DNA from: an uncultured Ignavibacteria bacterium
Lineage (GTDB): Bacteria; Bacteroidota; Ignavibacteria; Kapaibacteriales; UBA2268
Direction of reading: 5' to 3'
Assembly (NCBI GenBank): GCA_903862655.1
Contig: CAIOZA010000058.1
Span: 1-55,985 of the forward strand
Length of the DNA: 55,985 nucleotides
Below, in pieces: positions 1-55,985 of this stretch; position 1 is the first letter of the stretch, and every line of letters starts with the position of its first letter. The notes below the pieces were generated by a model that had not been told where the DNA came from, did not search any database, and worked only from the letters and a program-made list of their open reading frames with translations. Position numbers and translations under genes: made by a program.

Positions 1-498
1 CAATTCTTGAAGAAAGGCAAGTGGTTCAGTGAAATGTTCAAGTGAATGCCACATCACAGCGACATCATACTTCTGATCTAGTTTGTCAGTTCCATCGCAT
101 ACATCCAAACCTGTATTTTTAGCATAAGCCACAGCATTTTCTGACAGCTCTACTCCCTTACAAGTATAACCGAAACGGCGCGCCTGATCCATAAAAAATC
201 CTTTATCGCAGCCAATATCTAGTAACGATGCCGGCGGCTGATGGTGTTCCATTATTGTCGCTATTAGTTCCAGCTGTTCTGTTGAGCGGAATAACCTCCG
301 GAATTCAATATCTGCAATGTTGGCAGTTGTAATCTCATAACTCTTCTTGTAGTAATCGGCGATGTTGTTCGGTTCTGAAAATGTCTCAGTGTAATGTATA
401 TCACAATCGACGCAATGGATTAATCTAGTTTCACCAACTGAAACATTCTCCAGGCTTGATGAACCACATATTCTACACTTATTTCCGCTTTCACTCAT
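1..498 (-). CDS. Class I SAM-dependent methyltransferase, 3' part cut off by the window edge
   Basis: The reading frame starts at the ATG at 498 and runs off the left edge, giving 166 visible residues. Residues 8-32 form a likely zinc ribbon with two cysteine pairs (C8/C11 and C29/C32). A Rossmann-type SAM-binding motif follows (LLDIGCDKG, about residues 92-100), then WHSLEHF at about 150-156, which is typical of the Methyltransf_23/ubiE-like group. Such zinc-ribbon methyltransferases often modify sugars or polyketide-like substrates, but the substrate cannot be told here. It begins 16 nt downstream of the dehydratase stop on the same strand, so the two may be co-transcribed. Confidence 0.82.
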   Translation of the reverse strand, partial: MSESGNKCRICGSSSLENVSVGETRLIHCVDCDIHYTETFSEPNNIADYYKKSYEITTANIADIEFRRLFRSTEQLELIATIMEHHQPPASLLDIGCDKGFFMDQARRFGYTCKGVELSENAVAYAKNTGLDVCDGTDKLDQKYDVAVMWHSLEHFTEPLAFLQEL

Positions 499-514
499 AA
501 TCTTATATAGCATT

Positions 515-1459
515 TTACCATGGAAGTTTAGCCAGATCAACATTTCCACCGGACAGAATCAGTCCGATGCGTTTGCCTTTCAGATCAATCTTCTCTGACA
601 GAACTATTGCCAAAGTTACGGCTGAAGACGGCTCAACTATGATTTTCATTCTTTCCCAGATCAGACGCATAGCATTGATTGTCGTTGCGTCGTCTACGGT
701 TATGATTTTGTATATATTCTTGCTGATAATTGCAAAAGTCATTTCACCCAACGAAGTCAGCAGTCCATCACAAATAGTCCTTGGATTGTCCGATGGAACA
801 ATCTCTCCCTTTAGTATTGATCTGTAAGCATCATCAGCTCCTTCGGGTTCTCCTGCGATCACCTTTGTATGTTGCGATAAAGCACCAACAGACAAAAGCG
901 TTCCGCTCAAAAGTCCGCCGCCACCAACAGGAGTTATTACATAATCCAGATCTTTAACTTCATCCATCAATTCCAGTGCTGATGTAGCCTGACCGGCTAT
1001 CACTTTGAAATTGTTATAGGGATGAATAAATATAGATCCTGTCTTCGCCACAACATCAGCCAGAGTAGATTCACGTGCTGCAAGAGTAGGCTCACAATAG
1101 AGGATATTAGCACCATAACCGGCAACAGCATCCTTCTTTACCTGTGGTGAATTAGACGGCATAACGATGTAAGCAGGAACTTCCTTCATTCTTGCCGCCA
1201 GAGCCAGTGCCTGAGCATGATTACCCGACGAATGTGTACAGACTCCTTTCGATAGCTCTTCAGCCGTCAGAGACAGAACTGCATTCGTTGCACCACGGAA
1301 CTTGAACGCACCGACCTTCTGCATATTCTCGCATTTGAAAAATAGCTCAGCACCCGCAATCTCGTTGATAGCCCTGCTTGTCAGCACAGGTGTTCTGTGT
1401 ATATATTCTTTAATTCTCTCTGATGCCTCGAGGACATCGCTAAATTGAGGAAGATTCAT
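515..1459 (-). CDS. Threonine/serine dehydratase (PLP-dependent, fold type II, no ACT domain)
   Basis: The 314-residue protein has the architecture of short catabolic threonine dehydratases and serine racemases. The PLP lysine is K53 in AFKFRGA, the phosphate/substrate loop is SSGNHAQ (about 77-83), the glycine loop GGGG is at 179-182 and a late SGGN lies near the C-terminus. The expected reaction is deamination of L-threonine or L-serine to the 2-oxo acid and ammonia. The length excludes the long biosynthetic IlvA form with a regulatory ACT domain. I chose the ATG at 1459 because GGGAG lies about 7 nt upstream; the in-frame GTG at 1471 is less convincing. TdcB-like deaminase and serine racemase cannot be separated from sequence alone. 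Confidence 0.9.
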   Translation of the reverse strand: MNLPQFSDVLEASERIKEYIHRTPVLTSRAINEIAGAELFFKCENMQKVGAFKFRGATNAVLSLTAEELSKGVCTHSSGNHAQALALAARMKEVPAYIVMPSNSPQVKKDAVAGYGANILYCEPTLAARESTLADVVAKTGSIFIHPYNNFKVIAGQATSALELMDEVKDLDYVITPVGGGGLLSGTLLSVGALSQHTKVIAGEPEGADDAYRSILKGEIVPSDNPRTICDGLLTSLGEMTFAIISKNIYKIITVDDATTINAMRLIWERMKIIVEPSSAVTLAIVLSEKIDLKGKRIGLILSGGNVDLAKLPW

Positions 1460-1562
1460 AAACGCTCCCACTCATAATTGTATTGTCTGAACTGTGATTC
1501 GCATGATTTGTATGATGAAAAGAATCATTAAATTAATCACATTTCAGAAAGTACTTTGATTT

Positions 1563-2429
1563 TTATATCTTTACAAATTTACTCAATTTATCCCCTATCC
1601 TCACAAAATACACTCCCGGAGCTAAGACAGAAACATCGACTCGTAGGAATTCAAGATTTTGAACCCCTACAGACAATACAGTTTGACCATATAGATCATA
1701 TATTTTTATTTCGCTTTGTAGGGGCGAACAGCCGTTCGCCCCTACGGATATTTCTATGAAATCGTAAGCTGGATTGGGTGAAATATGAAATTCATTAAGT
1801 GAATTATTCCGATTGCTATTATCCGGAATATCAGTAACAATTTTTGAATCTACAAGAAACCATTTGCCGCCCAAACCGTTGGATCTTGTTATCCGTCCTA
1901 CATTTGCAGCAAACTCTTCGAATATATCAGTATCTGTACCATATTTTGATTCAGAATAAATAGCCAGACAGTTTTTGTATTCAACTCCCTGAATTGTTGT
2001 CCTATAATTCTTACTCCGCATCTCAAAAGTCCGGTTATCATAATTCTTGCTATCGGGATTGTAAATCCAGGTCACTCCCGAATCTACATCAAACTTATAC
2101 ATTATCTGGTCGATACCTTTTTCGTAAGAGAAGATATTATCAGCTTCTCTGCGGTAGAACTCATTATATGTGGTATAAGGGTATGGTCCCGGCGGATTTT
2201 CGGTAATTTTGAAATTTGAGTATTCTTTCTCTGCGATAATTTGTGTACCGATTATTTCAACCCACATCGTATCGAATTGGTCCAGTGAATAATATTTAAG
2301 ATGTAAATAAGTCCAGGTAGTTCCTTTTGTTAATGGATAGTAATCATTGGACAAAACAAGGTTAGTATTACGATTTTCAGAAAGAGCAAAACAGCTCATG
2401 AAAAGCAAAAAGAGAATTATTGTTTTCAT
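1563..2429 (-). CDS. Secreted protein of unknown function with T9SS type A sorting domain
   Basis: An N-terminal signal peptide (MKTIILFLLFMSCFALS) begins at the ATG at 2429, preceded by GGTGAT. An upstream in-frame ATG at 2531 would add 34 residues before the signal peptide and is unlikely. The middle part (about residues 25-215) has no motif I recognise. The last 75 or so residues are a Por/T9SS C-terminal domain, with SPNPAYDFIEIS, IKIYDLYGQ and APGVYFVRIGDKLSKFVKI. The protein should therefore cross the outer membrane by type IX secretion. Two palindromic DNA segments lie in frame inside this domain (listed separately). Confidence 0.82.
   Translation of the reverse strand: MKTIILFLLFMSCFALSENRNTNLVLSNDYYPLTKGTTWTYLHLKYYSLDQFDTMWVEIIGTQIIAEKEYSNFKITENPPGPYPYTTYNEFYRREADNIFSYEKGIDQIMYKFDVDSGVTWIYNPDSKNYDNRTFEMRSKNYRTTIQGVEYKNCLAIYSESKYGTDTDIFEEFAANVGRITRSNGLGGKWFLVDSKIVTDIPDNSNRNNSLNEFHISPNPAYDFIEISVGANGCSPLQSEIKIYDLYGQTVLSVGVQNLEFLRVDVSVLAPGVYFVRIGDKLSKFVKI
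1643..1670. repeat. Palindrome in the coding sequence of a T9SS sorting domain (loop 2)
   Basis: A 12-bp arm at 1643-1654 (GTAGGAATTCAA) faces a 12-bp arm at 1659-1670 across a 4-nt loop. Two positions differ and would form G-U pairs in RNA. It is read in frame between the LYGQ and RVDVS parts of the sorting domain. Confidence 0.7.
1718..1745. repeat. Perfect 12-bp inverted repeat in the coding sequence of a T9SS sorting domain (loop 1)
   Basis: GTAGGGGCGAAC at 1718-1729 is matched perfectly by its complement at 1734-1745 with a 4-nt loop. It is translated in frame between FIEIS and IKIYD of the sorting domain. The motif resembles intergenic palindromic repeats common in bacterial genomes. 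Confidence 0.8.
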
Positions 2430-2612
2430 TTTATCACCAGTAATATTTGAAAAATTGTTATTGATAATTGATACTAAACACAATTTAAGACAAAAAGTTA
2501 CAGAAGTTGAGAAAATATTTTTTACTAGCATCTAAGATGCTAAATTTGAAAAACCGCGGGTGAAACCAGTGGGGGATAGATCATCACCTTACGATATCCC
2601 AGCCCCGTAGTA

Positions 2613-2796
2613 GGGCTGATTCGTTCTCTTTAAAATATTATGGAATCAATAGCCAAGAGCTTTAGCTCGTGGAAAAATTTCAAAATATTTTCATTGACTT
2701 TAGTCGAATTTACTCTTTTTGTGGGGATAAATCCCCAAATAAAACCATCTTTTTCTTTCCACCACGAGCTAAAGCTCGTGGCTATTCATTGATTTA
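2613..2796. repeat. MITE-like composite palindromic repeat, copy 1 (in the 2430-2991 gap)
   Basis: This about 185-bp element is similar to one near 35231-35430. It contains GAGCTTTAGCTCGTGG near its left end and CCACGAGCTAAAGCTCGTGG near its right end, which pair across the element. Inside are two smaller palindromes, GACTTTAGTC and GGGGATAAATCCCC. The outer part starts with GGCTGATTCGTTCTCTTTA. No open frame of note is present. The rest of the gap holds only a single arm of another repeat family at about 2824-2852 (ending GGAATGACA) and the upstream region of the tricorn-like gene. Confidence 0.75.
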
Positions 2797-2991
2797 CAAA
2801 GTGCCTACGGCACAGAAAGACAAGAGATTCTTGCATGCGCAGGAATGACACGTTCCTTTCATCCGTTTGATCTGCGATTCAGACATTGAACGCACCATCA
2901 ACAAAATTATCATCCAAATTGCAACAAATTAAAGATCAAAGCGTAAACCTATTATTAAATTGTTAAGAAATTTTAATTTTCCGGAGTAATT

Positions 2992-5900
2992 ATGCAAAGA
3001 TTGGTTTCTTTATGTATCATTTTGCTTTTAGCAGGAATCGATATCATGTTTGGTGCAGAGGCACGGATTCTGCGATTTCCCAACTCTTCGGCTACGGATA
3101 TAACTTTCACCCATGCAGGTGATGTGTATGTAGTTCCCATTACAGGTGGTTTAGCCCGTAAAGTTACTACTGATGTTGGCGAAGAAATGTTCCCACGCTT
3201 TTCACCCGATGGAAAAACAATTGCCTTTTCAGCCGAATATGACGGCAACAGGGAAATATATACAATGCCATATCTCGGCGGCACAGCCAAGAGATTGACT
3301 TACAGCATGGATCACGCAGGCTTGCCGGCTAGAATGGGTCCCGATAAGATCATCATGCAGTGGACTGCCGATGGCAAGAAGCTTCTTTACAATACTCGTG
3401 CAGTCAGTTGGCATGCTTGGGTTCGCCAATTATTCACACTCTCTGTCGATGGTGGATTGCCCGAACAAATACCCGTTCCCAGATCAGGTTTTGCTACATT
3501 TTCTCCCGATGGATCGAAAATTGCATACAACAGAATTTTTCGTGAATTCCGTACATGGAAACGCTACAGAGGAGGTCAGGCAGATGATGTCTGGATTTAT
3601 GACCTCAAGACAAAGCAGCTTGAAAACGTAACAAACAACCCTGCTCAGGATATTATTCCTATGTGGCACGGTGATAAGATTTACTTTTTGTCTGACAGAG
3701 ATGCTTTCATGAATCTCTTCAGTTATGATCTCAAAACTAAACAAACAAAGAAGATTACAAATTTTGATAAATATGATGTGAAGTATCCATCGGTTGGTGC
3801 AAATCACATTGCATTCGAAAACGGCGGACAAATCTATCTTATGGATTATGCAACCGAAAGTGTAAAGCTAATCCCCGTAGAAATTGATGAAGATTTTCCG
3901 GATATCCGCGAGAAGTTTGTTAGCGTAAAAAACAGTATCAATGAATATGATATCTCTCCCGATGGAGCTCGTGCTTTGTTCGTTGCCAGAGGTGATGTAT
4001 TCACAGTTCCCGCAGAGAAAGGGAACATTCGCAATCTTACAAAATCTAACGGTGTTCACGATCGTTCTGCCACCTGGTCTCCCGATGGCAAATGGATTGC
4101 CTACCTCAGCGATCAATCAGGCGAAACAGAAGCTTGGCTGATGAAAGGTGATGGAACTGACAAAAAGCAATTAACAAAGAATGCCACTACTTATAGATTC
4201 TCAATTAAGTGGTCACCCGACAGCAAGAAGTTACTCTGCTCCGATAAAGAAATGAAGCTTTATTTTATTGATATCGAATCAGGTAAAAGAACAATCGTTA
4301 CTCAATCCAAAACATGGGAAATCACAGACTACAATTGGTCACCCGACAGTAAATGGATTGTTTATTCCGATGCTGTGGCTAGTCCATTGAGTTCTGTATT
4401 CCTCTATTCTTTAGAATCTGATAAATCAACTCAGGTAACAGACGAATTCTTCGATTGCGGACAGGGAACATTCTCATCGGACGGAAAGTATTTGTTCTAT
4501 GTTTCCGACAGAAGCTTCAATGCATCCATTGGTAATTTCGAATGGAATTTCCAATACGCAAATATGTCTAAGATATACGGCATCACTCTACAAAAGGATC
4601 TGGAATCTCCATTCGCATTCGAGAGTGATGAAGTTGTCATCAAAGATGACAAAGATGATAAGAGTGAAAAAACTGAAAAATCCGATAAAAAGGATAAAAA
4701 AGATAATGAAAAGAAAGAGGCAAAGAAAGATTTAGTAATTGATCTCGATGGAATCAAGGACAGACTGTTTGTTCTTCCCGTTGATGCAGCAAACTATTTC
4801 AATCTGATTTCAGTCGGTAAAAAGCTTTACTATGGAAGATCAGCTCCAGGCAAAAAGGGTACGACTTACGTCTTCGATTTCGAAAAGAAAAAAGAATCAG
4901 AAGCTGCCGACTTCACTTCTTACATAGTCTCTGCAAATGAGAAAAAGGCAATCGTATCATCAAATCATGAATATTATATCATAGATTTGTCCGATAACAT
5001 GAAAACAAGTTCAGGCAAGCTTAATTTAAATGATATGGAAGTACTCTTAGACCGCAAAGTCGAATGGGAGCAGATATTTAGTGAAGTTTGGCGTCAGATG
5101 CGCGACTTTTTCTATGATCCGAACATGCATGGCGTTGACTGGAAAATGATCAAAACCAAATATGCTGAACTACTTCCTTTCATTCACACAAGAGCAGACC
5201 TTACATACGTTCTCGGTGAAATGATAGGCGAACTTAACATCGGTCATGCCTACACAGGTGGCGGAGATTTACCTGAGATTAAAGATGTTGCAATAGGTTA
5301 TCTCGGTTCTGAGTATCAGCTAGATGCAAAGAGCGGATTTTATAAAATTACAAAAATATTCGAAGGCAGAAACTGGGAAGAAAAGACACGTTCACCTCTG
5401 ACTGCACCTGGAATCAACGTTAAGGAAGGAGATTACTTAATCGAAATAGACGGACAAAAGTTAAGTGCCGATAACCAACCGGCTAAACTTCTTGTCAATA
5501 AATCACTTAAGTATGTTACACTCAAAGTCAATTCTTCTCCATCGGAAAAAGATGCAAAAGAATTTACTATCAAAACAATTGCAACAGAAAAAGATATTAG
5601 ATATTTCAACTGGGTCGAAAACAATCGTAGAATAGTTGACAAAGCCACAGATGGTAAGGTTGCTTATATTCACATTCCTGACATGGGTGTCGGAAACGGA
5701 TTGAACGAGTTTGTTAAGTATTTCTATCCACAGGTTCGCAAGCAGGCATTGATTGTCGATGACAGATACAATGGCGGTGGCAATGTTTCTCCTATGATTA
5801 TCGAAAGACTTCGCAGGGTACTGCTTCTTGCGGGTATCGCAAGAAATGCACAAACAGTGTCAACCAAGCCGGACGCTGTTATGACAGGTCCAATGGTGTG

Positions 5901-6264
5901 CCTGATCAATGAATTATCAGCGTCGGACGGAGATTTGTTCCCCTATCAGTTCAAGAAAGCCGGTTTAGGAAAGCTTATAGGCAGAAGAAGCTGGGGTGGA
6001 GTTATAGGAATACGCGGTTCATTGCCATTCCTCGATGGTGGATATCTGAACAAACCTGAATTTGCAAACTTCGGCGCAGACGGTACATGGGTTCTCGAAG
6101 GAACTGGCATGACTCCGGATATCGATGTGGACAACAATCCTGCTAAAGAGTGGGTTGGTGATGACGAACAATTGAATAAAGCAATTGAAGTGGTATTAGA
6201 AGAAATGAAAACAGATCAGAAAACTAAAATACCTACAGTACCTCCATATCCAATTAAAAAATAA
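2992..6264 (+). CDS. Tricorn-like protease (S41 family) with N-terminal beta-propellers
   Basis: This 1090-residue protein has a signal peptide (about 1-22), so it acts in the periplasm or envelope rather than the cytoplasm like archaeal tricorn. Residues 25-500 contain repeated SPDG/SPDS blades typical of TolB/WD40-like propellers. A lysine/aspartate-rich linker lies at about 546-582. Then come the core domain, a PDZ-like stretch (about 790-880) and the S41 protease domain. The nucleophile is expected to be S978 in NELSASDGD, the acid E1036 in LEGTGMTPDI, and the base H752. In tricorn the residue before this histidine is serine; here it is glycine (G751). Its likely role is trimming peptides from protein turnover. 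Confidence 0.92.
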   Translation: MQRLVSLCIILLLAGIDIMFGAEARILRFPNSSATDITFTHAGDVYVVPITGGLARKVTTDVGEEMFPRFSPDGKTIAFSAEYDGNREIYTMPYLGGTAKRLTYSMDHAGLPARMGPDKIIMQWTADGKKLLYNTRAVSWHAWVRQLFTLSVDGGLPEQIPVPRSGFATFSPDGSKIAYNRIFREFRTWKRYRGGQADDVWIYDLKTKQLENVTNNPAQDIIPMWHGDKIYFLSDRDAFMNLFSYDLKTKQTKKITNFDKYDVKYPSVGANHIAFENGGQIYLMDYATESVKLIPVEIDEDFPDIREKFVSVKNSINEYDISPDGARALFVARGDVFTVPAEKGNIRNLTKSNGVHDRSATWSPDGKWIAYLSDQSGETEAWLMKGDGTDKKQLTKNATTYRFSIKWSPDSKKLLCSDKEMKLYFIDIESGKRTIVTQSKTWEITDYNWSPDSKWIVYSDAVASPLSSVFLYSLESDKSTQVTDEFFDCGQGTFSSDGKYLFYVSDRSFNASIGNFEWNFQYANMSKIYGITLQKDLESPFAFESDEVVIKDDKDDKSEKTEKSDKKDKKDNEKKEAKKDLVIDLDGIKDRLFVLPVDAANYFNLISVGKKLYYGRSAPGKKGTTYVFDFEKKKESEAADFTSYIVSANEKKAIVSSNHEYYIIDLSDNMKTSSGKLNLNDMEVLLDRKVEWEQIFSEVWRQMRDFFYDPNMHGVDWKMIKTKYAELLPFIHTRADLTYVLGEMIGELNIGHAYTGGGDLPEIKDVAIGYLGSEYQLDAKSGFYKITKIFEGRNWEEKTRSPLTAPGINVKEGDYLIEIDGQKLSADNQPAKLLVNKSLKYVTLKVNSSPSEKDAKEFTIKTIATEKDIRYFNWVENNRRIVDKATDGKVAYIHIPDMGVGNGLNEFVKYFYPQVRKQALIVDDRYNGGGNVSPMIIERLRRVLLLAGIARNAQTVSTKPDAVMTGPMVCLINELSASDGDLFPYQFKKAGLGKLIGRRSWGGVIGIRGSLPFLDGGYLNKPEFANFGADGTWVLEGTGMTPDIDVDNNPAKEWVGDDEQLNKAIEVVLEEMKTDQKTKIPTVPPYPIKK

Positions 6265-6283
6265 TTGCTGATAATAAATACTC

Positions 6284-6319
6284 AAAAGGCTGTTCCATTT
6301 GAATGGGGCAGCCTTTTTG
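6284..6319. terminator. Intrinsic terminator between the convergent tricorn-like and relA genes
   Basis: AAAGGCTG and CAGCCTTT arms with a T-run form a strong hairpin 20 nt after the tricorn-like stop. The A-run on the other side lets it serve the leftward relA gene too. Confidence 0.8.
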
Positions 6320-6352
6320 AATTAACATTCACCATCATACAGCATTCTATTC

Positions 6353-8395
6353 CTATCTTCTCTGAATAGCCCTGAATTCTGAATGCTTGTTTAGCTTTGT
6401 CATGAATTCTTTAAGATGAAAAACATCCTTCACTTCTATCTCAATCAGCATTTCCTGGAGGTCATTTTTCGATGGCTTTCTCTCCATTGATGTAATCATT
6501 ACTTTTGAGTCCGAACTGCTTTCAATAAGCACCTTGAACATAGATTCATAGTTGTTTCCCATCAAACGCAGCTTTACCAGGTGCTGTGAATCCGACTGTG
6601 TCCACTCTGCCTTCTTCAACCTTGTCTTATCAATACTATCCGATTTAACAATCTGGCAATTAACTGAATGAATCTTGATTTCAGAGTTCTGTGTCACAAA
6701 AGCGATTATTTCCTCACCTTTCAATGGATTGCAGCAGCCTGAAATCTTTGTTTCAATGTTCTTCATCCCATCAACTATAATCGCTGGAATAGAAGCCTTG
6801 CGGCTGGTCATCTTTATAAAACCGACAGGTTTATCCGGTCTTTTGAATGCATTTGGGTAGAGCTTCCTCAGCAGTGACTGAGTCATCTTGAGTGACTTAA
6901 TCCCTATAGCAGAAAAGAAATCATCGGAAGACTTATATCCAACTTTTATAAGATTTTGTTTAAATGAAAGCTCGTCGTCGAACTTATCAAGTTTCTTTGC
7001 ATTTCTCTTTTTGAACTTCGCCCACTGACGTCTTCCTTCCTCAACTATCTGCTCAGTTTTATTTTTCTTAATCCAAAGAGCAATCTTGGTTCTGGCTCTG
7101 GTGGTTTTTACAAAATTCAGCCAATCCAAAGAAGGCGTTCCATTCTTCGATGTTGCGATTTCGACAACGTCGCCGGTGCTGAGCATTGTTTTCATCTTAG
7201 CAAATTTGCCGTTAACTTTTGCTCCGGTTGCTTTGAATCCTACGTCTGTGTGAATCGAAAAGGCAAAATCGATTACAGTAGATCCGGCAGGCAGTGTCTT
7301 GATCTGACCGTTTGGCGTTAGTACATGTATAAAATCCCTTTTAGACTCGGACTTCAGCAAATCCTGCAATGCCAGAGGATTAGCAAAGTATTCGTCATTT
7401 TCAAGAAACTCTTTTAGCCGCGAAATCCAGTAATCACCTGATTTGATTTTTTCTTTATAAGCCCAGTGAGCGGCGGAACCATATTCAGCTTCGCGATGCA
7501 TCTCTTCGGTTCTTATCTGAATTTCAAATTTATCACCGTTATTCATCAGCACTGTGGTTTGAATTGATCTGTAACCGTTTGGCTTTGGAAATGTTACCCA
7601 ATCACGGAAACGATTTTCAATTGGTATCCAATTCCGATGAACTACACCCAATGCGACGTAACAATTCTCCGGGGTGGCTGTGACCACCCTGAGTGCCATA
7701 AGATCATAAATCCTATCAATTGTTTCGTCCTTTACCTGTATCTTTCGGAAAATGCTGTAAAGTCGCTTTACTCTATAATGTACCTGAGCATCAATACCAT
7801 TTTCCTTCAACAAAGTCTGAAGGGTTCGGCTCATATCTTTAAGCTTTTTCTCAAGTAAAGTTCTCCGCTTTTCGATTGCTGAATTTAACTTCTTGAATTC
7901 CTCAGGATAAAGTATCTTAAATGCCAGATCTTCCATAACGTTATAGACCTTACGGATTCCTAGTCTGTGTGCTATTGGAGAATAGAGATACAGACATTCT
8001 TCTGCCAGACTTTCAAGATTTGTTTGATTCGTTTCAACTGCATAATTAATAGCAGTTAGTCTTTCGAAAAGTTTGATAATAATAATATTAAGATCATCAG
8101 TCAGCTCGAAAAACTGTTTTCTCAACGCCAGAATGCTTTTTTCCTCCTTGGGAATAATTACTTTTCCTAAACGCTGAAAAAGCTCTATTCTGGGTATAAT
8201 CTCAGTTCCAAAATTATCAGTAATAATTTTTCTCTTGAAGTCATCCTTCAGGTCGGCTAGAGCAAAAAATGCTGTCGTATAAGTTGCATCATCAATGTTT
8301 AATTCCCCTAAATGATCCACAAGCTTAACAGATAGGCTTTCATCAGAAGGCTTGTAAATCAATGGAGACAATTTCAACAATCTATCTTTTAACAA
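6353..8395 (-). CDS. relA: RelA/SpoT-type (p)ppGpp synthetase with degenerate hydrolase domain
   Basis: The 680-residue protein has the RSH order: N-terminal HD region, synthetase, TGS, helical region, zinc-finger region and ACT. The synthetase (about 205-315) is well kept, with RVKRLYSIFRKI, KPNGYRSIQT, EIQIRTEEMH and AAHWAYK. The RFRD at 262-265 matches the position of the RXKD motif of bifunctional enzymes. TGS is at about 354-415; CC in SGCCNP marks the zinc-finger domain. The HD domain is short and lacks the catalytic HD pair (FFALADL replaces the usual LLHDVVED) and the later aspartate (FERL for ADRL), so hydrolysis of (p)ppGpp is probably lost. The start is a TTG at 8395 with AAGGA 7 nt upstream and a stop codon just before it. 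Confidence 0.9.
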   Translation of the reverse strand: MLKDRLLKLSPLIYKPSDESLSVKLVDHLGELNIDDATYTTAFFALADLKDDFKRKIITDNFGTEIIPRIELFQRLGKVIIPKEEKSILALRKQFFELTDDLNIIIIKLFERLTAINYAVETNQTNLESLAEECLYLYSPIAHRLGIRKVYNVMEDLAFKILYPEEFKKLNSAIEKRRTLLEKKLKDMSRTLQTLLKENGIDAQVHYRVKRLYSIFRKIQVKDETIDRIYDLMALRVVTATPENCYVALGVVHRNWIPIENRFRDWVTFPKPNGYRSIQTTVLMNNGDKFEIQIRTEEMHREAEYGSAAHWAYKEKIKSGDYWISRLKEFLENDEYFANPLALQDLLKSESKRDFIHVLTPNGQIKTLPAGSTVIDFAFSIHTDVGFKATGAKVNGKFAKMKTMLSTGDVVEIATSKNGTPSLDWLNFVKTTRARTKIALWIKKNKTEQIVEEGRRQWAKFKKRNAKKLDKFDDELSFKQNLIKVGYKSSDDFFSAIGIKSLKMTQSLLRKLYPNAFKRPDKPVGFIKMTSRKASIPAIIVDGMKNIETKISGCCNPLKGEEIIAFVTQNSEIKIHSVNCQIVKSDSIDKTRLKKAEWTQSDSQHLVKLRLMGNNYESMFKVLIESSSDSKVMITSMERKPSKNDLQEMLIEIEVKDVFHLKEFMTKLNKHSEFRAIQRR

Positions 8396-8571
8396 ATTAT
8401 TTCCTTAATATTCAAATTTTAATCGTAAGTAACTACCATTACGAAAAGCATCCTAAACTATTTGGAATGGAGAGAGAATTTTGTAGGAATTTAATAGTAA
8501 TAAGCTAATTGAACAAAGAGTGGGGTGATCATTTTATCAATAAAATCTTCTCACCAAATTTATTTTCAACT

Positions 8572-9870
8572 TTATACTTTCTGCAGTCTCTCTCCGAGTA
8601 CGGTGTCTTCAAGCATCTTAAGCAGTTTTATTTTGTATGGTTTGATTTCGATATCAGATTCAGCAGGAAACTCAACTCTAACATAGTTCTCGGTCCAGCC
8701 GGCCCAATGTCCGGTTTCTGGATTATAGTCTTCGGGAATAACCGAAAGGACAATTCCCGTCTGAGATTCGGAAAACTCTCTTTTCTTCGTTTCTGATAGT
8801 TTTCTGAGCTCCATTGTCCGGGACTTTCTAGTGTCCGATGCGACCTTGCCAGGCATTGATTCTGCCGGTGTTCCCGATCTCTCTGAATAAGTAAAAGCAT
8901 GTATATAAGAAATTGGCAGACTTTTGAGTAAGTCTAAGGTTTCCGAAAAATGTCTGTCGGTTTCTCCAGGGAAGCCGGAAATCACATCGACGCCGATAGA
9001 GAGATGCGGAATCTGTTGCTTTATCATCAGTATTTGGTCACGGAAGAAATCAGCATTGTATCTTCGTTTCATTAGTGCCAATATCTCAGGAGAACCGCTT
9101 TGAAGAGGGATGTGCAAATGAGGGCAAATCGTTTTTGAATTTTTGATTATCTTCAATAGTTCAGGCTTTATCAGGTTTGGCTCAATCGAGGATATTCTGA
9201 TTCTCTGCTTCAGTCCAGCTTCGTCCAGGAATCTGATAACGTCAGTGAAATTCTCTCCCGTTGGAGCCATGTATTCGCCCAGGTTTACACCGGATAATAT
9301 TATTTCATACTGCTCGGCGTTGTTCAACTGGATGAATCTGCTTTTGAGTTCGTCGAAATCCATCGAACGGCTTCCGCCTCTTGCAGCCGGAATTGTGCAG
9401 TAAGTGCATGGGTAGTCGCAACCGTCCTGCAGCTTCATGAATATTCGAGTGCGGCTTTCGTTATCCTCCGATGTAGCTGTGTGGAACGGCAAATCTTTCA
9501 GGTCTGACACAAAGATTTCAGGTTTGTGCTTTCTGGATATTGAATCGATGTAGTCAACAACGGCAAACTTGTCTTTTATACCGAAAACGGCATCTACTCC
9601 TTCGATTTGTGCAATTTCATCCGGTTTCAGCTGGGCATAGCATCCAAGAACTCCGACGAAAGCCTCGGGACTAAGCCTGAGAGCACGACGGATTATCTTG
9701 CGAGCATCGCTGTCGGCATGATTGGTAACAGTGCAGGTATTGATTATCACAGCATCTGTTTGCTCACCAAAGCTTACGGTAGAATGACCCTTCTCTTCGA
9801 GCCGCTTTTGTATTTCAGATATTTCGGCGAAGTTAACCTTGCAGCCGATATTATAATATGATATTTTCAA
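8572..9870 (-). CDS. mtaB: tRNA (t6A37) methylthiotransferase MtaB
   Basis: This 432-residue protein has the methylthiotransferase layout. An N-terminal UPF0004 domain carries cysteines C10, C46 and C77 for one [4Fe-4S] cluster; a radical-SAM domain carries C151, C155 and C158 (CDYPCTYC) for the second; a C-terminal TRAM-like region follows. MtaB converts t6A to ms2t6A at position 37 of tRNAs reading ANN codons. The ARGGSRS stretch after the radical-SAM cysteines fits MtaB better than MiaB or RimO. The start must be the TTG at 9870, because a stop codon lies two codons upstream and the first beta strand (KISYYNIGCKVN) is needed. Confidence 0.92.
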   Translation of the reverse strand: MKISYYNIGCKVNFAEISEIQKRLEEKGHSTVSFGEQTDAVIINTCTVTNHADSDARKIIRRALRLSPEAFVGVLGCYAQLKPDEIAQIEGVDAVFGIKDKFAVVDYIDSISRKHKPEIFVSDLKDLPFHTATSEDNESRTRIFMKLQDGCDYPCTYCTIPAARGGSRSMDFDELKSRFIQLNNAEQYEIILSGVNLGEYMAPTGENFTDVIRFLDEAGLKQRIRISSIEPNLIKPELLKIIKNSKTICPHLHIPLQSGSPEILALMKRRYNADFFRDQILMIKQQIPHLSIGVDVISGFPGETDRHFSETLDLLKSLPISYIHAFTYSERSGTPAESMPGKVASDTRKSRTMELRKLSETKKREFSESQTGIVLSVIPEDYNPETGHWAGWTENYVRVEFPAESDIEIKPYKIKLLKMLEDTVLGERLQKV

Positions 9871-9942
9871 TGTTTATGGAAATTTGTTAAATCAAAGATG
9901 TTTATACGTTAAAGAATTGATATTATTAGAAATTATATCAGT

Positions 9943-12084
9943 CTACAATTTCACAAACTTACTGACTCTATCCCCAATCTGCACAAAATACATGCCCGGA
10001 GCTAAGCCGGAGACATTTATTCTAACTCCCTCCCCACTTGTGGAGAGCGTTGGGGTGAGGTCGCAGTTCTGTCCGAAAATGTTATATATTTTAATACCCA
10101 CACCCCGTGACCCCCTCTCAAGAGGTGGATAAGATATTTCTATGAAATCGGAGGCAGGATTGGGGGAGATAAAGCTATATGATTCATAACTTTTAGGCTC
10201 TTCAATATCTGTTAAATTTAATTTTGATGTAACAATAGCTCCGTCATCACCAACTACCCAACAAGTACCATCCTCCATTAATTCTACACTAAAGAAATTC
10301 TTGTCATTTTCATTGAGTGAGTTCTCTGTCCAATTTTTTCCACCATCATCTGTGCAGAATATCATTCCATCTTCACCAACAAAAATTCCTCTTTTTTCAT
10401 CAGAAAATTTTATATCAAGAATTGCATTGCTCTTATTAATTCCACGCTGCCATGTTTTTCCTCCATCCACAGTTTTATATAGGCTATACCCCTCAACACC
10501 CCAACCTTGATAGGGATTAATAAAAAATAATCGAGAAAAGAAATAATTTTCTTCATTTGTAAAAATCAACTCCCAGTTGTTACCTTCGTCTGTGGTTTTG
10601 AATAGATTTCGTCCTATATTCGCCCAACCAATTTTATTATTAAGAAAAAATATTTTGTTTTCTTCTAAGTAATTTCCATCAGGACGTCTCTGATAATTCC
10701 AGCTATTCCCACCATCAGTTGTATGCATTATGCAACCCTGCTTGTCTATTGTCCAGCAATTGTCCTTGTCAGGTTGAGAAAAATCAGAAATTTTACCACT
10801 GAATCCAAAGCATCTCCATGTAAAACCGCTATCATTGCTAACAAATAATTTTGTTTCCCATTCATCCCCATTATATTCCCAACCTCCACCTAATAGATAC
10901 CCAGTAGATTCATCGCCAAAATTAACTTTATTAAAAGAATAGCCAGAATAATCATTATTATTACATTCGATCTTGGAAATACCATACCATTTTTCTCCTT
11001 TGTTTAAAGTGTAATAGACTCCACCTTCTGCGGTAAGAAAGCCTTTATTTTCATTTATAAAATCAATACATCTAATTGAACCAAATTTTCCTTTTTGGTT
11101 TACAGTATTTGTTCTCTCCTTTTTGATTATCAGTCCATGTGAACCGCACAGAATAAAATCATTTCTTTTGAAAATATAAGCTGATGAAAATTCATAGTCA
11201 TAATTGTACCATGATTGATTTGTATAATCCATTAACCACCAATTCAAACCTCCATCACTTGTCATCAATGCACCATGATCATTTTCAGTAATAATACCGT
11301 TTTTAGGATCTGAGAAATGTATTCCTTTCAAATTAAGATCTTTATAATCAAGTGCCACAGTTCCCCAGTTGTTTCCTCTGTCAGTTGTCTTAAGTAAACT
11401 ATTATAATCTCCCGTAGTCCAGCCAATGGAATCATTAACAAAATAAATTGAGTTAAGATAATGAGGTGTTGTTTCTTTCTTTGACCAAGTCAGACCACCA
11501 TCGGTTGTGCGATAAATGTATCCATAATAAAATCCATTAGAAGTCACTCCGCTACCACAAGCAAATCCATTTAAAGTATCCAAAAATTTATTGGAATTAA
11601 TTGTTAATTGTTCACCATTTATTTTACTTTGAAATGTCGAAATATATTTCCAGGTTTTACCACCATCAGAAGTACGATAAAAAGTATAGTCATACCAACT
11701 AGAACTTGATAAGAAGCCATCTTTAGCATTAATAAATTGTACAGTTCCACCAAGTGTGTCATTCATAATTTCCCAAGTTTCTCCACAATCAGTTGTTTTT
11801 AGTAATTTGGAGTCAATCGACATCCAACCGGTTGACTGATTTTGAAAATACAGACTTGAAATATAATTATGTTTGAAGTTAATTTCAACTTTTTTCCAAA
11901 TATTACCTTTATCAGTTGTCTTGTAAATATCTTTCATTCCACGAATGAATCCTGTTGTTGAATCCACAAATGTAGTCTGGTAGAGATCATTCCAAGACGG
12001 GTAAGGATTTATCCATTTCCAATCAAGATGTTGGCTTTCCGCAACGGAAATCAATAACAAGCATACAAGTATTATCTTTTTCAT
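9943..12084 (-). CDS. Secreted Ycf48/BNR-like beta-propeller protein with T9SS sorting domain
   Basis: A signal peptide starts at the ATG at 12084 (MKKIILVCLLLISVAES); an in-frame ATG at 12108 would add eight residues and is less likely. About 12 repeats carry the signature TTDGG/TSDGG followed by tryptophan (for example TTDGGNSWNYQ), as in Ycf48, BNR and sortilin-type propellers. Such proteins are generally binding or surface proteins; the ligand is unknown. The C-terminus is a T9SS type A domain (SPNPASDFIEIS to SKFVKL) with two palindrome-derived inserts. Its sorting-domain DNA is nearly identical to that of the upstream neighbour on the same strand. The gene is AT-rich compared with mtaB. 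Confidence 0.85.
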   Translation of the reverse strand: MKKIILVCLLLISVAESQHLDWKWINPYPSWNDLYQTTFVDSTTGFIRGMKDIYKTTDKGNIWKKVEINFKHNYISSLYFQNQSTGWMSIDSKLLKTTDCGETWEIMNDTLGGTVQFINAKDGFLSSSSWYDYTFYRTSDGGKTWKYISTFQSKINGEQLTINSNKFLDTLNGFACGSGVTSNGFYYGYIYRTTDGGLTWSKKETTPHYLNSIYFVNDSIGWTTGDYNSLLKTTDRGNNWGTVALDYKDLNLKGIHFSDPKNGIITENDHGALMTSDGGLNWWLMDYTNQSWYNYDYEFSSAYIFKRNDFILCGSHGLIIKKERTNTVNQKGKFGSIRCIDFINENKGFLTAEGGVYYTLNKGEKWYGISKIECNNNDYSGYSFNKVNFGDESTGYLLGGGWEYNGDEWETKLFVSNDSGFTWRCFGFSGKISDFSQPDKDNCWTIDKQGCIMHTTDGGNSWNYQRRPDGNYLEENKIFFLNNKIGWANIGRNLFKTTDEGNNWELIFTNEENYFFSRLFFINPYQGWGVEGYSLYKTVDGGKTWQRGINKSNAILDIKFSDEKRGIFVGEDGMIFCTDDGGKNWTENSLNENDKNFFSVELMEDGTCWVVGDDGAIVTSKLNLTDIEEPKSYESYSFISPNPASDFIEISYPPLERGSRGVGIKIYNIFGQNCDLTPTLSTSGEGVRINVSGLAPGMYFVQIGDRVSKFVKL

Positions 12085-12123
12085 AATATTTTTTTCGAAA
12101 TTTGTCACAACTAATATTATAAT

Positions 12124-12150
12124 GACACATCAAAACGCAAAACGTCTCAC
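12124..12150. repeat. 27-bp exact direct repeat, copy 1
   Basis: The 27 bases from 12124 are identical to 13225-13251. Here they cover the last codons and stop of the T9SS gene 12130-13185 (encoding VRRFAF and stop). Confidence 0.9.
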
Positions 12151-13185
12151 AAATTTCCCGACTCTATCCCCAATTTGCACCAAATACATACCCGGTGACA
12201 AGCCGGAGACATCTATTCTAACTCCCTCCCCACTTGTGGAGAGCGTTGGGGTGAGGTCGCAGTTCTGTCCGAAAATGTTATATATTTTAATACCCACACC
12301 CCCTGACCCCCTCTCAAGAGGGGGATAAGATATTTCTATGAAATCGGAGGCGGGGTTGGGGGAGATGGAAAGATCTTTACTTTCATTGTAATTCGTTATT
12401 GAAGTAACAACTAAAGATGAAACTATATTAGATGGAGGCGCACAACCTGCTTTAGTTTGATAATAGTAATTTTCTCCTAAAACAGCTGAATTATCAATAA
12501 ATGTAGTATCAACTTTATAACTTAACTCATAAGGAGAACTTTTAGGAGAACACTGGATTTTTCCAATATTTTCAAATATTGTATCATGTAAAAGTTTTCT
12601 ATAAATACTAATTTCGGGAGCACCTCCCTCACACCATGACTGCTGTCTTTCAGTATAGATCTTTAGTTTAGGGTATGGATTGTTTTCAAGCATTATTGTA
12701 TTTAGCTTAAAAGCCTCCAAATAGCTTGATGGGAAGACGTAATTTAAATATTTAACATTGCTTGATTTACTTGATAAAAAGTATTTTTCAATTTCAGAAA
12801 CATTCTGATAATCATAAAAATAGATTGAATTGTGATTAATCGCAGAATAATCATCAAATTGATAAATTCCAAAATCTCCGAACTTCTTGGCTAATTCTTT
12901 AAAAAAAACTTTCATTCCAATAAGAGATGTATCTAGATTTTTCCATGTTGAGTCAATATCTTTTGATTCAAGACCGAGAAAGATCTCAAAAAAAATCTCA
13001 TTATAGTAAAAGTCAAACATTTGATTTAAAATAGTTAAATTACATGTGTCTATCCGGCTTTCAGATCTATTAAAATATCCTTTGCTTGGACAATGTGGAG
13101 GTTTAATAATACAGCTATCGTTTCCAGCATTCATACTACCGGATAAATTTACAACAAGCAAAGCAATTAATAATATCTTTTTCAT
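12130..13185 (-). CDS. Secreted protein of unknown function with T9SS sorting domain
   Basis: A signal peptide begins at the ATG at 13185 (MKKILLIALLVVNLSGS). The body (about residues 25-270) matches no family I recognise. It has scattered cysteines, including CEGGAPEI and AGCAPP. The last 80 or so residues form a T9SS sorting domain, almost identical at the DNA level to that of the downstream gene, but ending KFVRRFAF instead of SKFVKL. The 5' flanking regions of the two genes are also similar at a constant offset of 1101 bp, which points to local segmental duplication followed by replacement of the body of one gene. Confidence 0.75.
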   Translation of the reverse strand: MKKILLIALLVVNLSGSMNAGNDSCIIKPPHCPSKGYFNRSESRIDTCNLTILNQMFDFYYNEIFFEIFLGLESKDIDSTWKNLDTSLIGMKVFFKELAKKFGDFGIYQFDDYSAINHNSIYFYDYQNVSEIEKYFLSSKSSNVKYLNYVFPSSYLEAFKLNTIMLENNPYPKLKIYTERQQSWCEGGAPEISIYRKLLHDTIFENIGKIQCSPKSSPYELSYKVDTTFIDNSAVLGENYYYQTKAGCAPPSNIVSSLVVTSITNYNESKDLSISPNPASDFIEISYPPLERGSGGVGIKIYNIFGQNCDLTPTLSTSGEGVRIDVSGLSPGMYLVQIGDRVGKFVRRFAF

Positions 13186-13224
13186 AATAACTTTTTCTAA
13201 AATTGTCACACCCGTATATACTAA

Positions 13225-13251
13225 GACACATCAAAACGCAAAACGTCTCAC
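13225..13251. repeat. 27-bp exact direct repeat, copy 2: remnant of a T9SS gene end
   Basis: Identical to 12124-12150 but with no gene attached; upstream on the minus strand the similarity stops. It looks like the leftover tail of a third, deleted sorting-domain gene. The rest of the 13186-13359 gap holds nothing recognisable. Confidence 0.8.
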
Positions 13252-13359
13252 GGATTTTGAAAATAGTCTGTAGCGTTGCTTTGGTTGCTAAGTTTCAGTT
13301 ATTGAAGAAAATGTGGTTTTTTGAGAAAAATCGATGTTTTCTCAGTTACAAAATTCTAA

Positions 13360-13749
13360 CTAATCCCAAATAATTTCAAGATCCTTAATTTTACTAAATT
13401 GTGAATCACTTGTTATTATTGGTATTCCTAACCACAGAGCACTTGCAATTATTATTCTGTCATGCAGTTCATAGAATTGAATTTGTGAAGCAGTCTTGAT
13501 AATCTCGAGATTTAAGTCAATGATCTGATAACCGGAAGTCTCAGCAATAATGGAAAAAGTTTTCTGTAGGTCAATTCCAATGCGATTTTTTTCAGAAAGA
13601 TACATAATTTCCATTAATGAAATCACAGAAATAGCAAATTCAGTATCGGATTTCTCGACAGAATTTAATATTTCCAGTGCTTTCTTACCGATTTTACCTG
13701 AATTTGAAAAATGCCGGATTATGGTAACGGTATCAAGTAAAAAGATCAT
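13360..13749 (-). CDS. VapC-like PIN-domain toxin
   Basis: This 129-residue protein has the PIN-domain acidic residues in the expected order: D6 (FLLDT), E47 (LMEIMYL), D97 (LHDRIIIASA) and D115 (TSDSQF). VapC toxins are Mg2+-dependent ribonucleases that cut tRNA or rRNA when released from their antitoxin. Its start overlaps the end of the upstream small gene by 4 nt (ATGA), the usual coupling of toxin-antitoxin pairs. Confidence 0.88.
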   Translation of the reverse strand: MIFLLDTVTIIRHFSNSGKIGKKALEILNSVEKSDTEFAISVISLMEIMYLSEKNRIGIDLQKTFSIIAETSGYQIIDLNLEIIKTASQIQFYELHDRIIIASALWLGIPIITSDSQFSKIKDLEIIWD

Positions 13750-13985
13750 ATCTTTTTGTTGTTAAGATGTTCGACTAAACCAGCTCTTAGTTGTCTGATT
13801 ACGTTTTCGAGGTCTATTCCATCGAATTTAACATCGGACCAGATTCCGGCTAAACTCTTCTTTGCATTCTTATGATAATCACTATTATTCTCTCTTGCAA
13901 AAGAAATTAGTTTTTCTAATTCCTGAATATTAAATTGAGGAATTAGATTTGATAGTTCTATTTGCTTTAATGATAATAAATTCAT
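13746..13985 (-). CDS. Putative antitoxin partner of the PIN toxin
   Basis: The 79-residue protein precedes the PIN gene and overlaps it by 4 nt. Its C-terminal half (LAGIWSDVKFDGIDLENVIRQLR) resembles toxin-binding tails of antitoxins paired with PIN toxins, where a tryptophan-containing stretch is followed by an E..I..LR helix. I see no clear DNA-binding motif in the N-terminal half. The function is inferred mainly from gene order and overlap. Confidence 0.72.
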   Translation of the reverse strand: MNLLSLKQIELSNLIPQFNIQELEKLISFARENNSDYHKNAKKSLAGIWSDVKFDGIDLENVIRQLRAGLVEHLNNKKI

Positions 13986-14172
13986 AAATCACTCTTAATG
14001 TTTAATTTAAATGACTAATACTTTTATTATTTATTTTGAGTTAATTAGAATCAAAATGGAGATTTTCTAATAAATATTATTTGTAGCAAATCTTGTTGAA
14101 AAGTTTGGCTGTCCCGTCTCTAAATATTCAGTAAATTTGATTGATTGATAATATTTATTTTGATGTTTCCTT

Positions 14173-16677
14173 ATGTTTGTCCGTATTGCGCTACCATTGC
14201 CGATTGATAAATACTTTACCTATTCTCTGCCTGATGATTCTTGTCAGGGTGAGGTAATAGGAAGACGTGCGCTCGTTCCCTTTGGTAAGAGGCAACTTAC
14301 AGGCATCATCACTGCCATTCAGGATGAAATAGGTCCCGATGAAAAGATTCGTCCAATTAGCGAACTGCTCGATGATGAGCCTCTGTTCACAAAGGACATG
14401 CTCGGAATAACGCGCTGGATTGCCGACTATTATATCTGCTCGCATGGCGAGGCTCTGAAAGCAGCTCTGCCTGCCGGGATGTCACCCAAAACCGTTCTCC
14501 GAATCAATCTCAACAGGGAAATTACCGAAGATGAACTGGCATCGATGCAGAAATCTGCTCCCAAACGTGCGGCTCTTCTGAAGCTCATTCTCGGGCATAA
14601 AGATAATATTACTGTCGATTTCCTGCAGAACGAACTCAGGGCTCAGTCTGTTTCCGATCAGCTGGATGCCCTAGTCCAGATGAACATGATTACGATTACA
14701 TCAGGACTGACAAAGCAATCGGAGCATAAGACACAAAAGGCTCTGCGGATACCTCAATCGATTTACGAATCAGAAACAGCCATGAAAGATATGCTTGATG
14801 AGCTGGACAAGAAGAATCAGAGACATTCTTCGCTGATGTCCTATGTATATCTCAATCAGATGAACGGCAAATCTTCGCTCGTAACCGAGACTTTGAAGGA
14901 GCTTAATCTATCTGTTTCTATGGTATCTACTCTCACTAAGAAGGGATACCTCGAAGTAAATGATGAGCGCGTTGACCGAAATCAGCCCGGGGAGACTACT
15001 TTAGCCGTTCGCGACGAATCAATACTCGATCTGACCGATCAGCAAAGCCACTGCGTCGAGCAGATACTTTCCAGTTTCGAAAGCGGTGATTCAAAGCCGT
15101 TTCTGATTCATGGAGTAACGGGCAGCGGAAAGACACTTGTCTATATGCACATAATCCGGCACATCATCAACGCAGGAAAAACAGTGTTAATGTTGGTTCC
15201 GGAGATTTCACTCACTCCTCAGATGATAGACAGATTCAGAATTGTGTTCGGAGATAGTATTACGGCTCTTCACAGCAAAATGTCTGATGGTGAAAGATAC
15301 GACGCATGGAGACGCATCCACAGCGACGAAACGCAAATTGTCATTGGCGCAAGATCGGCTATTTTTTCTCCGCTGAACAATCTCGGACTTATAATAGTGG
15401 ACGAAGAGCACGAGGGATCTTATAAACAGGATGATCCATCACCGCGTTACAATGCCCGCGACGTGGCAATAGTTAGAGGTAAGACCGAAAATGCCTTAGT
15501 GATTCTCGGATCTGCAACACCATCGATAGAATCCAGATATAATGCCGAAACAGGAAGATATAGATTATTAGAAATTCGTTCCAGAGCAGACGGAGCAGAA
15601 TTACCACAAATCATTTTAGTTGACAAAACGACCTCCCTAAAATCCGGCCAAATGATTGGCAGCTTCTCAAAGCAGATGATTAATGCAGTAATCGAACGTC
15701 TGGAACGCAAGGAGGGAACGATCCTATTCCACAACAGACGAGGATTCGCTTCGTATATGGAGTGTCCAGACTGCGCTTATGTGCCTATGTGCAAGAATTG
15801 TGATGTCTCGATGACTCAGCACAAGTCGAAGAACCAGCTACGGTGCCACTACTGCGGATATACTACCAATATCCACAAGGCTTGCCCTGCGTGCGGTCAT
15901 CCCGAACTGAAGGAAGTCGGAGCAGGCACTCAGCGTGTCGAAGATGAACTAATGGATATTCTTCGTTCAGAGAGTTACAATCCGATAGTTCAGAGAGTTG
16001 ACCTTGATACGACATCGAAGCGTGGCTCTTTGCGTAGAATATTAACAGCGTTCGCGGAAGGATCAATAGATATACTCGTTGGCACTCAGATGGTTGCCAA
16101 GGGTTTGGACTTTGAGCGAGTTACTCTAGTAGGGGTAGTCAATGCAGATGTACAGTTGTTTCTACCGGATTTCCGGGCAACCGAACGGACTTACCAGCTT
16201 TTAACTCAGGTTTCCGGCAGAGCCGGAAGGTCGGCTTCAAAGCCGGGTGAGGTTTATATCCAGACTTCACATCCAAGGAGTGTGGCACTCGAAGCCGTGA
16301 TGGTAGGATCGTACCATCCTTTCTACAAAGCAGAGCTGGATACACGCAGAGATTCACTCTATCCTCCATTTGTGAGATTCATCTGCATAGAGATTTCGGG
16401 AAAGGATATGAAGAAGGTGAACTATCATGCAAAAACATTTAGCAGGATGATAAAGCCCCATTCTTCATTTGTTATAATGGGACCGTCACAACCACTTATA
16501 CCGAGATTGCGAAATCTCTGGCGTGAAGTTATTATCATAAAGAGTATCAAATCTAAGGATCCATCGGGTAAAATCTTCCGAAAAGCTTTGGCAGATGCCA
16601 GAGCCGAATACTCAGCAAAACACAGCACTTCAGCAATCAGATTAAAAATTGACGTTGATGCCTATAACTCAATCTAA
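14173..16677 (+). CDS. priA: Primosomal replication restart helicase PriA
   Basis: This 834-residue protein is a complete PriA. The N-terminal DNA-binding domain (about 1-110) recognises fork 3' ends. Walker A is GVTGSGKT (314-321) and the DEEH box is at 410-413. Eight zinc-binding cysteines lie at C531, C534, C540, C543, C558, C561, C571 and C574, inserted between the helicase lobes as in the family. Motif VI region QVSGRAGR is present. PriA reloads the replicative helicase at stalled forks. The ATG at 14173 is the first in frame. The 3' end overlaps the convergent M50-like gene by 4 nt. Confidence 0.97.
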   Translation: MFVRIALPLPIDKYFTYSLPDDSCQGEVIGRRALVPFGKRQLTGIITAIQDEIGPDEKIRPISELLDDEPLFTKDMLGITRWIADYYICSHGEALKAALPAGMSPKTVLRINLNREITEDELASMQKSAPKRAALLKLILGHKDNITVDFLQNELRAQSVSDQLDALVQMNMITITSGLTKQSEHKTQKALRIPQSIYESETAMKDMLDELDKKNQRHSSLMSYVYLNQMNGKSSLVTETLKELNLSVSMVSTLTKKGYLEVNDERVDRNQPGETTLAVRDESILDLTDQQSHCVEQILSSFESGDSKPFLIHGVTGSGKTLVYMHIIRHIINAGKTVLMLVPEISLTPQMIDRFRIVFGDSITALHSKMSDGERYDAWRRIHSDETQIVIGARSAIFSPLNNLGLIIVDEEHEGSYKQDDPSPRYNARDVAIVRGKTENALVILGSATPSIESRYNAETGRYRLLEIRSRADGAELPQIILVDKTTSLKSGQMIGSFSKQMINAVIERLERKEGTILFHNRRGFASYMECPDCAYVPMCKNCDVSMTQHKSKNQLRCHYCGYTTNIHKACPACGHPELKEVGAGTQRVEDELMDILRSESYNPIVQRVDLDTTSKRGSLRRILTAFAEGSIDILVGTQMVAKGLDFERVTLVGVVNADVQLFLPDFRATERTYQLLTQVSGRAGRSASKPGEVYIQTSHPRSVALEAVMVGSYHPFYKAELDTRRDSLYPPFVRFICIEISGKDMKKVNYHAKTFSRMIKPHSSFVIMGPSQPLIPRLRNLWREVIIIKSIKSKDPSGKIFRKALADARAEYSAKHSTSAIRLKIDVDAYNSI

Positions 16678-17378
16678 TCCTTCTTCAGAACAGACTTCAA
16701 CGATGAGTAAATCATCAGCAGAGACAATAAAAGAATAGACACAGCCCAAAACCAATGCGGAAGAAGGAGATTTTGAGCGATTACTCCTGTATCCGAACTG
16801 AAAGAACTGCCTGCTACTACCCCACCACTAGAGAAGAGATAGCCAATGCTGAGGTAAAGACTTGTGAAAGCCTGTATAGCTAGGAACTGTATTGTCAGTG
16901 TCTGAATTCGTTCACTTCCTTTATAGGCGATAAAAAGAGTAATTATCCCAAAAATTGAAATTATTATCACTCCAAATAAAGATCTGATCCATATCAGAGA
17001 AGAAATAACCTGAAAGAAACCCAGGATATAAAGAGAAATTCTAGATACTTTCTGATTCTTTGAAGCAAGCAGCAGTAATGATCCGGCAGTAGTCGGACCT
17101 AGCGGACCGCCAGCGGCGACCATAGCGTTTCCGATAGGACCAAGGAATAGACCTCCGCTGTGATAAGCAAGACCGGATCCATCTGCAAAAAGCTCCAACT
17201 TGTGGAAACTGCCTCCCATTGCGATTGCCATTAAACCATGACTCATCTCGTGGAACCAAGTACCGAGTATTATGAAAGGATAAAGCACATATCTGCCAAA
17301 CGGCATATTGAACAGCACGACTGTCAAAACAGCGAATATCATCAGAAAGATTAAGGATCGGTTATTGTTTTGTTTCAT
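16674..17378 (-). CDS. M50B-like membrane metalloprotease
   Basis: The 234-residue protein has about six hydrophobic segments. HEMSH at residues 43-47 (WFHEMSHGLMAIAMGG) is the HExxH zinc motif of peptidase M50, here of the M50B-like group found in many bacteria. A glycine-rich stretch GPIGNAMVAAGGPLGP at about 80-95 is typical of these proteins. The substrate is unknown; relatives cleave transmembrane segments. It converges on priA, with the last 4 nt shared. No T-run terminator separates them. Confidence 0.82.
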   Translation of the reverse strand: MKQNNNRSLIFLMIFAVLTVVLFNMPFGRYVLYPFIILGTWFHEMSHGLMAIAMGGSFHKLELFADGSGLAYHSGGLFLGPIGNAMVAAGGPLGPTTAGSLLLLASKNQKVSRISLYILGFFQVISSLIWIRSLFGVIIISIFGIITLFIAYKGSERIQTLTIQFLAIQAFTSLYLSIGYLFSSGGVVAGSSFSSDTGVIAQNLLLPHWFWAVSILLLSLLMIYSSLKSVLKKD

Positions 17379-17530
17379 TTGTGTTGTGTGTTAAGTTCTT
17401 ATAACCTAAAATAGGTTATCCAAATTTAGCAACTTAAAAACAAAAAAAGAAATAAATTAAGAGGAAGTAATATCATTGATCGGAGATTAATTCGTCACAA
17501 CCATTAAGAATATAATTATTAGGAAGAAAA

Positions 17531-17755
17531 ATGAATACAGTATTTTATAAAATAATATTTGAACCGCAGGAAGAAGGCGGTTTTACAGTGTATGCACCTA
17601 AATTGCCCGGTTGTGTATCCGAGGGTGAAAGCTACGAAGAAGCTTATAATAATATACAGGATGCAATTCAACTATACGTAAATACTCAAAAAGAGAGAAA
17701 CATACAGATTGTTCCAGATGACACACATATTTCTGAAATTGGAATTATGGTATGA
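17531..17755 (+). CDS. hicB: HicB-family antitoxin
   Basis: The 74-residue protein has the HicB-like partial RNase H fold signature, GGFTVYAPKLPGCVSEG followed by SYEEAYNNIQDAI. It should neutralise the HicA encoded right after it (4-nt overlap). There is no C-terminal DNA-binding domain, so this is the short HicB form. AGGAAG lies 5 nt before the ATG. Confidence 0.9.
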   Translation: MNTVFYKIIFEPQEEGGFTVYAPKLPGCVSEGESYEEAYNNIQDAIQLYVNTQKERNIQIVPDDTHISEIGIMV

Positions 17756-17973
17756 GTAGTAATATCCCAATTCTTACGTCCAAAGAGATTGAGAAAATAT
17801 TATTGAGAATAGGCTTTATATTCTACCGGCAAACAGGAAGTCACAGGATTTTCGTAATGGATGAATATCAGGTTGTGGTTCCACACCATAATAGAGATCT
17901 CAAAAAAGGGACTATAATGCAGATTATTAAGGGTACTGGTTTATCATTAGATGAATTCAAAGCATATCTCTAA
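17752..17973 (+). CDS. hicA: HicA-family toxin (mRNA interferase)
   Basis: The 73-residue protein is a standard-length HicA. It contains QTGSHRIF with the catalytic histidine H31, and VVVPHHNRDLKKGTIMQIIKGTG, the typical C-terminal half of the double-stranded-RNA-binding-like fold. HicA cuts mRNA when free of HicB. The order here is antitoxin first, the reverse of the classical hicAB order but common in this subfamily. Confidence 0.92.
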   Translation: MSSNIPILTSKEIEKILLRIGFIFYRQTGSHRIFVMDEYQVVVPHHNRDLKKGTIMQIIKGTGLSLDEFKAYL

Positions 17974-18025
17974 TTCATATTCTAAATACTTCTTTCATTG
18001 TCTATATGTTGTAAATCGAAGAATT

Positions 18026-18216
18026 CAACCCCTTCGGGGCATAAATTAATGTTTGTTATGTTGCCGTGAGTTCCACTCACGGTTATTCAAATTTAGCAAC
18101 TTCGTTGCAAAAAAAGAAGCTTTTTTAATCAGCTCTGAAAGAGCTTAATATGAATAACGGTGGGCGTTTAGCCCACGGAAGAATCTACTGGAACCATATC
18201 AGCCCTGAAAGGGTTG
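18026..18216. repeat. Cluster of six short hairpin repeats in the hicA-glnS gap
   Basis: The 392-bp gap holds six consecutive palindromes: AACCCCTTCGGGG (about 18027-18039), CCGTGAGT/ACTCACGG (18064-18082), GCAAC/GTTGC (18096-18108), AGCTCT/AGAGCT (18131-18145), CGGTGGGC/GCCCACGG (18158-18178) and AGCCCT/AGGGTT (18201-18215). Several share a GAA or TTC loop. They resemble REP-like intergenic palindromes widespread in bacteria. No reading frame spans them. The last about 140 bp before glnS are AT-rich and probably hold its promoter. Confidence 0.8.
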
Positions 18217-18365
18217 AATTTACGGTTAAGATGTTTATTTCCCTATCTCTTCATCAAAATTTAATTTAATTGTTAAATTTTTTTTAAGTTACTGCGTTTT
18301 AGCAAACAAAATAAAACATTATTTCAAACATAAAATCAGACATATTTCTTTTAAGGTAAAAAATT

Positions 18366-20078
18366 ATGAGCGACGAAGCAAACAAAACCACAGCAGAGGA
18401 CGAAAAACTGAAAACTCCTTCGAATTTTATCAAGGATATTATCAACGAAGATATGCGTACCAACAAGCATGACGGTAGGATTAACACACGTTTCCCACCT
18501 GAGCCAAACGGCTATCTTCACATAGGTCATGCAAAATCTATCTGCCTAAATTTTGGTCTAGCTAAGGAATACAATGGTGTTACAAATCTTCGCTTCGACG
18601 ATACAAATCCCTGCAAGGAAGAAACTGAATATGTCGAATCCATTAAGGAAGACGTCAGCTGGCTCGGCTTCGACTGGCAGGATCGTGAATTCTTTGCTTC
18701 CGATTACTTTGGTCAGATTTACGAATGGGCTATTAAACTAATCAAAATGGAAAAGGCTTATGTCTGCGATCTCACCGCTGATGAGATACGTCAGCATCGC
18801 GGAACTCTTAAAGAACCGGGAATGGAAAGCCCATACCGCTATCGTCCGGTCGAAGAAAATCTCGATTTGTTCGCAAGAATGAAAAAGGGAGAATTCCCGG
18901 ATGGATCCAGAACCTTAAGAGCCAAGATTGATATGGCTTCGCCGAATCTGAATATGCGCGATCCGGTGCTCTACCGCATTCTTCATGCTGAGCATCACCG
19001 CACCGGAAATGAATGGTGCATCTATCCTATGTATGACTTTGCTCATGGGCAATCCGATTCTATCGAGCGAATCACTCATTCGATCTGCACACTGGAGTTC
19101 GAAGACCACAGACCTCTCTATGACTGGTTTTGTGATACACTCGAAATTTTCCACCCTCAGCAAATTGAATTTGCAAGATTGAATATAACATATACTGTTT
19201 TAAGTAAACGCAGACTGCTTCAACTTGTGCAAGAGGAACATGTCGAAAGTTGGGATGATCCTCGCATGCCGACGATCTCCGGACTTCGCCGTCGTGGGTA
19301 TACAGCAGAAGCTATTCGTAATTTTGCAGAACGAGTAGGAGTTTCCAAAGCAGAAAGCATGGTAGATCTGGCTTTACTCGAATTCTGTGTGCGCGAAAAT
19401 CTGAACAAAACTGCCCACAGAGTTATGGCTGTGCTCAATCCATTGAAAGTTACAATCGTTAACTATCCTGACGGTCAGGAAGAAATGATGGAATTCGTGA
19501 ACAACCCCGAGAATCCTGATGATGGCACACGTCTTGTACCATTCGCAAAGGAAATCTATATTGAACGTACTGATTTTATGGAAGATCCTCCGAAGAAATT
19601 CTATCGCCTGTCAATCGGACGTGAGGTTCGTCTTCGCTGGGCTTATGTGATTAAATGCGTCGATGTGGTAAAAGATCCAAACACAGGGGAAGTCATCGAA
19701 CTGCTCTGCGAATACGATCCCCTTACAAAAGGCGGCAATACACCAGACGGACGCAGAATACAGGGGACGATTCACTGGTTATCGGTGAAACATGCACAAG
19801 AACTCGAAGTAAGGCTCTACGACAACTTGTTTATGAAAGAAAATCCCAATGAAGTAGAAGAAGGCAAGACCTATCTGGATAATATCAATCCCGATTCGTT
19901 AAGTATTATCCGTGCAAAGGTAGAGCCATCATTGCGGAGTGCCAAGCCAGGGGAGAAATACCAGTTCGAGCGATTAGGTTACTTCTGTGTTGACTCGAAA
20001 CACTCCAAGCCAAACGAGCCGGTTTTCAACCGTACAGTAACTCTAAGAGATACATGGGCAAAAATAGCCGCGAAATAA
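18366..20078 (+). CDS. glnS: Glutaminyl-tRNA synthetase
   Basis: The 570-residue class I synthetase charges tRNA-Gln with glutamine. The HIGH motif is H52-I-G-H55 after [10 protein letters not shown], and the KMSKS-equivalent VLSKR is at 278-282. The sequence FDDTNP, the anticodon-binding beta-barrel regions and the length agree with bacterial GlnRS (about 550 residues) rather than GluRS. A short charged N-terminal extension (about 20 residues) precedes the catalytic core. A strong terminator follows. Confidence 0.97.
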
Positions 20079-20091
20079 TGTTAAATCATTT

Positions 20092-20134
20092 AAAGCCGGG
20101 CTCCACATTTATCGTTGAGTCCGGCTTTTTTTTA
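20092..20134 (+). terminator. Rho-independent terminator of glnS
   Basis: AAAGCCGGGCTC pairs with GAGTCCGGCTTT and is followed by a run of eight T. It begins 13 nt after the glnS stop. Confidence 0.9.
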
Positions 20135-20269
20135 CATTTTCACAAACTTCCCAACTCTGTCCCCAATTCTCACAAAATACATCCCCGATGGAAGTGAGGA
20201 AACATCGATTCTTTGTTCTCCGCTGACGGATGCAGACACAGGTTGTCCATAGTCGTTTTATATCCTGAT
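20132..20269 (-). pseudogene. Orphan fragment of a T9SS sorting domain
   Basis: Read on the minus strand from 20269, this stretch encodes the second half of a sorting domain: IRI, a stop codon where tyrosine is expected, then NDYGQPVSASVSGEQ, RIDVSSLPSGMYFVRIGDRV and GKFVKM followed by TAA. No upstream gene body remains. It is a degraded copy of the domain found in neighbouring T9SS proteins. The remaining 20270-20475 interval shows nothing recognisable. Confidence 0.82.
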
Positions 20270-20475
20270 AATAGAATTATCAATACAAGAAATTTCATCT
20301 TCGTCGCATTTATGATAACAGACCTTATATACAGCTTAACAGCATGTATCCTTAGGGCATTTTGATTTATAAACTAACGCTGACAAAATTATATCTTTCC
20401 AACAGTCAGTAGTAATCCATTAAGCTCATTGCATGTCTGCTTCAGCTGCACTCTCGGACATTATTGCTAAAAATA

Positions 20476-20515
20476 AAGATGGACTTCACCTTTGAGGTAA
20501 AGTCCATTTAAAATA
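20476..20515 (-). terminator. Terminator of nrdJ
   Basis: ATGGACTT and AAGTCCAT arms form a hairpin about 20 nt after the nrdJ stop on the minus strand, followed by a T-rich stretch. Confidence 0.7.
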
Positions 20516-20534
20516 AATAAATAATTTTATATTA

Positions 20535-23500
20535 TTACGAACATCCGGTCGTTGTGCCACAGTCCTCGCAGACTGTGCAGCTTCCATTGCGTTTCACTCT
20601 GATAGAGCCGCAGGAAGAGCATTGTTCGCCCGTGTATCCTATCTGACGTGCAGCGTTTGCCTGTTGAACTCTCATTGAAACGTTCTGCTGGCTGATGTTC
20701 GATTCTATTGAGATGCTGTCGTATTCATCAATGTTGTCAGTCATCACATCATCTTCTGAATCAACCGGAGCATCAAATTCAACTTCGTTGCCAATCTGTG
20801 TGCTTTCTTCTTCTGATGAAGCACTTGGTTTGGCTGAAGAGGTAGAGATTTCATCTACTGCTTTGACATGAACAAAATCAGTAATGTTCAAATAGTCGTA
20901 TCCGAGGGATCTGAAAACGTAATCGAGGATTGACGTTGATGTACGGATTGATTCGTGTCCGTCGACGTAGCCCGCCGGCTCAAATCGCGTGAAAGTAAAT
21001 GAATCAACAAGTTCTTCCAGTGGTATTCCATACTGAAGAGCCTTCGACGCAAGAACAGCGAAGCAGTTCATCAAACCTTTGAACGAAGCACCTTCCTTGT
21101 ACATATCTATGAAGATTTCGCCAAGTGAACCATCTTCATATTCGCCAGTACGGAGGAAGACCTTGTGTCCGCCAACTGAGGCTTCGCGCACATGCCCGGT
21201 TCTCTTCTTGGGTAATTTTCTTCTAATTGCATAGTGAGATAGATTTTCTGCTATCTGTTCCTGAACTTCTTTTGGTCCGAGTGTCTCGTCAAGAGTATCC
21301 TCATCGCCAAGCATCACGATTTCATCAAGTCCTTCTGTGCTCGATGAACTTAGAGGCTGAGAAAGTTTTGAACCGTCTCTGTAAACGGCAATCGCCTTGA
21401 GCATAAGTTTCCAGCTTTCGACATAAACATTGCCAATTTCGAGCACCTTAGCTTCTGTTGGCATGTTAACAGTCTTGGAGATTGCTCCTGAGACAAATGG
21501 TTGCGCAGCTGCCATCATTCGTACGTGTGCCATGTAAGGAATGAATCTCTTGCCATTCTTTCCGCATTTGTTTGCAGTATCGAATACAGGCAAATGACGT
21601 TCCTTGATGTGAGGAGCGCCTTCCATCATCATGGTTCCACAGACATAATTGTTAGCACTTTCGATTTCATCTTTTGAATAGTTCAGCTCTTTGAGCATAT
21701 CGAAGTTGATACTGTTGAGCTGCTCATCTGTGAAGCCAAGCTTTTTGCAGAATTCTTCGCCGAGAGTCCATTTATTGAATGCAAATTTGATGTCGAAAAC
21801 ATTATCGAGAAGATTTTCAATTTCACGGAGTTTCTCGTCATAGAAGCCCTTTTCTTTTAATGATTTATGATTAATCGATGGGCATCCGATAAGCGTTCCG
21901 TGACCTTTGCAGTACTTCTCAATATCTTCAATCTGACGATCGCTGTAGCCCAGTTTAACCAAAGCCATTTGAACAGATTGATTAACAATCTTGAAATACC
22001 CGCCTCCGGCAAGCTTTTTAAACTTAACAACTGCGAAGTCCGGCTCAATACCGGTAGTGTCGCAATCCATAACAAGACCGATTGTTCCGGTTGGAGCAAT
22101 AACCGACACCTGAGCATTGCGGAATCCATACTGTTCACCAAGCTCATAAGCCTGATCCCATGCTTTCTTAGCAGCTTCAGTGAGATAATCACTGCAGAAC
22201 TTGGAGTTTAGACCAACAGGTTTAATTGTTATTCCTTCATATTCGCTGTCATCGGCAAAGTAAGCGGCTCTTCTGTGATTCTTTATTACGCGGAGCATAT
22301 CTTCGCGGTTTTCTTCATATCTTGGGAAAGTTCCAATTTCTTTTGCCATTTCAGCGGAAGTTGCATAGGATTCACCAGTCATAATAGCCGTAAGTGATGC
22401 CGCGAGGGCAAGACCTTCGGGTGAGTCATAAGGAACTCCATTAACCATCAGCAAAGTACCAAGATTAGCATAGCCGAGTCCGAGAGTACGGAAATCATAG
22501 CTAAGCTGAGCGACCTTGCGTGAGGGGAACTGTGCCATTAGAACCGATATTTCGAGAACCATAGTCCATATTTTTACAGAATGAACGAATTCATCTACAT
22601 TGAATTTGCCTTTTTTCTCGTCCCAGAATTTCATTAAGTTCAAACTTGCAAGGTTGCAGGCTGTATCGTCGAGGAACATATATTCACTGCAAGGATTGCT
22701 TGCGTTGATTCTTCCGGATGTGGGGCATGTGTGCCACTCATTAATAGTTGTGTCAAATTGAATTCCAGGATCAGCACTTTTCCAGTTACTTAAACTGATT
22801 TTCTCCCAAAGATCGCGTGCTTTAAGTCTTTTGTATGATTTTCCGTTAGTACGGAAGGTCAGATCCCAGTCCTCATCATTCTCTACAGCTTTCATAAAAG
22901 CATTAGTAACTCTAATTGTATTATTTGAGTTCTGCCCGCTGACAGTGATGTAGGCTTCACTTTCGTAATGAGTATCGTAAACATCCAATTTAAGGGATGT
23001 ATAGCCTTGTTCGACAAGTGATAGAGTTCTGATAATATAACTTAGCGGTAGCCCGCGATGAAGAGCTTTCTGAATAAGGTTATTTAATTTTTTATTCTTA
23101 ATTCTGTCAGTACCATTAAGAACAGCTTCGTCGATGATAGCCTGCAGGAAAGTTGAATTAATACGTGAACCTGCAACTAATGCAGCGACTTTATCCTCTT
23201 CCTTTGCTTTCCATTCGATAAAAGCTTCAACATCGGGATGATCGATATCAACTATGACCATCTTAGCTGCACGGCGGGTAGTTCCACCGGATTTGATAGC
23301 ACCGGCGGCACGATCAAATATCTTTAAGAAACTCATCAGACCGGAGCTTTTGCCACCGCCCGATAATATTTCGCCTTCTCCTCGCAATGCAGAGAAGTTG
23401 GTTCCGGTACCGCTACCAAATTTAAATATTCTAGCTTCGCGAAGTGCAAGATCAAAAATACCGCCTTCATTAAGTAAATCATCGCTGACAGACTGAATGA

Positions 23501-24050
23501 AACATGCGTGTGGTTGAGGACGAGAATATGCATCCTGTGATTTTTCAAGTTGGTTAGTTTCGGGATTTACAAAGTAATGTCCCTGTTTACTTCCAGTTAT
23601 GCCGTATGCCCAATGTAACCCCGTATTGAACCATTGCGGCGAATTTGGTGCAGCAGTCTGATTCATAAGCATATAGCAGAGCTCATCGTAGAAATTCTGC
23701 GCATCTTCTTTAGAGTCGAAGTAATTATTAGTTTCCCCCCAAAATCTCCATGCACCGGCCAAGCGGTGAACAACCTGCTTGAGTGAATTTTCGGCACCAG
23801 TTACAGGTTTGCCGTTTTCATCCTTTATTTCTTTACCCTTTTTGTCAAACTGCGGTACGCCGGTTTTTCTAAAGTATTTCTGAGCGAGGATATCGGTTGC
23901 CATCTGTGACCACTGGACTGGCACCTCAATATCATCCATCTGAAACACTACAGAACCATTCGGATTCCTTAATACCGATGATCTGTGTGTAAATTGAAAT
24001 AATTCAAAAGGACTGCTTACACCCTTCGTGAATACTCTATCAATTTTCAT
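20535..24050 (-). CDS. nrdJ: Adenosylcobalamin-dependent (class II) ribonucleoside-diphosphate reductase
   Basis: The 1171-residue protein matches the long NrdJ type. Recognisable parts are GTGTNFSALRGEGEILSGGG and KSSGLMSFLKIFDRAAGAIK near residues 210-255, NPCSEYMFLDDTACNLASLN with the radical-bearing cysteine, and APTGTIGLVMDCDTTGIEPD. The C-terminus has a cysteine-rich tail (CSSCGS...CTVCEDCG...CS) that relays electrons to the active site. It makes deoxyribonucleotides without oxygen dependence but needs coenzyme B12. The extra length compared with shorter class II enzymes comes from the usual C-terminal extension; no intein motifs are seen. No B12 riboswitch is seen in the 103 nt upstream. 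Confidence 0.96.
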   Translation of the reverse strand: MKIDRVFTKGVSSPFELFQFTHRSSVLRNPNGSVVFQMDDIEVPVQWSQMATDILAQKYFRKTGVPQFDKKGKEIKDENGKPVTGAENSLKQVVHRLAGAWRFWGETNNYFDSKEDAQNFYDELCYMLMNQTAAPNSPQWFNTGLHWAYGITGSKQGHYFVNPETNQLEKSQDAYSRPQPHACFIQSVSDDLLNEGGIFDLALREARIFKFGSGTGTNFSALRGEGEILSGGGKSSGLMSFLKIFDRAAGAIKSGGTTRRAAKMVIVDIDHPDVEAFIEWKAKEEDKVAALVAGSRINSTFLQAIIDEAVLNGTDRIKNKKLNNLIQKALHRGLPLSYIIRTLSLVEQGYTSLKLDVYDTHYESEAYITVSGQNSNNTIRVTNAFMKAVENDEDWDLTFRTNGKSYKRLKARDLWEKISLSNWKSADPGIQFDTTINEWHTCPTSGRINASNPCSEYMFLDDTACNLASLNLMKFWDEKKGKFNVDEFVHSVKIWTMVLEISVLMAQFPSRKVAQLSYDFRTLGLGYANLGTLLMVNGVPYDSPEGLALAASLTAIMTGESYATSAEMAKEIGTFPRYEENREDMLRVIKNHRRAAYFADDSEYEGITIKPVGLNSKFCSDYLTEAAKKAWDQAYELGEQYGFRNAQVSVIAPTGTIGLVMDCDTTGIEPDFAVVKFKKLAGGGYFKIVNQSVQMALVKLGYSDRQIEDIEKYCKGHGTLIGCPSINHKSLKEKGFYDEKLREIENLLDNVFDIKFAFNKWTLGEEFCKKLGFTDEQLNSINFDMLKELNYSKDEIESANNYVCGTMMMEGAPHIKERHLPVFDTANKCGKNGKRFIPYMAHVRMMAAAQPFVSGAISKTVNMPTEAKVLEIGNVYVESWKLMLKAIAVYRDGSKLSQPLSSSSTEGLDEIVMLGDEDTLDETLGPKEVQEQIAENLSHYAIRRKLPKKRTGHVREASVGGHKVFLRTGEYEDGSLGEIFIDMYKEGASFKGLMNCFAVLASKALQYGIPLEELVDSFTFTRFEPAGYVDGHESIRTSTSILDYVFRSLGYDYLNITDFVHVKAVDEISTSSAKPSASSEEESTQIGNEVEFDAPVDSEDDVMTDNIDEYDSISIESNISQQNVSMRVQQANAARQIGYTGEQCSSCGSIRVKRNGSCTVCEDCGTTTGCS

Positions 24051-24153
24051 TTTATCCCTATCTATTAAATTTCATTATTTTTTAATTATTATGCTGAGTT
24101 AACAAGACGTTGTAACTCAAAGTTAAGTACATTGTATATAGAAAGTTAGTGAT

Positions 24154-24900
24154 TTACTTTACGAAGAAATCGACAGTTACTACAGCTTTAATAGTTTTTA
24201 CAATTGAACTTAAATCATATTCTCCATAATCAGAAACATCGGTAGAATTTGTTGATGTAATCTGAAATACACCTTGCTGGGCTGATTTCAAAGTACCAAC
24301 CTGACTGCCGCTGTTTTTAGCAATCATCTCTGCACGGGCTTTAGCGTCCTTTGTAGCTTCGCCAAGCATTACCATTTTGAGGTCATTTAGTTTGGTATAA
24401 TAGTATTGAGGTGGCTGTGACACAATCTCAATACCATTTTGAATCAAAGTTGTGGACTGATTTGCTATGTCCTGTGTAAGCTTCACATCATTAAGAGTAA
24501 CGCTAACCTTTTGCTCAAGGACATAACCGCCTATTTCACCAGTAGAAAGACCCTGGGTATTATATCTATACATTTTCAATGTAGTAATAGAGCCAACAGA
24601 GATTTTGTCTTTACCAATTCCTTTACTTTCTAGGAATTTTATGAGCTTTTCAACATCCGTTTGAAGCTTTGTATATGAGCTCGATAATTCCAATCCATGA
24701 ACTGAGACTGAACCATTCCAAACGCCCAAATCGGATGTAATGCTTTTCTCGGCATAACCTTTTACAGTTACGAATTGTGCTGCATTTTTTACCTTGATCA
24801 GAGCACCTGACAGGATAAATGAAGCCACAATCAATCCTGCTGCCAGGCTAACGCCTAACCACAAAAAGCCGATGCGATTATCTTTTGAACTGTCACTCAT
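24154..24900 (-). CDS. SIMPL-domain (DUF541) membrane-anchored protein
   Basis: The 248-residue protein has one N-terminal transmembrane segment (about residues 11-32), then the SIMPL domain. Supporting pieces are VTVKGYAEKSITSDLG, YVLEQKVSVTLNDV and ATKDAKARAEMIAKNSGSQVG, all typical of DUF541. Members are periplasmic or exported and are linked to oxidative-stress resistance or outer-membrane functions, but no precise activity is known. It lies 103 bp upstream of nrdJ on the same strand and might share its transcript. Confidence 0.85.
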   Translation of the reverse strand: MSDSSKDNRIGFLWLGVSLAAGLIVASFILSGALIKVKNAAQFVTVKGYAEKSITSDLGVWNGSVSVHGLELSSSYTKLQTDVEKLIKFLESKGIGKDKISVGSITTLKMYRYNTQGLSTGEIGGYVLEQKVSVTLNDVKLTQDIANQSTTLIQNGIEIVSQPPQYYYTKLNDLKMVMLGEATKDAKARAEMIAKNSGSQVGTLKSAQQGVFQITSTNSTDVSDYGEYDLSSIVKTIKAVVTVDFFVK

Positions 24901-25674
24901 AACTGCTCTTCAATATTATAATTATTATTATTCATTAGCGGATTACTATCTATCTAAGCTTACTTTTAACGAATTTCACATTGTTCCAAATTTATGGTAA
25001 TGAACTTAACAAAAATTTAAAAATAATATAAAATAATGTTTTCCACATCTTCCTCAAATGGCTTAGAAACTAACTTCTAAGTTTTCAACATGCTGCTGTT
25101 GTTCGGAAATTGTGTCCGTTAGCTTATTCTAAATTAGTTAAATATTTCTAATTTCCAAACAAATAAATAATACTCCCAAGCCAATAACTGGTTAAAATAT
25201 ATGTTACTTGCTTGATTGTATGATTGGATCTTGCTTTTGAAAAAGTAAAGCTGAACAAAAATAATTGTTCTAATCCAATAGAATTGATTTGTTTATGCAT
25301 CATTTGTAAATTTATTTTTTTTCACGTAATTTTAGTAGAATTTTAGATGAAGCCTTGAAATAATGAGATTATTATAAGATGTTGATTCAATAATTAAGCG
25401 TAAACATGAGGATCTCCTCGATAGTAAGTTTCATGTCATTCTGAGGGAGCGAAGCGATCGTGAGAGCTATAGGCTTGCGAAGCGAATCCAATATTAATGC
25501 GGACTGGATTCGCTTCGCAAGGCCTCCGGCACCTCACTACGTTCGGAATGACCTCTAAAATTTGATTTGTCACACAGGCTCAATCACTGGAATGACATTT
25601 TAGGAAACATAAACTTTTTGAGAAATCCTGGTGTGTATCGCATCAGTTCACATATTAAAAGAATTTAATAAAAT
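24901..25674. other. 774-bp gap without a gene
   Basis: The gap lies between divergent genes and is AT-rich. Apart from the palindromic repeat at 25434-25554, I see no open frame with coding character, no RNA gene and no riboswitch. Promoters for the leftward SIMPL gene and the rightward FAH gene are expected at the edges, but I cannot place them. Confidence 0.6.
25434..25554. repeat. Nested palindromic repeat with outer TGTCATTC / GAATGAC arms
   Basis: An inner perfect 17-bp inverted repeat pairs 25474-25490 (CTTGCGAAGCGAATCCA) with 25505-25521. Outer arms TGTCATTCTGAGGGAGCGAAG and ACTACGTTCGGAATGAC enclose it. The outer arms resemble those of the repeat between coaD and coaE. Confidence 0.82.
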
Positions 25675-26331
25675 ATGATATACGATTTGAATTTTTCTGA
25701 CGGTAGGACAATGAAGGCAGGCACTTTGTTTTGTGTGGCTTCAAATTATTCTAAGCATGCAAAAGAAATGGGAACAGCCATTCCAACTGAGCCATCAATA
25801 TTCATTAAGCCCCCTCAGGCTATTATTCCTGACGGTGGTACTATTCTTCTTCAAGCTATGTCGGAGAATGTGCATCACGAGGTCGAACTTGTACTTGTTA
25901 TAGGCAAGGAGTGTATTAATGTATCTGCCGAAGAGGCTGTTAAATATATCGCCGGTTATGCTGTCGGAATTGACGTTACTATGCGTGATGTACAGGCAAA
26001 AGCGAAGGCAGAGGGCAAACCATGGGCTATAGCAAAAGGTTTTGTTACATCTGCACCTCTATCGCAGGTGATTCCAGTCGAGCAGTTCACATCCATTCCC
26101 GATTTCAATCTTGAGTTGGAAGTAAATGGAGTGATGAAACAAAAGGGTAGAACATCCGAAATGGAACGCAGCCCAGCTATGCTGATTGAATATCTGTCCA
26201 AAGTTTTCACTCTTTACCCAGGAGACTGCATCTTCACCGGAACTCCGGAAGGGGTAGGCAAGATAAACAGTGGCGACAATATAACAGCCAGATTAAACGG
26301 TTTTGCATGGCTAAACGTTAAAGCTATATAA
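25675..26331 (+). CDS. Fumarylacetoacetate hydrolase (FAH) family protein
   Basis: The 218-residue protein has the FAH fold signatures: HHEVELVLVIGKE with metal-binding glutamates, GYAVGIDVTMRDVQ, WAIAKGF and GDCIFTGTPEGVG. Members of this short bacterial group include acylpyruvases, oxaloacetate decarboxylases and catechol meta-cleavage hydrolases or isomerases. The motif pattern best fits acylpyruvase/oxaloacetate decarboxylase-like proteins, but the substrate cannot be fixed by eye. It is followed at 58 bp by two lipoprotein genes with no obvious metabolic link. Confidence 0.88.
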   Translation: MIYDLNFSDGRTMKAGTLFCVASNYSKHAKEMGTAIPTEPSIFIKPPQAIIPDGGTILLQAMSENVHHEVELVLVIGKECINVSAEEAVKYIAGYAVGIDVTMRDVQAKAKAEGKPWAIAKGFVTSAPLSQVIPVEQFTSIPDFNLELEVNGVMKQKGRTSEMERSPAMLIEYLSKVFTLYPGDCIFTGTPEGVGKINSGDNITARLNGFAWLNVKAI

Positions 26332-26389
26332 ATTTAATGATTGATTTTTCCTTATTCGATCGATGTCAAACTTAGCTCAAAATAATATT

Positions 26390-27775
26390 ATGAAACTAAA
26401 TTACAAAGTTCTGGTAGCCTTGTTGATGACTTTGGGCCTTACCGGCTGTTTCAATTTCACTACAAGAGTTGAGCGTGATCTCTATACAATTACAGAAAGA
26501 GACACGATTACCTATATCGAGCAGAAAAATGCTCCGGGCAACCGCGACAATGGCGTTATCTTTCCATCATCAAGAACTATCGAGTCTTATCGTGATATGC
26601 AACAGCGGGACAGCCTTGTTCAGCATGACTATCCGGATTTTATAAGGCTTAGTATTTTTGAAAGCGTCGGAACTATCGGTGGTAACAATAACTACTCGAC
26701 CGGCTCCGGTTTGTTTGGAATATTCCCTAATTATCAAAAGTTAAGCTCTTCAAACCGCGGTGACAGCAGTTCTTTATTCACCGGAGGTATTTACCGTGTG
26801 GGATCGGGCGAGTGGCGTTTGAGGTGGTTTCGTGATGCTAAGGACTGGACACTCGGTACCTCGATCTTCGAAGGAATTTTTCCAGATGCAAGAGTAGAGA
26901 ATAGTTTAGTTTCTATCTTTCCTCTGTATGTAAAAAAACGATGGTATATTACCGATAAGATTCCATATTTGTCTGTTACCGCTTCTGTTGGGGTTGGATG
27001 GTATCCGTCTCAGTATCTGAATCTTTCAGGTTCACTTGATCTTGGCTCAATGGGAGGACTTAACCTCAGAGCTTACTTAGGGGTTGCAGCAGGCGTTAAC
27101 ACCAAGAATTCCTACATGGTTCGTCAGAGCCCTATCGGAACCGATGCTACAACAGTCTTCGCTCCTTATGCCGGTCTGGGTATTTCTTTCCTGGACTTTC
27201 ACAACTCTGTCCCGGAGACATATATTGAATGGAAAGATCATCCACACTCATCATGGGATGTTGGTATATTGCAGCTTAGCTTTTTATACTCAGGAACTGA
27301 CTCATCTGCTCTTAGTTCAGGCTCGGGCAAGACTCTTTTCAATGGTGTTATGATTAAAGCTCTTAACACTAATATATCTCTGCCTTTCGCCAATAATAAT
27401 TTTTATTTTGGAGCATCTCTCTTCAACCTGGTGGCTCTCGGCAAAAACGAATGGGCATTGGGAATTCTGCCCTTGCGCGTTGGTTACTGGGTAACTCTTC
27501 TTCCAGATGAATTGTCGCTTGATCCATATATCGAAACATCTTTCTACCCTTCAGCTATGTATAACTTTGCAGCAAGGTTGAATCTGCGTCTGTCTAAATT
27601 TCTGAATGGAGGTTTGATTATTGGTTATCTCGTCAGCTCAACGAACTACAGTCTTGGACGTGATTTGACAGACTCATTTGGCAACCCTGGCAGTTTCTCT
27701 AGATTTTATCTTGGCTTCAGCGTTGGAATTGGAGATCGTATCTTCTATCCGGAGAATATCAGGTATAACAAGTAA
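26390..27775 (+). CDS. Probable outer-membrane lipoprotein of unknown function
   Basis: The 461-residue protein begins with a lipoprotein signal (MKLNYKVLVALLMTLGLTGC; cysteine at 20). I chose the ATG at 26390 because the in-frame ATG at 26363 would add nine residues before the signal. The rest is rich in glycine, aromatic residues and alternating patterns, such as PYLSVTASVGVGWYPSQYLN and ARLNLRLSKFLNGGLIIGYL, which suggests a beta-barrel or beta-rich outer-membrane protein. I recognise no named family. Confidence 0.7.
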   Translation: MKLNYKVLVALLMTLGLTGCFNFTTRVERDLYTITERDTITYIEQKNAPGNRDNGVIFPSSRTIESYRDMQQRDSLVQHDYPDFIRLSIFESVGTIGGNNNYSTGSGLFGIFPNYQKLSSSNRGDSSSLFTGGIYRVGSGEWRLRWFRDAKDWTLGTSIFEGIFPDARVENSLVSIFPLYVKKRWYITDKIPYLSVTASVGVGWYPSQYLNLSGSLDLGSMGGLNLRAYLGVAAGVNTKNSYMVRQSPIGTDATTVFAPYAGLGISFLDFHNSVPETYIEWKDHPHSSWDVGILQLSFLYSGTDSSALSSGSGKTLFNGVMIKALNTNISLPFANNNFYFGASLFNLVALGKNEWALGILPLRVGYWVTLLPDELSLDPYIETSFYPSAMYNFAARLNLRLSKFLNGGLIIGYLVSSTNYSLGRDLTDSFGNPGSFSRFYLGFSVGIGDRIFYPENIRYNK

Positions 27776-27810
27776 TCCCAAATAATCCGGATTAATATAT
27801 GAGGATGACA

Positions 27811-28464
27811 ATGAATAAGTATAAATACAAAATATATCTGCAGGCTCTTGCGATGCTTACTGTTCTCAGTTCGTGTGCCTTCCTGCCAAGCCCTGATGAA
27901 TTTGTGCTGGACAAAAGAACAAATTCTCCGATTGAATGCAGAATTCTCAGTACGATAGATTCCGTAGAACAGATAAATGACAGCGAAGTCCTTATTTCTA
28001 ACGGAGGGATTTGCGCTATGAAAAGAGAGGATCTTACTCAATCCCACTTTATGTGCAATATCAACGTAAGTGCTGGCAGTGGCATCCGTTTTTATTTTCG
28101 ATCCGACCCTATAAAATATCGTCAGGATGGCGGAATTGTCTATGAATTCAACGAACGCGGTTCATTCGTTTTTGAGAATGGCGGACATGTTCAAACGGTA
28201 GACAGCATCAGACTTCAACGAAATTTCCCGATTCAGCTTCAGTTTAAACAAGACGGAAGTAAATACTTGATCCTGGCTGATTGCGATACTGTCTATCAGG
28301 GCACTACGACCGTTGCAGCCACAGAATTCATAATTATTAAACCAATAAGCTCAAATGTTACTCTAACCCGTGTACATTTGGATCATATTTTCGAGTACGA
28401 CAAATTCAACGTTCAGAGCAAGAGCGATAAAGAACAGTTACTTGAGAAATTAAGAAACAACTAA
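27811..28464 (+). CDS. Lipoprotein of unknown function, possible concanavalin-like beta-sandwich
   Basis: A lipoprotein signal ends in LSSC (MNKYKYKIYLQALAMLTVLSSC). The ATG at 27811 has AGGAT 4 nt upstream; the ATG at 27799 is in frame but lacks such a site. The C-terminal two thirds have phrases such as SGIRFYFRSDP, GGIVYEFNERGSF and FKQDGSKYLILADCD, reminiscent of the laminarinase/LamG-like fold that often binds sugars. This fold guess is weak. It follows the previous lipoprotein gene by 35 bp and is probably in the same operon. Confidence 0.65.
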   Translation: MNKYKYKIYLQALAMLTVLSSCAFLPSPDEFVLDKRTNSPIECRILSTIDSVEQINDSEVLISNGGICAMKREDLTQSHFMCNINVSAGSGIRFYFRSDPIKYRQDGGIVYEFNERGSFVFENGGHVQTVDSIRLQRNFPIQLQFKQDGSKYLILADCDTVYQGTTTVAATEFIIIKPISSNVTLTRVHLDHIFEYDKFNVQSKSDKEQLLEKLRNN

Positions 28465-28566
28465 AAGCACTGTTTTTAATTTATTCATAAAATTGAAAAT
28501 GGGAGTTGTGCTCTATCCTTACATTTTAATTATTCAGCATTTGTCCAAACATAACAGAGGCAAACA

Positions 28567-29052
28567 ATGAGCAATAAAATAGCAATTTATCCCGGGACAT
28601 TCGATCCGATAACAAACGGACACATCGACGTAATAGAACGTGCAGCTTCTCTGTTCGATAAGGTTATCGTCGTCGTAGCCGTCAACTCAAAAAAAACACA
28701 GTTGTTTTCGGATGAGGAGCGGAAAGATATGGCGAAAACAGCCCTCAGCCATTTACCTAATGTTGAAGTTGATATCTACAATGGTCTTCTGTTGGATTAT
28801 GCCGTTCAGAAAAAAGCGTCTGCTCTTGTTCGCGGTATCAGAGCTGTCTCCGATTTTGAGTATGAATTTCAGCTTGCGTTGATGAACCGGAAGATTGTAC
28901 CAGACATCAAGACATTATTCCTTATGCCCCACGAAAAATATACCTATCTCAATTCCTCGATAATCAGGGAGCTTGCAAGCTTCAAGCAGGATGTGACGGA
29001 GTTTGTGCCTAAGAATGTGTCAGAAATGCTGAAGACGAAGTTCGGGGAGTGA
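28567..29052 (+). CDS. coaD: Phosphopantetheine adenylyltransferase
   Basis: The 161-residue protein has the nucleotidyltransferase motif GTFDPITNGH (TNGH at 16-19) and the C-terminal NSSIIREL, with RGIRAVSDFEYEFQ and LMNRKIVPD between them, all diagnostic of CoaD. It catalyses the fourth step of coenzyme A synthesis (4'-phosphopantetheine to dephospho-CoA). GAGG precedes the ATG. The gene for the next and last step, coaE, lies about 0.66 kb away on the opposite strand. Confidence 0.96.
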   Translation: MSNKIAIYPGTFDPITNGHIDVIERAASLFDKVIVVVAVNSKKTQLFSDEERKDMAKTALSHLPNVEVDIYNGLLLDYAVQKKASALVRGIRAVSDFEYEFQLALMNRKIVPDIKTLFLMPHEKYTYLNSSIIRELASFKQDVTEFVPKNVSEMLKTKFGE

Positions 29053-29087
29053 GGTTTTATTGTCATTTCAGAAGGAGTGTAGTGAAT

Positions 29088-29169
29088 TGTCATTTCGAAC
29101 GAAGTGAGAAATCTCAAATGAATTTAGGAAATAAAAACAGAGATCCCTCTCTGCGCTCGGGATGACAAT
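29088..29169. repeat. Palindromic repeat, unit next to coaD
   Basis: A left arm at 29086-29114 (ATTGTCATTTCGAACG then AAGTGAGAAATCT) faces a right arm at 29141-29169 across a 26-nt loop. About 22 of 29 positions pair. A more degenerate left arm precedes it at about 29060. Confidence 0.82.
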
Positions 29170-29243
29170 ACATGAATACATAGATCCACCGTTAAACACG
29201 GGATGACAGACTAACATGTCATTTCGAACGAAGTGAGAAATCT
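29141..29243. repeat. 103-bp direct repeat, copy A, upstream of the GIY-YIG gene
   Basis: This copy matches 29551-29653 with about eight differences. It consists of a right arm of one palindrome (29141-29169), a spacer containing ATACATGAATACATAGATCC, and a left arm of the next palindrome (29216-29243). Confidence 0.88.
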
Positions 29244-29259
29244 ATAAATCAAGTGAATA

Positions 29260-29547
29260 ATGGATAAAACTTATTATATTTACATATTAACCAACAAATC
29301 AAAAACTCTATATGTTGGAGTTACTAATAATTTGGAAAGAAGAGTTTTTGAGCATAAAAACAAACTATTTGAGGGTTTTACTCAAATATATAATATTTCT
29401 AAATTAGTATATTTTGAGCAAACAAATGATATTAGTTCTGCCATTGCGAGAGAAAAGCAAATAAAGAGCTGGCGAAGAGAGAAGAAGATAAATTTAATTG
29501 AACTTGTTAATCCAAACTGGAATGATTTGAGCTTGGAATGGGTATAG
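29260..29547 (+). CDS. Small GIY-YIG nuclease-domain protein inside a palindromic repeat
   Basis: The 95-residue protein is essentially a bare GIY-YIG domain. It has YYIYILTNKSKTLYVG at the start (the GIY and YIG strands), NNLERRVFEHK with the arginine, and a C-terminal AIAREKQIKSWRREKK with a candidate catalytic glutamate. Stand-alone proteins of this type are frequent in Bacteroidota, with no established cellular role. The ATG lies 16 nt after the left arm of a palindromic repeat and the stop lies 3 nt before its right arm, so the gene fills the loop. Codon use is AT-rich compared with coaD. Confidence 0.9.
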   Translation: MDKTYYIYILTNKSKTLYVGVTNNLERRVFEHKNKLFEGFTQIYNISKLVYFEQTNDISSAIAREKQIKSWRREKKINLIELVNPNWNDLSLEWV

Positions 29548-29550
29548 TTG

Positions 29551-29653
29551 AGATCCCTCTCTACGCTCGGGATGACAATACATGAATACATAGATCCACA
29601 TTTAAACTCGGGATGACAGACTTATATGTCATTTCGAACGTAGTTAGAAATCT
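29551..29653. repeat. 103-bp direct repeat, copy B, downstream of the GIY-YIG gene
   Basis: It starts 3 nt after the nuclease stop and has the same layout as copy A: right arm 29551-29579, spacer, left arm about 29626-29653. A further right arm at 29678-29706 closes a second short palindrome just before coaE. Confidence 0.88.
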
Positions 29654-29677
29654 CAAATAAATAAAGACATAAAACAC

Positions 29678-29706
29678 AGATCCCTCTCTACGCTCGGGAT
29701 GACAAT
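29678..29706. repeat. Terminal right arm of the palindromic repeat array
   Basis: The sequence is nearly identical to the right arms at 29141 and 29551. It pairs with the left arm ending at 29653 across a 24-nt loop and ends 5 nt before the coaE stop. Confidence 0.8.
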
Positions 29707-29711
29707 ACAAA

Positions 29712-30314
29712 TCACATTGCCTTCATAATTTCAACTATCATCAATACGGATCTTTTGAGCTGATCCGGAGTTCCGTTGTTTTCGATATTGAAATCAGCCC
29801 ACTGAGATTTCTTTTCTGGTGGTATTTGTCGGTTTAGCCTGTTCTGAAGCTGAATTGCAGTTATACCGCGGGATTCAGCCCTCTTCTTTACATTATCGAT
29901 AGAAGATGAAACATTCAGAATGTAGTCGAAGCCATCGTCCAGTTCAGCCTCATAGATCAGTGCACTTTCTACGAAAACGAGTTTCTCTCCATTATTTTCG
30001 TATTCTTCAACCAGATTCATCATTTTTTCAATAACCGGGGGGTGAACTATTTTATCCAGCTGATCGAGAAGCTTCTCGGATTCCGGTTTATCCGAAAATA
30101 CTATCGAAGCCAGATAAGAATTGTTCAGCTTTCCATCCTTATACGTATCTGAACCGAATGCCGAAATCAGCTGTTCTCGCACTTTTTCATCGCTATTCAT
30201 AATTTCTTTAGCCAAATCGTCGGTATAAATCACTATAAATCCGGCATCAGCGATTATTTGGGCCGCAGTTGTCTTCCCTGAACCAAACCCACCTGTAATG
30301 CCGATACAAAGCAT
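29712..30314 (-). CDS. coaE: Dephospho-CoA kinase
   Basis: The protein has the P-loop GGFGSGKTT near its N-terminus (IGITGGFGSGKT), followed by IYTDDLAKEIM and VFVESALIYEAELD, typical of CoaE. It phosphorylates dephospho-CoA to coenzyme A. I chose the ATG at 30314, preceded by GGTGAC, because it puts the P-loop at the normal distance; an ATG at 30356 would add a 14-residue acidic extension. It converges with coaD, with a repeat array between them. Confidence 0.92.
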   Translation of the reverse strand: MLCIGITGGFGSGKTTAAQIIADAGFIVIYTDDLAKEIMNSDEKVREQLISAFGSDTYKDGKLNNSYLASIVFSDKPESEKLLDQLDKIVHPPVIEKMMNLVEEYENNGEKLVFVESALIYEAELDDGFDYILNVSSSIDNVKKRAESRGITAIQLQNRLNRQIPPEKKSQWADFNIENNGTPDQLKRSVLMIVEIMKAM

Positions 30315-30425
30315 GTTGTCACCGTTTTCTGATTCAATTTCTTCTTCTTTTTCCATAAATATTATATTTAATTTGGATTTATATTGAAATGTTCTTAATT
30401 TTGTAATCCTGTTTAATACAAAATA

Positions 30426-30497
30426 GGCCCCATAGTGTAACGGTTAGCACACGACCCTTTCAAGGTCGGGGAACGAGTTCAAATCTCGTTGGGGTCA
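30426..30497 (+). tRNA. tRNA-Glu (anticodon UUC)
   Basis: The 72-nt gene folds into a full cloverleaf. The acceptor stem GGCCCCA pairs with TGGGGTC (one G-U), the D arm contains AGTGTAACGGTTAGCAC, the anticodon stem-loop CGACCCTTTCAAGGTCG has TTC in the centre, and the T arm contains GAGTTCAAATCTC. The 3' CCA is not encoded. Confidence 0.95.
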
Positions 30498-30501
30498 CTA
30501 C

Positions 30502-30540
30502 AAGCCTTCTGAGTTAACTCTTAGAAGGTTTTTTTATTTT
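30502..30540 (+). terminator. Terminator after tRNA-Glu
   Basis: CCTTCTGAGTT pairs with AACTCTTAGAAGG (one bulge region) and is followed by a long T-run, 5 nt after the tRNA end. Confidence 0.88.
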
Positions 30541-30695
30541 AGAATATAATAATTATCCCCCGATTTTTATACTTTTCACTTCAAATTTCAAGACTTTTTC
30601 CATTTTATCCTGATTAAATAATCTTTTGTATTTAATTGGTTAATTAGTTAAGTTTGAAATAATGAAGTATAAATTAGAAATCTAATTTTTTTCAA

Positions 30696-31316
30696 ATGAA
30701 AAAAATAATTAATATATTTGCCGGAATTGTCTTCTTCGTACTGATGCAGTCCTTTACATGTGAAGAACCTTGCCAAATCCATGAACCAATGATATATAAA
30801 TATATTGCTATTACTACAGATAATTTGGATAACAACAAAGAATACCAAATAGTCAGCGAAACTAATATTATATATTCCAAGGCTTACGGAATTAGATTAA
30901 CATTATACACAGATATACATGATTCTGTATTAGGGTACAAAAAGGATTATTGCTATGATTTTTCTGCTGATGACAGTATCAGGGTTATTAAAATATTTAC
31001 GTTGAATGACTTTGACAGTGAGCATCCAAAAGACTCAGAAATATCAGAATTTTTTAGATTTTTAGATTATTCAGAAGTACCTGAATTTGCATCTAATGTT
31101 AACCGAAGATCAGTTAGGACATATTTACCTATAAAAGATTATAGTGAAATCATAAAACAAGAAAGCAAAACATTTATTAGAAAAAAAATTGAAGATGATT
31201 TCCTTTTATTCAAATCGCCTCAAAATTTGCAAAATCATCAATTCCGAATAGACATTGAATTCTATAAAGGAAGGATATTGTCTGGTACAACACCAATTGT
31301 AAATTTTATTGAATAG
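30696..31316 (+). CDS. Exported protein of unknown function
   Basis: The 206-residue protein begins with a hydrophobic signal (MKKIINIFAGIVFFVLMQS) followed by FTCEEPC. The cysteine could be lipidated, but the lipobox is poor. The rest is charged and AT-rich in codon use, with no motif I recognise. Its stop is immediately followed by the ATG of the next gene, so the two are co-transcribed. Confidence 0.65.
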   Translation: MKKIINIFAGIVFFVLMQSFTCEEPCQIHEPMIYKYIAITTDNLDNNKEYQIVSETNIIYSKAYGIRLTLYTDIHDSVLGYKKDYCYDFSADDSIRVIKIFTLNDFDSEHPKDSEISEFFRFLDYSEVPEFASNVNRRSVRTYLPIKDYSEIIKQESKTFIRKKIEDDFLLFKSPQNLQNHQFRIDIEFYKGRILSGTTPIVNFIE

Positions 31317-32120
31317 ATGAAAACAGTCATATTCATTATCGTTTGTTCAGTCATTTATCAGCTAACTACTCAGAATTGCGAGGGAGCCGTTCGAGATAGT
31401 GCAAGGGACATTGGTTTGCTTGTCAGAACAAATATTGGGTTTATAATGCCGATGAATAAATCCCAAACATATAATCGTGCAACCGATTTGATGTATAATA
31501 ATTTAGAGGATTATGTTACTTTTTTTCGAATTTTTGATGCCACTTTATTTTTTTATAAATACCTTGGAGTTGAGCTTAGTTGGAAGTTCTCTCCTCAAAA
31601 TGGAGATTGGAAACCGGGACTCGACAATGAAATATCAACAATGTATCCGGATTTTTACAAGGATTATCCATCTCTAACCTTTGATGATATGAAACAGCAA
31701 AATATAATGTTTGGTCTCAATTCAAAGATTAAATTGGCAAACATTTTTATTTATCCTCGATTTTTGGTTGGAGGTACCGTATTGGCAGAAAATGAAGCGG
31801 CTTATGAATTAAAAGCAAAAAATAGTAATCAAACATATGTGGTGTCATATCTTCAAAATACTTCGAATAAATTTTCTTTCACATACAATGCTGGGTTCAG
31901 CTTAGTCTATTTTTTCTTAAATAATGTGGGTGTTAATTTTGATTTTGATTATTACCAATTTTACAACAAAATGAATTATGAAATAACAAATACAAACATG
32001 GTTACTATGGAAAAAACAAAAGAAATTTTTAATTATAGTGGTACAAAGAGATATTTCAGCATCGGAATCGGATTGAATTATTTTGTTTCATTCCAGAGAA
32101 GCAAGAAAAAGGTAAAATAA
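31317..32120 (+). CDS. Probable outer-membrane beta-barrel protein
   Basis: A signal peptide (about 1-24) is followed by about 240 residues rich in aromatic amino acids in alternating patterns, such as NIFIYPRFLVGGTVL, FTYNAGFSLVYFFLNNVGVN and YFSIGIGLNYFVSFQR near the end. These fit a small beta-barrel of the PorT/OmpA-barrel kind. The start codon directly abuts the previous stop. No substrate or partner can be named beyond the neighbour. Confidence 0.68.
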   Translation: MKTVIFIIVCSVIYQLTTQNCEGAVRDSARDIGLLVRTNIGFIMPMNKSQTYNRATDLMYNNLEDYVTFFRIFDATLFFYKYLGVELSWKFSPQNGDWKPGLDNEISTMYPDFYKDYPSLTFDDMKQQNIMFGLNSKIKLANIFIYPRFLVGGTVLAENEAAYELKAKNSNQTYVVSYLQNTSNKFSFTYNAGFSLVYFFLNNVGVNFDFDYYQFYNKMNYEITNTNMVTMEKTKEIFNYSGTKRYFSIGIGLNYFVSFQRSKKKVK

Positions 32121-32146
32121 CTCCTCCGACATCAGGCTTTCAACTT

Positions 32147-32419
32147 TTAACTTTCTACTGATTTCCTCGGCAAAAACTTTGCCAGATACCATATCACCAA
32201 TGGAGCAAGGATGTAAACAATAAGCTCTGTATAATCATAAGTGTCAAAATATTTATAATAATCAGCTGCCGGGATAAAAAAGTAATTATAAATCAATGTA
32301 AACGGATTGAAAAACTCAGGCTTATATTTAAATGGTGAATCCAGTAAAATAAACCGGACAATATTCATCACAATCCAAAGATAATAAAATTCTTTAAGCT
32401 TTTGAGATTTTGTTTTCAT
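32147..32419 (-). CDS. Small membrane protein of unknown function
   Basis: The 90-residue protein has two hydrophobic segments (about residues 11-26 and 66-83) separated by an aromatic, proline-rich loop. No family is recognised. It is convergent to the beta-barrel gene and 43 bp downstream of the FISUMP lipoprotein gene on the same strand. Confidence 0.55.
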   Translation of the reverse strand: MKTKSQKLKEFYYLWIVMNIVRFILLDSPFKYKPEFFNPFTLIYNYFFIPAADYYKYFDTYDYTELIVYILAPLVIWYLAKFLPRKSVES

Positions 32420-32462
32420 TTTTTTCCTTTACAACTTTATGAACTTTATACTTTCTACTGTT

Positions 32463-33119
32463 TCAGTCTCTGATACATCTTACCGACAGCCCATCTAATT
32501 TATAGCCGACTTCACAAGTAATACGTTCACTATTGCTGTTCATAGATCTGTTCCAGGCATTTGTTACATCGATCTCCGTAGAAGTCCACCAGTAGCCATA
32601 GTTGCTGATTTGTATATCGGTTCGCAGGTAATATCGCCAGCCACCAGGCAGAGCCGTGAAACCACTTTCGTTTGTTCCTCCTGTGTTTGGGCTCTTCCAG
32701 TGAGTAGTTCCGGCTTCTTTAAGCTTACCGCCGGCTAAATCATCTTTTCCAAGATAATTTGAAAGTTCAATCCACTCCTTTTCACTAGCTACGTGCCATC
32801 CAGCCGGAGCCAATCCCCGGGGGTCATTAACAGCATACCAGTTATAAAGCTTCCCATAAATCGCTCCCATTGCAGAATCGTTACCTATAAAGCAGCATGC
32901 TCCGGTTGTTAATTTCTCCCATTTATCAGGATCGGCAACCATTGGAATCGGATCGCCGTTGCGGTAGTGATCAACGTCCAGATTCTTCTTCATCCAGACC
33001 TGTTTGCCTATACTCACGGTTGTAGAATCGTGTTGATTATGAGCAGATCTGTTGTCCCCGCAACCTGTGACTAGAAAAGAAATTATTACGACAAACAGAA
33101 GCAAAGTTTTGAAATACAT
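32463..33119 (-). CDS. Lipoprotein with FISUMP domain (Fibrobacter major paralogous domain)
   Basis: The signal ends in the lipobox VTGC (cysteine at about 20). The domain then shows the FISUMP landmarks: IGKQVWMKKNLDVDHYRNGD, GAIYGKLYNWYAVND, GLAPAGWHVASEKEW, GGTNESGFTALPGG and YWWTSTE, ending GLSVRCIRD. The family is common in Bacteroidota and Fibrobacterota surface proteins. Its function is not established, although it resembles formylglycine-enzyme/C-type-lectin-like folds. Confidence 0.9.
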   Translation of the reverse strand: MYFKTLLLFVVIISFLVTGCGDNRSAHNQHDSTTVSIGKQVWMKKNLDVDHYRNGDPIPMVADPDKWEKLTTGACCFIGNDSAMGAIYGKLYNWYAVNDPRGLAPAGWHVASEKEWIELSNYLGKDDLAGGKLKEAGTTHWKSPNTGGTNESGFTALPGGWRYYLRTDIQISNYGYWWTSTEIDVTNAWNRSMNSNSERITCEVGYKLDGLSVRCIRD

Positions 33120-33322
33120 TTCGAACCCAATTGAAATTTAAATTGTATTCATTTATTACAAATATAGCAATTATCAACCTAAAGTTACGATAATCAATAC
33201 GATAGTTTGTACTATTAAAGATTAGTACTAAAATTAGTAAATATAGCAAATCAATTTTTTTATGCAAAATAATCTCTTATCTTAGTAAGTTCTAAAACGT
33301 TTATCTATCACAAAATTAATAA

Positions 33323-33330
33323 TAAATTTG
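33323..33330 (+). promoter_or_regulatory. Possible -7 promoter box upstream of moeA
   Basis: TAAATTTG matches the Bacteroidota -7 consensus TAnnTTTG and lies 20 nt before the moeA ATG. The -33 box is not clear (TTTA near 33299), so this is tentative. Confidence 0.35.
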
Positions 33331-33350
33331 AATATTGATTCAGGAATTGT

Positions 33351-34562
33351 ATGTTAACATATAAACAGGCTTTAGATAAAGTATTCGATCAAATTTCTTT
33401 GCTACCAAAGTTAGAAGAACAGGTTAATCTCCTCGATTCTGTTGGCAGAGTATTAGCCGAAGATGTAATATCAGATGTAAACTTACCTCCCTTTGATAAC
33501 TCATCGATGGATGGTTATGTTATTAAATATAATCCTGATATTCGGGCTTGGAATGTTATAGGGGAATTGTCTGCAGGGAATTATCAGGAATTTGAAGTTG
33601 ATTATAATAAGACAGTCAGCATAATGACAGGTGCTAAATTGCCCAAGGGAGCAGACACAGTAATACCCGTTGAAAACTGTATAATTTCCGGAAATAAAAT
33701 TACAGTGAGTGAAAATTATGCTCTGAAAAGAGGAAAAAATGCGCGGCTACTGGGTGAAGATATCAAGAATAATTCTGTTGCTATAAGCAGGGGAACTTTA
33801 ATAAAATCGAGCAACATAAGTTTGGCAGCAGCTTGCGGTAAGTCATTTCTTTCTGTATTTGCTAAATTAAAAATCGGAGTATTTGCCACTGGCGATGAAC
33901 TTGTTTCGATTGATACTGTTCCAGTAAATGATCAGATCAGGTCATCTAATCTTTCGACTTTGACGGCAATGGTAAATGAAATGAATATGGAGCCAGTTGT
34001 TTTTGGTTTTATAAAGGATAAATTAGAATTAATAGAATCCAAAATCTCTCAAGCCTTGTCCACTGATATTGACATATTAATAACATCAGGCGGAGTTTCG
34101 GTTGGCAAATTCGACTTTATGCAGGAGGCATTAATAAATATGGGTGCAGATATTCTGTTCTGGAAAGTGAATATTAAGCCAGGTAAACCCTTTCTTTTCA
34201 GTACATTTAAAATCGGTTCAAAAATTATTCCTATCTTTAGCCTGCCCGGCAACCCTCTGTCATGCTTTGTAAATTTTCAATTGTTCGTCAAGCAGGCACT
34301 TTTGATGCATTATGGAATAAAATCCACAAATCATTTTACTGCAAAATTAAAATCATCAGCACAAAAAGGTGATAACAAACTACATTTTACTATGGCTGAA
34401 TCGAGCTTTGATATTGAACATGGCTATTTTGAAGTTGATAGTGCAGGTTCACAGTCATCAGGCTCAATGTCAACTATGAGTAAATCAGATTGTATGTATT
34501 TATTCCCTGAAGAATTAACTATGTTAAGCAAAGGAGACTGGGTAGAATGTATAAGGATATAA
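33351..34562 (+). CDS. moeA: Molybdopterin molybdotransferase MoeA
   Basis: The 403-residue protein inserts molybdate into adenylylated molybdopterin, the last step of Mo-cofactor synthesis. Recognisable pieces are GRVLAEDV, LPPFDNSSMDGYVI, SIMTGAKLPKGADTVIPVE, GVFATGDELV, ITSGGVSVGKFDF and FSLPGNPLSCF. The length is normal for MoeA. Its 3' end overlaps mobA by 16 nt, so the pair is translationally coupled. No molybdoenzyme gene is visible in the window. Confidence 0.95.
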   Translation: MLTYKQALDKVFDQISLLPKLEEQVNLLDSVGRVLAEDVISDVNLPPFDNSSMDGYVIKYNPDIRAWNVIGELSAGNYQEFEVDYNKTVSIMTGAKLPKGADTVIPVENCIISGNKITVSENYALKRGKNARLLGEDIKNNSVAISRGTLIKSSNISLAAACGKSFLSVFAKLKIGVFATGDELVSIDTVPVNDQIRSSNLSTLTAMVNEMNMEPVVFGFIKDKLELIESKISQALSTDIDILITSGGVSVGKFDFMQEALINMGADILFWKVNIKPGKPFLFSTFKIGSKIIPIFSLPGNPLSCFVNFQLFVKQALLMHYGIKSTNHFTAKLKSSAQKGDNKLHFTMAESSFDIEHGYFEVDSAGSQSSGSMSTMSKSDCMYLFPEELTMLSKGDWVECIRI

Positions 34563-35188
34563 CAGGGATTATTCTCTCAGGTGGCAAAAGTATCAGAATG
34601 GGTGAGAACAAGTCCTTTCTTAAAATAGGAGAAATTACAGTTATTGACCATATAAGCAATCTTATGAAGTCAATCTTCAGTGAGGTTATTATTGTTACGA
34701 ATGAACCCCACTTATATCAGTACTTGAATCTAAAAACTTTTCCTGATATTTATCAAAACATTGGTCCCATTGCCGGCATTCACTCGGGTTTGATGAATAG
34801 CAGGACAGAGAAAAATTTCGTTATTTCCTGTGATATACCGTTGATGAATGCGCAAATGATAAAGAGTATCGTTGATTTCAAATCAGATGCAATCTGCGTA
34901 GTTCCAAAAGCGGACGGCTTCCTTCAGCAGCTGTGTGCTGTTTATAGCAAGTCTTTGACTTCTGCTATAGAGGAAATTATCACAGCAGACAATAATGATG
35001 AAACAAGAGATTCATCACAAACAAAGAGGAAGTGCAAGATTCACAACCTTATTAGTTCTGTACCATCAAGTATCATAGAGAACATCGAAACTCTGAACGG
35101 CTACCATTCAGATATTTTCCTCAACATGAATAAGCCCGAGGACTATTCACTAATCCTGTCAATTCTTTCAGGAATTAAGCCTGTATAA
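34547..35188 (+). CDS. mobA: Molybdenum cofactor guanylyltransferase MobA
   Basis: The 213-residue protein starts with the nucleotidyltransferase signature GIILSGGKSIRMGENKSFL, then GPIAGIHSGL and the metal-binding VISCDIPLMN. MobA attaches GMP to Mo-molybdopterin to form the bis-MGD cofactor used by DMSO-reductase-family enzymes such as nitrate reductase or formate dehydrogenase. It is co-transcribed with moeA. Confidence 0.92.
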   Translation: MYKDITGIILSGGKSIRMGENKSFLKIGEITVIDHISNLMKSIFSEVIIVTNEPHLYQYLNLKTFPDIYQNIGPIAGIHSGLMNSRTEKNFVISCDIPLMNAQMIKSIVDFKSDAICVVPKADGFLQQLCAVYSKSLTSAIEEIITADNNDETRDSSQTKRKCKIHNLISSVPSSIIENIETLNGYHSDIFLNMNKPEDYSLILSILSGIKPV

Positions 35189-35215
35189 ATCTATTATTCC
35201 AAACAGCTCCCAATC

Positions 35216-35448
35216 CTTGACCGCATGGGGGGTTGGTTCATTCTCTTTAAAGTAATATGGAATCAATAGCCACGAGCTTTAGCTCGTGGAAATATTTCTA
35301 ATTATTTTCATCGACTTTAGTCGAAATTGAACGTTGTGTGGGGATAAATCCCCAAATAAAATCATTTTTTCTTTTCACCACTAGCTAAAGCTCGTGGCTA
35401 TTCATTGATTTACTAAGAATGAACCAGCCCTGCTTGACCGCATGGGGG
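35216..35448. repeat. MITE-like composite palindromic repeat, copy 2, with flanking direct repeats
   Basis: The element (about 35231-35430) has terminal inverted repeats GGTTGGTTCATTCT and AGAATGAACCAGCC (one mismatch). Inside are CACGAGCTTTAGCTCGTG, GACTTTAGTC and GGGGATAAATCCCC palindromes. A 16-bp exact direct repeat (CTTGACCGCATGGGGG) flanks it at 35216-35231 and 35433-35448. There is no reading frame. The 368-bp gap between mobA and the terminator at 35505 holds little else. Confidence 0.85.
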
Positions 35449-35504
35449 AAGAACTTAAGAAATGATGATCCTGTTATGACACCCGTGCAGTAAGGACATA
35501 AATA

Positions 35505-35533
35505 AAAAGGGCTGCCAATTTAGCAACCCTTTG
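35505..35533 (-). terminator. Terminator of the repeat lipoprotein gene
   Basis: AAAGGGCTGC pairs with GCAACCCTTT (one mismatch) 24 nt beyond the stop of the leftward gene; the minus strand continues into T-rich sequence. Confidence 0.8.
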
Positions 35534-35556
35534 ATAAATAAGAAGATTAAAAAGAA

Positions 35557-37836
35557 CTAGTTTCTTTTGAGTCTGATTGTCTCGCTCTTAGTAGTGCATG
35601 CAGTATAAGTGAATGTAAATTCTCTTGTTACATAACCATCTTTAATTACATGAACGATATAAGTGGAGGGAGCACAAAATTTCTCTCTTCCAAAATTGCC
35701 TTCAGCATTCGTGTATCCATCGGTAAACATATCTCCGTTTCTTTTGACTTCGATTCTAGCTTCATTAATAGCAGTTCCGGTTGAATCATCAATAACATGA
35801 AGTTGAAGAACAGCAGTACAACATGTATCTCTCTCAAGAATTCTCTCAACTTCAAGTGAATCGTTGCAGTTTAATTCAATTGAGAATTCCTGAACTTTAA
35901 AACCATCTCTGGCAACTCTAATATTATATACGCCTTTGCATAGTTCTCTGAAAGTGATTGTTCCATCGGTGCCGGCATTGCCTGATCTAACTACAGTGCC
36001 AGATAAAGTCATTTTAACGGCAGTATTAGCCAGCGGTTCGCCACCATCATTCTTTAAGATGAATTTGACAACTCCGTTGCAGCAAGTATCCTTTTCGTTG
36101 AAATTCAGAATTTTTTCATAAGTAACAGTGTCATCGCATCCGAGAGTGAAGGAGAATTCCATTCCCTTGTACCCATCCTGAGAAAGATTGACACCATAAG
36201 TACCGGGACAAAGTTTTGTAAGAAGAACGTAACCGTCGTTATTGGTATGGTATTCTCCGAGTAGTGTTCCACCCTTCCACAATTTAACAAGAGCATTATA
36301 AATACGTTCATTATTGGGATTCCTTACAAATATCTTAGCAACGCCGTTACAGCAGGAATCAGATTCGCTCTTATTCAATAGTTTTTCAAGTTCCTTTGTT
36401 TGGTTGCAGGGCAATTCTACAACGAAATCTATTGATTTGTAACCATCCTTAACAATTAAGAATGAATATTTACCTGTGCAAAGTTCTTTGAAGGTTGCAA
36501 CACCCTCGACAACTGTTTCAGTTTTAACTAATTTGTCGCCGATAAACATTTTAACAGTTGCACCATTTAAAGCAACTTTTGTACTTGCATCTTTTGGATA
36601 AACTTTAATGATGCCTTTGCAGCATGTATCTGCACCATCATAATATAGAGTTTTTTCTAAACTGACTGTATCGTCGCAACCCATTGCCTGTGAAAATTCA
36701 ATAGATTTATAATTTTTTCTGATAATCGAGAAACTGTAATCACCCTGGCAGATACCGGTCATAATAACTCTGCCTTCAGCGTTTGTATAAACTGTACCGA
36801 TTTTGGTATTACCTTTGAACATGTTAACGGTAGCTTCAGGAATTCCTGCTCCGGTACTGTCCTGCACTTTGAGTTTGATTATACCATTACAGCATTCGAT
36901 AGCTGATAGTTCTTTTTTTAGCTCGACAGAATCACTGCAACCCATTTCAACGGCAAATTCCATAGGAGTATAACCATCTTTAATGATGAGCATACTATAT
37001 GTGCCTTTGCAGAGTTCACGGAATACAACAGGTTCATTCCCGACAGTTAAGCGTGAGAGTTCAGTACCGTTCTTTCTTAACTTAACAATAGCTCCGGTAA
37101 GAAGATCCCCTGTCTTTTTATCAACTGGATTAATCTTCATAATACCATTACAGCATGAATCTTTTTCGTATGCTGTCATATATAGAGTTCTGACAACATA
37201 ATGGCTTGAATCGCAGCCTTCTATGCGGAATCCATCTTCTTCTTTTACATTATATCCGGTCTTCGAAAGGCGAACCCAATATGTGCCACCGCAAACCTCT
37301 TCGAAAACTAATCTGCCTTCGCTATTGGTTGAAGCTTTTCTTTTGATTGTTTGTCCCTGATTAAGTCTGACCTCAACACCACTAATGACGGATGAATCTT
37401 TAGCAGAGCGAACAGTCAGCTCGATGCGCCCGCAGCAAGTATCCTGATATAGCATTTGCAGAACAACTTTACTGCGATCCTGATTGCCAAGAGCCTTGAT
37501 AAAGTTTTCCTGGAAAGGCTTCAGATCGGGATGAATGATTCTTAAGTCAACATTTGTAAGATCGCTTTGAAGTGCCGAGAACTCAAAATTTCCATCTTCG
37601 TCAGTAGTGTCACGCTGGAGTACCTGGTCGGCTACGATAGCTGTTTTCGATTTTTGAATGAGAACGGCTTCCATAACAGCGTTAGGAATTGGAACATTCT
37701 GCTTGTCAATTAAGACACCTTTGACTTTTAAAGGATCTGAAGGTGCTACAACTGATTTTTCGCAAGCGACAACAAGAGTAATTATCATGGCAAAAAGCAT
37801 GACAATGGCCAATCGAAAGGAGTAAAAATTTTTCAA
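35557..37836 (-). CDS. Lipoprotein with eight tandem CarboxypepD_reg-like domains, seven with a fixed cysteine pattern
   Basis: A lipoprotein signal ends VVAC (cysteine 25). The mature part is a string of 85-95-residue beta-sandwich-like domains of the carboxypeptidase-regulatory/Cna-B type, each ending near GYxxxEF. The first (about 37-130) lacks cysteines. Each of the next seven starts with a CC pair (134, 228, 315, 405, 495, 585 and 672) and carries one cysteine in a stretch like ELCKGTY and, in nearly all, one in a stretch like MGCSD. The TTG start at 37836 has AGGGAA about 7 nt upstream and no ATG lies nearby. It is probably a surface stalk or adhesin; the function is not known. Confidence 0.85.
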   Translation of the reverse strand: MKNFYSFRLAIVMLFAMIITLVVACEKSVVAPSDPLKVKGVLIDKQNVPIPNAVMEAVLIQKSKTAIVADQVLQRDTTDEDGNFEFSALQSDLTNVDLRIIHPDLKPFQENFIKALGNQDRSKVVLQMLYQDTCCGRIELTVRSAKDSSVISGVEVRLNQGQTIKRKASTNSEGRLVFEEVCGGTYWVRLSKTGYNVKEEDGFRIEGCDSSHYVVRTLYMTAYEKDSCCNGIMKINPVDKKTGDLLTGAIVKLRKNGTELSRLTVGNEPVVFRELCKGTYSMLIIKDGYTPMEFAVEMGCSDSVELKKELSAIECCNGIIKLKVQDSTGAGIPEATVNMFKGNTKIGTVYTNAEGRVIMTGICQGDYSFSIIRKNYKSIEFSQAMGCDDTVSLEKTLYYDGADTCCKGIIKVYPKDASTKVALNGATVKMFIGDKLVKTETVVEGVATFKELCTGKYSFLIVKDGYKSIDFVVELPCNQTKELEKLLNKSESDSCCNGVAKIFVRNPNNERIYNALVKLWKGGTLLGEYHTNNDGYVLLTKLCPGTYGVNLSQDGYKGMEFSFTLGCDDTVTYEKILNFNEKDTCCNGVVKFILKNDGGEPLANTAVKMTLSGTVVRSGNAGTDGTITFRELCKGVYNIRVARDGFKVQEFSIELNCNDSLEVERILERDTCCTAVLQLHVIDDSTGTAINEARIEVKRNGDMFTDGYTNAEGNFGREKFCAPSTYIVHVIKDGYVTREFTFTYTACTTKSETIRLKRN

Positions 37837-38181
37837 GGCTGTTTCCCTGATATATGTAAAAAAATGATTATTATCCTACAATAAAGTAAATAAGAAATGC
37901 ATGAACCGAAATAATGTTACAAAATAAATAAAAATTATGAAAAATTTTTTTTTTTGCTGATCAATCGATGTAAATCGTCTTTTTGTCAAGAATTATGAAC
38001 TGAATATTAATTTTGGATTATTAACGAGTTAATTTTTTTTTGTTTTTATATACTTTTTATCGTAGATTGACTGTGTAAGAAATTGCACACTTTTTAAGAG
38101 TATCTTTTTTTTATGCTTTTTATGAACTAATGTAATACTAAAATTATTGTTGATTTTTACAATAGATAAAGGGAATGAAAT
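37837..38181. other. 345-bp AT-rich gap between divergent genes
   Basis: The gap has several T-runs of eight or more and must contain the promoters of the leftward repeat lipoprotein and the rightward LysE gene. I see no gene, RNA or strong hairpin in it. Confidence 0.5.
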
Positions 38182-38898
38182 ATGCTAATGTCTCTGATCG
38201 TAGGAGCAGTTGTAGGTTTCATATTAGCTTTGCCTCCGGGTCCGGTTGCCGTTACGGCAATGAAGCTTGCCCTTAACAAAGGCTCAAAACATGGTATACT
38301 CGCAAGTATGGGTACATCGTTGATGGACTTCCTCTTCTGTTTGATATCAGTTTTCGCAACTTCAGCTTTTATTCAGATTATAGACACTTTCTCTGTTGAT
38401 TATCCCGTTGCAGTGTTGGTTTTTCAATTAGTAGTAATTACAGGCATTGTAGTTTACGGAATCATCAATCTCAAACCCAAGAAGCACCAAAATATTGAAG
38501 CAATAGCCGAAGCACAGCGTCCGCGCTTTATTGAATACCTGACTCACCGTGGCCCATTCCTTTTGGGATTTGCCGTTGCCCTTGCAAACATTGCCAATCC
38601 TACATTCCTTGCTTCTATTTCTTATGTAGCTATGCAAATTCAAAAATGGGGATTGATTGAACAGACTTTTATAGGTAAAACTATCTTCTCATTAGGATTT
38701 GGTCTTGGCACATTTTTGTGGCTCTACATTATGGTAAAAGTTCTAATATTTTACAAACCAAGAATGTCACCAGCTTTTATCGTTAAAATCAGAAAATTCG
38801 CCGGTCTCACATTAATAGGATTTGGAACACTTTTGGGATATCGTGTAATCGAAATCACAAAGTGGTCAGAGATTCTGCGCCTTATCTTTGCTCTGTAA
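38182..38898 (+). CDS. LysE/RhtB-family amino-acid exporter
   Basis: The 238-residue membrane protein has six hydrophobic segments. The start has the family signature ALPPGPVAVTAMKLALNKGSKHG at about residues 15-37, where LysE proteins carry a proline-glycine-proline motif. Members export lysine, arginine, homoserine, threonine or similar solutes by proton antiport. The substrate is not evident. AAGGGA precedes the ATG at 38182. It stands alone, with a short 61-bp convergent gap to the next gene. Confidence 0.85.
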   Translation: MLMSLIVGAVVGFILALPPGPVAVTAMKLALNKGSKHGILASMGTSLMDFLFCLISVFATSAFIQIIDTFSVDYPVAVLVFQLVVITGIVVYGIINLKPKKHQNIEAIAEAQRPRFIEYLTHRGPFLLGFAVALANIANPTFLASISYVAMQIQKWGLIEQTFIGKTIFSLGFGLGTFLWLYIMVKVLIFYKPRMSPAFIVKIRKFAGLTLIGFGTLLGYRVIEITKWSEILRLIFAL

Positions 38899-38959
38899 CA
38901 GCAATTTCTACCTGCTAAAGCTTAATATAATCAAGTTAAAATTGTTCTTTCAATCAAGA

Positions 38960-40132
38960 TTATTTCAGTTCTGTATTAATCTTTTCTAATAACTTTTCTG
39001 TTTCGCTGACGTCAGCATTTTTCTTCTTTCCTTCTTCAATAGCTATTTGAGCGTACTTTTTAGCTTGCATGTAGTCTTTGTCTTTGAAGAGCAGAGCGGC
39101 ATAAGTATCAATCAATTCCCAATTGGTTTGGTTCTCAATAATTGCTTTCAACCATCCGATAGCTTTTTTGTTTACTTCAGGATCCTTGGCATTCTGATAT
39201 ATTGTCCATGCAGATTCATTAATAGATTCGGGAGGCATTTTGTTATTATTAATCTGTATGTCAATTAATCTGGCATATTCACTCCAGTTACTTGTCTTTT
39301 CGTAGTACATGATTTCCATATAATCCATTCTGTCCTGGCTTCCATCTGGGTCGTATCTTGAAGCCAAATGGAGTGCATCTCTCATAATGTCTGGATTCTC
39401 TGCTTCTATTGCTTGAAGCAATTTATCTTCAACAATTGAATATAGCTTATCCTTTACTTCTTCTTCTCCGTAAAGTTCGGCATAAGTCTTAATTTTTTCG
39501 AGGAAAAAATTATTGTATTCATAGGTTGTCTTAAATCGACTGATTACAGACCAATTGACCTCGGAGAATAAATCTGACTGCATATTCAAATATGCCTGAA
39601 CCATAGAATCAGATGGAAACTTCTTGTCGGGGCTTCCATTCTTTTCAAAAGCAGATTTGTAAAAATCAGGAAATGTTGGATTCAGATCATCTGATATTCC
39701 TCTGAAATTTATCTGTTTCTCAGGATTGACTGCATTTTTCAGAATTCCGATGAAGACATCTGGTTTTGTGAATCCGAAGCCTGTATAGACAAGCTTACCT
39801 TCCGGGCTAAAGAATAGTTGTGTCGGGAAGCCTTTTACACGGTATTTCATTGCTAGAGTTTTGCCTATTCCTGTTTCCATTTCATATTTAACGGAAATGA
39901 AGTTGGCATTGACAAACTCGACAACCTCTTTGTTTGTTAAAGTCTCATTATCAAGAATCTTGCACCAGCCGCACCAGTCGGTATATGCATCGAGAAATAT
40001 GTATTTGCCGGATTTGGCAGCCATAGTTTTGATTTCGTCCCAGCTGCCTCTCTGGAAATTGATTTCATCAGCCGATAGATTCACTAAGAAACTGAGTAAA
40101 AATATAGTTACAATTATTAGCGACTTCTTCAT
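38960..40132 (-). CDS. Periplasmic thioredoxin-fold protein with helical C-terminal region
   Basis: A signal peptide (about 1-21) is followed by a thioredoxin-like domain with the active site C54-G-W-C57 (DWCGWCK), GFPTQLFFSPEGKLV containing the cis-proline, and then about 240 residues of helices, partly TPR-like near the end (AALLFKDKDYMQAKKYAQIAIEEGKKK). It probably works as a thiol-disulfide oxidoreductase in the periplasm. It lies between a cysteine-patterned lipoprotein and a multihaem cytochrome, both of which need cysteine handling, but a link is only inference. Confidence 0.85.
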   Translation of the reverse strand: MKKSLIIVTIFLLSFLVNLSADEINFQRGSWDEIKTMAAKSGKYIFLDAYTDWCGWCKILDNETLTNKEVVEFVNANFISVKYEMETGIGKTLAMKYRVKGFPTQLFFSPEGKLVYTGFGFTKPDVFIGILKNAVNPEKQINFRGISDDLNPTFPDFYKSAFEKNGSPDKKFPSDSMVQAYLNMQSDLFSEVNWSVISRFKTTYEYNNFFLEKIKTYAELYGEEEVKDKLYSIVEDKLLQAIEAENPDIMRDALHLASRYDPDGSQDRMDYMEIMYYEKTSNWSEYARLIDIQINNNKMPPESINESAWTIYQNAKDPEVNKKAIGWLKAIIENQTNWELIDTYAALLFKDKDYMQAKKYAQIAIEEGKKKNADVSETEKLLEKINTELK

Positions 40133-40342
40133 GATATTATTCCTGATATTAATTGTATTATAGTTTAAAAGGTATTGAATTGACAGAATGAATACAAATT
40201 TATTGAAGTTTTTCGAAAAAAGATAGGTAAATTTATTTAAATTGAATCTGTGATTCGATCAAGAAATTTTTACAAAAATAGTATTGAATAACCTCAATAT
40301 CATTGAATTGATAATAATATCCAAAATTGAAAGGGATGAATT

Positions 40343-41770
40343 ATGAAATGGATTGTTTCTATCGTATTGGTCTTAGCTGTTTCAATACTTTTGATAACAG
40401 GTAAGACAGCTCAGTCAGAGTATATTGTTATTGCTTGGAATGACCTTGGAATGCATTGCAGCAACAAAGACTTCAGCACTTTGGTCATTTTGCCTCCTTA
40501 CAATAACATCAGAGCTCAGGTAATTAAAAAGGGCAATGGTAGCTCCTATCCTCAGATTATCACCACCGGGATCAAAGTAAAGTATGAAATTCCCGGTAAC
40601 ACCTACTCCGTTGGGAAAACCAATTTCTGGGATTATGCAAAAGTATTGTTCAATTCAACTCTGCAGCCAAATATTGGCTTGACGGGTAACGGTCTTTCGG
40701 GAGACATGAAGGTCAATACTAATTTTTTTGAGGCGACTGGTGTTCCGATTACTCCTTATACAGATAAAGATTTGACCAAAGAAGATCCATATCAGCAGGC
40801 ATTGATAAAAGTATATGACATGAATGACAATCTTCTGGCTACTGCCAATCCTGTTGTTCCCGTTTCGAATGAGATAAGTTGCGTGAGCAGCGGATGCCAT
40901 ACAAGTGAACAACAGATATTGGATAATCATCCCGATGAATTAGATCCTAATGTTAAACCTGTATTATGCGCTAAATGTCATCAATCTAATGCTTTGGGTA
41001 CAACAGGAAACAGCGAAGCACAGCCACTATCATACAGAATTCACAGCAGACATTCTACTGTTACAACAGATTGTTACAAATGCCATCCCGGTCCCAATAC
41101 AAAATGTTATCGCGATGCTATGTTTTCACTAGGTTATAAATGTCAGGACTGTCATGGAACAATGGCTCAGATAGCATCAACTCAGAAAAACGGCAGAAAA
41201 GCATGGCTTCAGGAACCATCCTGCAGTACGAGCACTTGCCATAGTGCAAACTTTGCTCCGGAAGCAGGAAAATTATACAAGGAATCAAAAGGTCACGGCA
41301 GTATGTTCTGCAGTGCCTGTCATGGTTCGCCACATGCTATTTACCCAACCGTTCAGCCAAGAGATAATGATCAGATTATTGCATTGCAGGGATTTGCCGG
41401 AAAAATAAAGAATTGCAGCGTCTGCCATGGAGTTGATATGATTGACTTCAAAGGTCCTCATGGATTCACTCCAACCAGCGTCGAAATGCAGAATACTAAC
41501 TCAGGCAAATCGGAACTTGGATATATTTATCCTAATCCTGCAAAAGGAAATATCAGCATTCCGTTCTCGATAAACAAGAATGGCTTAGTTCGAATATTAA
41601 TCACAGATTCAAAGGGTTCACAGAGTATTATACTTGTGAATGAGCAAAAACCATCGGGTGATTACAAATCTAGCTTTGATGTTTCTAAACTTCCAAATGG
41701 GGTATATACTGTAAGTCTGGAGTTAAACCGGCAAACAGTAACCAGCAAAAATTTGATTATAAATAAATAA
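40343..41770 (+). CDS. Multihaem c-type cytochrome with T9SS sorting domain
   Basis: A signal anchor or peptide (about 1-21) leads into an N-terminal domain with AWNDLGMHCSNKDFS. Seven haem-binding motifs follow: five classical CxxCH at 209-213, 244-248, 267-271, 323-327 and 358-362, and two with four spacers (C180-C185-H and C294-C299-H). The C-terminus (about 393-475) is a T9SS type A domain (YIYPNPAKGNISI to KNLIINK) without palindromic inserts. The protein should be exported through the outer membrane, so a role in electron transfer at the cell surface is likely. A start context AAGGGATGAATT precedes the ATG. Confidence 0.88.
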   Translation: MKWIVSIVLVLAVSILLITGKTAQSEYIVIAWNDLGMHCSNKDFSTLVILPPYNNIRAQVIKKGNGSSYPQIITTGIKVKYEIPGNTYSVGKTNFWDYAKVLFNSTLQPNIGLTGNGLSGDMKVNTNFFEATGVPITPYTDKDLTKEDPYQQALIKVYDMNDNLLATANPVVPVSNEISCVSSGCHTSEQQILDNHPDELDPNVKPVLCAKCHQSNALGTTGNSEAQPLSYRIHSRHSTVTTDCYKCHPGPNTKCYRDAMFSLGYKCQDCHGTMAQIASTQKNGRKAWLQEPSCSTSTCHSANFAPEAGKLYKESKGHGSMFCSACHGSPHAIYPTVQPRDNDQIIALQGFAGKIKNCSVCHGVDMIDFKGPHGFTPTSVEMQNTNSGKSELGYIYPNPAKGNISIPFSINKNGLVRILITDSKGSQSIILVNEQKPSGDYKSSFDVSKLPNGVYTVSLELNRQTVTSKNLIINK

Positions 41771-41865
41771 AGGAAAAAGCGTACTACATAGCTCTTGATT
41801 TCTTCATTCGTCAGAATCCTGTTTGGGGCAAATTGGTGAAGATATAATTGGCTTTGGTTCTACCT

Positions 41866-41990
41866 CTCCAAGCATGGGGAGGGTTAGTTCATTCTTTGTA
41901 AATAAATGAATAGCCACGAGCTTTACTTCGAGGCTATTCACTCAATTATATTTTAAAAAGAACGAATCAGCCCCTCTTGGAGCAAGGGGA
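41866..41990. repeat. MITE-like palindromic repeat, shorter copy 3
   Basis: Terminal inverted repeats GGTTAGTTCATTCTTT and AAAGAACGAATCAGCC enclose about 90 bp with AATAGCCACGAGCTTTACTT and GAGGCTATTC. It lacks the middle hairpins of copies 1 and 2. Imperfect direct repeats of the type AGCATGGGGA/AGCAAGGGGA flank it. The remainder of the 41771-42135 gap shows a T-rich stretch with GGGGGTTGGGGGTT and no gene. Confidence 0.75.
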
Positions 41991-42135
41991 ATGCAAAACA
42001 ATAAATTGCAACGACTGTATTAGCCCCTTTTTTCAATGGGGGTTGGGGGTTTCTCAGCGATTATGTGTAATTTCAAGCAGATTTAATCATGCCGTTAATC
42101 ACATTAATCCTATAAATCCCAGCTCAGACAAATAA

Positions 42136-42720
42136 TTAATTCTTGCTCCCTAAAGAAAGAACTGTTTTTCCGTAAAGTTCGTTCAGCACCTGAGCCAGAC
42201 CTGTATATACTGCAGAAAGTCCGCAGAATATACCTTCAACTCCTGCGAATCTGCCGATTGCTTCATTGCCTGTGAAATCACGAATAGCCAGCAGAAAGAA
42301 TAGTAATGTCAATGATCCGAATACAACAATATGAGCTTTTTTGAGTTTAAGTGAGCCGATAAACATAAATCCTGTAAAAATTCCCCACATCAGGAGAAAG
42401 AAACCCATCGATAAAGTACTTGCAGGAGTGAATCCCAGTTTGGGCAGCCACTGGATGAATACAAGTGTTATCCAGAATACGCCATAAGATGTGAAAGCAG
42501 TTGCACCGAAAGTATTGTTCTTTTTCCATTCCATAATACCTGCAATTATTTGTGCCAACCCGCCATAGAAAAGTCCCATTGAGAGTATCATCGCATCCAA
42601 TGGAAATAGGCCTGCATTGTGAAGATTGAGTAAAACTGTAGTCATTCCAAAGCCCAACAGCCCCAATGGAGCCGGGTTTGCGGTTTCGTCCTTAATCGAG
42701 AAAATTTGAGTAGCTGACAT
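42136..42720 (-). CDS. Acetate uptake transporter (GPR1/FUN34/SatP family)
   Basis: The 194-residue membrane protein has six hydrophobic segments and the family signature NPAPLGL at residues 15-21, which binds the substrate in the pore. Members import acetate and succinate. The FLDEL-type loops and overall length agree with bacterial SatP proteins. It lies between two electron-transfer genes, which fits growth on acetate with respiration, but the strand is opposite. Confidence 0.9.
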
Positions 42721-42954
42721 TTGAAAATCTTTCTTTTATGATTATATCTTGTTCAGAAAGCATTCTGCTTTCTTGTGGATTAGTTCGGGTAAGTATAAAC
42801 TCATATTAATAGCTTCATTTTATATGCAATACAAAAGTAATTATTAATATGGTAAAAGCAAATTATTTTTAATTTGTATGTCGGAATTCATTAAATTCGT
42901 TTATCTTAAAAACATGAAGAGAAACTTCTTTTAAACATTTTATGAGAGATTATC

Positions 42955-43536
42955 ATGAAGGACAGAGATTACACTATCGTTTTTCGCTTGATTCACTGGG
43001 CAATTGCCATTTGTATGCTTCTAATGCTTATTACAATCTTTTTAAGATTAAACTGGATGAATAAGAATCATGTATCCCAAATCATTCAGACTTATATCTC
43101 AACTATTGGTGTCTCTTTAACTCAGGATCAGTCAATAACTTTAGCTAAGGCAATCAGAGAACCCATGTGGGAGTGGCATATCAAAATTGGTTATATTCTA
43201 ACGGCTTTATTCAGCATCAGATTCTTGCTTCCCCTGATTGGATCATGCAAGTTTTCCAATCCATTTCAGAAGTTGCTTTCTGCAAAAGAAAAATTTCAGT
43301 TTTCGGTATATATTGTCTTTTATGCTTGTATTGTGATTACACTAACTACCGGACTACTCATCGAGCATGGTCCCAAGAGTATAACTGATACTGCTGAAGA
43401 CATTCATGTCCTTTCAATCTATTATCTGATAACCTATCTCATTCTGCATTTAGGTGGTGTCATCATGGCAGAATTAACCAATCAGCAGGGAATAATTTCC
43501 AAAATGGTGAGCGGAAAGAGAAACACAGTTAACTAA
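42955..43536 (+). CDS. Cytochrome b561-like membrane protein
   Basis: The 193-residue protein has four hydrophobic segments with histidines placed as haem ligands: RLIHWAIA near residue 13, EWHIKIGY near 75 and LILHLGG near 163. This is the pattern of bacterial cytochrome b561/Ni-hydrogenase b-type proteins, which move electrons between quinol and a periplasmic partner. It is 5 nt upstream of the following T9SS gene, suggesting an operon. A multihaem cytochrome lies about 1.2 kb away. Confidence 0.85.
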   Translation: MKDRDYTIVFRLIHWAIAICMLLMLITIFLRLNWMNKNHVSQIIQTYISTIGVSLTQDQSITLAKAIREPMWEWHIKIGYILTALFSIRFLLPLIGSCKFSNPFQKLLSAKEKFQFSVYIVFYACIVITLTTGLLIEHGPKSITDTAEDIHVLSIYYLITYLILHLGGVIMAELTNQQGIISKMVSGKRNTVN

Positions 43537-43541
43537 AACAA

Positions 43542-44819
43542 ATGATTAAATTCTATATTCTATTATCTATATGCTTTCTGCTTCTCCCCGATATCTCGCC
43601 AGCGCAGATATCGGGGTGTACAGATCCCTTAGCAAAAAACTACAACCCATCGGCAACTCAAAATGATGGATCTTGTGTATATGATGCCTCATCTGTGGAA
43701 CCGGCATTTAGTTTTGATCTTCCATCTAAGCTCTCAGAAACGTCAGGATTGATAGAATGGAATAATAAAATCTGGACTCATAACGACGATACCGATATTA
43801 ATATTTATTCTCTGGATACATTGAATGGTAATGTTCTACAGACATATCCATTAAATGGAGCCATCAATATCGATTGGGAGGAGATTTCCCAGGATCGTGA
43901 TTTTATCTATATTGGCGATTTCGGTAATAATTCGAGCGGCAATAGAACCAATCTGAAAATATTGAGAATAGAGAAGAATTCTATTCTTAACAATTCACCC
44001 ATAATTGACACTATCAATTTTTCGTATTCTAACCAGTATGATTTTACAGCATCAGCAGCCAATAAGACAGATTTCGATTGTGAAGCTTTCATTGTTGTGA
44101 ATGACAGCATTTATCTTTTCACCAAGCAATGGATTAGTAATAAAACGAGTATGTACTCACTTCCGAAAATTCCCGGCAACCATAAAGCCAATTTGATAGG
44201 AACGCTCGATGTTCAGGGCTTGATTACCGGAGCTGTTTGCATAGAGTCACAAAGAATTATCGCATTATGCGGCTACACAAACATACTGCAACCATTCATT
44301 TACACGCTTTATGATTATTCAAACTCTGATTTTTTTGGTGGAAATAAAAGGAAAATTACAATTTCGCTACCATTCCATCAGGTTGAGGGAATCGCAACAA
44401 ATAATGGATTGAAATTCTATATAACCAACGAAAATTTTGTAAAATCACCATTTGTTAACAACCCACAAAAACTACATATACTTGATCTAAGTCCATTTTT
44501 AATGAACTATATAAACAGCTTGAATGTAAGTGTACAAGAAATTGAAGTAAAAAAAAACTTTAGTCTCATTTCTCCTAATCCAGCAACAGATTTCATAGAA
44601 ATGTCTTTTCCTTCTCTTGAAGGGGGTGTGACAATAAAAATATATAATGTATTGGGAGAAATCCAGACCACCCCGCAGTGGGCTTCGCCGTTGCTTCGCA
44701 ATCGTGACACCCCGCCTTATCAAGGAGGGGAAAAAGTCAGAATCGATGTCTCAAGCTTGGCACCAGGTATGTATCTTGTTAGAATTGGCGATAAAGTTGG
44801 TAAGTTTGTGAAGTTTTAA
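43542..44819 (+). CDS. Secreted beta-propeller-like protein with DGSC motif and T9SS sorting domain
   Basis: A signal peptide (about 1-21) is followed by the short motif GCTDPLAKNYNPSATQNDGSC, found in many Bacteroidota secreted proteins. Next comes about 300 residues with possible propeller blades (for example INIDWEEISQDRDFIYIGDF). The T9SS domain at the end (SPNPATDFIEMS to KFVKF) has an insert of about 30 residues between NVLGEIQ and VRIDVS, encoded by palindromic DNA including the hairpin at 44710-44730. The function is unknown. Confidence 0.8.
   Translation: MIKFYILLSICFLLLPDISPAQISGCTDPLAKNYNPSATQNDGSCVYDASSVEPAFSFDLPSKLSETSGLIEWNNKIWTHNDDTDINIYSLDTLNGNVLQTYPLNGAINIDWEEISQDRDFIYIGDFGNNSSGNRTNLKILRIEKNSILNNSPIIDTINFSYSNQYDFTASAANKTDFDCEAFIVVNDSIYLFTKQWISNKTSMYSLPKIPGNHKANLIGTLDVQGLITGAVCIESQRIIALCGYTNILQPFIYTLYDYSNSDFFGGNKRKITISLPFHQVEGIATNNGLKFYITNENFVKSPFVNNPQKLHILDLSPFLMNYINSLNVSVQEIEVKKNFSLISPNPATDFIEMSFPSLEGGVTIKIYNVLGEIQTTPQWASPLLRNRDTPPYQGGEKVRIDVSSLAPGMYLVRIGDKVGKFVKF
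44710..44730. repeat. Hairpin repeat inside the T9SS sorting-domain coding sequence
   Basis: CCCCGCCTT pairs with AAGGAGGGG across ATC (one mismatch). A smaller TTGC-TTC-GCAA hairpin lies just before it at 44691-44701. Both are read in frame. Confidence 0.75.
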
Positions 44820-44820
44820 T

Positions 44821-44842
44821 ATTGATTTGGCGGTAAATCAAT
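44821..44842 (+). terminator. Possible terminator hairpin after the T9SS gene
   Basis: A perfect 8-bp inverted repeat (ATTGATTT/AAATCAAT) with a 6-nt loop begins 2 nt after the stop. It lacks an immediate T-run, so termination is uncertain. Confidence 0.45.
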
Positions 44843-44971
44843 CAAATAGTCAGCCTTTTTTCAAAAAAATTTTACAATTATTTTAAAAATAATAGGTTTT
44901 ATTTGTAACATAATCGTCTAAATCATCATTGCTACAATTAAGAAATATTTCTTACATTAATTAGGTAGTCT

Positions 44972-45505
44972 ATGAAAATTCGTTTAACTCTTATCGCCAT
45001 TGCCTTTGCTCTATTGGCGGCTTCGTGCGCTCCAACAATGAAGTTTGACCAAACCTGCATGACCTGCATCAAATCGCAGAGATTCTCGTGTCAGGGCGAC
45101 AATTGCCCCAAGACTTTTATGTCCGGTGAGAATTGCTTGGTTACTATCGTTGAAACGGGCGAGAACATATTCCTGAATCCAATACTTCTCGAAGAGAAGA
45201 TAACTCCTGTATCCGGTATTCCTGTCGCAATAGCTAAGCTCGACGGTAAGTACTACGTTACCGGCAACTATTTCACAAAATTATGGATTCTTACTCCAAA
45301 AGTTCCAAATGAGGCTAAGTACTCATCGATACTTCTTCCATTGGAATCTGTCAAAATCTCTGACCCAGTGTTCGATTTCCAAATATTAAGTCCGGGCAAT
45401 AACAAGCTTCGTTTGACAGCCGGAAATTACGACGGCAAAATATATGTGCTTACAGATGACGACAAATGGACTTTATTTACCGAAGGAAAGGCTGGTGGAG
45501 AATAA
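44972..45505 (+). CDS. Small lipoprotein of unknown function
   Basis: The 177-residue protein has a lipoprotein signal ending AASC (cysteine 19). A cysteine-rich stretch follows (TCMTCIKSQRFSCQGDNC, about residues 29-46), then a mostly beta-rich domain. I recognise no family. The TAA stop overlaps the ATG of the next gene by one base (TAATG), so both proteins are made together and may form a membrane pair. Confidence 0.7.
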   Translation: MKIRLTLIAIAFALLAASCAPTMKFDQTCMTCIKSQRFSCQGDNCPKTFMSGENCLVTIVETGENIFLNPILLEEKITPVSGIPVAIAKLDGKYYVTGNYFTKLWILTPKVPNEAKYSSILLPLESVKISDPVFDFQILSPGNNKLRLTAGNYDGKIYVLTDDDKWTLFTEGKAGGE

Positions 45506-46500
45506 TGAAAACAATATATATAATCACAGCGTTACTCGTAGTAACATTCTTATTTGTTGGTTCAGCCACCGCCCAGAATGATATTCAAAGCTGGCAGGCT
45601 AAGGTTAATCAGATTACATCCAAGCAGGCAGAAGAACTTACGGCATCTGACGTCGATTTTCTCAAATCAATCTCCGGGATGAATTCATCACGTTTTGGCG
45701 AAATGTATCAGAAAATTGTGGATGACAAAAAAGGAGACGCAAAAAAGAAAATTGCCGAGTATAATGTATGGAAGAGCCAGAAAGAGCACGTAAAGACTCT
45801 ATCGACCGATCTGTCATCTGAACAGGAAAAGACGAAACAACAGGAAGAAGTTATCACCGCTCAGGCTGATACTATCGTTACTCAGAAGATGACAATCTCG
45901 CAGATGACTCAGGAAATGGCTAAGCTAAAAAAAGAAATCCAACGCTTCAACAAGCTGAACAGTAAGCTACGTGACGAAAAAGCCAATCTGCAGACAATTT
46001 TGGATGCTAATCAGGAAATTGTCCGCCGAATGAGAACCCTCTACAGCCGCAACAATGAAATGATGAACAATACACCCTCGGAGCTTAGAGCTGACCTTGA
46101 GAATACGGAATGTGAGCTTGGAGAGATCCTCAAGCAGAACTTTCTGCTCACAATCGACAGGTTGAAGAAGGACACTCCTATGCTAGATTCACTCAGAAAA
46201 TTCTATGTTGACAATAAGCGGTATCCGGAACAGATTCAAAAATACATTACCGATGGCGAAGCACTCGCGAATAAGTTTGCGTCCAGTTCTGTGCCATGCA
46301 TCGGCAAGAATTCAACTGAGATAATACTTGCAATAAGCGAAATGAAAATGCTATTGGAAAACAAGGAATGCGGCTTTGGCTGCAAGACCGCTAAATTCAT
46401 TCAGGAGAACATTCTGATCGTTGTGTTAGTCTCATTAGGGGTACTTGGAATGCTAATATTCTTCGGATTAAGAAAGAAGAAACCGATAATTAAACCATAA
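45505..46500 (+). CDS. Coiled-coil protein with C-terminal membrane anchor
   Basis: The protein has a signal peptide (MKTIYIITALLVVTFLFVG), a long central coiled coil (about residues 95-180, rich in E, K and Q, for example SDLSSEQEKTKQQEEVI) and a C-terminal transmembrane helix (about 308-326) followed by RKKKP. The start is the ATG at 45505, with GGTGGAG 5 nt upstream, overlapping the lipoprotein stop by 1 nt. An upstream ATG at 45466 would precede the signal peptide by 13 residues and is rejected. This topology suits a periplasmic spacer or bridge between inner membrane and an outer partner, perhaps the lipoprotein. Confidence 0.75.
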   Translation: MKTIYIITALLVVTFLFVGSATAQNDIQSWQAKVNQITSKQAEELTASDVDFLKSISGMNSSRFGEMYQKIVDDKKGDAKKKIAEYNVWKSQKEHVKTLSTDLSSEQEKTKQQEEVITAQADTIVTQKMTISQMTQEMAKLKKEIQRFNKLNSKLRDEKANLQTILDANQEIVRRMRTLYSRNNEMMNNTPSELRADLENTECELGEILKQNFLLTIDRLKKDTPMLDSLRKFYVDNKRYPEQIQKYITDGEALANKFASSSVPCIGKNSTEIILAISEMKMLLENKECGFGCKTAKFIQENILIVVLVSLGVLGMLIFFGLRKKKPIIKP

Positions 46501-46524
46501 GTAAAAATAATTGAAAACAAAATC

Positions 46525-46553
46525 AGGCTGTCTCAGAAGACAGCCTTTTTTTG
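46525..46553 (+). terminator. Terminator of the lipoprotein/coiled-coil operon
   Basis: AGGCTGTCT pairs with AGACAGCCT and is followed by seven T. Confidence 0.9.
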
Positions 46554-46559
46554 TGTCTC

Positions 46560-46624
46560 TTCCCCGGAGCAGGGTTGGTTTTTTCTTTATAAACCAATCA
46601 ATAATACTTTAAAGTGAACGAAAG
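46560..46624. repeat. Degenerate MITE-like repeat, copy 4
   Basis: CCCCGGAGCAGGGTTGGTTT and a later TTTAAAGTGAACGAA resemble the ends of the other MITE-like copies, but the internal hairpins are missing. It lies between the terminator and manC. Confidence 0.5.
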
Positions 46625-46659
46625 ATAAGCTAAATAGTCATTATGGAGCACGTCATAAT

Positions 46660-47787
46660 CTAAAGCCATTTATCGCCATTGTTTGATCGAATCAGTTCGA
46701 CGCATTTTTTTACATCCTGCACTCGGGACTTGGGCGTAACCAGCACTGCATCGTCAGTTACAACGATCACGAAATCTTCTAAACCAATAGCAGAAACAAT
46801 AATATTTGAATTAGAGGACTGATTGACGATTGTTGTGTTCTTAACATTATGCAATGCACTTTGTCCCTGCACAATGTTTCCATTTTCATCAGCTTGTTTG
46901 ATTCTATCGAGTGAATCCCACGATCCGATATCGTCCCAATCGAAAAGGGCACGAGCAACGACGACAGACTGAGCTTTCTCCATCAGCCCATAATCTATTG
47001 AAATATCGGGAAACGCTGCGTAAATGCCATCTACGGCTTTTAGAGCAGTACTGTGAACTACGCCTGTCTGTGAAATTAGACTTTCAGTCATGGTCTCAAT
47101 TTGATTCCCAACTTCCGGAAGACATTTAATAAGATTATCGCAGAATGTATCCAATCTCCAGAAGAACATACCGCTGTTCCAGAGGAAAGCCCCGCTCTCG
47201 GCGTATCTTTTGGCTTTTTCCAGTTCCGGTTTCTCATGAAACTTGAGAACAGGCTTGATTTCGGGTGACTTAGAAGAAGAATCAAAATTTTCAGATACTT
47301 CGATGTATCCATAACCTGTTTCAGGTCTGGAGGGTGGAATTCCAATTGTTCCAAGTGCATTCTGACTTTCCACATAGTTCAACGCAGAATCAACTGTTGC
47401 GATAAAGCCATCAACAGGTCTGATCGACTGATCTGCGGTTAACACAGCAATGCTGATTTCTTCAGGTTTATATTCGTTTGAATATTTAGCCTTGATGAAC
47501 GCAGCGGCTAAAGCCAGGCATGGTGCAGTATTTCTCTTGTAGGGTTCTGCAAAGACATTTTCCCGTGGCAGCATTGGAAGTGCTTCTCTTATCGGTTCGA
47601 GCAGTACTTCGCTGGTAATGATAAATATATCCTGCGGCGCAATAAGAGGGGAGATTCTTTCGATCGACTGCTCCAGCATTGTCTTGTCAGTTTCAAGATT
47701 TAATAATTGTTTTGGCTTAGTTTTGCGGCTAAGGGGCCAGAATCTTTCGCCTGAACCGCCTGCCATGATTATTGCTGTTCTTTTCAT
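46660..47787 (-). CDS. manC: Mannose-1-phosphate guanylyltransferase
   Basis: The 375-residue protein starts with the sugar nucleotidyltransferase signature IIMAGGSGERFWPLSRKTKP, and contains FAEPYKRNTAPCLALA, ETGYGYIE and FLWNSGMFFWR. It makes GDP-mannose from GTP and mannose-1-phosphate for polysaccharides and glycans. The length corresponds to the single-domain form without a fused isomerase. It lies 8 nt downstream of the GAF-domain gene on the same strand, so they form an operon. Confidence 0.92.
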   Translation of the reverse strand: MKRTAIIMAGGSGERFWPLSRKTKPKQLLNLETDKTMLEQSIERISPLIAPQDIFIITSEVLLEPIREALPMLPRENVFAEPYKRNTAPCLALAAAFIKAKYSNEYKPEEISIAVLTADQSIRPVDGFIATVDSALNYVESQNALGTIGIPPSRPETGYGYIEVSENFDSSSKSPEIKPVLKFHEKPELEKAKRYAESGAFLWNSGMFFWRLDTFCDNLIKCLPEVGNQIETMTESLISQTGVVHSTALKAVDGIYAAFPDISIDYGLMEKAQSVVVARALFDWDDIGSWDSLDRIKQADENGNIVQGQSALHNVKNTTIVNQSSNSNIIVSAIGLEDFVIVVTDDAVLVTPKSRVQDVKKCVELIRSNNGDKWL

Positions 47788-47795
47788 TTCTATTC

Positions 47796-50270
47796 TTACT
47801 CAAATACTGTAACTTTGTTTGTTTTCTCCATTGACATCTGGAGAACTGTATGGGTATTGTTGATCAGGGACTTAATTGAATCCTGCTTTGTAGCCTGAGC
47901 AAGACCAATACTGACTGTGACATAGTATCTCTTATTCTCTATCTCTATCGGTGATTTTGCAACATCTGCGCGGATTTTTTCTGCCCAGCGATGAGCTTCT
48001 CCGGCTGTTACGCCTGTCAGAACAATACCATAGGTATTGTCTGCAACTTTACCAAATGGATGATAAGACTTAATATATCTCTGGAACAGGTTTATAACGT
48101 GAGTATAGATGTTGTTCGCACGATCGGGGAACTTAGATGGATCGAATGAACCAGATTGATCAACAGTTAACAGGCACATCGTCAGATTAGTAGTTGTGTC
48201 GAGCGATTGCATCATTTCTTCTTCTAATCGCTTGTAGAATGCTCCCTGATTTAGCACACCACCAGTATCGACCATTGAGCTGTGCTGTAGCATTTGCATA
48301 TATACATAATGTTCGATGAATGTTCCGGCATGTTCGCCAAGCATTTCAAGTATTTTCAGATCATAACTTGTGATGTTTGATTGACTCTTACCTACAACGA
48401 ACAGAGCTCCATAGGTGCTGTTCAAGGACTTGAGGGGAACAGATGCAAAGAAACCACCTATGTGGCGAGTTTCTTTTGGATGATACATAAATCCTGATTC
48501 AGTGAAAGGAGAAAGAAACACTGTCTTGCCCGAAGCAACACATTCACCAACAAATGTGTTTTTCAATTTAATTTCTTTGCCGATTAGTTGATTGTCTGAA
48601 TCATTTTTGGAAACAATAGCAGATATTTTCCAGGTTTCTGTCTCTTGATTGTAGCCGCAGACGCCGAGAGTCGTAAAATCGAAAATTTTGCCTGAGGCTT
48701 CGACAATAGATGTATAAATATCATCAAGTGATTGTCCCCGATCGGAGGCAAAATGTCTGAATGTGCTGATTGCTGCTAATGTTCTGGATGCCTGCTGTAG
48801 TTCGTATTTCTCAGTATAGGTGTTGACCAGTGTGCCTATCAGCTTTGTGAACTGACCAAGGAACCCAACGATGAATGCATCGTAAGCATCTGGCGATGTG
48901 GAATCTGCACAAAGAATACCAATTACAGTTTTGTTATAGAAAACAGGTACTCCCACGAATGACCCTGTTCCAACCGAACGGGAGTAATATGGAATCAGGT
49001 CTGTTTCTGCAGCAGGATTGATTTCTGATAAAATTTCAGGTTTAAGATTAGTAACTATCTGGCTCACAACATCGTTCCTGATGGGAAGCTTATGCTTGGA
49101 AGTTATTGCTTCGGGTACATCGGTTTCGAATGCCTGAAGAATCAATTCCTGCTTTTCCAGATTGACTAACAAGAATGCGGCTGTACGAGTGTTAGTAATG
49201 GATCGGATAATTTTAAGCACACGATTGAGGAAAAACTCAAACTCCTTGCGTGGCTCCTGTCCTGGTACCTGCTCGGTTTCTATTATTGCCGATAGAGGTA
49301 CATCTATTTTCTTTGCTGTGAAATTTTCCTTTGGCTTAGCTGGTGGCTCAATCGCAGGTGCTGATGCCTGTTGAGATTCCTGTTTTGCTACAAGCGGCAA
49401 TTCTTTTTCGATCTCTGATTCTGCAGGCTTTTTAATCTCAATAACCAGTTCTTTTCTCTGCACTGGAGCTGATTCTTCCTCATCGAATTCTAGCTCTACG
49501 CTTTCGGTTTCAGGTGCCTTAGTATCCTCACCGAACAAAGTTTCCTTTGTGAATTCGGGCTTTACTTCAGGTTCCGTTTGAACTATTGGAATTTCAACTT
49601 TCGCAACTGGTTCTTCGTCGTCAAGTTTAAATGGCTTAACAACCTGAGCATCCTGAGATGCCTTTATTCTTCCAACTATTCTGATACCGGATGAATCATC
49701 CTCAAATTCGTAGGAATCCGGCAAATCAATGGTTGGTTTTATTTCTGCCACCTGGGCAAACTTAACTTCAGTTTTGGGTACGGCAGGAGGCTCATTTTCA
49801 CCGCGTTGTCTTTTGTCTATAACTTTGAAGCCTTCGCCGGGAGCTGTTTCGTACTCTTTTGGTTTCTGAGATTTAGATTCAGGCTTTTTGCTGATTATCC
49901 TAATATCGTCCTGCGTCTTTTGAGGCGAACTGTCATCTTCATCGGTGATTGCTCCGCCATCTCCCTCGACAGAAAGTTTTTCGTAATCCTCGAACACCTG
50001 ACGCTTTGCACCACCATCCTTGATTATCTTAACTTTATACTGTGGGATGGGCTGCGAAGGAGTGAATCTGGTATCGACTATGTCGCGCAATCTTTGGGAA
50101 ATAAGCATCATCAGTGCTACTGAACCAAGAACTGCTACGCATACACCAATGAGTCTGATTGCTATTTCGTCGAGGAAAATTGCTATCAGCAATCCGATGA
50201 GAATCACTGCTATTGCTACGCTGTCGCTGGGTGCCAGCACTTTCTTAATGTCTATTTGTCTTCTCAGCAT
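47796..50270 (-). CDS. Membrane protein with GAF domains and a degenerate GGDEF domain
   Basis: The 824-residue protein has two N-terminal transmembrane segments (about 17-58), a long acidic, proline-rich linker (about 75-330), two GAF-type domains (about 340-485 and 500-665) and a C-terminal nucleotidyl-cyclase-fold domain. The GGDEF signature is replaced by VADNTYGIVL and the surrounding frame is kept (VTVSIGLAQAT), so cyclic di-GMP synthesis is unlikely. It may be a sensor or scaffold. It is in an operon with manC, which could place it in control of polysaccharide production, but that link is inference. Confidence 0.78.
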   Translation of the reverse strand: MLRRQIDIKKVLAPSDSVAIAVILIGLLIAIFLDEIAIRLIGVCVAVLGSVALMMLISQRLRDIVDTRFTPSQPIPQYKVKIIKDGGAKRQVFEDYEKLSVEGDGGAITDEDDSSPQKTQDDIRIISKKPESKSQKPKEYETAPGEGFKVIDKRQRGENEPPAVPKTEVKFAQVAEIKPTIDLPDSYEFEDDSSGIRIVGRIKASQDAQVVKPFKLDDEEPVAKVEIPIVQTEPEVKPEFTKETLFGEDTKAPETESVELEFDEEESAPVQRKELVIEIKKPAESEIEKELPLVAKQESQQASAPAIEPPAKPKENFTAKKIDVPLSAIIETEQVPGQEPRKEFEFFLNRVLKIIRSITNTRTAAFLLVNLEKQELILQAFETDVPEAITSKHKLPIRNDVVSQIVTNLKPEILSEINPAAETDLIPYYSRSVGTGSFVGVPVFYNKTVIGILCADSTSPDAYDAFIVGFLGQFTKLIGTLVNTYTEKYELQQASRTLAAISTFRHFASDRGQSLDDIYTSIVEASGKIFDFTTLGVCGYNQETETWKISAIVSKNDSDNQLIGKEIKLKNTFVGECVASGKTVFLSPFTESGFMYHPKETRHIGGFFASVPLKSLNSTYGALFVVGKSQSNITSYDLKILEMLGEHAGTFIEHYVYMQMLQHSSMVDTGGVLNQGAFYKRLEEEMMQSLDTTTNLTMCLLTVDQSGSFDPSKFPDRANNIYTHVINLFQRYIKSYHPFGKVADNTYGIVLTGVTAGEAHRWAEKIRADVAKSPIEIENKRYYVTVSIGLAQATKQDSIKSLINNTHTVLQMSMEKTNKVTVFE

Positions 50271-50660
50271 AGTGATTTCTTTATATATATTTTAATGTTT
50301 TGATTCGGAATCAAACTAGATGAGGCATGAGACAGCAAATATACACAAATAAAATGAAACAAGGTACACCAAAACTGACTTTAGGCGCACTCCTGCTATT
50401 TTTATGATATTTACGACTTAGTGAAACTTAATGACATCGACGCTTTGTATCGATTGTCACCCCCCATTTGCACATCTGTGATATGCTATTTAATACAATT
50501 AATTGACTTTTCAAAGCGGATTTTGAAAATGAGTGAAAAAAAGAAGGAGATGTCTGATTTTTCCCTACCTAAAATCAAAAGATAAAAAGTAATTGTTATT
50601 TAAGGATGAAAATTTTATCAATCTCAACCATAGGGTTAACCATATGGTTGATGATTCTTC
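50271..50660. other. 390-bp gap without a convincing gene
   Basis: The gap separates two leftward genes. It contains an inverted repeat CAACCATA/TATGGTTG (about 50626-50651) just past the stop of the upstream gene, possibly a weak terminator. An 18-codon frame at 50529 has no support. The promoter of the GAF-domain gene must lie near its left edge. Confidence 0.5.
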
Positions 50661-51740
50661 TCAAGGCGAAAATGTCAATTGTCTTATGTAATTGCCATCA
50701 AGATCAATCTCATGTAAATATGAAAATGTATCACCTGATTTGAACATTGATACAGCCAGCTTATTGTTGCTCGTAAAGACCGGGTGCAAGCCATACGAAA
50801 ACATGCAGAATTTCTCTTTGATGTTTATGATTTTTACAGGGACAGGCTGGACAGGATTCCGCATGAATTCCTCCACGTCAATAATCCATACTTCAGCGAG
50901 ACGCGAGGTTGAATCATACTGCTTGATTTTGTCATAAACATTGGCAGCTATGGCAAAATGCTTACCATCCGGGCTGAAGCTGGCAAAACCTATATCTACA
51001 TATTCTTTATTATCGAAAATCAGCTCTTTATCATTAATATAATATCTTGGCTTGAAAGATGAATCATGATTACCAAAATATTGATATTTCCAATCGCTAC
51101 TATATGTTATTAGACCTTTATATTCTTGTTCCAGTATTTCTTGTGTCATAGGGTTATAAGATGAATAATAACTTTCACCAAAATCATTGAGCTTATATCC
51201 AATCAAAAACCAATCATTTCCCATATATGATTTTCGCAACCAACCATCTAGTCTAATTGGAGATCCTGAACCAATTGGTAGAAAATTCTTGGGTGTTATA
51301 TCCTTATAATAAGCAATATTGATAGAACAAATAATTAAATGATAACCGCCAGGATATTTTTTCCCATCTCCAATGGTATCAACTCCTAACCTTGCTATAA
51401 CTACGAATTTCGAATTGTCATAAGGACACCAATGTATAATAGGTGCCACTCCTGCTAATGCTAATTTTGAATTTTTCGGGATGAGGGGGGTTATGTCAAA
51501 TAGAGAAATATTTAGAGTTCTAAGGTCAAGAATATTAGCTCCCACACCACCAACAGAACAAAATAATTTTGTACCGTCTGGTGACAACGCACTCGCGTAA
51601 TGCATTCCTATCGGCATTGCATTCGGGTCGGTGAATTGCAAGGGCAAAGGGCAATCTTTTGGAGTGATCACCGGTTGTTGTGGATTTTCTTTACAAGCAA
51701 ACAGAATGAATACCAGCAATATAAAAAGGATTTTTTTCAT
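50661..51740 (-). CDS. Lipoprotein with TolB/WD40-like beta-propeller
   Basis: The signal ends in LFAC (MKKILFILLVFILFAC; cysteine 16). I chose the ATG at 51740, since an in-frame ATG at 51794 adds 18 residues before the signal. The body has propeller-like pieces including YASALSPDGTKLFCSVGGVG, SFSPDGKHFAIAANVYDK and EIDLDGNYIRQLTF, as in TolB and WD40-like PD40 repeats. It is an envelope protein with an unknown partner. Confidence 0.75.
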   Translation of the reverse strand: MKKILFILLVFILFACKENPQQPVITPKDCPLPLQFTDPNAMPIGMHYASALSPDGTKLFCSVGGVGANILDLRTLNISLFDITPLIPKNSKLALAGVAPIIHWCPYDNSKFVVIARLGVDTIGDGKKYPGGYHLIICSINIAYYKDITPKNFLPIGSGSPIRLDGWLRKSYMGNDWFLIGYKLNDFGESYYSSYNPMTQEILEQEYKGLITYSSDWKYQYFGNHDSSFKPRYYINDKELIFDNKEYVDIGFASFSPDGKHFAIAANVYDKIKQYDSTSRLAEVWIIDVEEFMRNPVQPVPVKIINIKEKFCMFSYGLHPVFTSNNKLAVSMFKSGDTFSYLHEIDLDGNYIRQLTFSP

Positions 51741-51978
51741 TTTATTTTTATACTCAATAATGAAAATTTCATATTGATACATAAACAAACTCAATATTAT
51801 AAAGTAACTTATTAAAATTTATTGAATTTAAAAAGAGATTTCAGAATTTTGCAAAAAAAAATAAAACCACTAAAAAACTTTTACATCGTCTGTAACATTT
51901 CTTGCTCTGAAGGTATTTCTATATAATATTCTGACACTCCCTCGAAAATAATTTTTATTCAATATAGATTGTTTCGTT

Positions 51979-53505
51979 ATGGAAAGATACTTTACCTATA
52001 CAGAAAAAAGCCCTCTATTGAAGCGAACTCTCGATCTTATGGCAAAGGTCAAGGACATCGAATCAGCTAGTTCCATGCTGAGCTGGGATCAGGAAACTTA
52101 TATGCCTCCCGGGGCTGTCGAAGCCAGATCGCACCAGATTACAGCTCTTGAAGTTATCCAGCATCAATTCATGACCAGCACCGAAGCTCACGACATCGCA
52201 GAAAAAATCTCAACCAGAATCCCAAACGGAGACCCTAACGAAACTTCCATGTTCCGATTATTCATGAGGCGATATAATCGTGACGTCAAGCTACCTCAAT
52301 CATTCATAGAAGACTTTTCCAACGCAAAGACAGTCGCAATAGAATCATGGAAACATGCAAGGAAGGAGAGCAGGTTCTATCACTTCGAAAAAGATCTGGG
52401 GCGTCTGTTGGAACTCAAAATTCAGGAAGCAGAATATCTCGGATATTCCGACAACCGCTATGATGCTCTTCTGGATCAGTATGAACCCGGCATGACTGTG
52501 GCGAAGCTTCAGCCTATGTTTGACCATCTCAAAACTAAAACACTTGAATTATTTAAAAAAGTAGATATATATAAAGACAAGGTTACTGATGGTTTTATGA
52601 AGCAGAAGTTCCATTCCGAGGGACAAATTAAATTTGTAAAAATCATTTCAGAAAAAATGGCTTTCGATTTGTACTACGGTAGGATGGATGAATCTGTACA
52701 TCCATTTACTGTAGCTTTCTCGCCGAAGGACGTAAGAATCACTACCCGAGTAAATGACAAGGATATACGTACTTGTATCTATGCTTCCATTCACGAGCTT
52801 GGGCATGGACTTTATGAACAGGGCATTGATTATTCGCTTTACCGTACTTTTGCTAATGATGGAGCTTCCTTCGGGATGCACGAATCCCAATCTCTTCTCT
52901 GGGAAAACATGATAACCCGTTCACGAGAGTTCTTTGTGTGGAGCCTTCCTATACTTCAGTCAATCTATCCAGGAATGCTCAGCGACATCTATCCAACCGA
53001 TATCTACAAAGCTGTGAATGTGGTGAGACCATCGTTTATACGTCTCGAGGCTGATGAACTGACCTACAATCTGCATATAATTCTAAGATTTGAAATTGAG
53101 AATATGTTGTTGAATGGTCAGCTCAAAGTTAAGGAGATTCCTGATTACTGGAATGTGAAGATGAGAGAATTTCTTGGGATATATCCACCAAATGACACGA
53201 TGGGAGCTCTTCAGGATATTCACTGGTCGCACGGCGGATTTGGTTATTTCCCGACTTATACACTCGGCAAGATGTATGGTGCAATGATCTGGGAAACTAT
53301 GCATAAAGAAATTTCGAATTTGGGTGAATTGATATCGAAAGGAAATCTTAGTCCTCTCCGACACTGGCTCGGAGAAAAGATTCATCGTTACGGAAGTCTG
53401 CTGACTCCGCAGGAATTAATAAAAAATATAACCGGGAGTGAGCTCAACGAGCAGCCATTCCTGAATTATATCGAGACCAAATTGAAAGATATTTATTTCA
53501 ATTAA
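51979..53505 (+). CDS. M32 family carboxypeptidase (Taq carboxypeptidase type)
   Basis: The 508-residue zinc carboxypeptidase has HELGH at 272-276 (SIHELGHGLYEQG) and HES at 301-303 (GMHESQSLLWENM), which give the two histidines, the catalytic glutamate and the second-site glutamate E302. The N-terminal AKVKDIESASSMLSWDQET is also characteristic of the family. It removes C-terminal amino acids with broad preference in the cytoplasm. There is no signal peptide. Confidence 0.95.
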   Translation: MERYFTYTEKSPLLKRTLDLMAKVKDIESASSMLSWDQETYMPPGAVEARSHQITALEVIQHQFMTSTEAHDIAEKISTRIPNGDPNETSMFRLFMRRYNRDVKLPQSFIEDFSNAKTVAIESWKHARKESRFYHFEKDLGRLLELKIQEAEYLGYSDNRYDALLDQYEPGMTVAKLQPMFDHLKTKTLELFKKVDIYKDKVTDGFMKQKFHSEGQIKFVKIISEKMAFDLYYGRMDESVHPFTVAFSPKDVRITTRVNDKDIRTCIYASIHELGHGLYEQGIDYSLYRTFANDGASFGMHESQSLLWENMITRSREFFVWSLPILQSIYPGMLSDIYPTDIYKAVNVVRPSFIRLEADELTYNLHIILRFEIENMLLNGQLKVKEIPDYWNVKMREFLGIYPPNDTMGALQDIHWSHGGFGYFPTYTLGKMYGAMIWETMHKEISNLGELISKGNLSPLRHWLGEKIHRYGSLLTPQELIKNITGSELNEQPFLNYIETKLKDIYFN

Positions 53506-53758
53506 TAGTTCACCTATTCAAAAAAAATCCTGTAACCTCAACTTGTAGTGGCATATAATGAATTGCCGCTGCAAGGTAATACGTTTTAATTCTAACAACG
53601 ATTAGTAGGGTCAGGGTGAGCCCTGTCATTACTGATTTTCTGTGTTATCTAAAGTCTGATTAGGAGAACCTTCAAAATTATTTACTTTCTCAACGATAGT
53701 AATATCATACTCTGTTCGTCGTAACGCATGACAAAGAAATTAAACGAATAAATACGAT

Positions 53759-54181
53759 TTGAGTTTTTATAAGTACATATTTTATAGCTTTTACAATTAC
53801 TACCAGTTCGAAAAGGACGAGATTGGAAGGGTTTACTTTGTAGCCTTCCTGATGACATTAGTTGAAAGCTTCAACATATCTTCACTGCTGCTGCTAATCC
53901 GCGTAAATCAGCATTGGTTATACAGCAGTAAGCCTGTTAGTTTTATAGTGTTTATTCTGATAGCCGCAATCAACCTGCATATTTTTGTTAAGAACAGTGA
54001 ATATCAAAACATTCTAAAAGATAAAAGCTTTGAAGCTTCATATTCCAAATCTATTTTCGGAAGATTGCTTTATCTCTATTATATTACATCTCTGATTCTA
54101 CTTCTTGCCGGAGTATATCTCGATGCTACCAATGGAAGCTGGGTTCCACTTCAGCAATTTTTGAAAGGACTTGGATTTTGA
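53759..54181 (+). CDS. Small membrane protein, first gene of an M50 protease operon
   Basis: The 140-residue protein has about three hydrophobic segments. A TTG start at 53759 is the only plausible one in this frame before the first segment. No family is recognised. The stop overlaps the next gene's start by 4 nt, in the order small membrane protein, membrane protein with winged-helix-like tail, protease. The operon may form a membrane complex. Confidence 0.6.
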   Translation: MSFYKYIFYSFYNYYQFEKDEIGRVYFVAFLMTLVESFNISSLLLLIRVNQHWLYSSKPVSFIVFILIAAINLHIFVKNSEYQNILKDKSFEASYSKSIFGRLLYLYYITSLILLLAGVYLDATNGSWVPLQQFLKGLGF

Positions 54182-54591
54182 CCTGGTTGCTTTCAATATT
54201 CTCATCTATTCTATGGATAGTTTATTCTTTGTTCTTCTTGTCGACGAGTCTAAGCATTGTTACAACTAATGATTCAATTTTTTACTTCAAAGTTTTAATC
54301 TTTACTGCTGTGGTTTTTATGCTTGGAACCGGGATTTATATGTCCATATCTGCTCTAAAGCTCAGAAAGTGGATCAAGTACAGAATGATGAGAAAATCAT
54401 TATTAACTCTTCTATTACAAAGCAGAAATCAAGTACCACTTGCTTACTTTGCTGATTTGAATAGAGTCAAGCTCACATTTGCACAGAAATATATCGATTC
54501 AATTCTACACCATTTCAATGGAAAATTGGATATCGATATGAATGGAATAATTAGATACGAGAATATTTACACAAAAGGCAGAAGAAGATGA
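54178..54591 (+). CDS. Membrane protein with C-terminal winged-helix-like region
   Basis: The 137-residue protein begins with TTG overlapping the previous stop (TTGA). Two transmembrane segments (about 5-25 and 38-58) are followed by a cytoplasmic stretch with VPLAYFADLNRVKLTFAQKY and GKLDIDMNGIIRYEN, which looks like a compact winged-helix module. Such membrane-tethered modules occur next to regulated proteases, but no family name can be given. Its stop overlaps the protease start. Confidence 0.62.
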   Translation: MTWLLSIFSSILWIVYSLFFLSTSLSIVTTNDSIFYFKVLIFTAVVFMLGTGIYMSISALKLRKWIKYRMMRKSLLTLLLQSRNQVPLAYFADLNRVKLTFAQKYIDSILHHFNGKLDIDMNGIIRYENIYTKGRRR

Positions 54592-55667
54592 GCAGTGGCG
54601 TTGAACCGAAGAGAAATTTCCTGAATTCGATACGGAATAGAGTTAAAAAAGACAGATACTTCTTAAATTTTATTCTTTTTGTTGCTACTTTCATTAGCTG
54701 TATCATAGCCGGGACTCAGTGGGCACAAAAGGATTTCTCAGAAATTACTAACTGGCACTTCGGTATCACTTATGCAATTCTTATTATGACTTTTCTGACT
54801 GCACACGAGATGGGACATTATATAGCATCGAGGATTCATAAAGTTAATGCAACACTGCCATATTTTATACCGATGCCTTTTCCTGGTTTTATGCTTTTCG
54901 GAACAATGGGAGCCATGATTAAGACAACTTCACCTTTTCCTTCCCGTAAATCTTTGTTTGATATTGGTGCTGCAGGACCAATCGCAGGGTTTATAGTATG
55001 TGTGATAATTCTTATCATTGGCTATACTAATCTTCCTACTATTGACTTTATATATAAAATTCATCCCGATTATATGAATAAAGGAGGGATAATTCCCACC
55101 ACAGGACTATATTTTGGAGATAATCTTTTATTGAACTTCTTCAGAAATTATCTTGCAAATCCTTCAGGATGGCTTCCGCCAATGAATGAGATATATCATT
55201 ATCCATTTCTCTGCGTAGGCTGGTTTGGACTGTTCGTTACGACAATGAACATGCTTCCTTTGGGGCAGCTGGATGGTGGTCATATCCTCTATGCTCTGAT
55301 TGGAGTAAATCAGAAAAAAGTTGCTCGAATTGTCTGGTATATTATGCTCTTCATTGGTGTAGGTGCCCTTCTTGGGATAGTAGAAAATGTTCTATCAACA
55401 GTCGATTATCCCTATAAAATCTACATTCTGCTCCAAAATTTACTACTTCCGGTTCTCAAGCAGATTAAGTCTTTAGCTCCCTGGTATTTGCAGGGTTGGG
55501 GCGGTTGGTTGTTTTGGGCTTTAATAACCCGATTTTTGATACATCTGCCCCATCCGGAATTTTACTTTGATGATGAGCTGGACACAAAAAGGAAAATCAT
55601 CGGCTGGTTGACATTCGTAATTTTCATTATCAGCTTCTCAATAAGTGGGATTTATATAATTGAGTAA
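54588..55667 (+). CDS. Site-2-protease-type M50 metalloprotease
   Basis: The 359-residue protein has multiple transmembrane segments, HEMGH at 73-77 as zinc-binding motif and QLDGGH with D229 as the third ligand motif. It also has PFPSRKSLFDIGAAGPIAG and NMLPLGQLDGG, as in bacterial and chloroplast (EGY-like) S2P proteases. It should cleave membrane-spanning segments inside the membrane. The ATG overlaps the previous stop (ATGA), and the two upstream genes are likely partners or regulators. Confidence 0.88.
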   Translation: MSSGVEPKRNFLNSIRNRVKKDRYFLNFILFVATFISCIIAGTQWAQKDFSEITNWHFGITYAILIMTFLTAHEMGHYIASRIHKVNATLPYFIPMPFPGFMLFGTMGAMIKTTSPFPSRKSLFDIGAAGPIAGFIVCVIILIIGYTNLPTIDFIYKIHPDYMNKGGIIPTTGLYFGDNLLLNFFRNYLANPSGWLPPMNEIYHYPFLCVGWFGLFVTTMNMLPLGQLDGGHILYALIGVNQKKVARIVWYIMLFIGVGALLGIVENVLSTVDYPYKIYILLQNLLLPVLKQIKSLAPWYLQGWGGWLFWALITRFLIHLPHPEFYFDDELDTKRKIIGWLTFVIFIISFSISGIYIIE

Positions 55668-55680
55668 TATTCAATAGAAT

Positions 55681-55737
55681 CCTCACAAAATACATCCCCG
55701 GAGCCAAGCCGGAAACATCGATCCTCTGTCCCCCGAC
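55681..55737 (-). pseudogene. Orphan fragment of a T9SS sorting domain
   Basis: On the minus strand this stretch encodes GGQRIDVSGLAPGMYFVR, the core of a T9SS sorting domain, with nothing coding before or after it. CTGTCGGGGGACAG in it is a small palindrome. Confidence 0.8.
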
Positions 55738-55898
55738 AGGAAGATAGTTAGACTATTTGCATCATTTTTTTGCATCTTTTGCACTATTTTAATGAACATA
55801 AGGTAATTTAAAATCTCGATAACATCCTTATATTTCGATCATCTTACTTTTGAGTTTGCACTTTTGCATCAATTGCATTGTGTTTTTTCGTTTTTGAT

Positions 55899-55967
55899 TT
55901 TCAATCCTGTAAGGATGAAATATGTATAGAAAAACATATAACAAAACGATTGAAATCCCGTAGGGAT
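55899..55967. repeat. Two GTA-loop hairpins at the window end
   Basis: ATCCT-GTA-AGGAT (55904-55916) and ATCCC-GTA-GGGAT (55955-55967) share the same loop and flanks. They resemble REP-like repeats. The rest of the 318-bp end region (55668-55985) holds T-rich sequence and no gene. Confidence 0.7.
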
Positions 55968-55985
55968 GACACTTACCGGAGATCA

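Follow-up and report, generated by a model that had tools for sequence, protein, structure and literature searches.

The window analysed here (the whole stretch of 55,985 nt from an uncultured Ignavibacteria bacterium) contained, in the gap between coaD and coaE, six TGTC-tagged arms forming three head-to-head units, together with two degenerate arms. The middle unit carried a GIY-YIG nuclease gene at the position where the gene-free units have a short spacer. The features were as follows.

25528–25552, minus strand: extra lone arm, elsewhere in the window (arm pattern, 2 mismatches)
28567–29052, plus strand: coaD, context (TIGR01510, E 1.4e-61)
29088–29114, plus strand: left arm of the gene-free unit on the coaD side (arm pattern, sequence)
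29140–29243, plus strand: direct repeat copy 1, right arm–spacer–left arm (repeat family D3)
29141–29167, minus strand: right arm of the gene-free unit on the coaD side (arm pattern, sequence)
29181–29208, minus strand: degenerate arm in the inter-unit spacer (repeat family D1, read off the sequence)
29217–29243, plus strand: left arm of the gene-bearing unit, TGTC tag outside (repeat search, arm pattern)
29260–29547, plus strand: stand-alone GIY-YIG nuclease gene, 95 aa (PF01541, E 1.4e-14)
29550–29653, plus strand: direct repeat copy 2, 92% identical (repeat family D3)
29551–29577, minus strand: right arm of the gene-bearing unit, tag outside (repeat search, arm pattern)
29591–29618, minus strand: degenerate arm in the inter-unit spacer (repeat family D1, read off the sequence)
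29627–29653, plus strand: left arm of the gene-free unit on the coaE side (arm pattern, 1 mismatch)
29678–29704, minus strand: right arm of the gene-free unit on the coaE side (arm pattern, sequence)
29712–30356, minus strand: coaE, context (TIGR00152, E 1.4e-35)

An earlier note on this DNA had placed the gene in the loop of a palindrome, with gene-free versions on both sides and a bracketing direct repeat. The gene indeed starts 16 nt past the end of the left arm (29243), and 3 nt separate its TAG codon from the right arm, which starts at 29551; the gene-free versions were present on both sides, and the bracketing repeat was recovered as two 104-nt copies. Of the palindrome itself, the head-to-head arms stood and the single long palindrome did not: the two arms beside the gene, one inverted, were identical at 20/27 positions and differed in paired stem positions (ATTTC..GAAAT vs ATCCC..GGGAT). 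Since the changes are matched within the arm that carries them, what is conserved is the individual stem rather than one long palindrome. The direct repeat, being a block of right arm, spacer and left arm, probably reflects tandem amplification of the array and not a target duplication.

All six clustered arms started with TGTC, their stems began with AT and comprised 5 bp followed by a GA/GA mismatch, and their tails began with CT (CTA, CTC). The arm pattern (up to three mismatches) matched seven times in the window, namely the six clustered arms and 25528–25552, where 0.01 matches were expected; the genome as a whole contained 114 matches, compared with 13 for the reversed control pattern. 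Among 32 listed of these 114 matches, standard pairs at stem positions 4 and 5 numbered 28 and 29, respectively, vs 19.9 and 19.8 expected if the two sides were independent (the search pattern itself restricts position 4 to Y/R), and position 6 showed no excess (9 vs 7.7). A count of compensatory changes (28 double changes and 4 others among 376 stem pairs) leaned towards structure, a direction in which it is biased because the arms were picked by their stems. When the eight window arms were folded as DNA, some of them as incomplete pieces, none clearly beat its shuffles (z −1.33 to 0.61). At gathering thresholds, Rfam gave no match to the array and only a tRNA at 30426, and a literature search with the arm DNA returned no paper about repeats, as judged by title.

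The closest published description was that of the CGTC REPs, defined in a survey by Di Nocera, De Gregorio and Rocco (2013; PMC3733652) as repeats that, in the portion of the text available to us, “apparently lack a dedicated transposase”, with no association with transposase genes marked in Table 1. According to the same portion, these widespread multicopy repeats carry a CGTC, TGTC or CCTC tag, a stem starting with AT and a loop of 4–5 nt, and occur mostly as head-to-head dimers; they are equated with Neisseria dRS3 and two palindrome families of Rickettsia, and A. lipoferum, S. meliloti, N. aromaticivorans and the Neisseriae are named. The window arms resemble them in the TGTC tag, the high copy number and the three head-to-head units. 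Arms similar to CGTC REPs also lay beside homologues of the nuclease in Azospirillum lipoferum, Sinorhizobium meliloti, Novosphingobium aromaticivorans and Neisseria gonorrhoeae. The window arms differ in the outer stem of 5 bp and the CT tail, compared with the 8–9 bp and tail near CCA given in that part of the survey, and in the GIY-YIG gene between the arms, as the same text records no associated enzyme (PMC3733652). The arms of many homologues had a canonical 8-bp stem, a 4-nt loop and a tail ending in CCA; given its CT tails, the window repeat is therefore called CGTC-like here and placed outside the four published families.

The protein encoded by the gene matched PF01541 over residues 5–78 of its 95 aa; this was the only Pfam match at E 0.001, and no HUH Y1 tyrosine transposase was found among such matches. 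Ten residues (Y8, Y18, R28, H32, E53, E65, K69, R73, K76 and N84) were invariant in 32 aligned sequences including that of the window, which argues for a working nuclease; the invariant Tyr, Arg and Glu among them are presumably the catalytic residues of the GIY-YIG active site. The PF01541 match together with the conserved Tyr, Arg and Glu places the protein in the GIY-YIG superfamily. The protein consists of a bare catalytic domain, with a separate DNA-binding region absent, and its AlphaFold2 model was confident (pLDDT 92.7). By sequence, the nearest PDB structures were the UPF0213 proteins 1zg2 and 1ywl, which are of similar size; 1zg2 was also the best fold match, followed mainly by Slx1 structures. 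A match to TIGR01453 fell below the cut-off of that model. The window protein itself had one match only in its own genome. Genes of this kind carry no annotation beyond ‘GIY-YIG nuclease family protein’ or ‘excinuclease ABC subunit C’. A role in defence was considered and is unsupported, the best PADLOC match (E 0.0079) covering 30 residues.

Matches of the nuclease were found in 38 of 100 genomes (its own and 99 relatives), with a patchy distribution. The layout was assessed with an inverted-repeat score, which ignores the tag and measures the repeat across the gene (threshold ≥ 32), using same-length random windows of the same loci as controls. The 63 matches yielded 62 entries for scoring, the overlapping piece of an interrupted copy (G044:C214:8046) being left out, and four of the 62 were without flanks. 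The threshold was reached by 30/58 homologues in the relatives, near and far, compared with 34/7309 random windows. The window gene is among the 28 below it, with a score of 30, a value reached by 0/60 random windows of its own locus. When 84,980 species were scanned, each represented by one genome, at least 579 relatives emerged, and the best 80 were analysed as named loci; these were mostly metagenome-assembled and bore titles of Nitrospirae, Omnitrophota, Patescibacteria-type groups, Chloroflexi, Alpha-, Beta-, Gamma- and Deltaproteobacteria, Planctomycetes, Armatimonadota, Elusimicrobia, Bacteroidetes, a Halobacteria archaeon and others. Among the 79 of these 80 that could be scored (one was too short), 54 reached the threshold and 25 did not, compared with 23/6138 random windows.

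The flanks were also assessed with a tagged-hairpin detector, which was designed after flanks had been viewed; loci with < 150 nt on a side were left out. Tagged hairpins stood on both flanks in 21/33 close relatives (≥ 49% identity), with the tags outward in 17/33 (random windows: 0.3% and 0/922); the detector missed the right arm of the window gene. The corresponding values were 56/76 and 42/76 for the named loci retained out of 80 (random: ca. 1% and 0.3% of 2495 windows) and 10/13 and 5/13 for loci from a plasmid collection (random: 5.8% and 0.6%), for which 14 of 36 records were taken and 13 tested, a second N. gonorrhoeae record being left out. The plasmid-collection loci included those of Azospirillum lipoferum, Novosphingobium, Sinorhizobium and N. 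gonorrhoeae; those of Rhizobium tumorigenes and Photobacterium were without arms on both sides in this test. Among far relatives, only 2/23 had tagged hairpins on both flanks in any orientation and 0/23 had them outward. Paired arms pointed outward far more often than inward (17 to 1 in close homologues, 42 to 6 in named loci). More than half of the testable homologues of the window clade have inverted repeats or paired arms around the gene, an outcome in favour of the earlier note, which would have been refuted if most homologues lay outside such repeats. As a side observation, the homologue of N. gonorrhoeae (L045) lies inside a dRS3-like array whose nearest arms face inward, against the usual layout.

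Outside this clade, the pattern was rare: far GIY-YIG relatives, GIY-YIG genes of UvrC size, coaE and Y1 transposases were without it, with rare exceptions. In REP-rich genomes, far GIY-YIG relatives reached a score of 32 at 0/7 loci (six genomes), and the other GIY-YIG matches in the window's own genome (two in UvrC-size frames, one under the cut-off) had arms on both sides in 0/3 cases. Among 30 coaE loci of the family, one was bracketed by arms (L196 of G013, a REP-rich genome with no match of the nuclease); only in the window did the flank retrieved for coaE (up to 1500 nt) include coaD (1/30; 0/29 of the others). Chance similarity, mobilisation by RAYTs and accumulation of terminators were considered and are disfavoured. 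Under the last of these, REPs would be terminators or insulators that gather beside small, late-acquired genes. The array did contain one terminator-like hairpin where 0.3 were expected, but the scarcity of paired arms in random windows of the same loci and the single bracketed coaE locus make this explanation highly improbable.

It is likewise improbable, if slightly less so, that a RAYT-like Y1 transposase elsewhere in the genome moves the repeats and that the GIY-YIG gene is incidental. Although 14 Y1_Tnp matches occur in the own genome, GTCAT-type repeats stood on both sides at 0/10 of the Y1 loci examined, and the 2013 survey, in the portion available, found no tyrosine transposase flanked by CGTC repeats (PMC3733652). 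One of the Y1 loci (C97:9740) had a single GTCAT-type repeat close by; its own inverted repeat, CCACGAGCTTTAGCTCGTGG, is a different one, so two REP systems may coexist in this genome.

The repeats were also clearly commoner in genomes that carry the gene, a comparison that the earlier note had proposed and whose outcome is again in its favour. Across the 100 genomes, with host phylogeny ignored, the median REP excess was 42 in those with a close homologue (best E < 1e-20; n = 23) and 3 in those without (n = 77; Mann–Whitney U test, p 1.1e-5), and within the window's family it was 80 vs 6 (p 0.0045, again ignoring host phylogeny). In an independent order, that of Dechloromonas denitrificans (G103, locus L166; 200 genomes), at least 10 REPs were present in 20/32 genomes with a close gene (best E ≤ 2.1e-20; G103 as the centre genome is among the 32) vs 14/168 without, G178 with broken pieces of a close homologue being counted as lacking it (p 7.5e-11, host phylogeny ignored). 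REP-rich genomes without a close gene (12/77 at an excess of ≥ 20 and 14/168 at ≥ 10 REPs) would need past loss, broken copies or missing assembly. Conversely, 7/23 genomes had a close gene yet a REP excess of < 20. Some genomes with the gene and few pattern matches have arms of another sequence: an inverted repeat was seen at 8 of 13 loci that were read (11 from genomes with < 5 pattern matches, G174 and the broken copy of G178).

Behaviour resembling that of a mobile element was seen at other loci. In Azospirillum lipoferum, the gene stands between two REP dimers at the junction of sufB and sufC; A. ramasamyi, A. oryzae and B510 have neither gene nor REP dimers there, and their matched flanks are 94.7%–96.2% identical. 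The gap between fnrL and a response regulator on Sphingobium megaplasmids occurs in three states: the gene lies between arms in TomMM7A and TYG46 (and as a frameshifted copy in TomTYG73), a lone gene-free palindrome that reads as a fusion of one arm's outer part with the other arm is found in TYG64 and, in similar form, TYG74, and TYG72 has neither gene nor palindrome. The gene-free palindrome could be an empty target or a deletion product. In Shinella, HZN7 and WSC3-e carry the gene with REPs at a site that is a short gap in PSBB067 and S. zoogloeoides and a longer gene-free gap in H4-D48. At these sites in the three genera, the ends are too diverged to read precise insertion ends or a target-site duplication. 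In another relative (G018), two copies of the gene on different contigs (274/281 nt identical) share a 560-bp block, in which the gene is flanked on either side by ca. 145 bp of REP array; beyond this block there is no notable similarity. The window unit contains no transposase. Separately, the genome G003 had seven homologue matches (L057, L058, L063–L065, L088), including a tandem pair with a distance of 1.2 kb and several located at the ends of contigs, which suggests recent amplification.

These loci bear on the view that the nuclease is a host maintenance enzyme, which might, for example, resolve REP hairpins or cruciforms in the manner of Slx1 and owe its place beside REPs to regulation. 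In favour, the fold matches ranking after UPF0213 are mainly to structures of Slx1, a structure-specific nuclease. In contrast, the presence of the gene in only some of the genomes, the empty sites, the frameshifted Sphingobium copy and the interrupted copies among the matches in relatives look like those of a mobile, dispensable gene, and we regard the maintenance role as quite unlikely.

Arm sequence followed protein sequence between different genomes. The arm distance between each locus and that with the nearest protein was 0.331 vs 0.753 after permutation among relatives (n = 29) and 0.41 vs 0.536 among named and plasmid loci (n = 78); 0/2000 permutations reached either value. Since close neighbours may share ancestry, this tracking is no proof of recognition. 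In one genome (G035), two paralogues differ in arm type. A quick tree of 77 proteins showed clustering of the REP class (14 changes vs a shuffled mean of 27.4; 0/200 shuffles as low), with 39/74 inner branches unresolved and with a loose rule that labels three clade II rows A. One side of the tree was labelled as CGTC-type in 43/53 rows; the remaining 24 rows comprised far relatives without arms and another palindrome family. Six far relatives from beta-type genomes, which we take to be UPF0213-like, fell in this other major clade (SH-aLRT 98) and had no arms, a difference from the window clade despite the structural likeness.

The tracking also bears on whether the gene is a hitchhiker, that is, whether REP arrays are recombination hot spots carrying a selfish or useful nuclease gene that does not act on them. 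Duplication of arrays around the window gene and the G018 copies would fit, as would the number of REP-rich genomes without the gene. However, the arm type tracks the protein type even between two paralogues of one genome, the excess of outward over inward arms is large, the far GIY-YIG relatives examined in REP-rich genomes stayed below a score of 32, and none of the three other GIY-YIG matches of the own genome had arms on both sides. We therefore judge hitchhiking unlikely, if less so than a maintenance role.

In RAYT, REPtron and REPIN systems (GTAG REPs), a repeat-specific enzyme copies the repeats. As far as the consulted part of the literature describes them, they share with the present locus one small gene beside or between REPs and many gene-free inverted dimers. 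The flanking of the gene by inverted cognate REPs is likewise that of a REPtron, so that the unit would work like one without being a member: the enzyme is a GIY-YIG protein rather than an HUH Y1 transposase, and the tag differs. With GIY-YIG homing endonucleases of the I-TevI type (PMC3943268, of which a part was available), the locus shares the catalytic domain and the proposed cut-and-repair copying, here of the gene's flanks; the differences are that the window protein has no room for a DNA-binding tail, that the gene lies outside an intron or intein as far as seen, and that the putative target is a multicopy repeat. A term search of the main text of RepRanger 2025 (PMC12306157) found the words nuclease, transposase and RAYT absent. 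Judged by title and start of abstract among the matches listed, no publication linked GIY-YIG proteins to REPs; preprints and most subscription journals lay outside this scope, and earlier reports may exist.

Taken together, the layout, the co-occurrence and the element-like loci support the suggestion of the earlier note that the nuclease spreads or maintains the palindromes in a manner similar to RAYTs. We consider it fairly probable that CGTC-type REPs are mobilised by this nuclease as their cognate enzyme, probably through cuts at REP sites followed by copying via homologous repair. Weighing against this are the 114 pattern matches in a genome with a single gene copy, the REP-rich genomes without a close gene, the loci below the score threshold, the bracketed coaE gene of G013, the unreadable insertion ends at the empty sites and the lack of the additional DNA-binding region of known GIY-YIG homing endonucleases. 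The window would then hold three units of a CGTC-type REP element, two of them gene-free. The remaining one, with its GIY-YIG gene between head-to-head arms and tags outside, would represent the autonomous form, and the gene-free head-to-head dimers the non-autonomous form. The nuclease may recognise its cognate arms through tag and stem and cut or nick there; host recombination would repair the cut from another REP copy, and this homing-like conversion could copy either a short spacer or a gene-bearing spacer into a new REP. Occasionally, REP-bearing DNA might be joined to a new place. GIY-YIG enzymes hydrolyse DNA, and to our knowledge they have no strand-joining or strand-transfer chemistry, which favours REP-site cutting with copying by host recombination. 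Such cutting and copying would explain the presence of a gene in place of the dimer spacer, as well as the growth of arrays by direct repetition.

More tentatively, the unit may belong to a new class of mobile element that is free of a transposase, in which a compact GIY-YIG nuclease spreads hairpin repeats and its own gene by REP-site cutting and host copying, and which would account for the CGTC REP superfamily in many phyla. The nuclease is a strong candidate for the missing enzyme that spreads this common class of bacterial repeats. The 2013 survey left the mobiliser of CGTC REPs open, a question that can be put to a direct test once a specific enzyme and its cognate sites are available. 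If true, the proposal would provide a role for genes known only by the two annotations given above, and short palindromes would be seen to spread without a transposase.

Other palindrome families may be spread in a like manner by sister GIY-YIG clades and perhaps by DUF559 nucleases. A sister group of far GIY-YIG genes is found among palindromes of another family, with the core TCGACAAGCTCA / TGAGCTTGTCGA, recorded at L036, L037, L063, L066, L067, L068, L069, L070, L071, L073 and L076, and by eye at L233. This motif occurred on both sides of 4/24 genes vs 2/616 random windows, and on either side of 11/24 vs 51/616. On a plasmid of Sphingomonas parapaucimobilis (L249:900–1340), a gene annotated as DUF559, which we take to be nuclease-like, occupies the same sufB–sufC junction and is bracketed by inverted CCCCTCCCCT..AGGGGAGGGG palindromes; this is perhaps another nuclease fold doing likewise with another repeat. 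Finally, two GIY-YIG genes (L077 in G006:C2 and L081 in G050:C94) were seen by eye beside apparent partial copies of tRNA-Ser, with a CCCGATTGCTATCGGGA-type hairpin in place of the anticodon region; L077 has two such copies in tandem.
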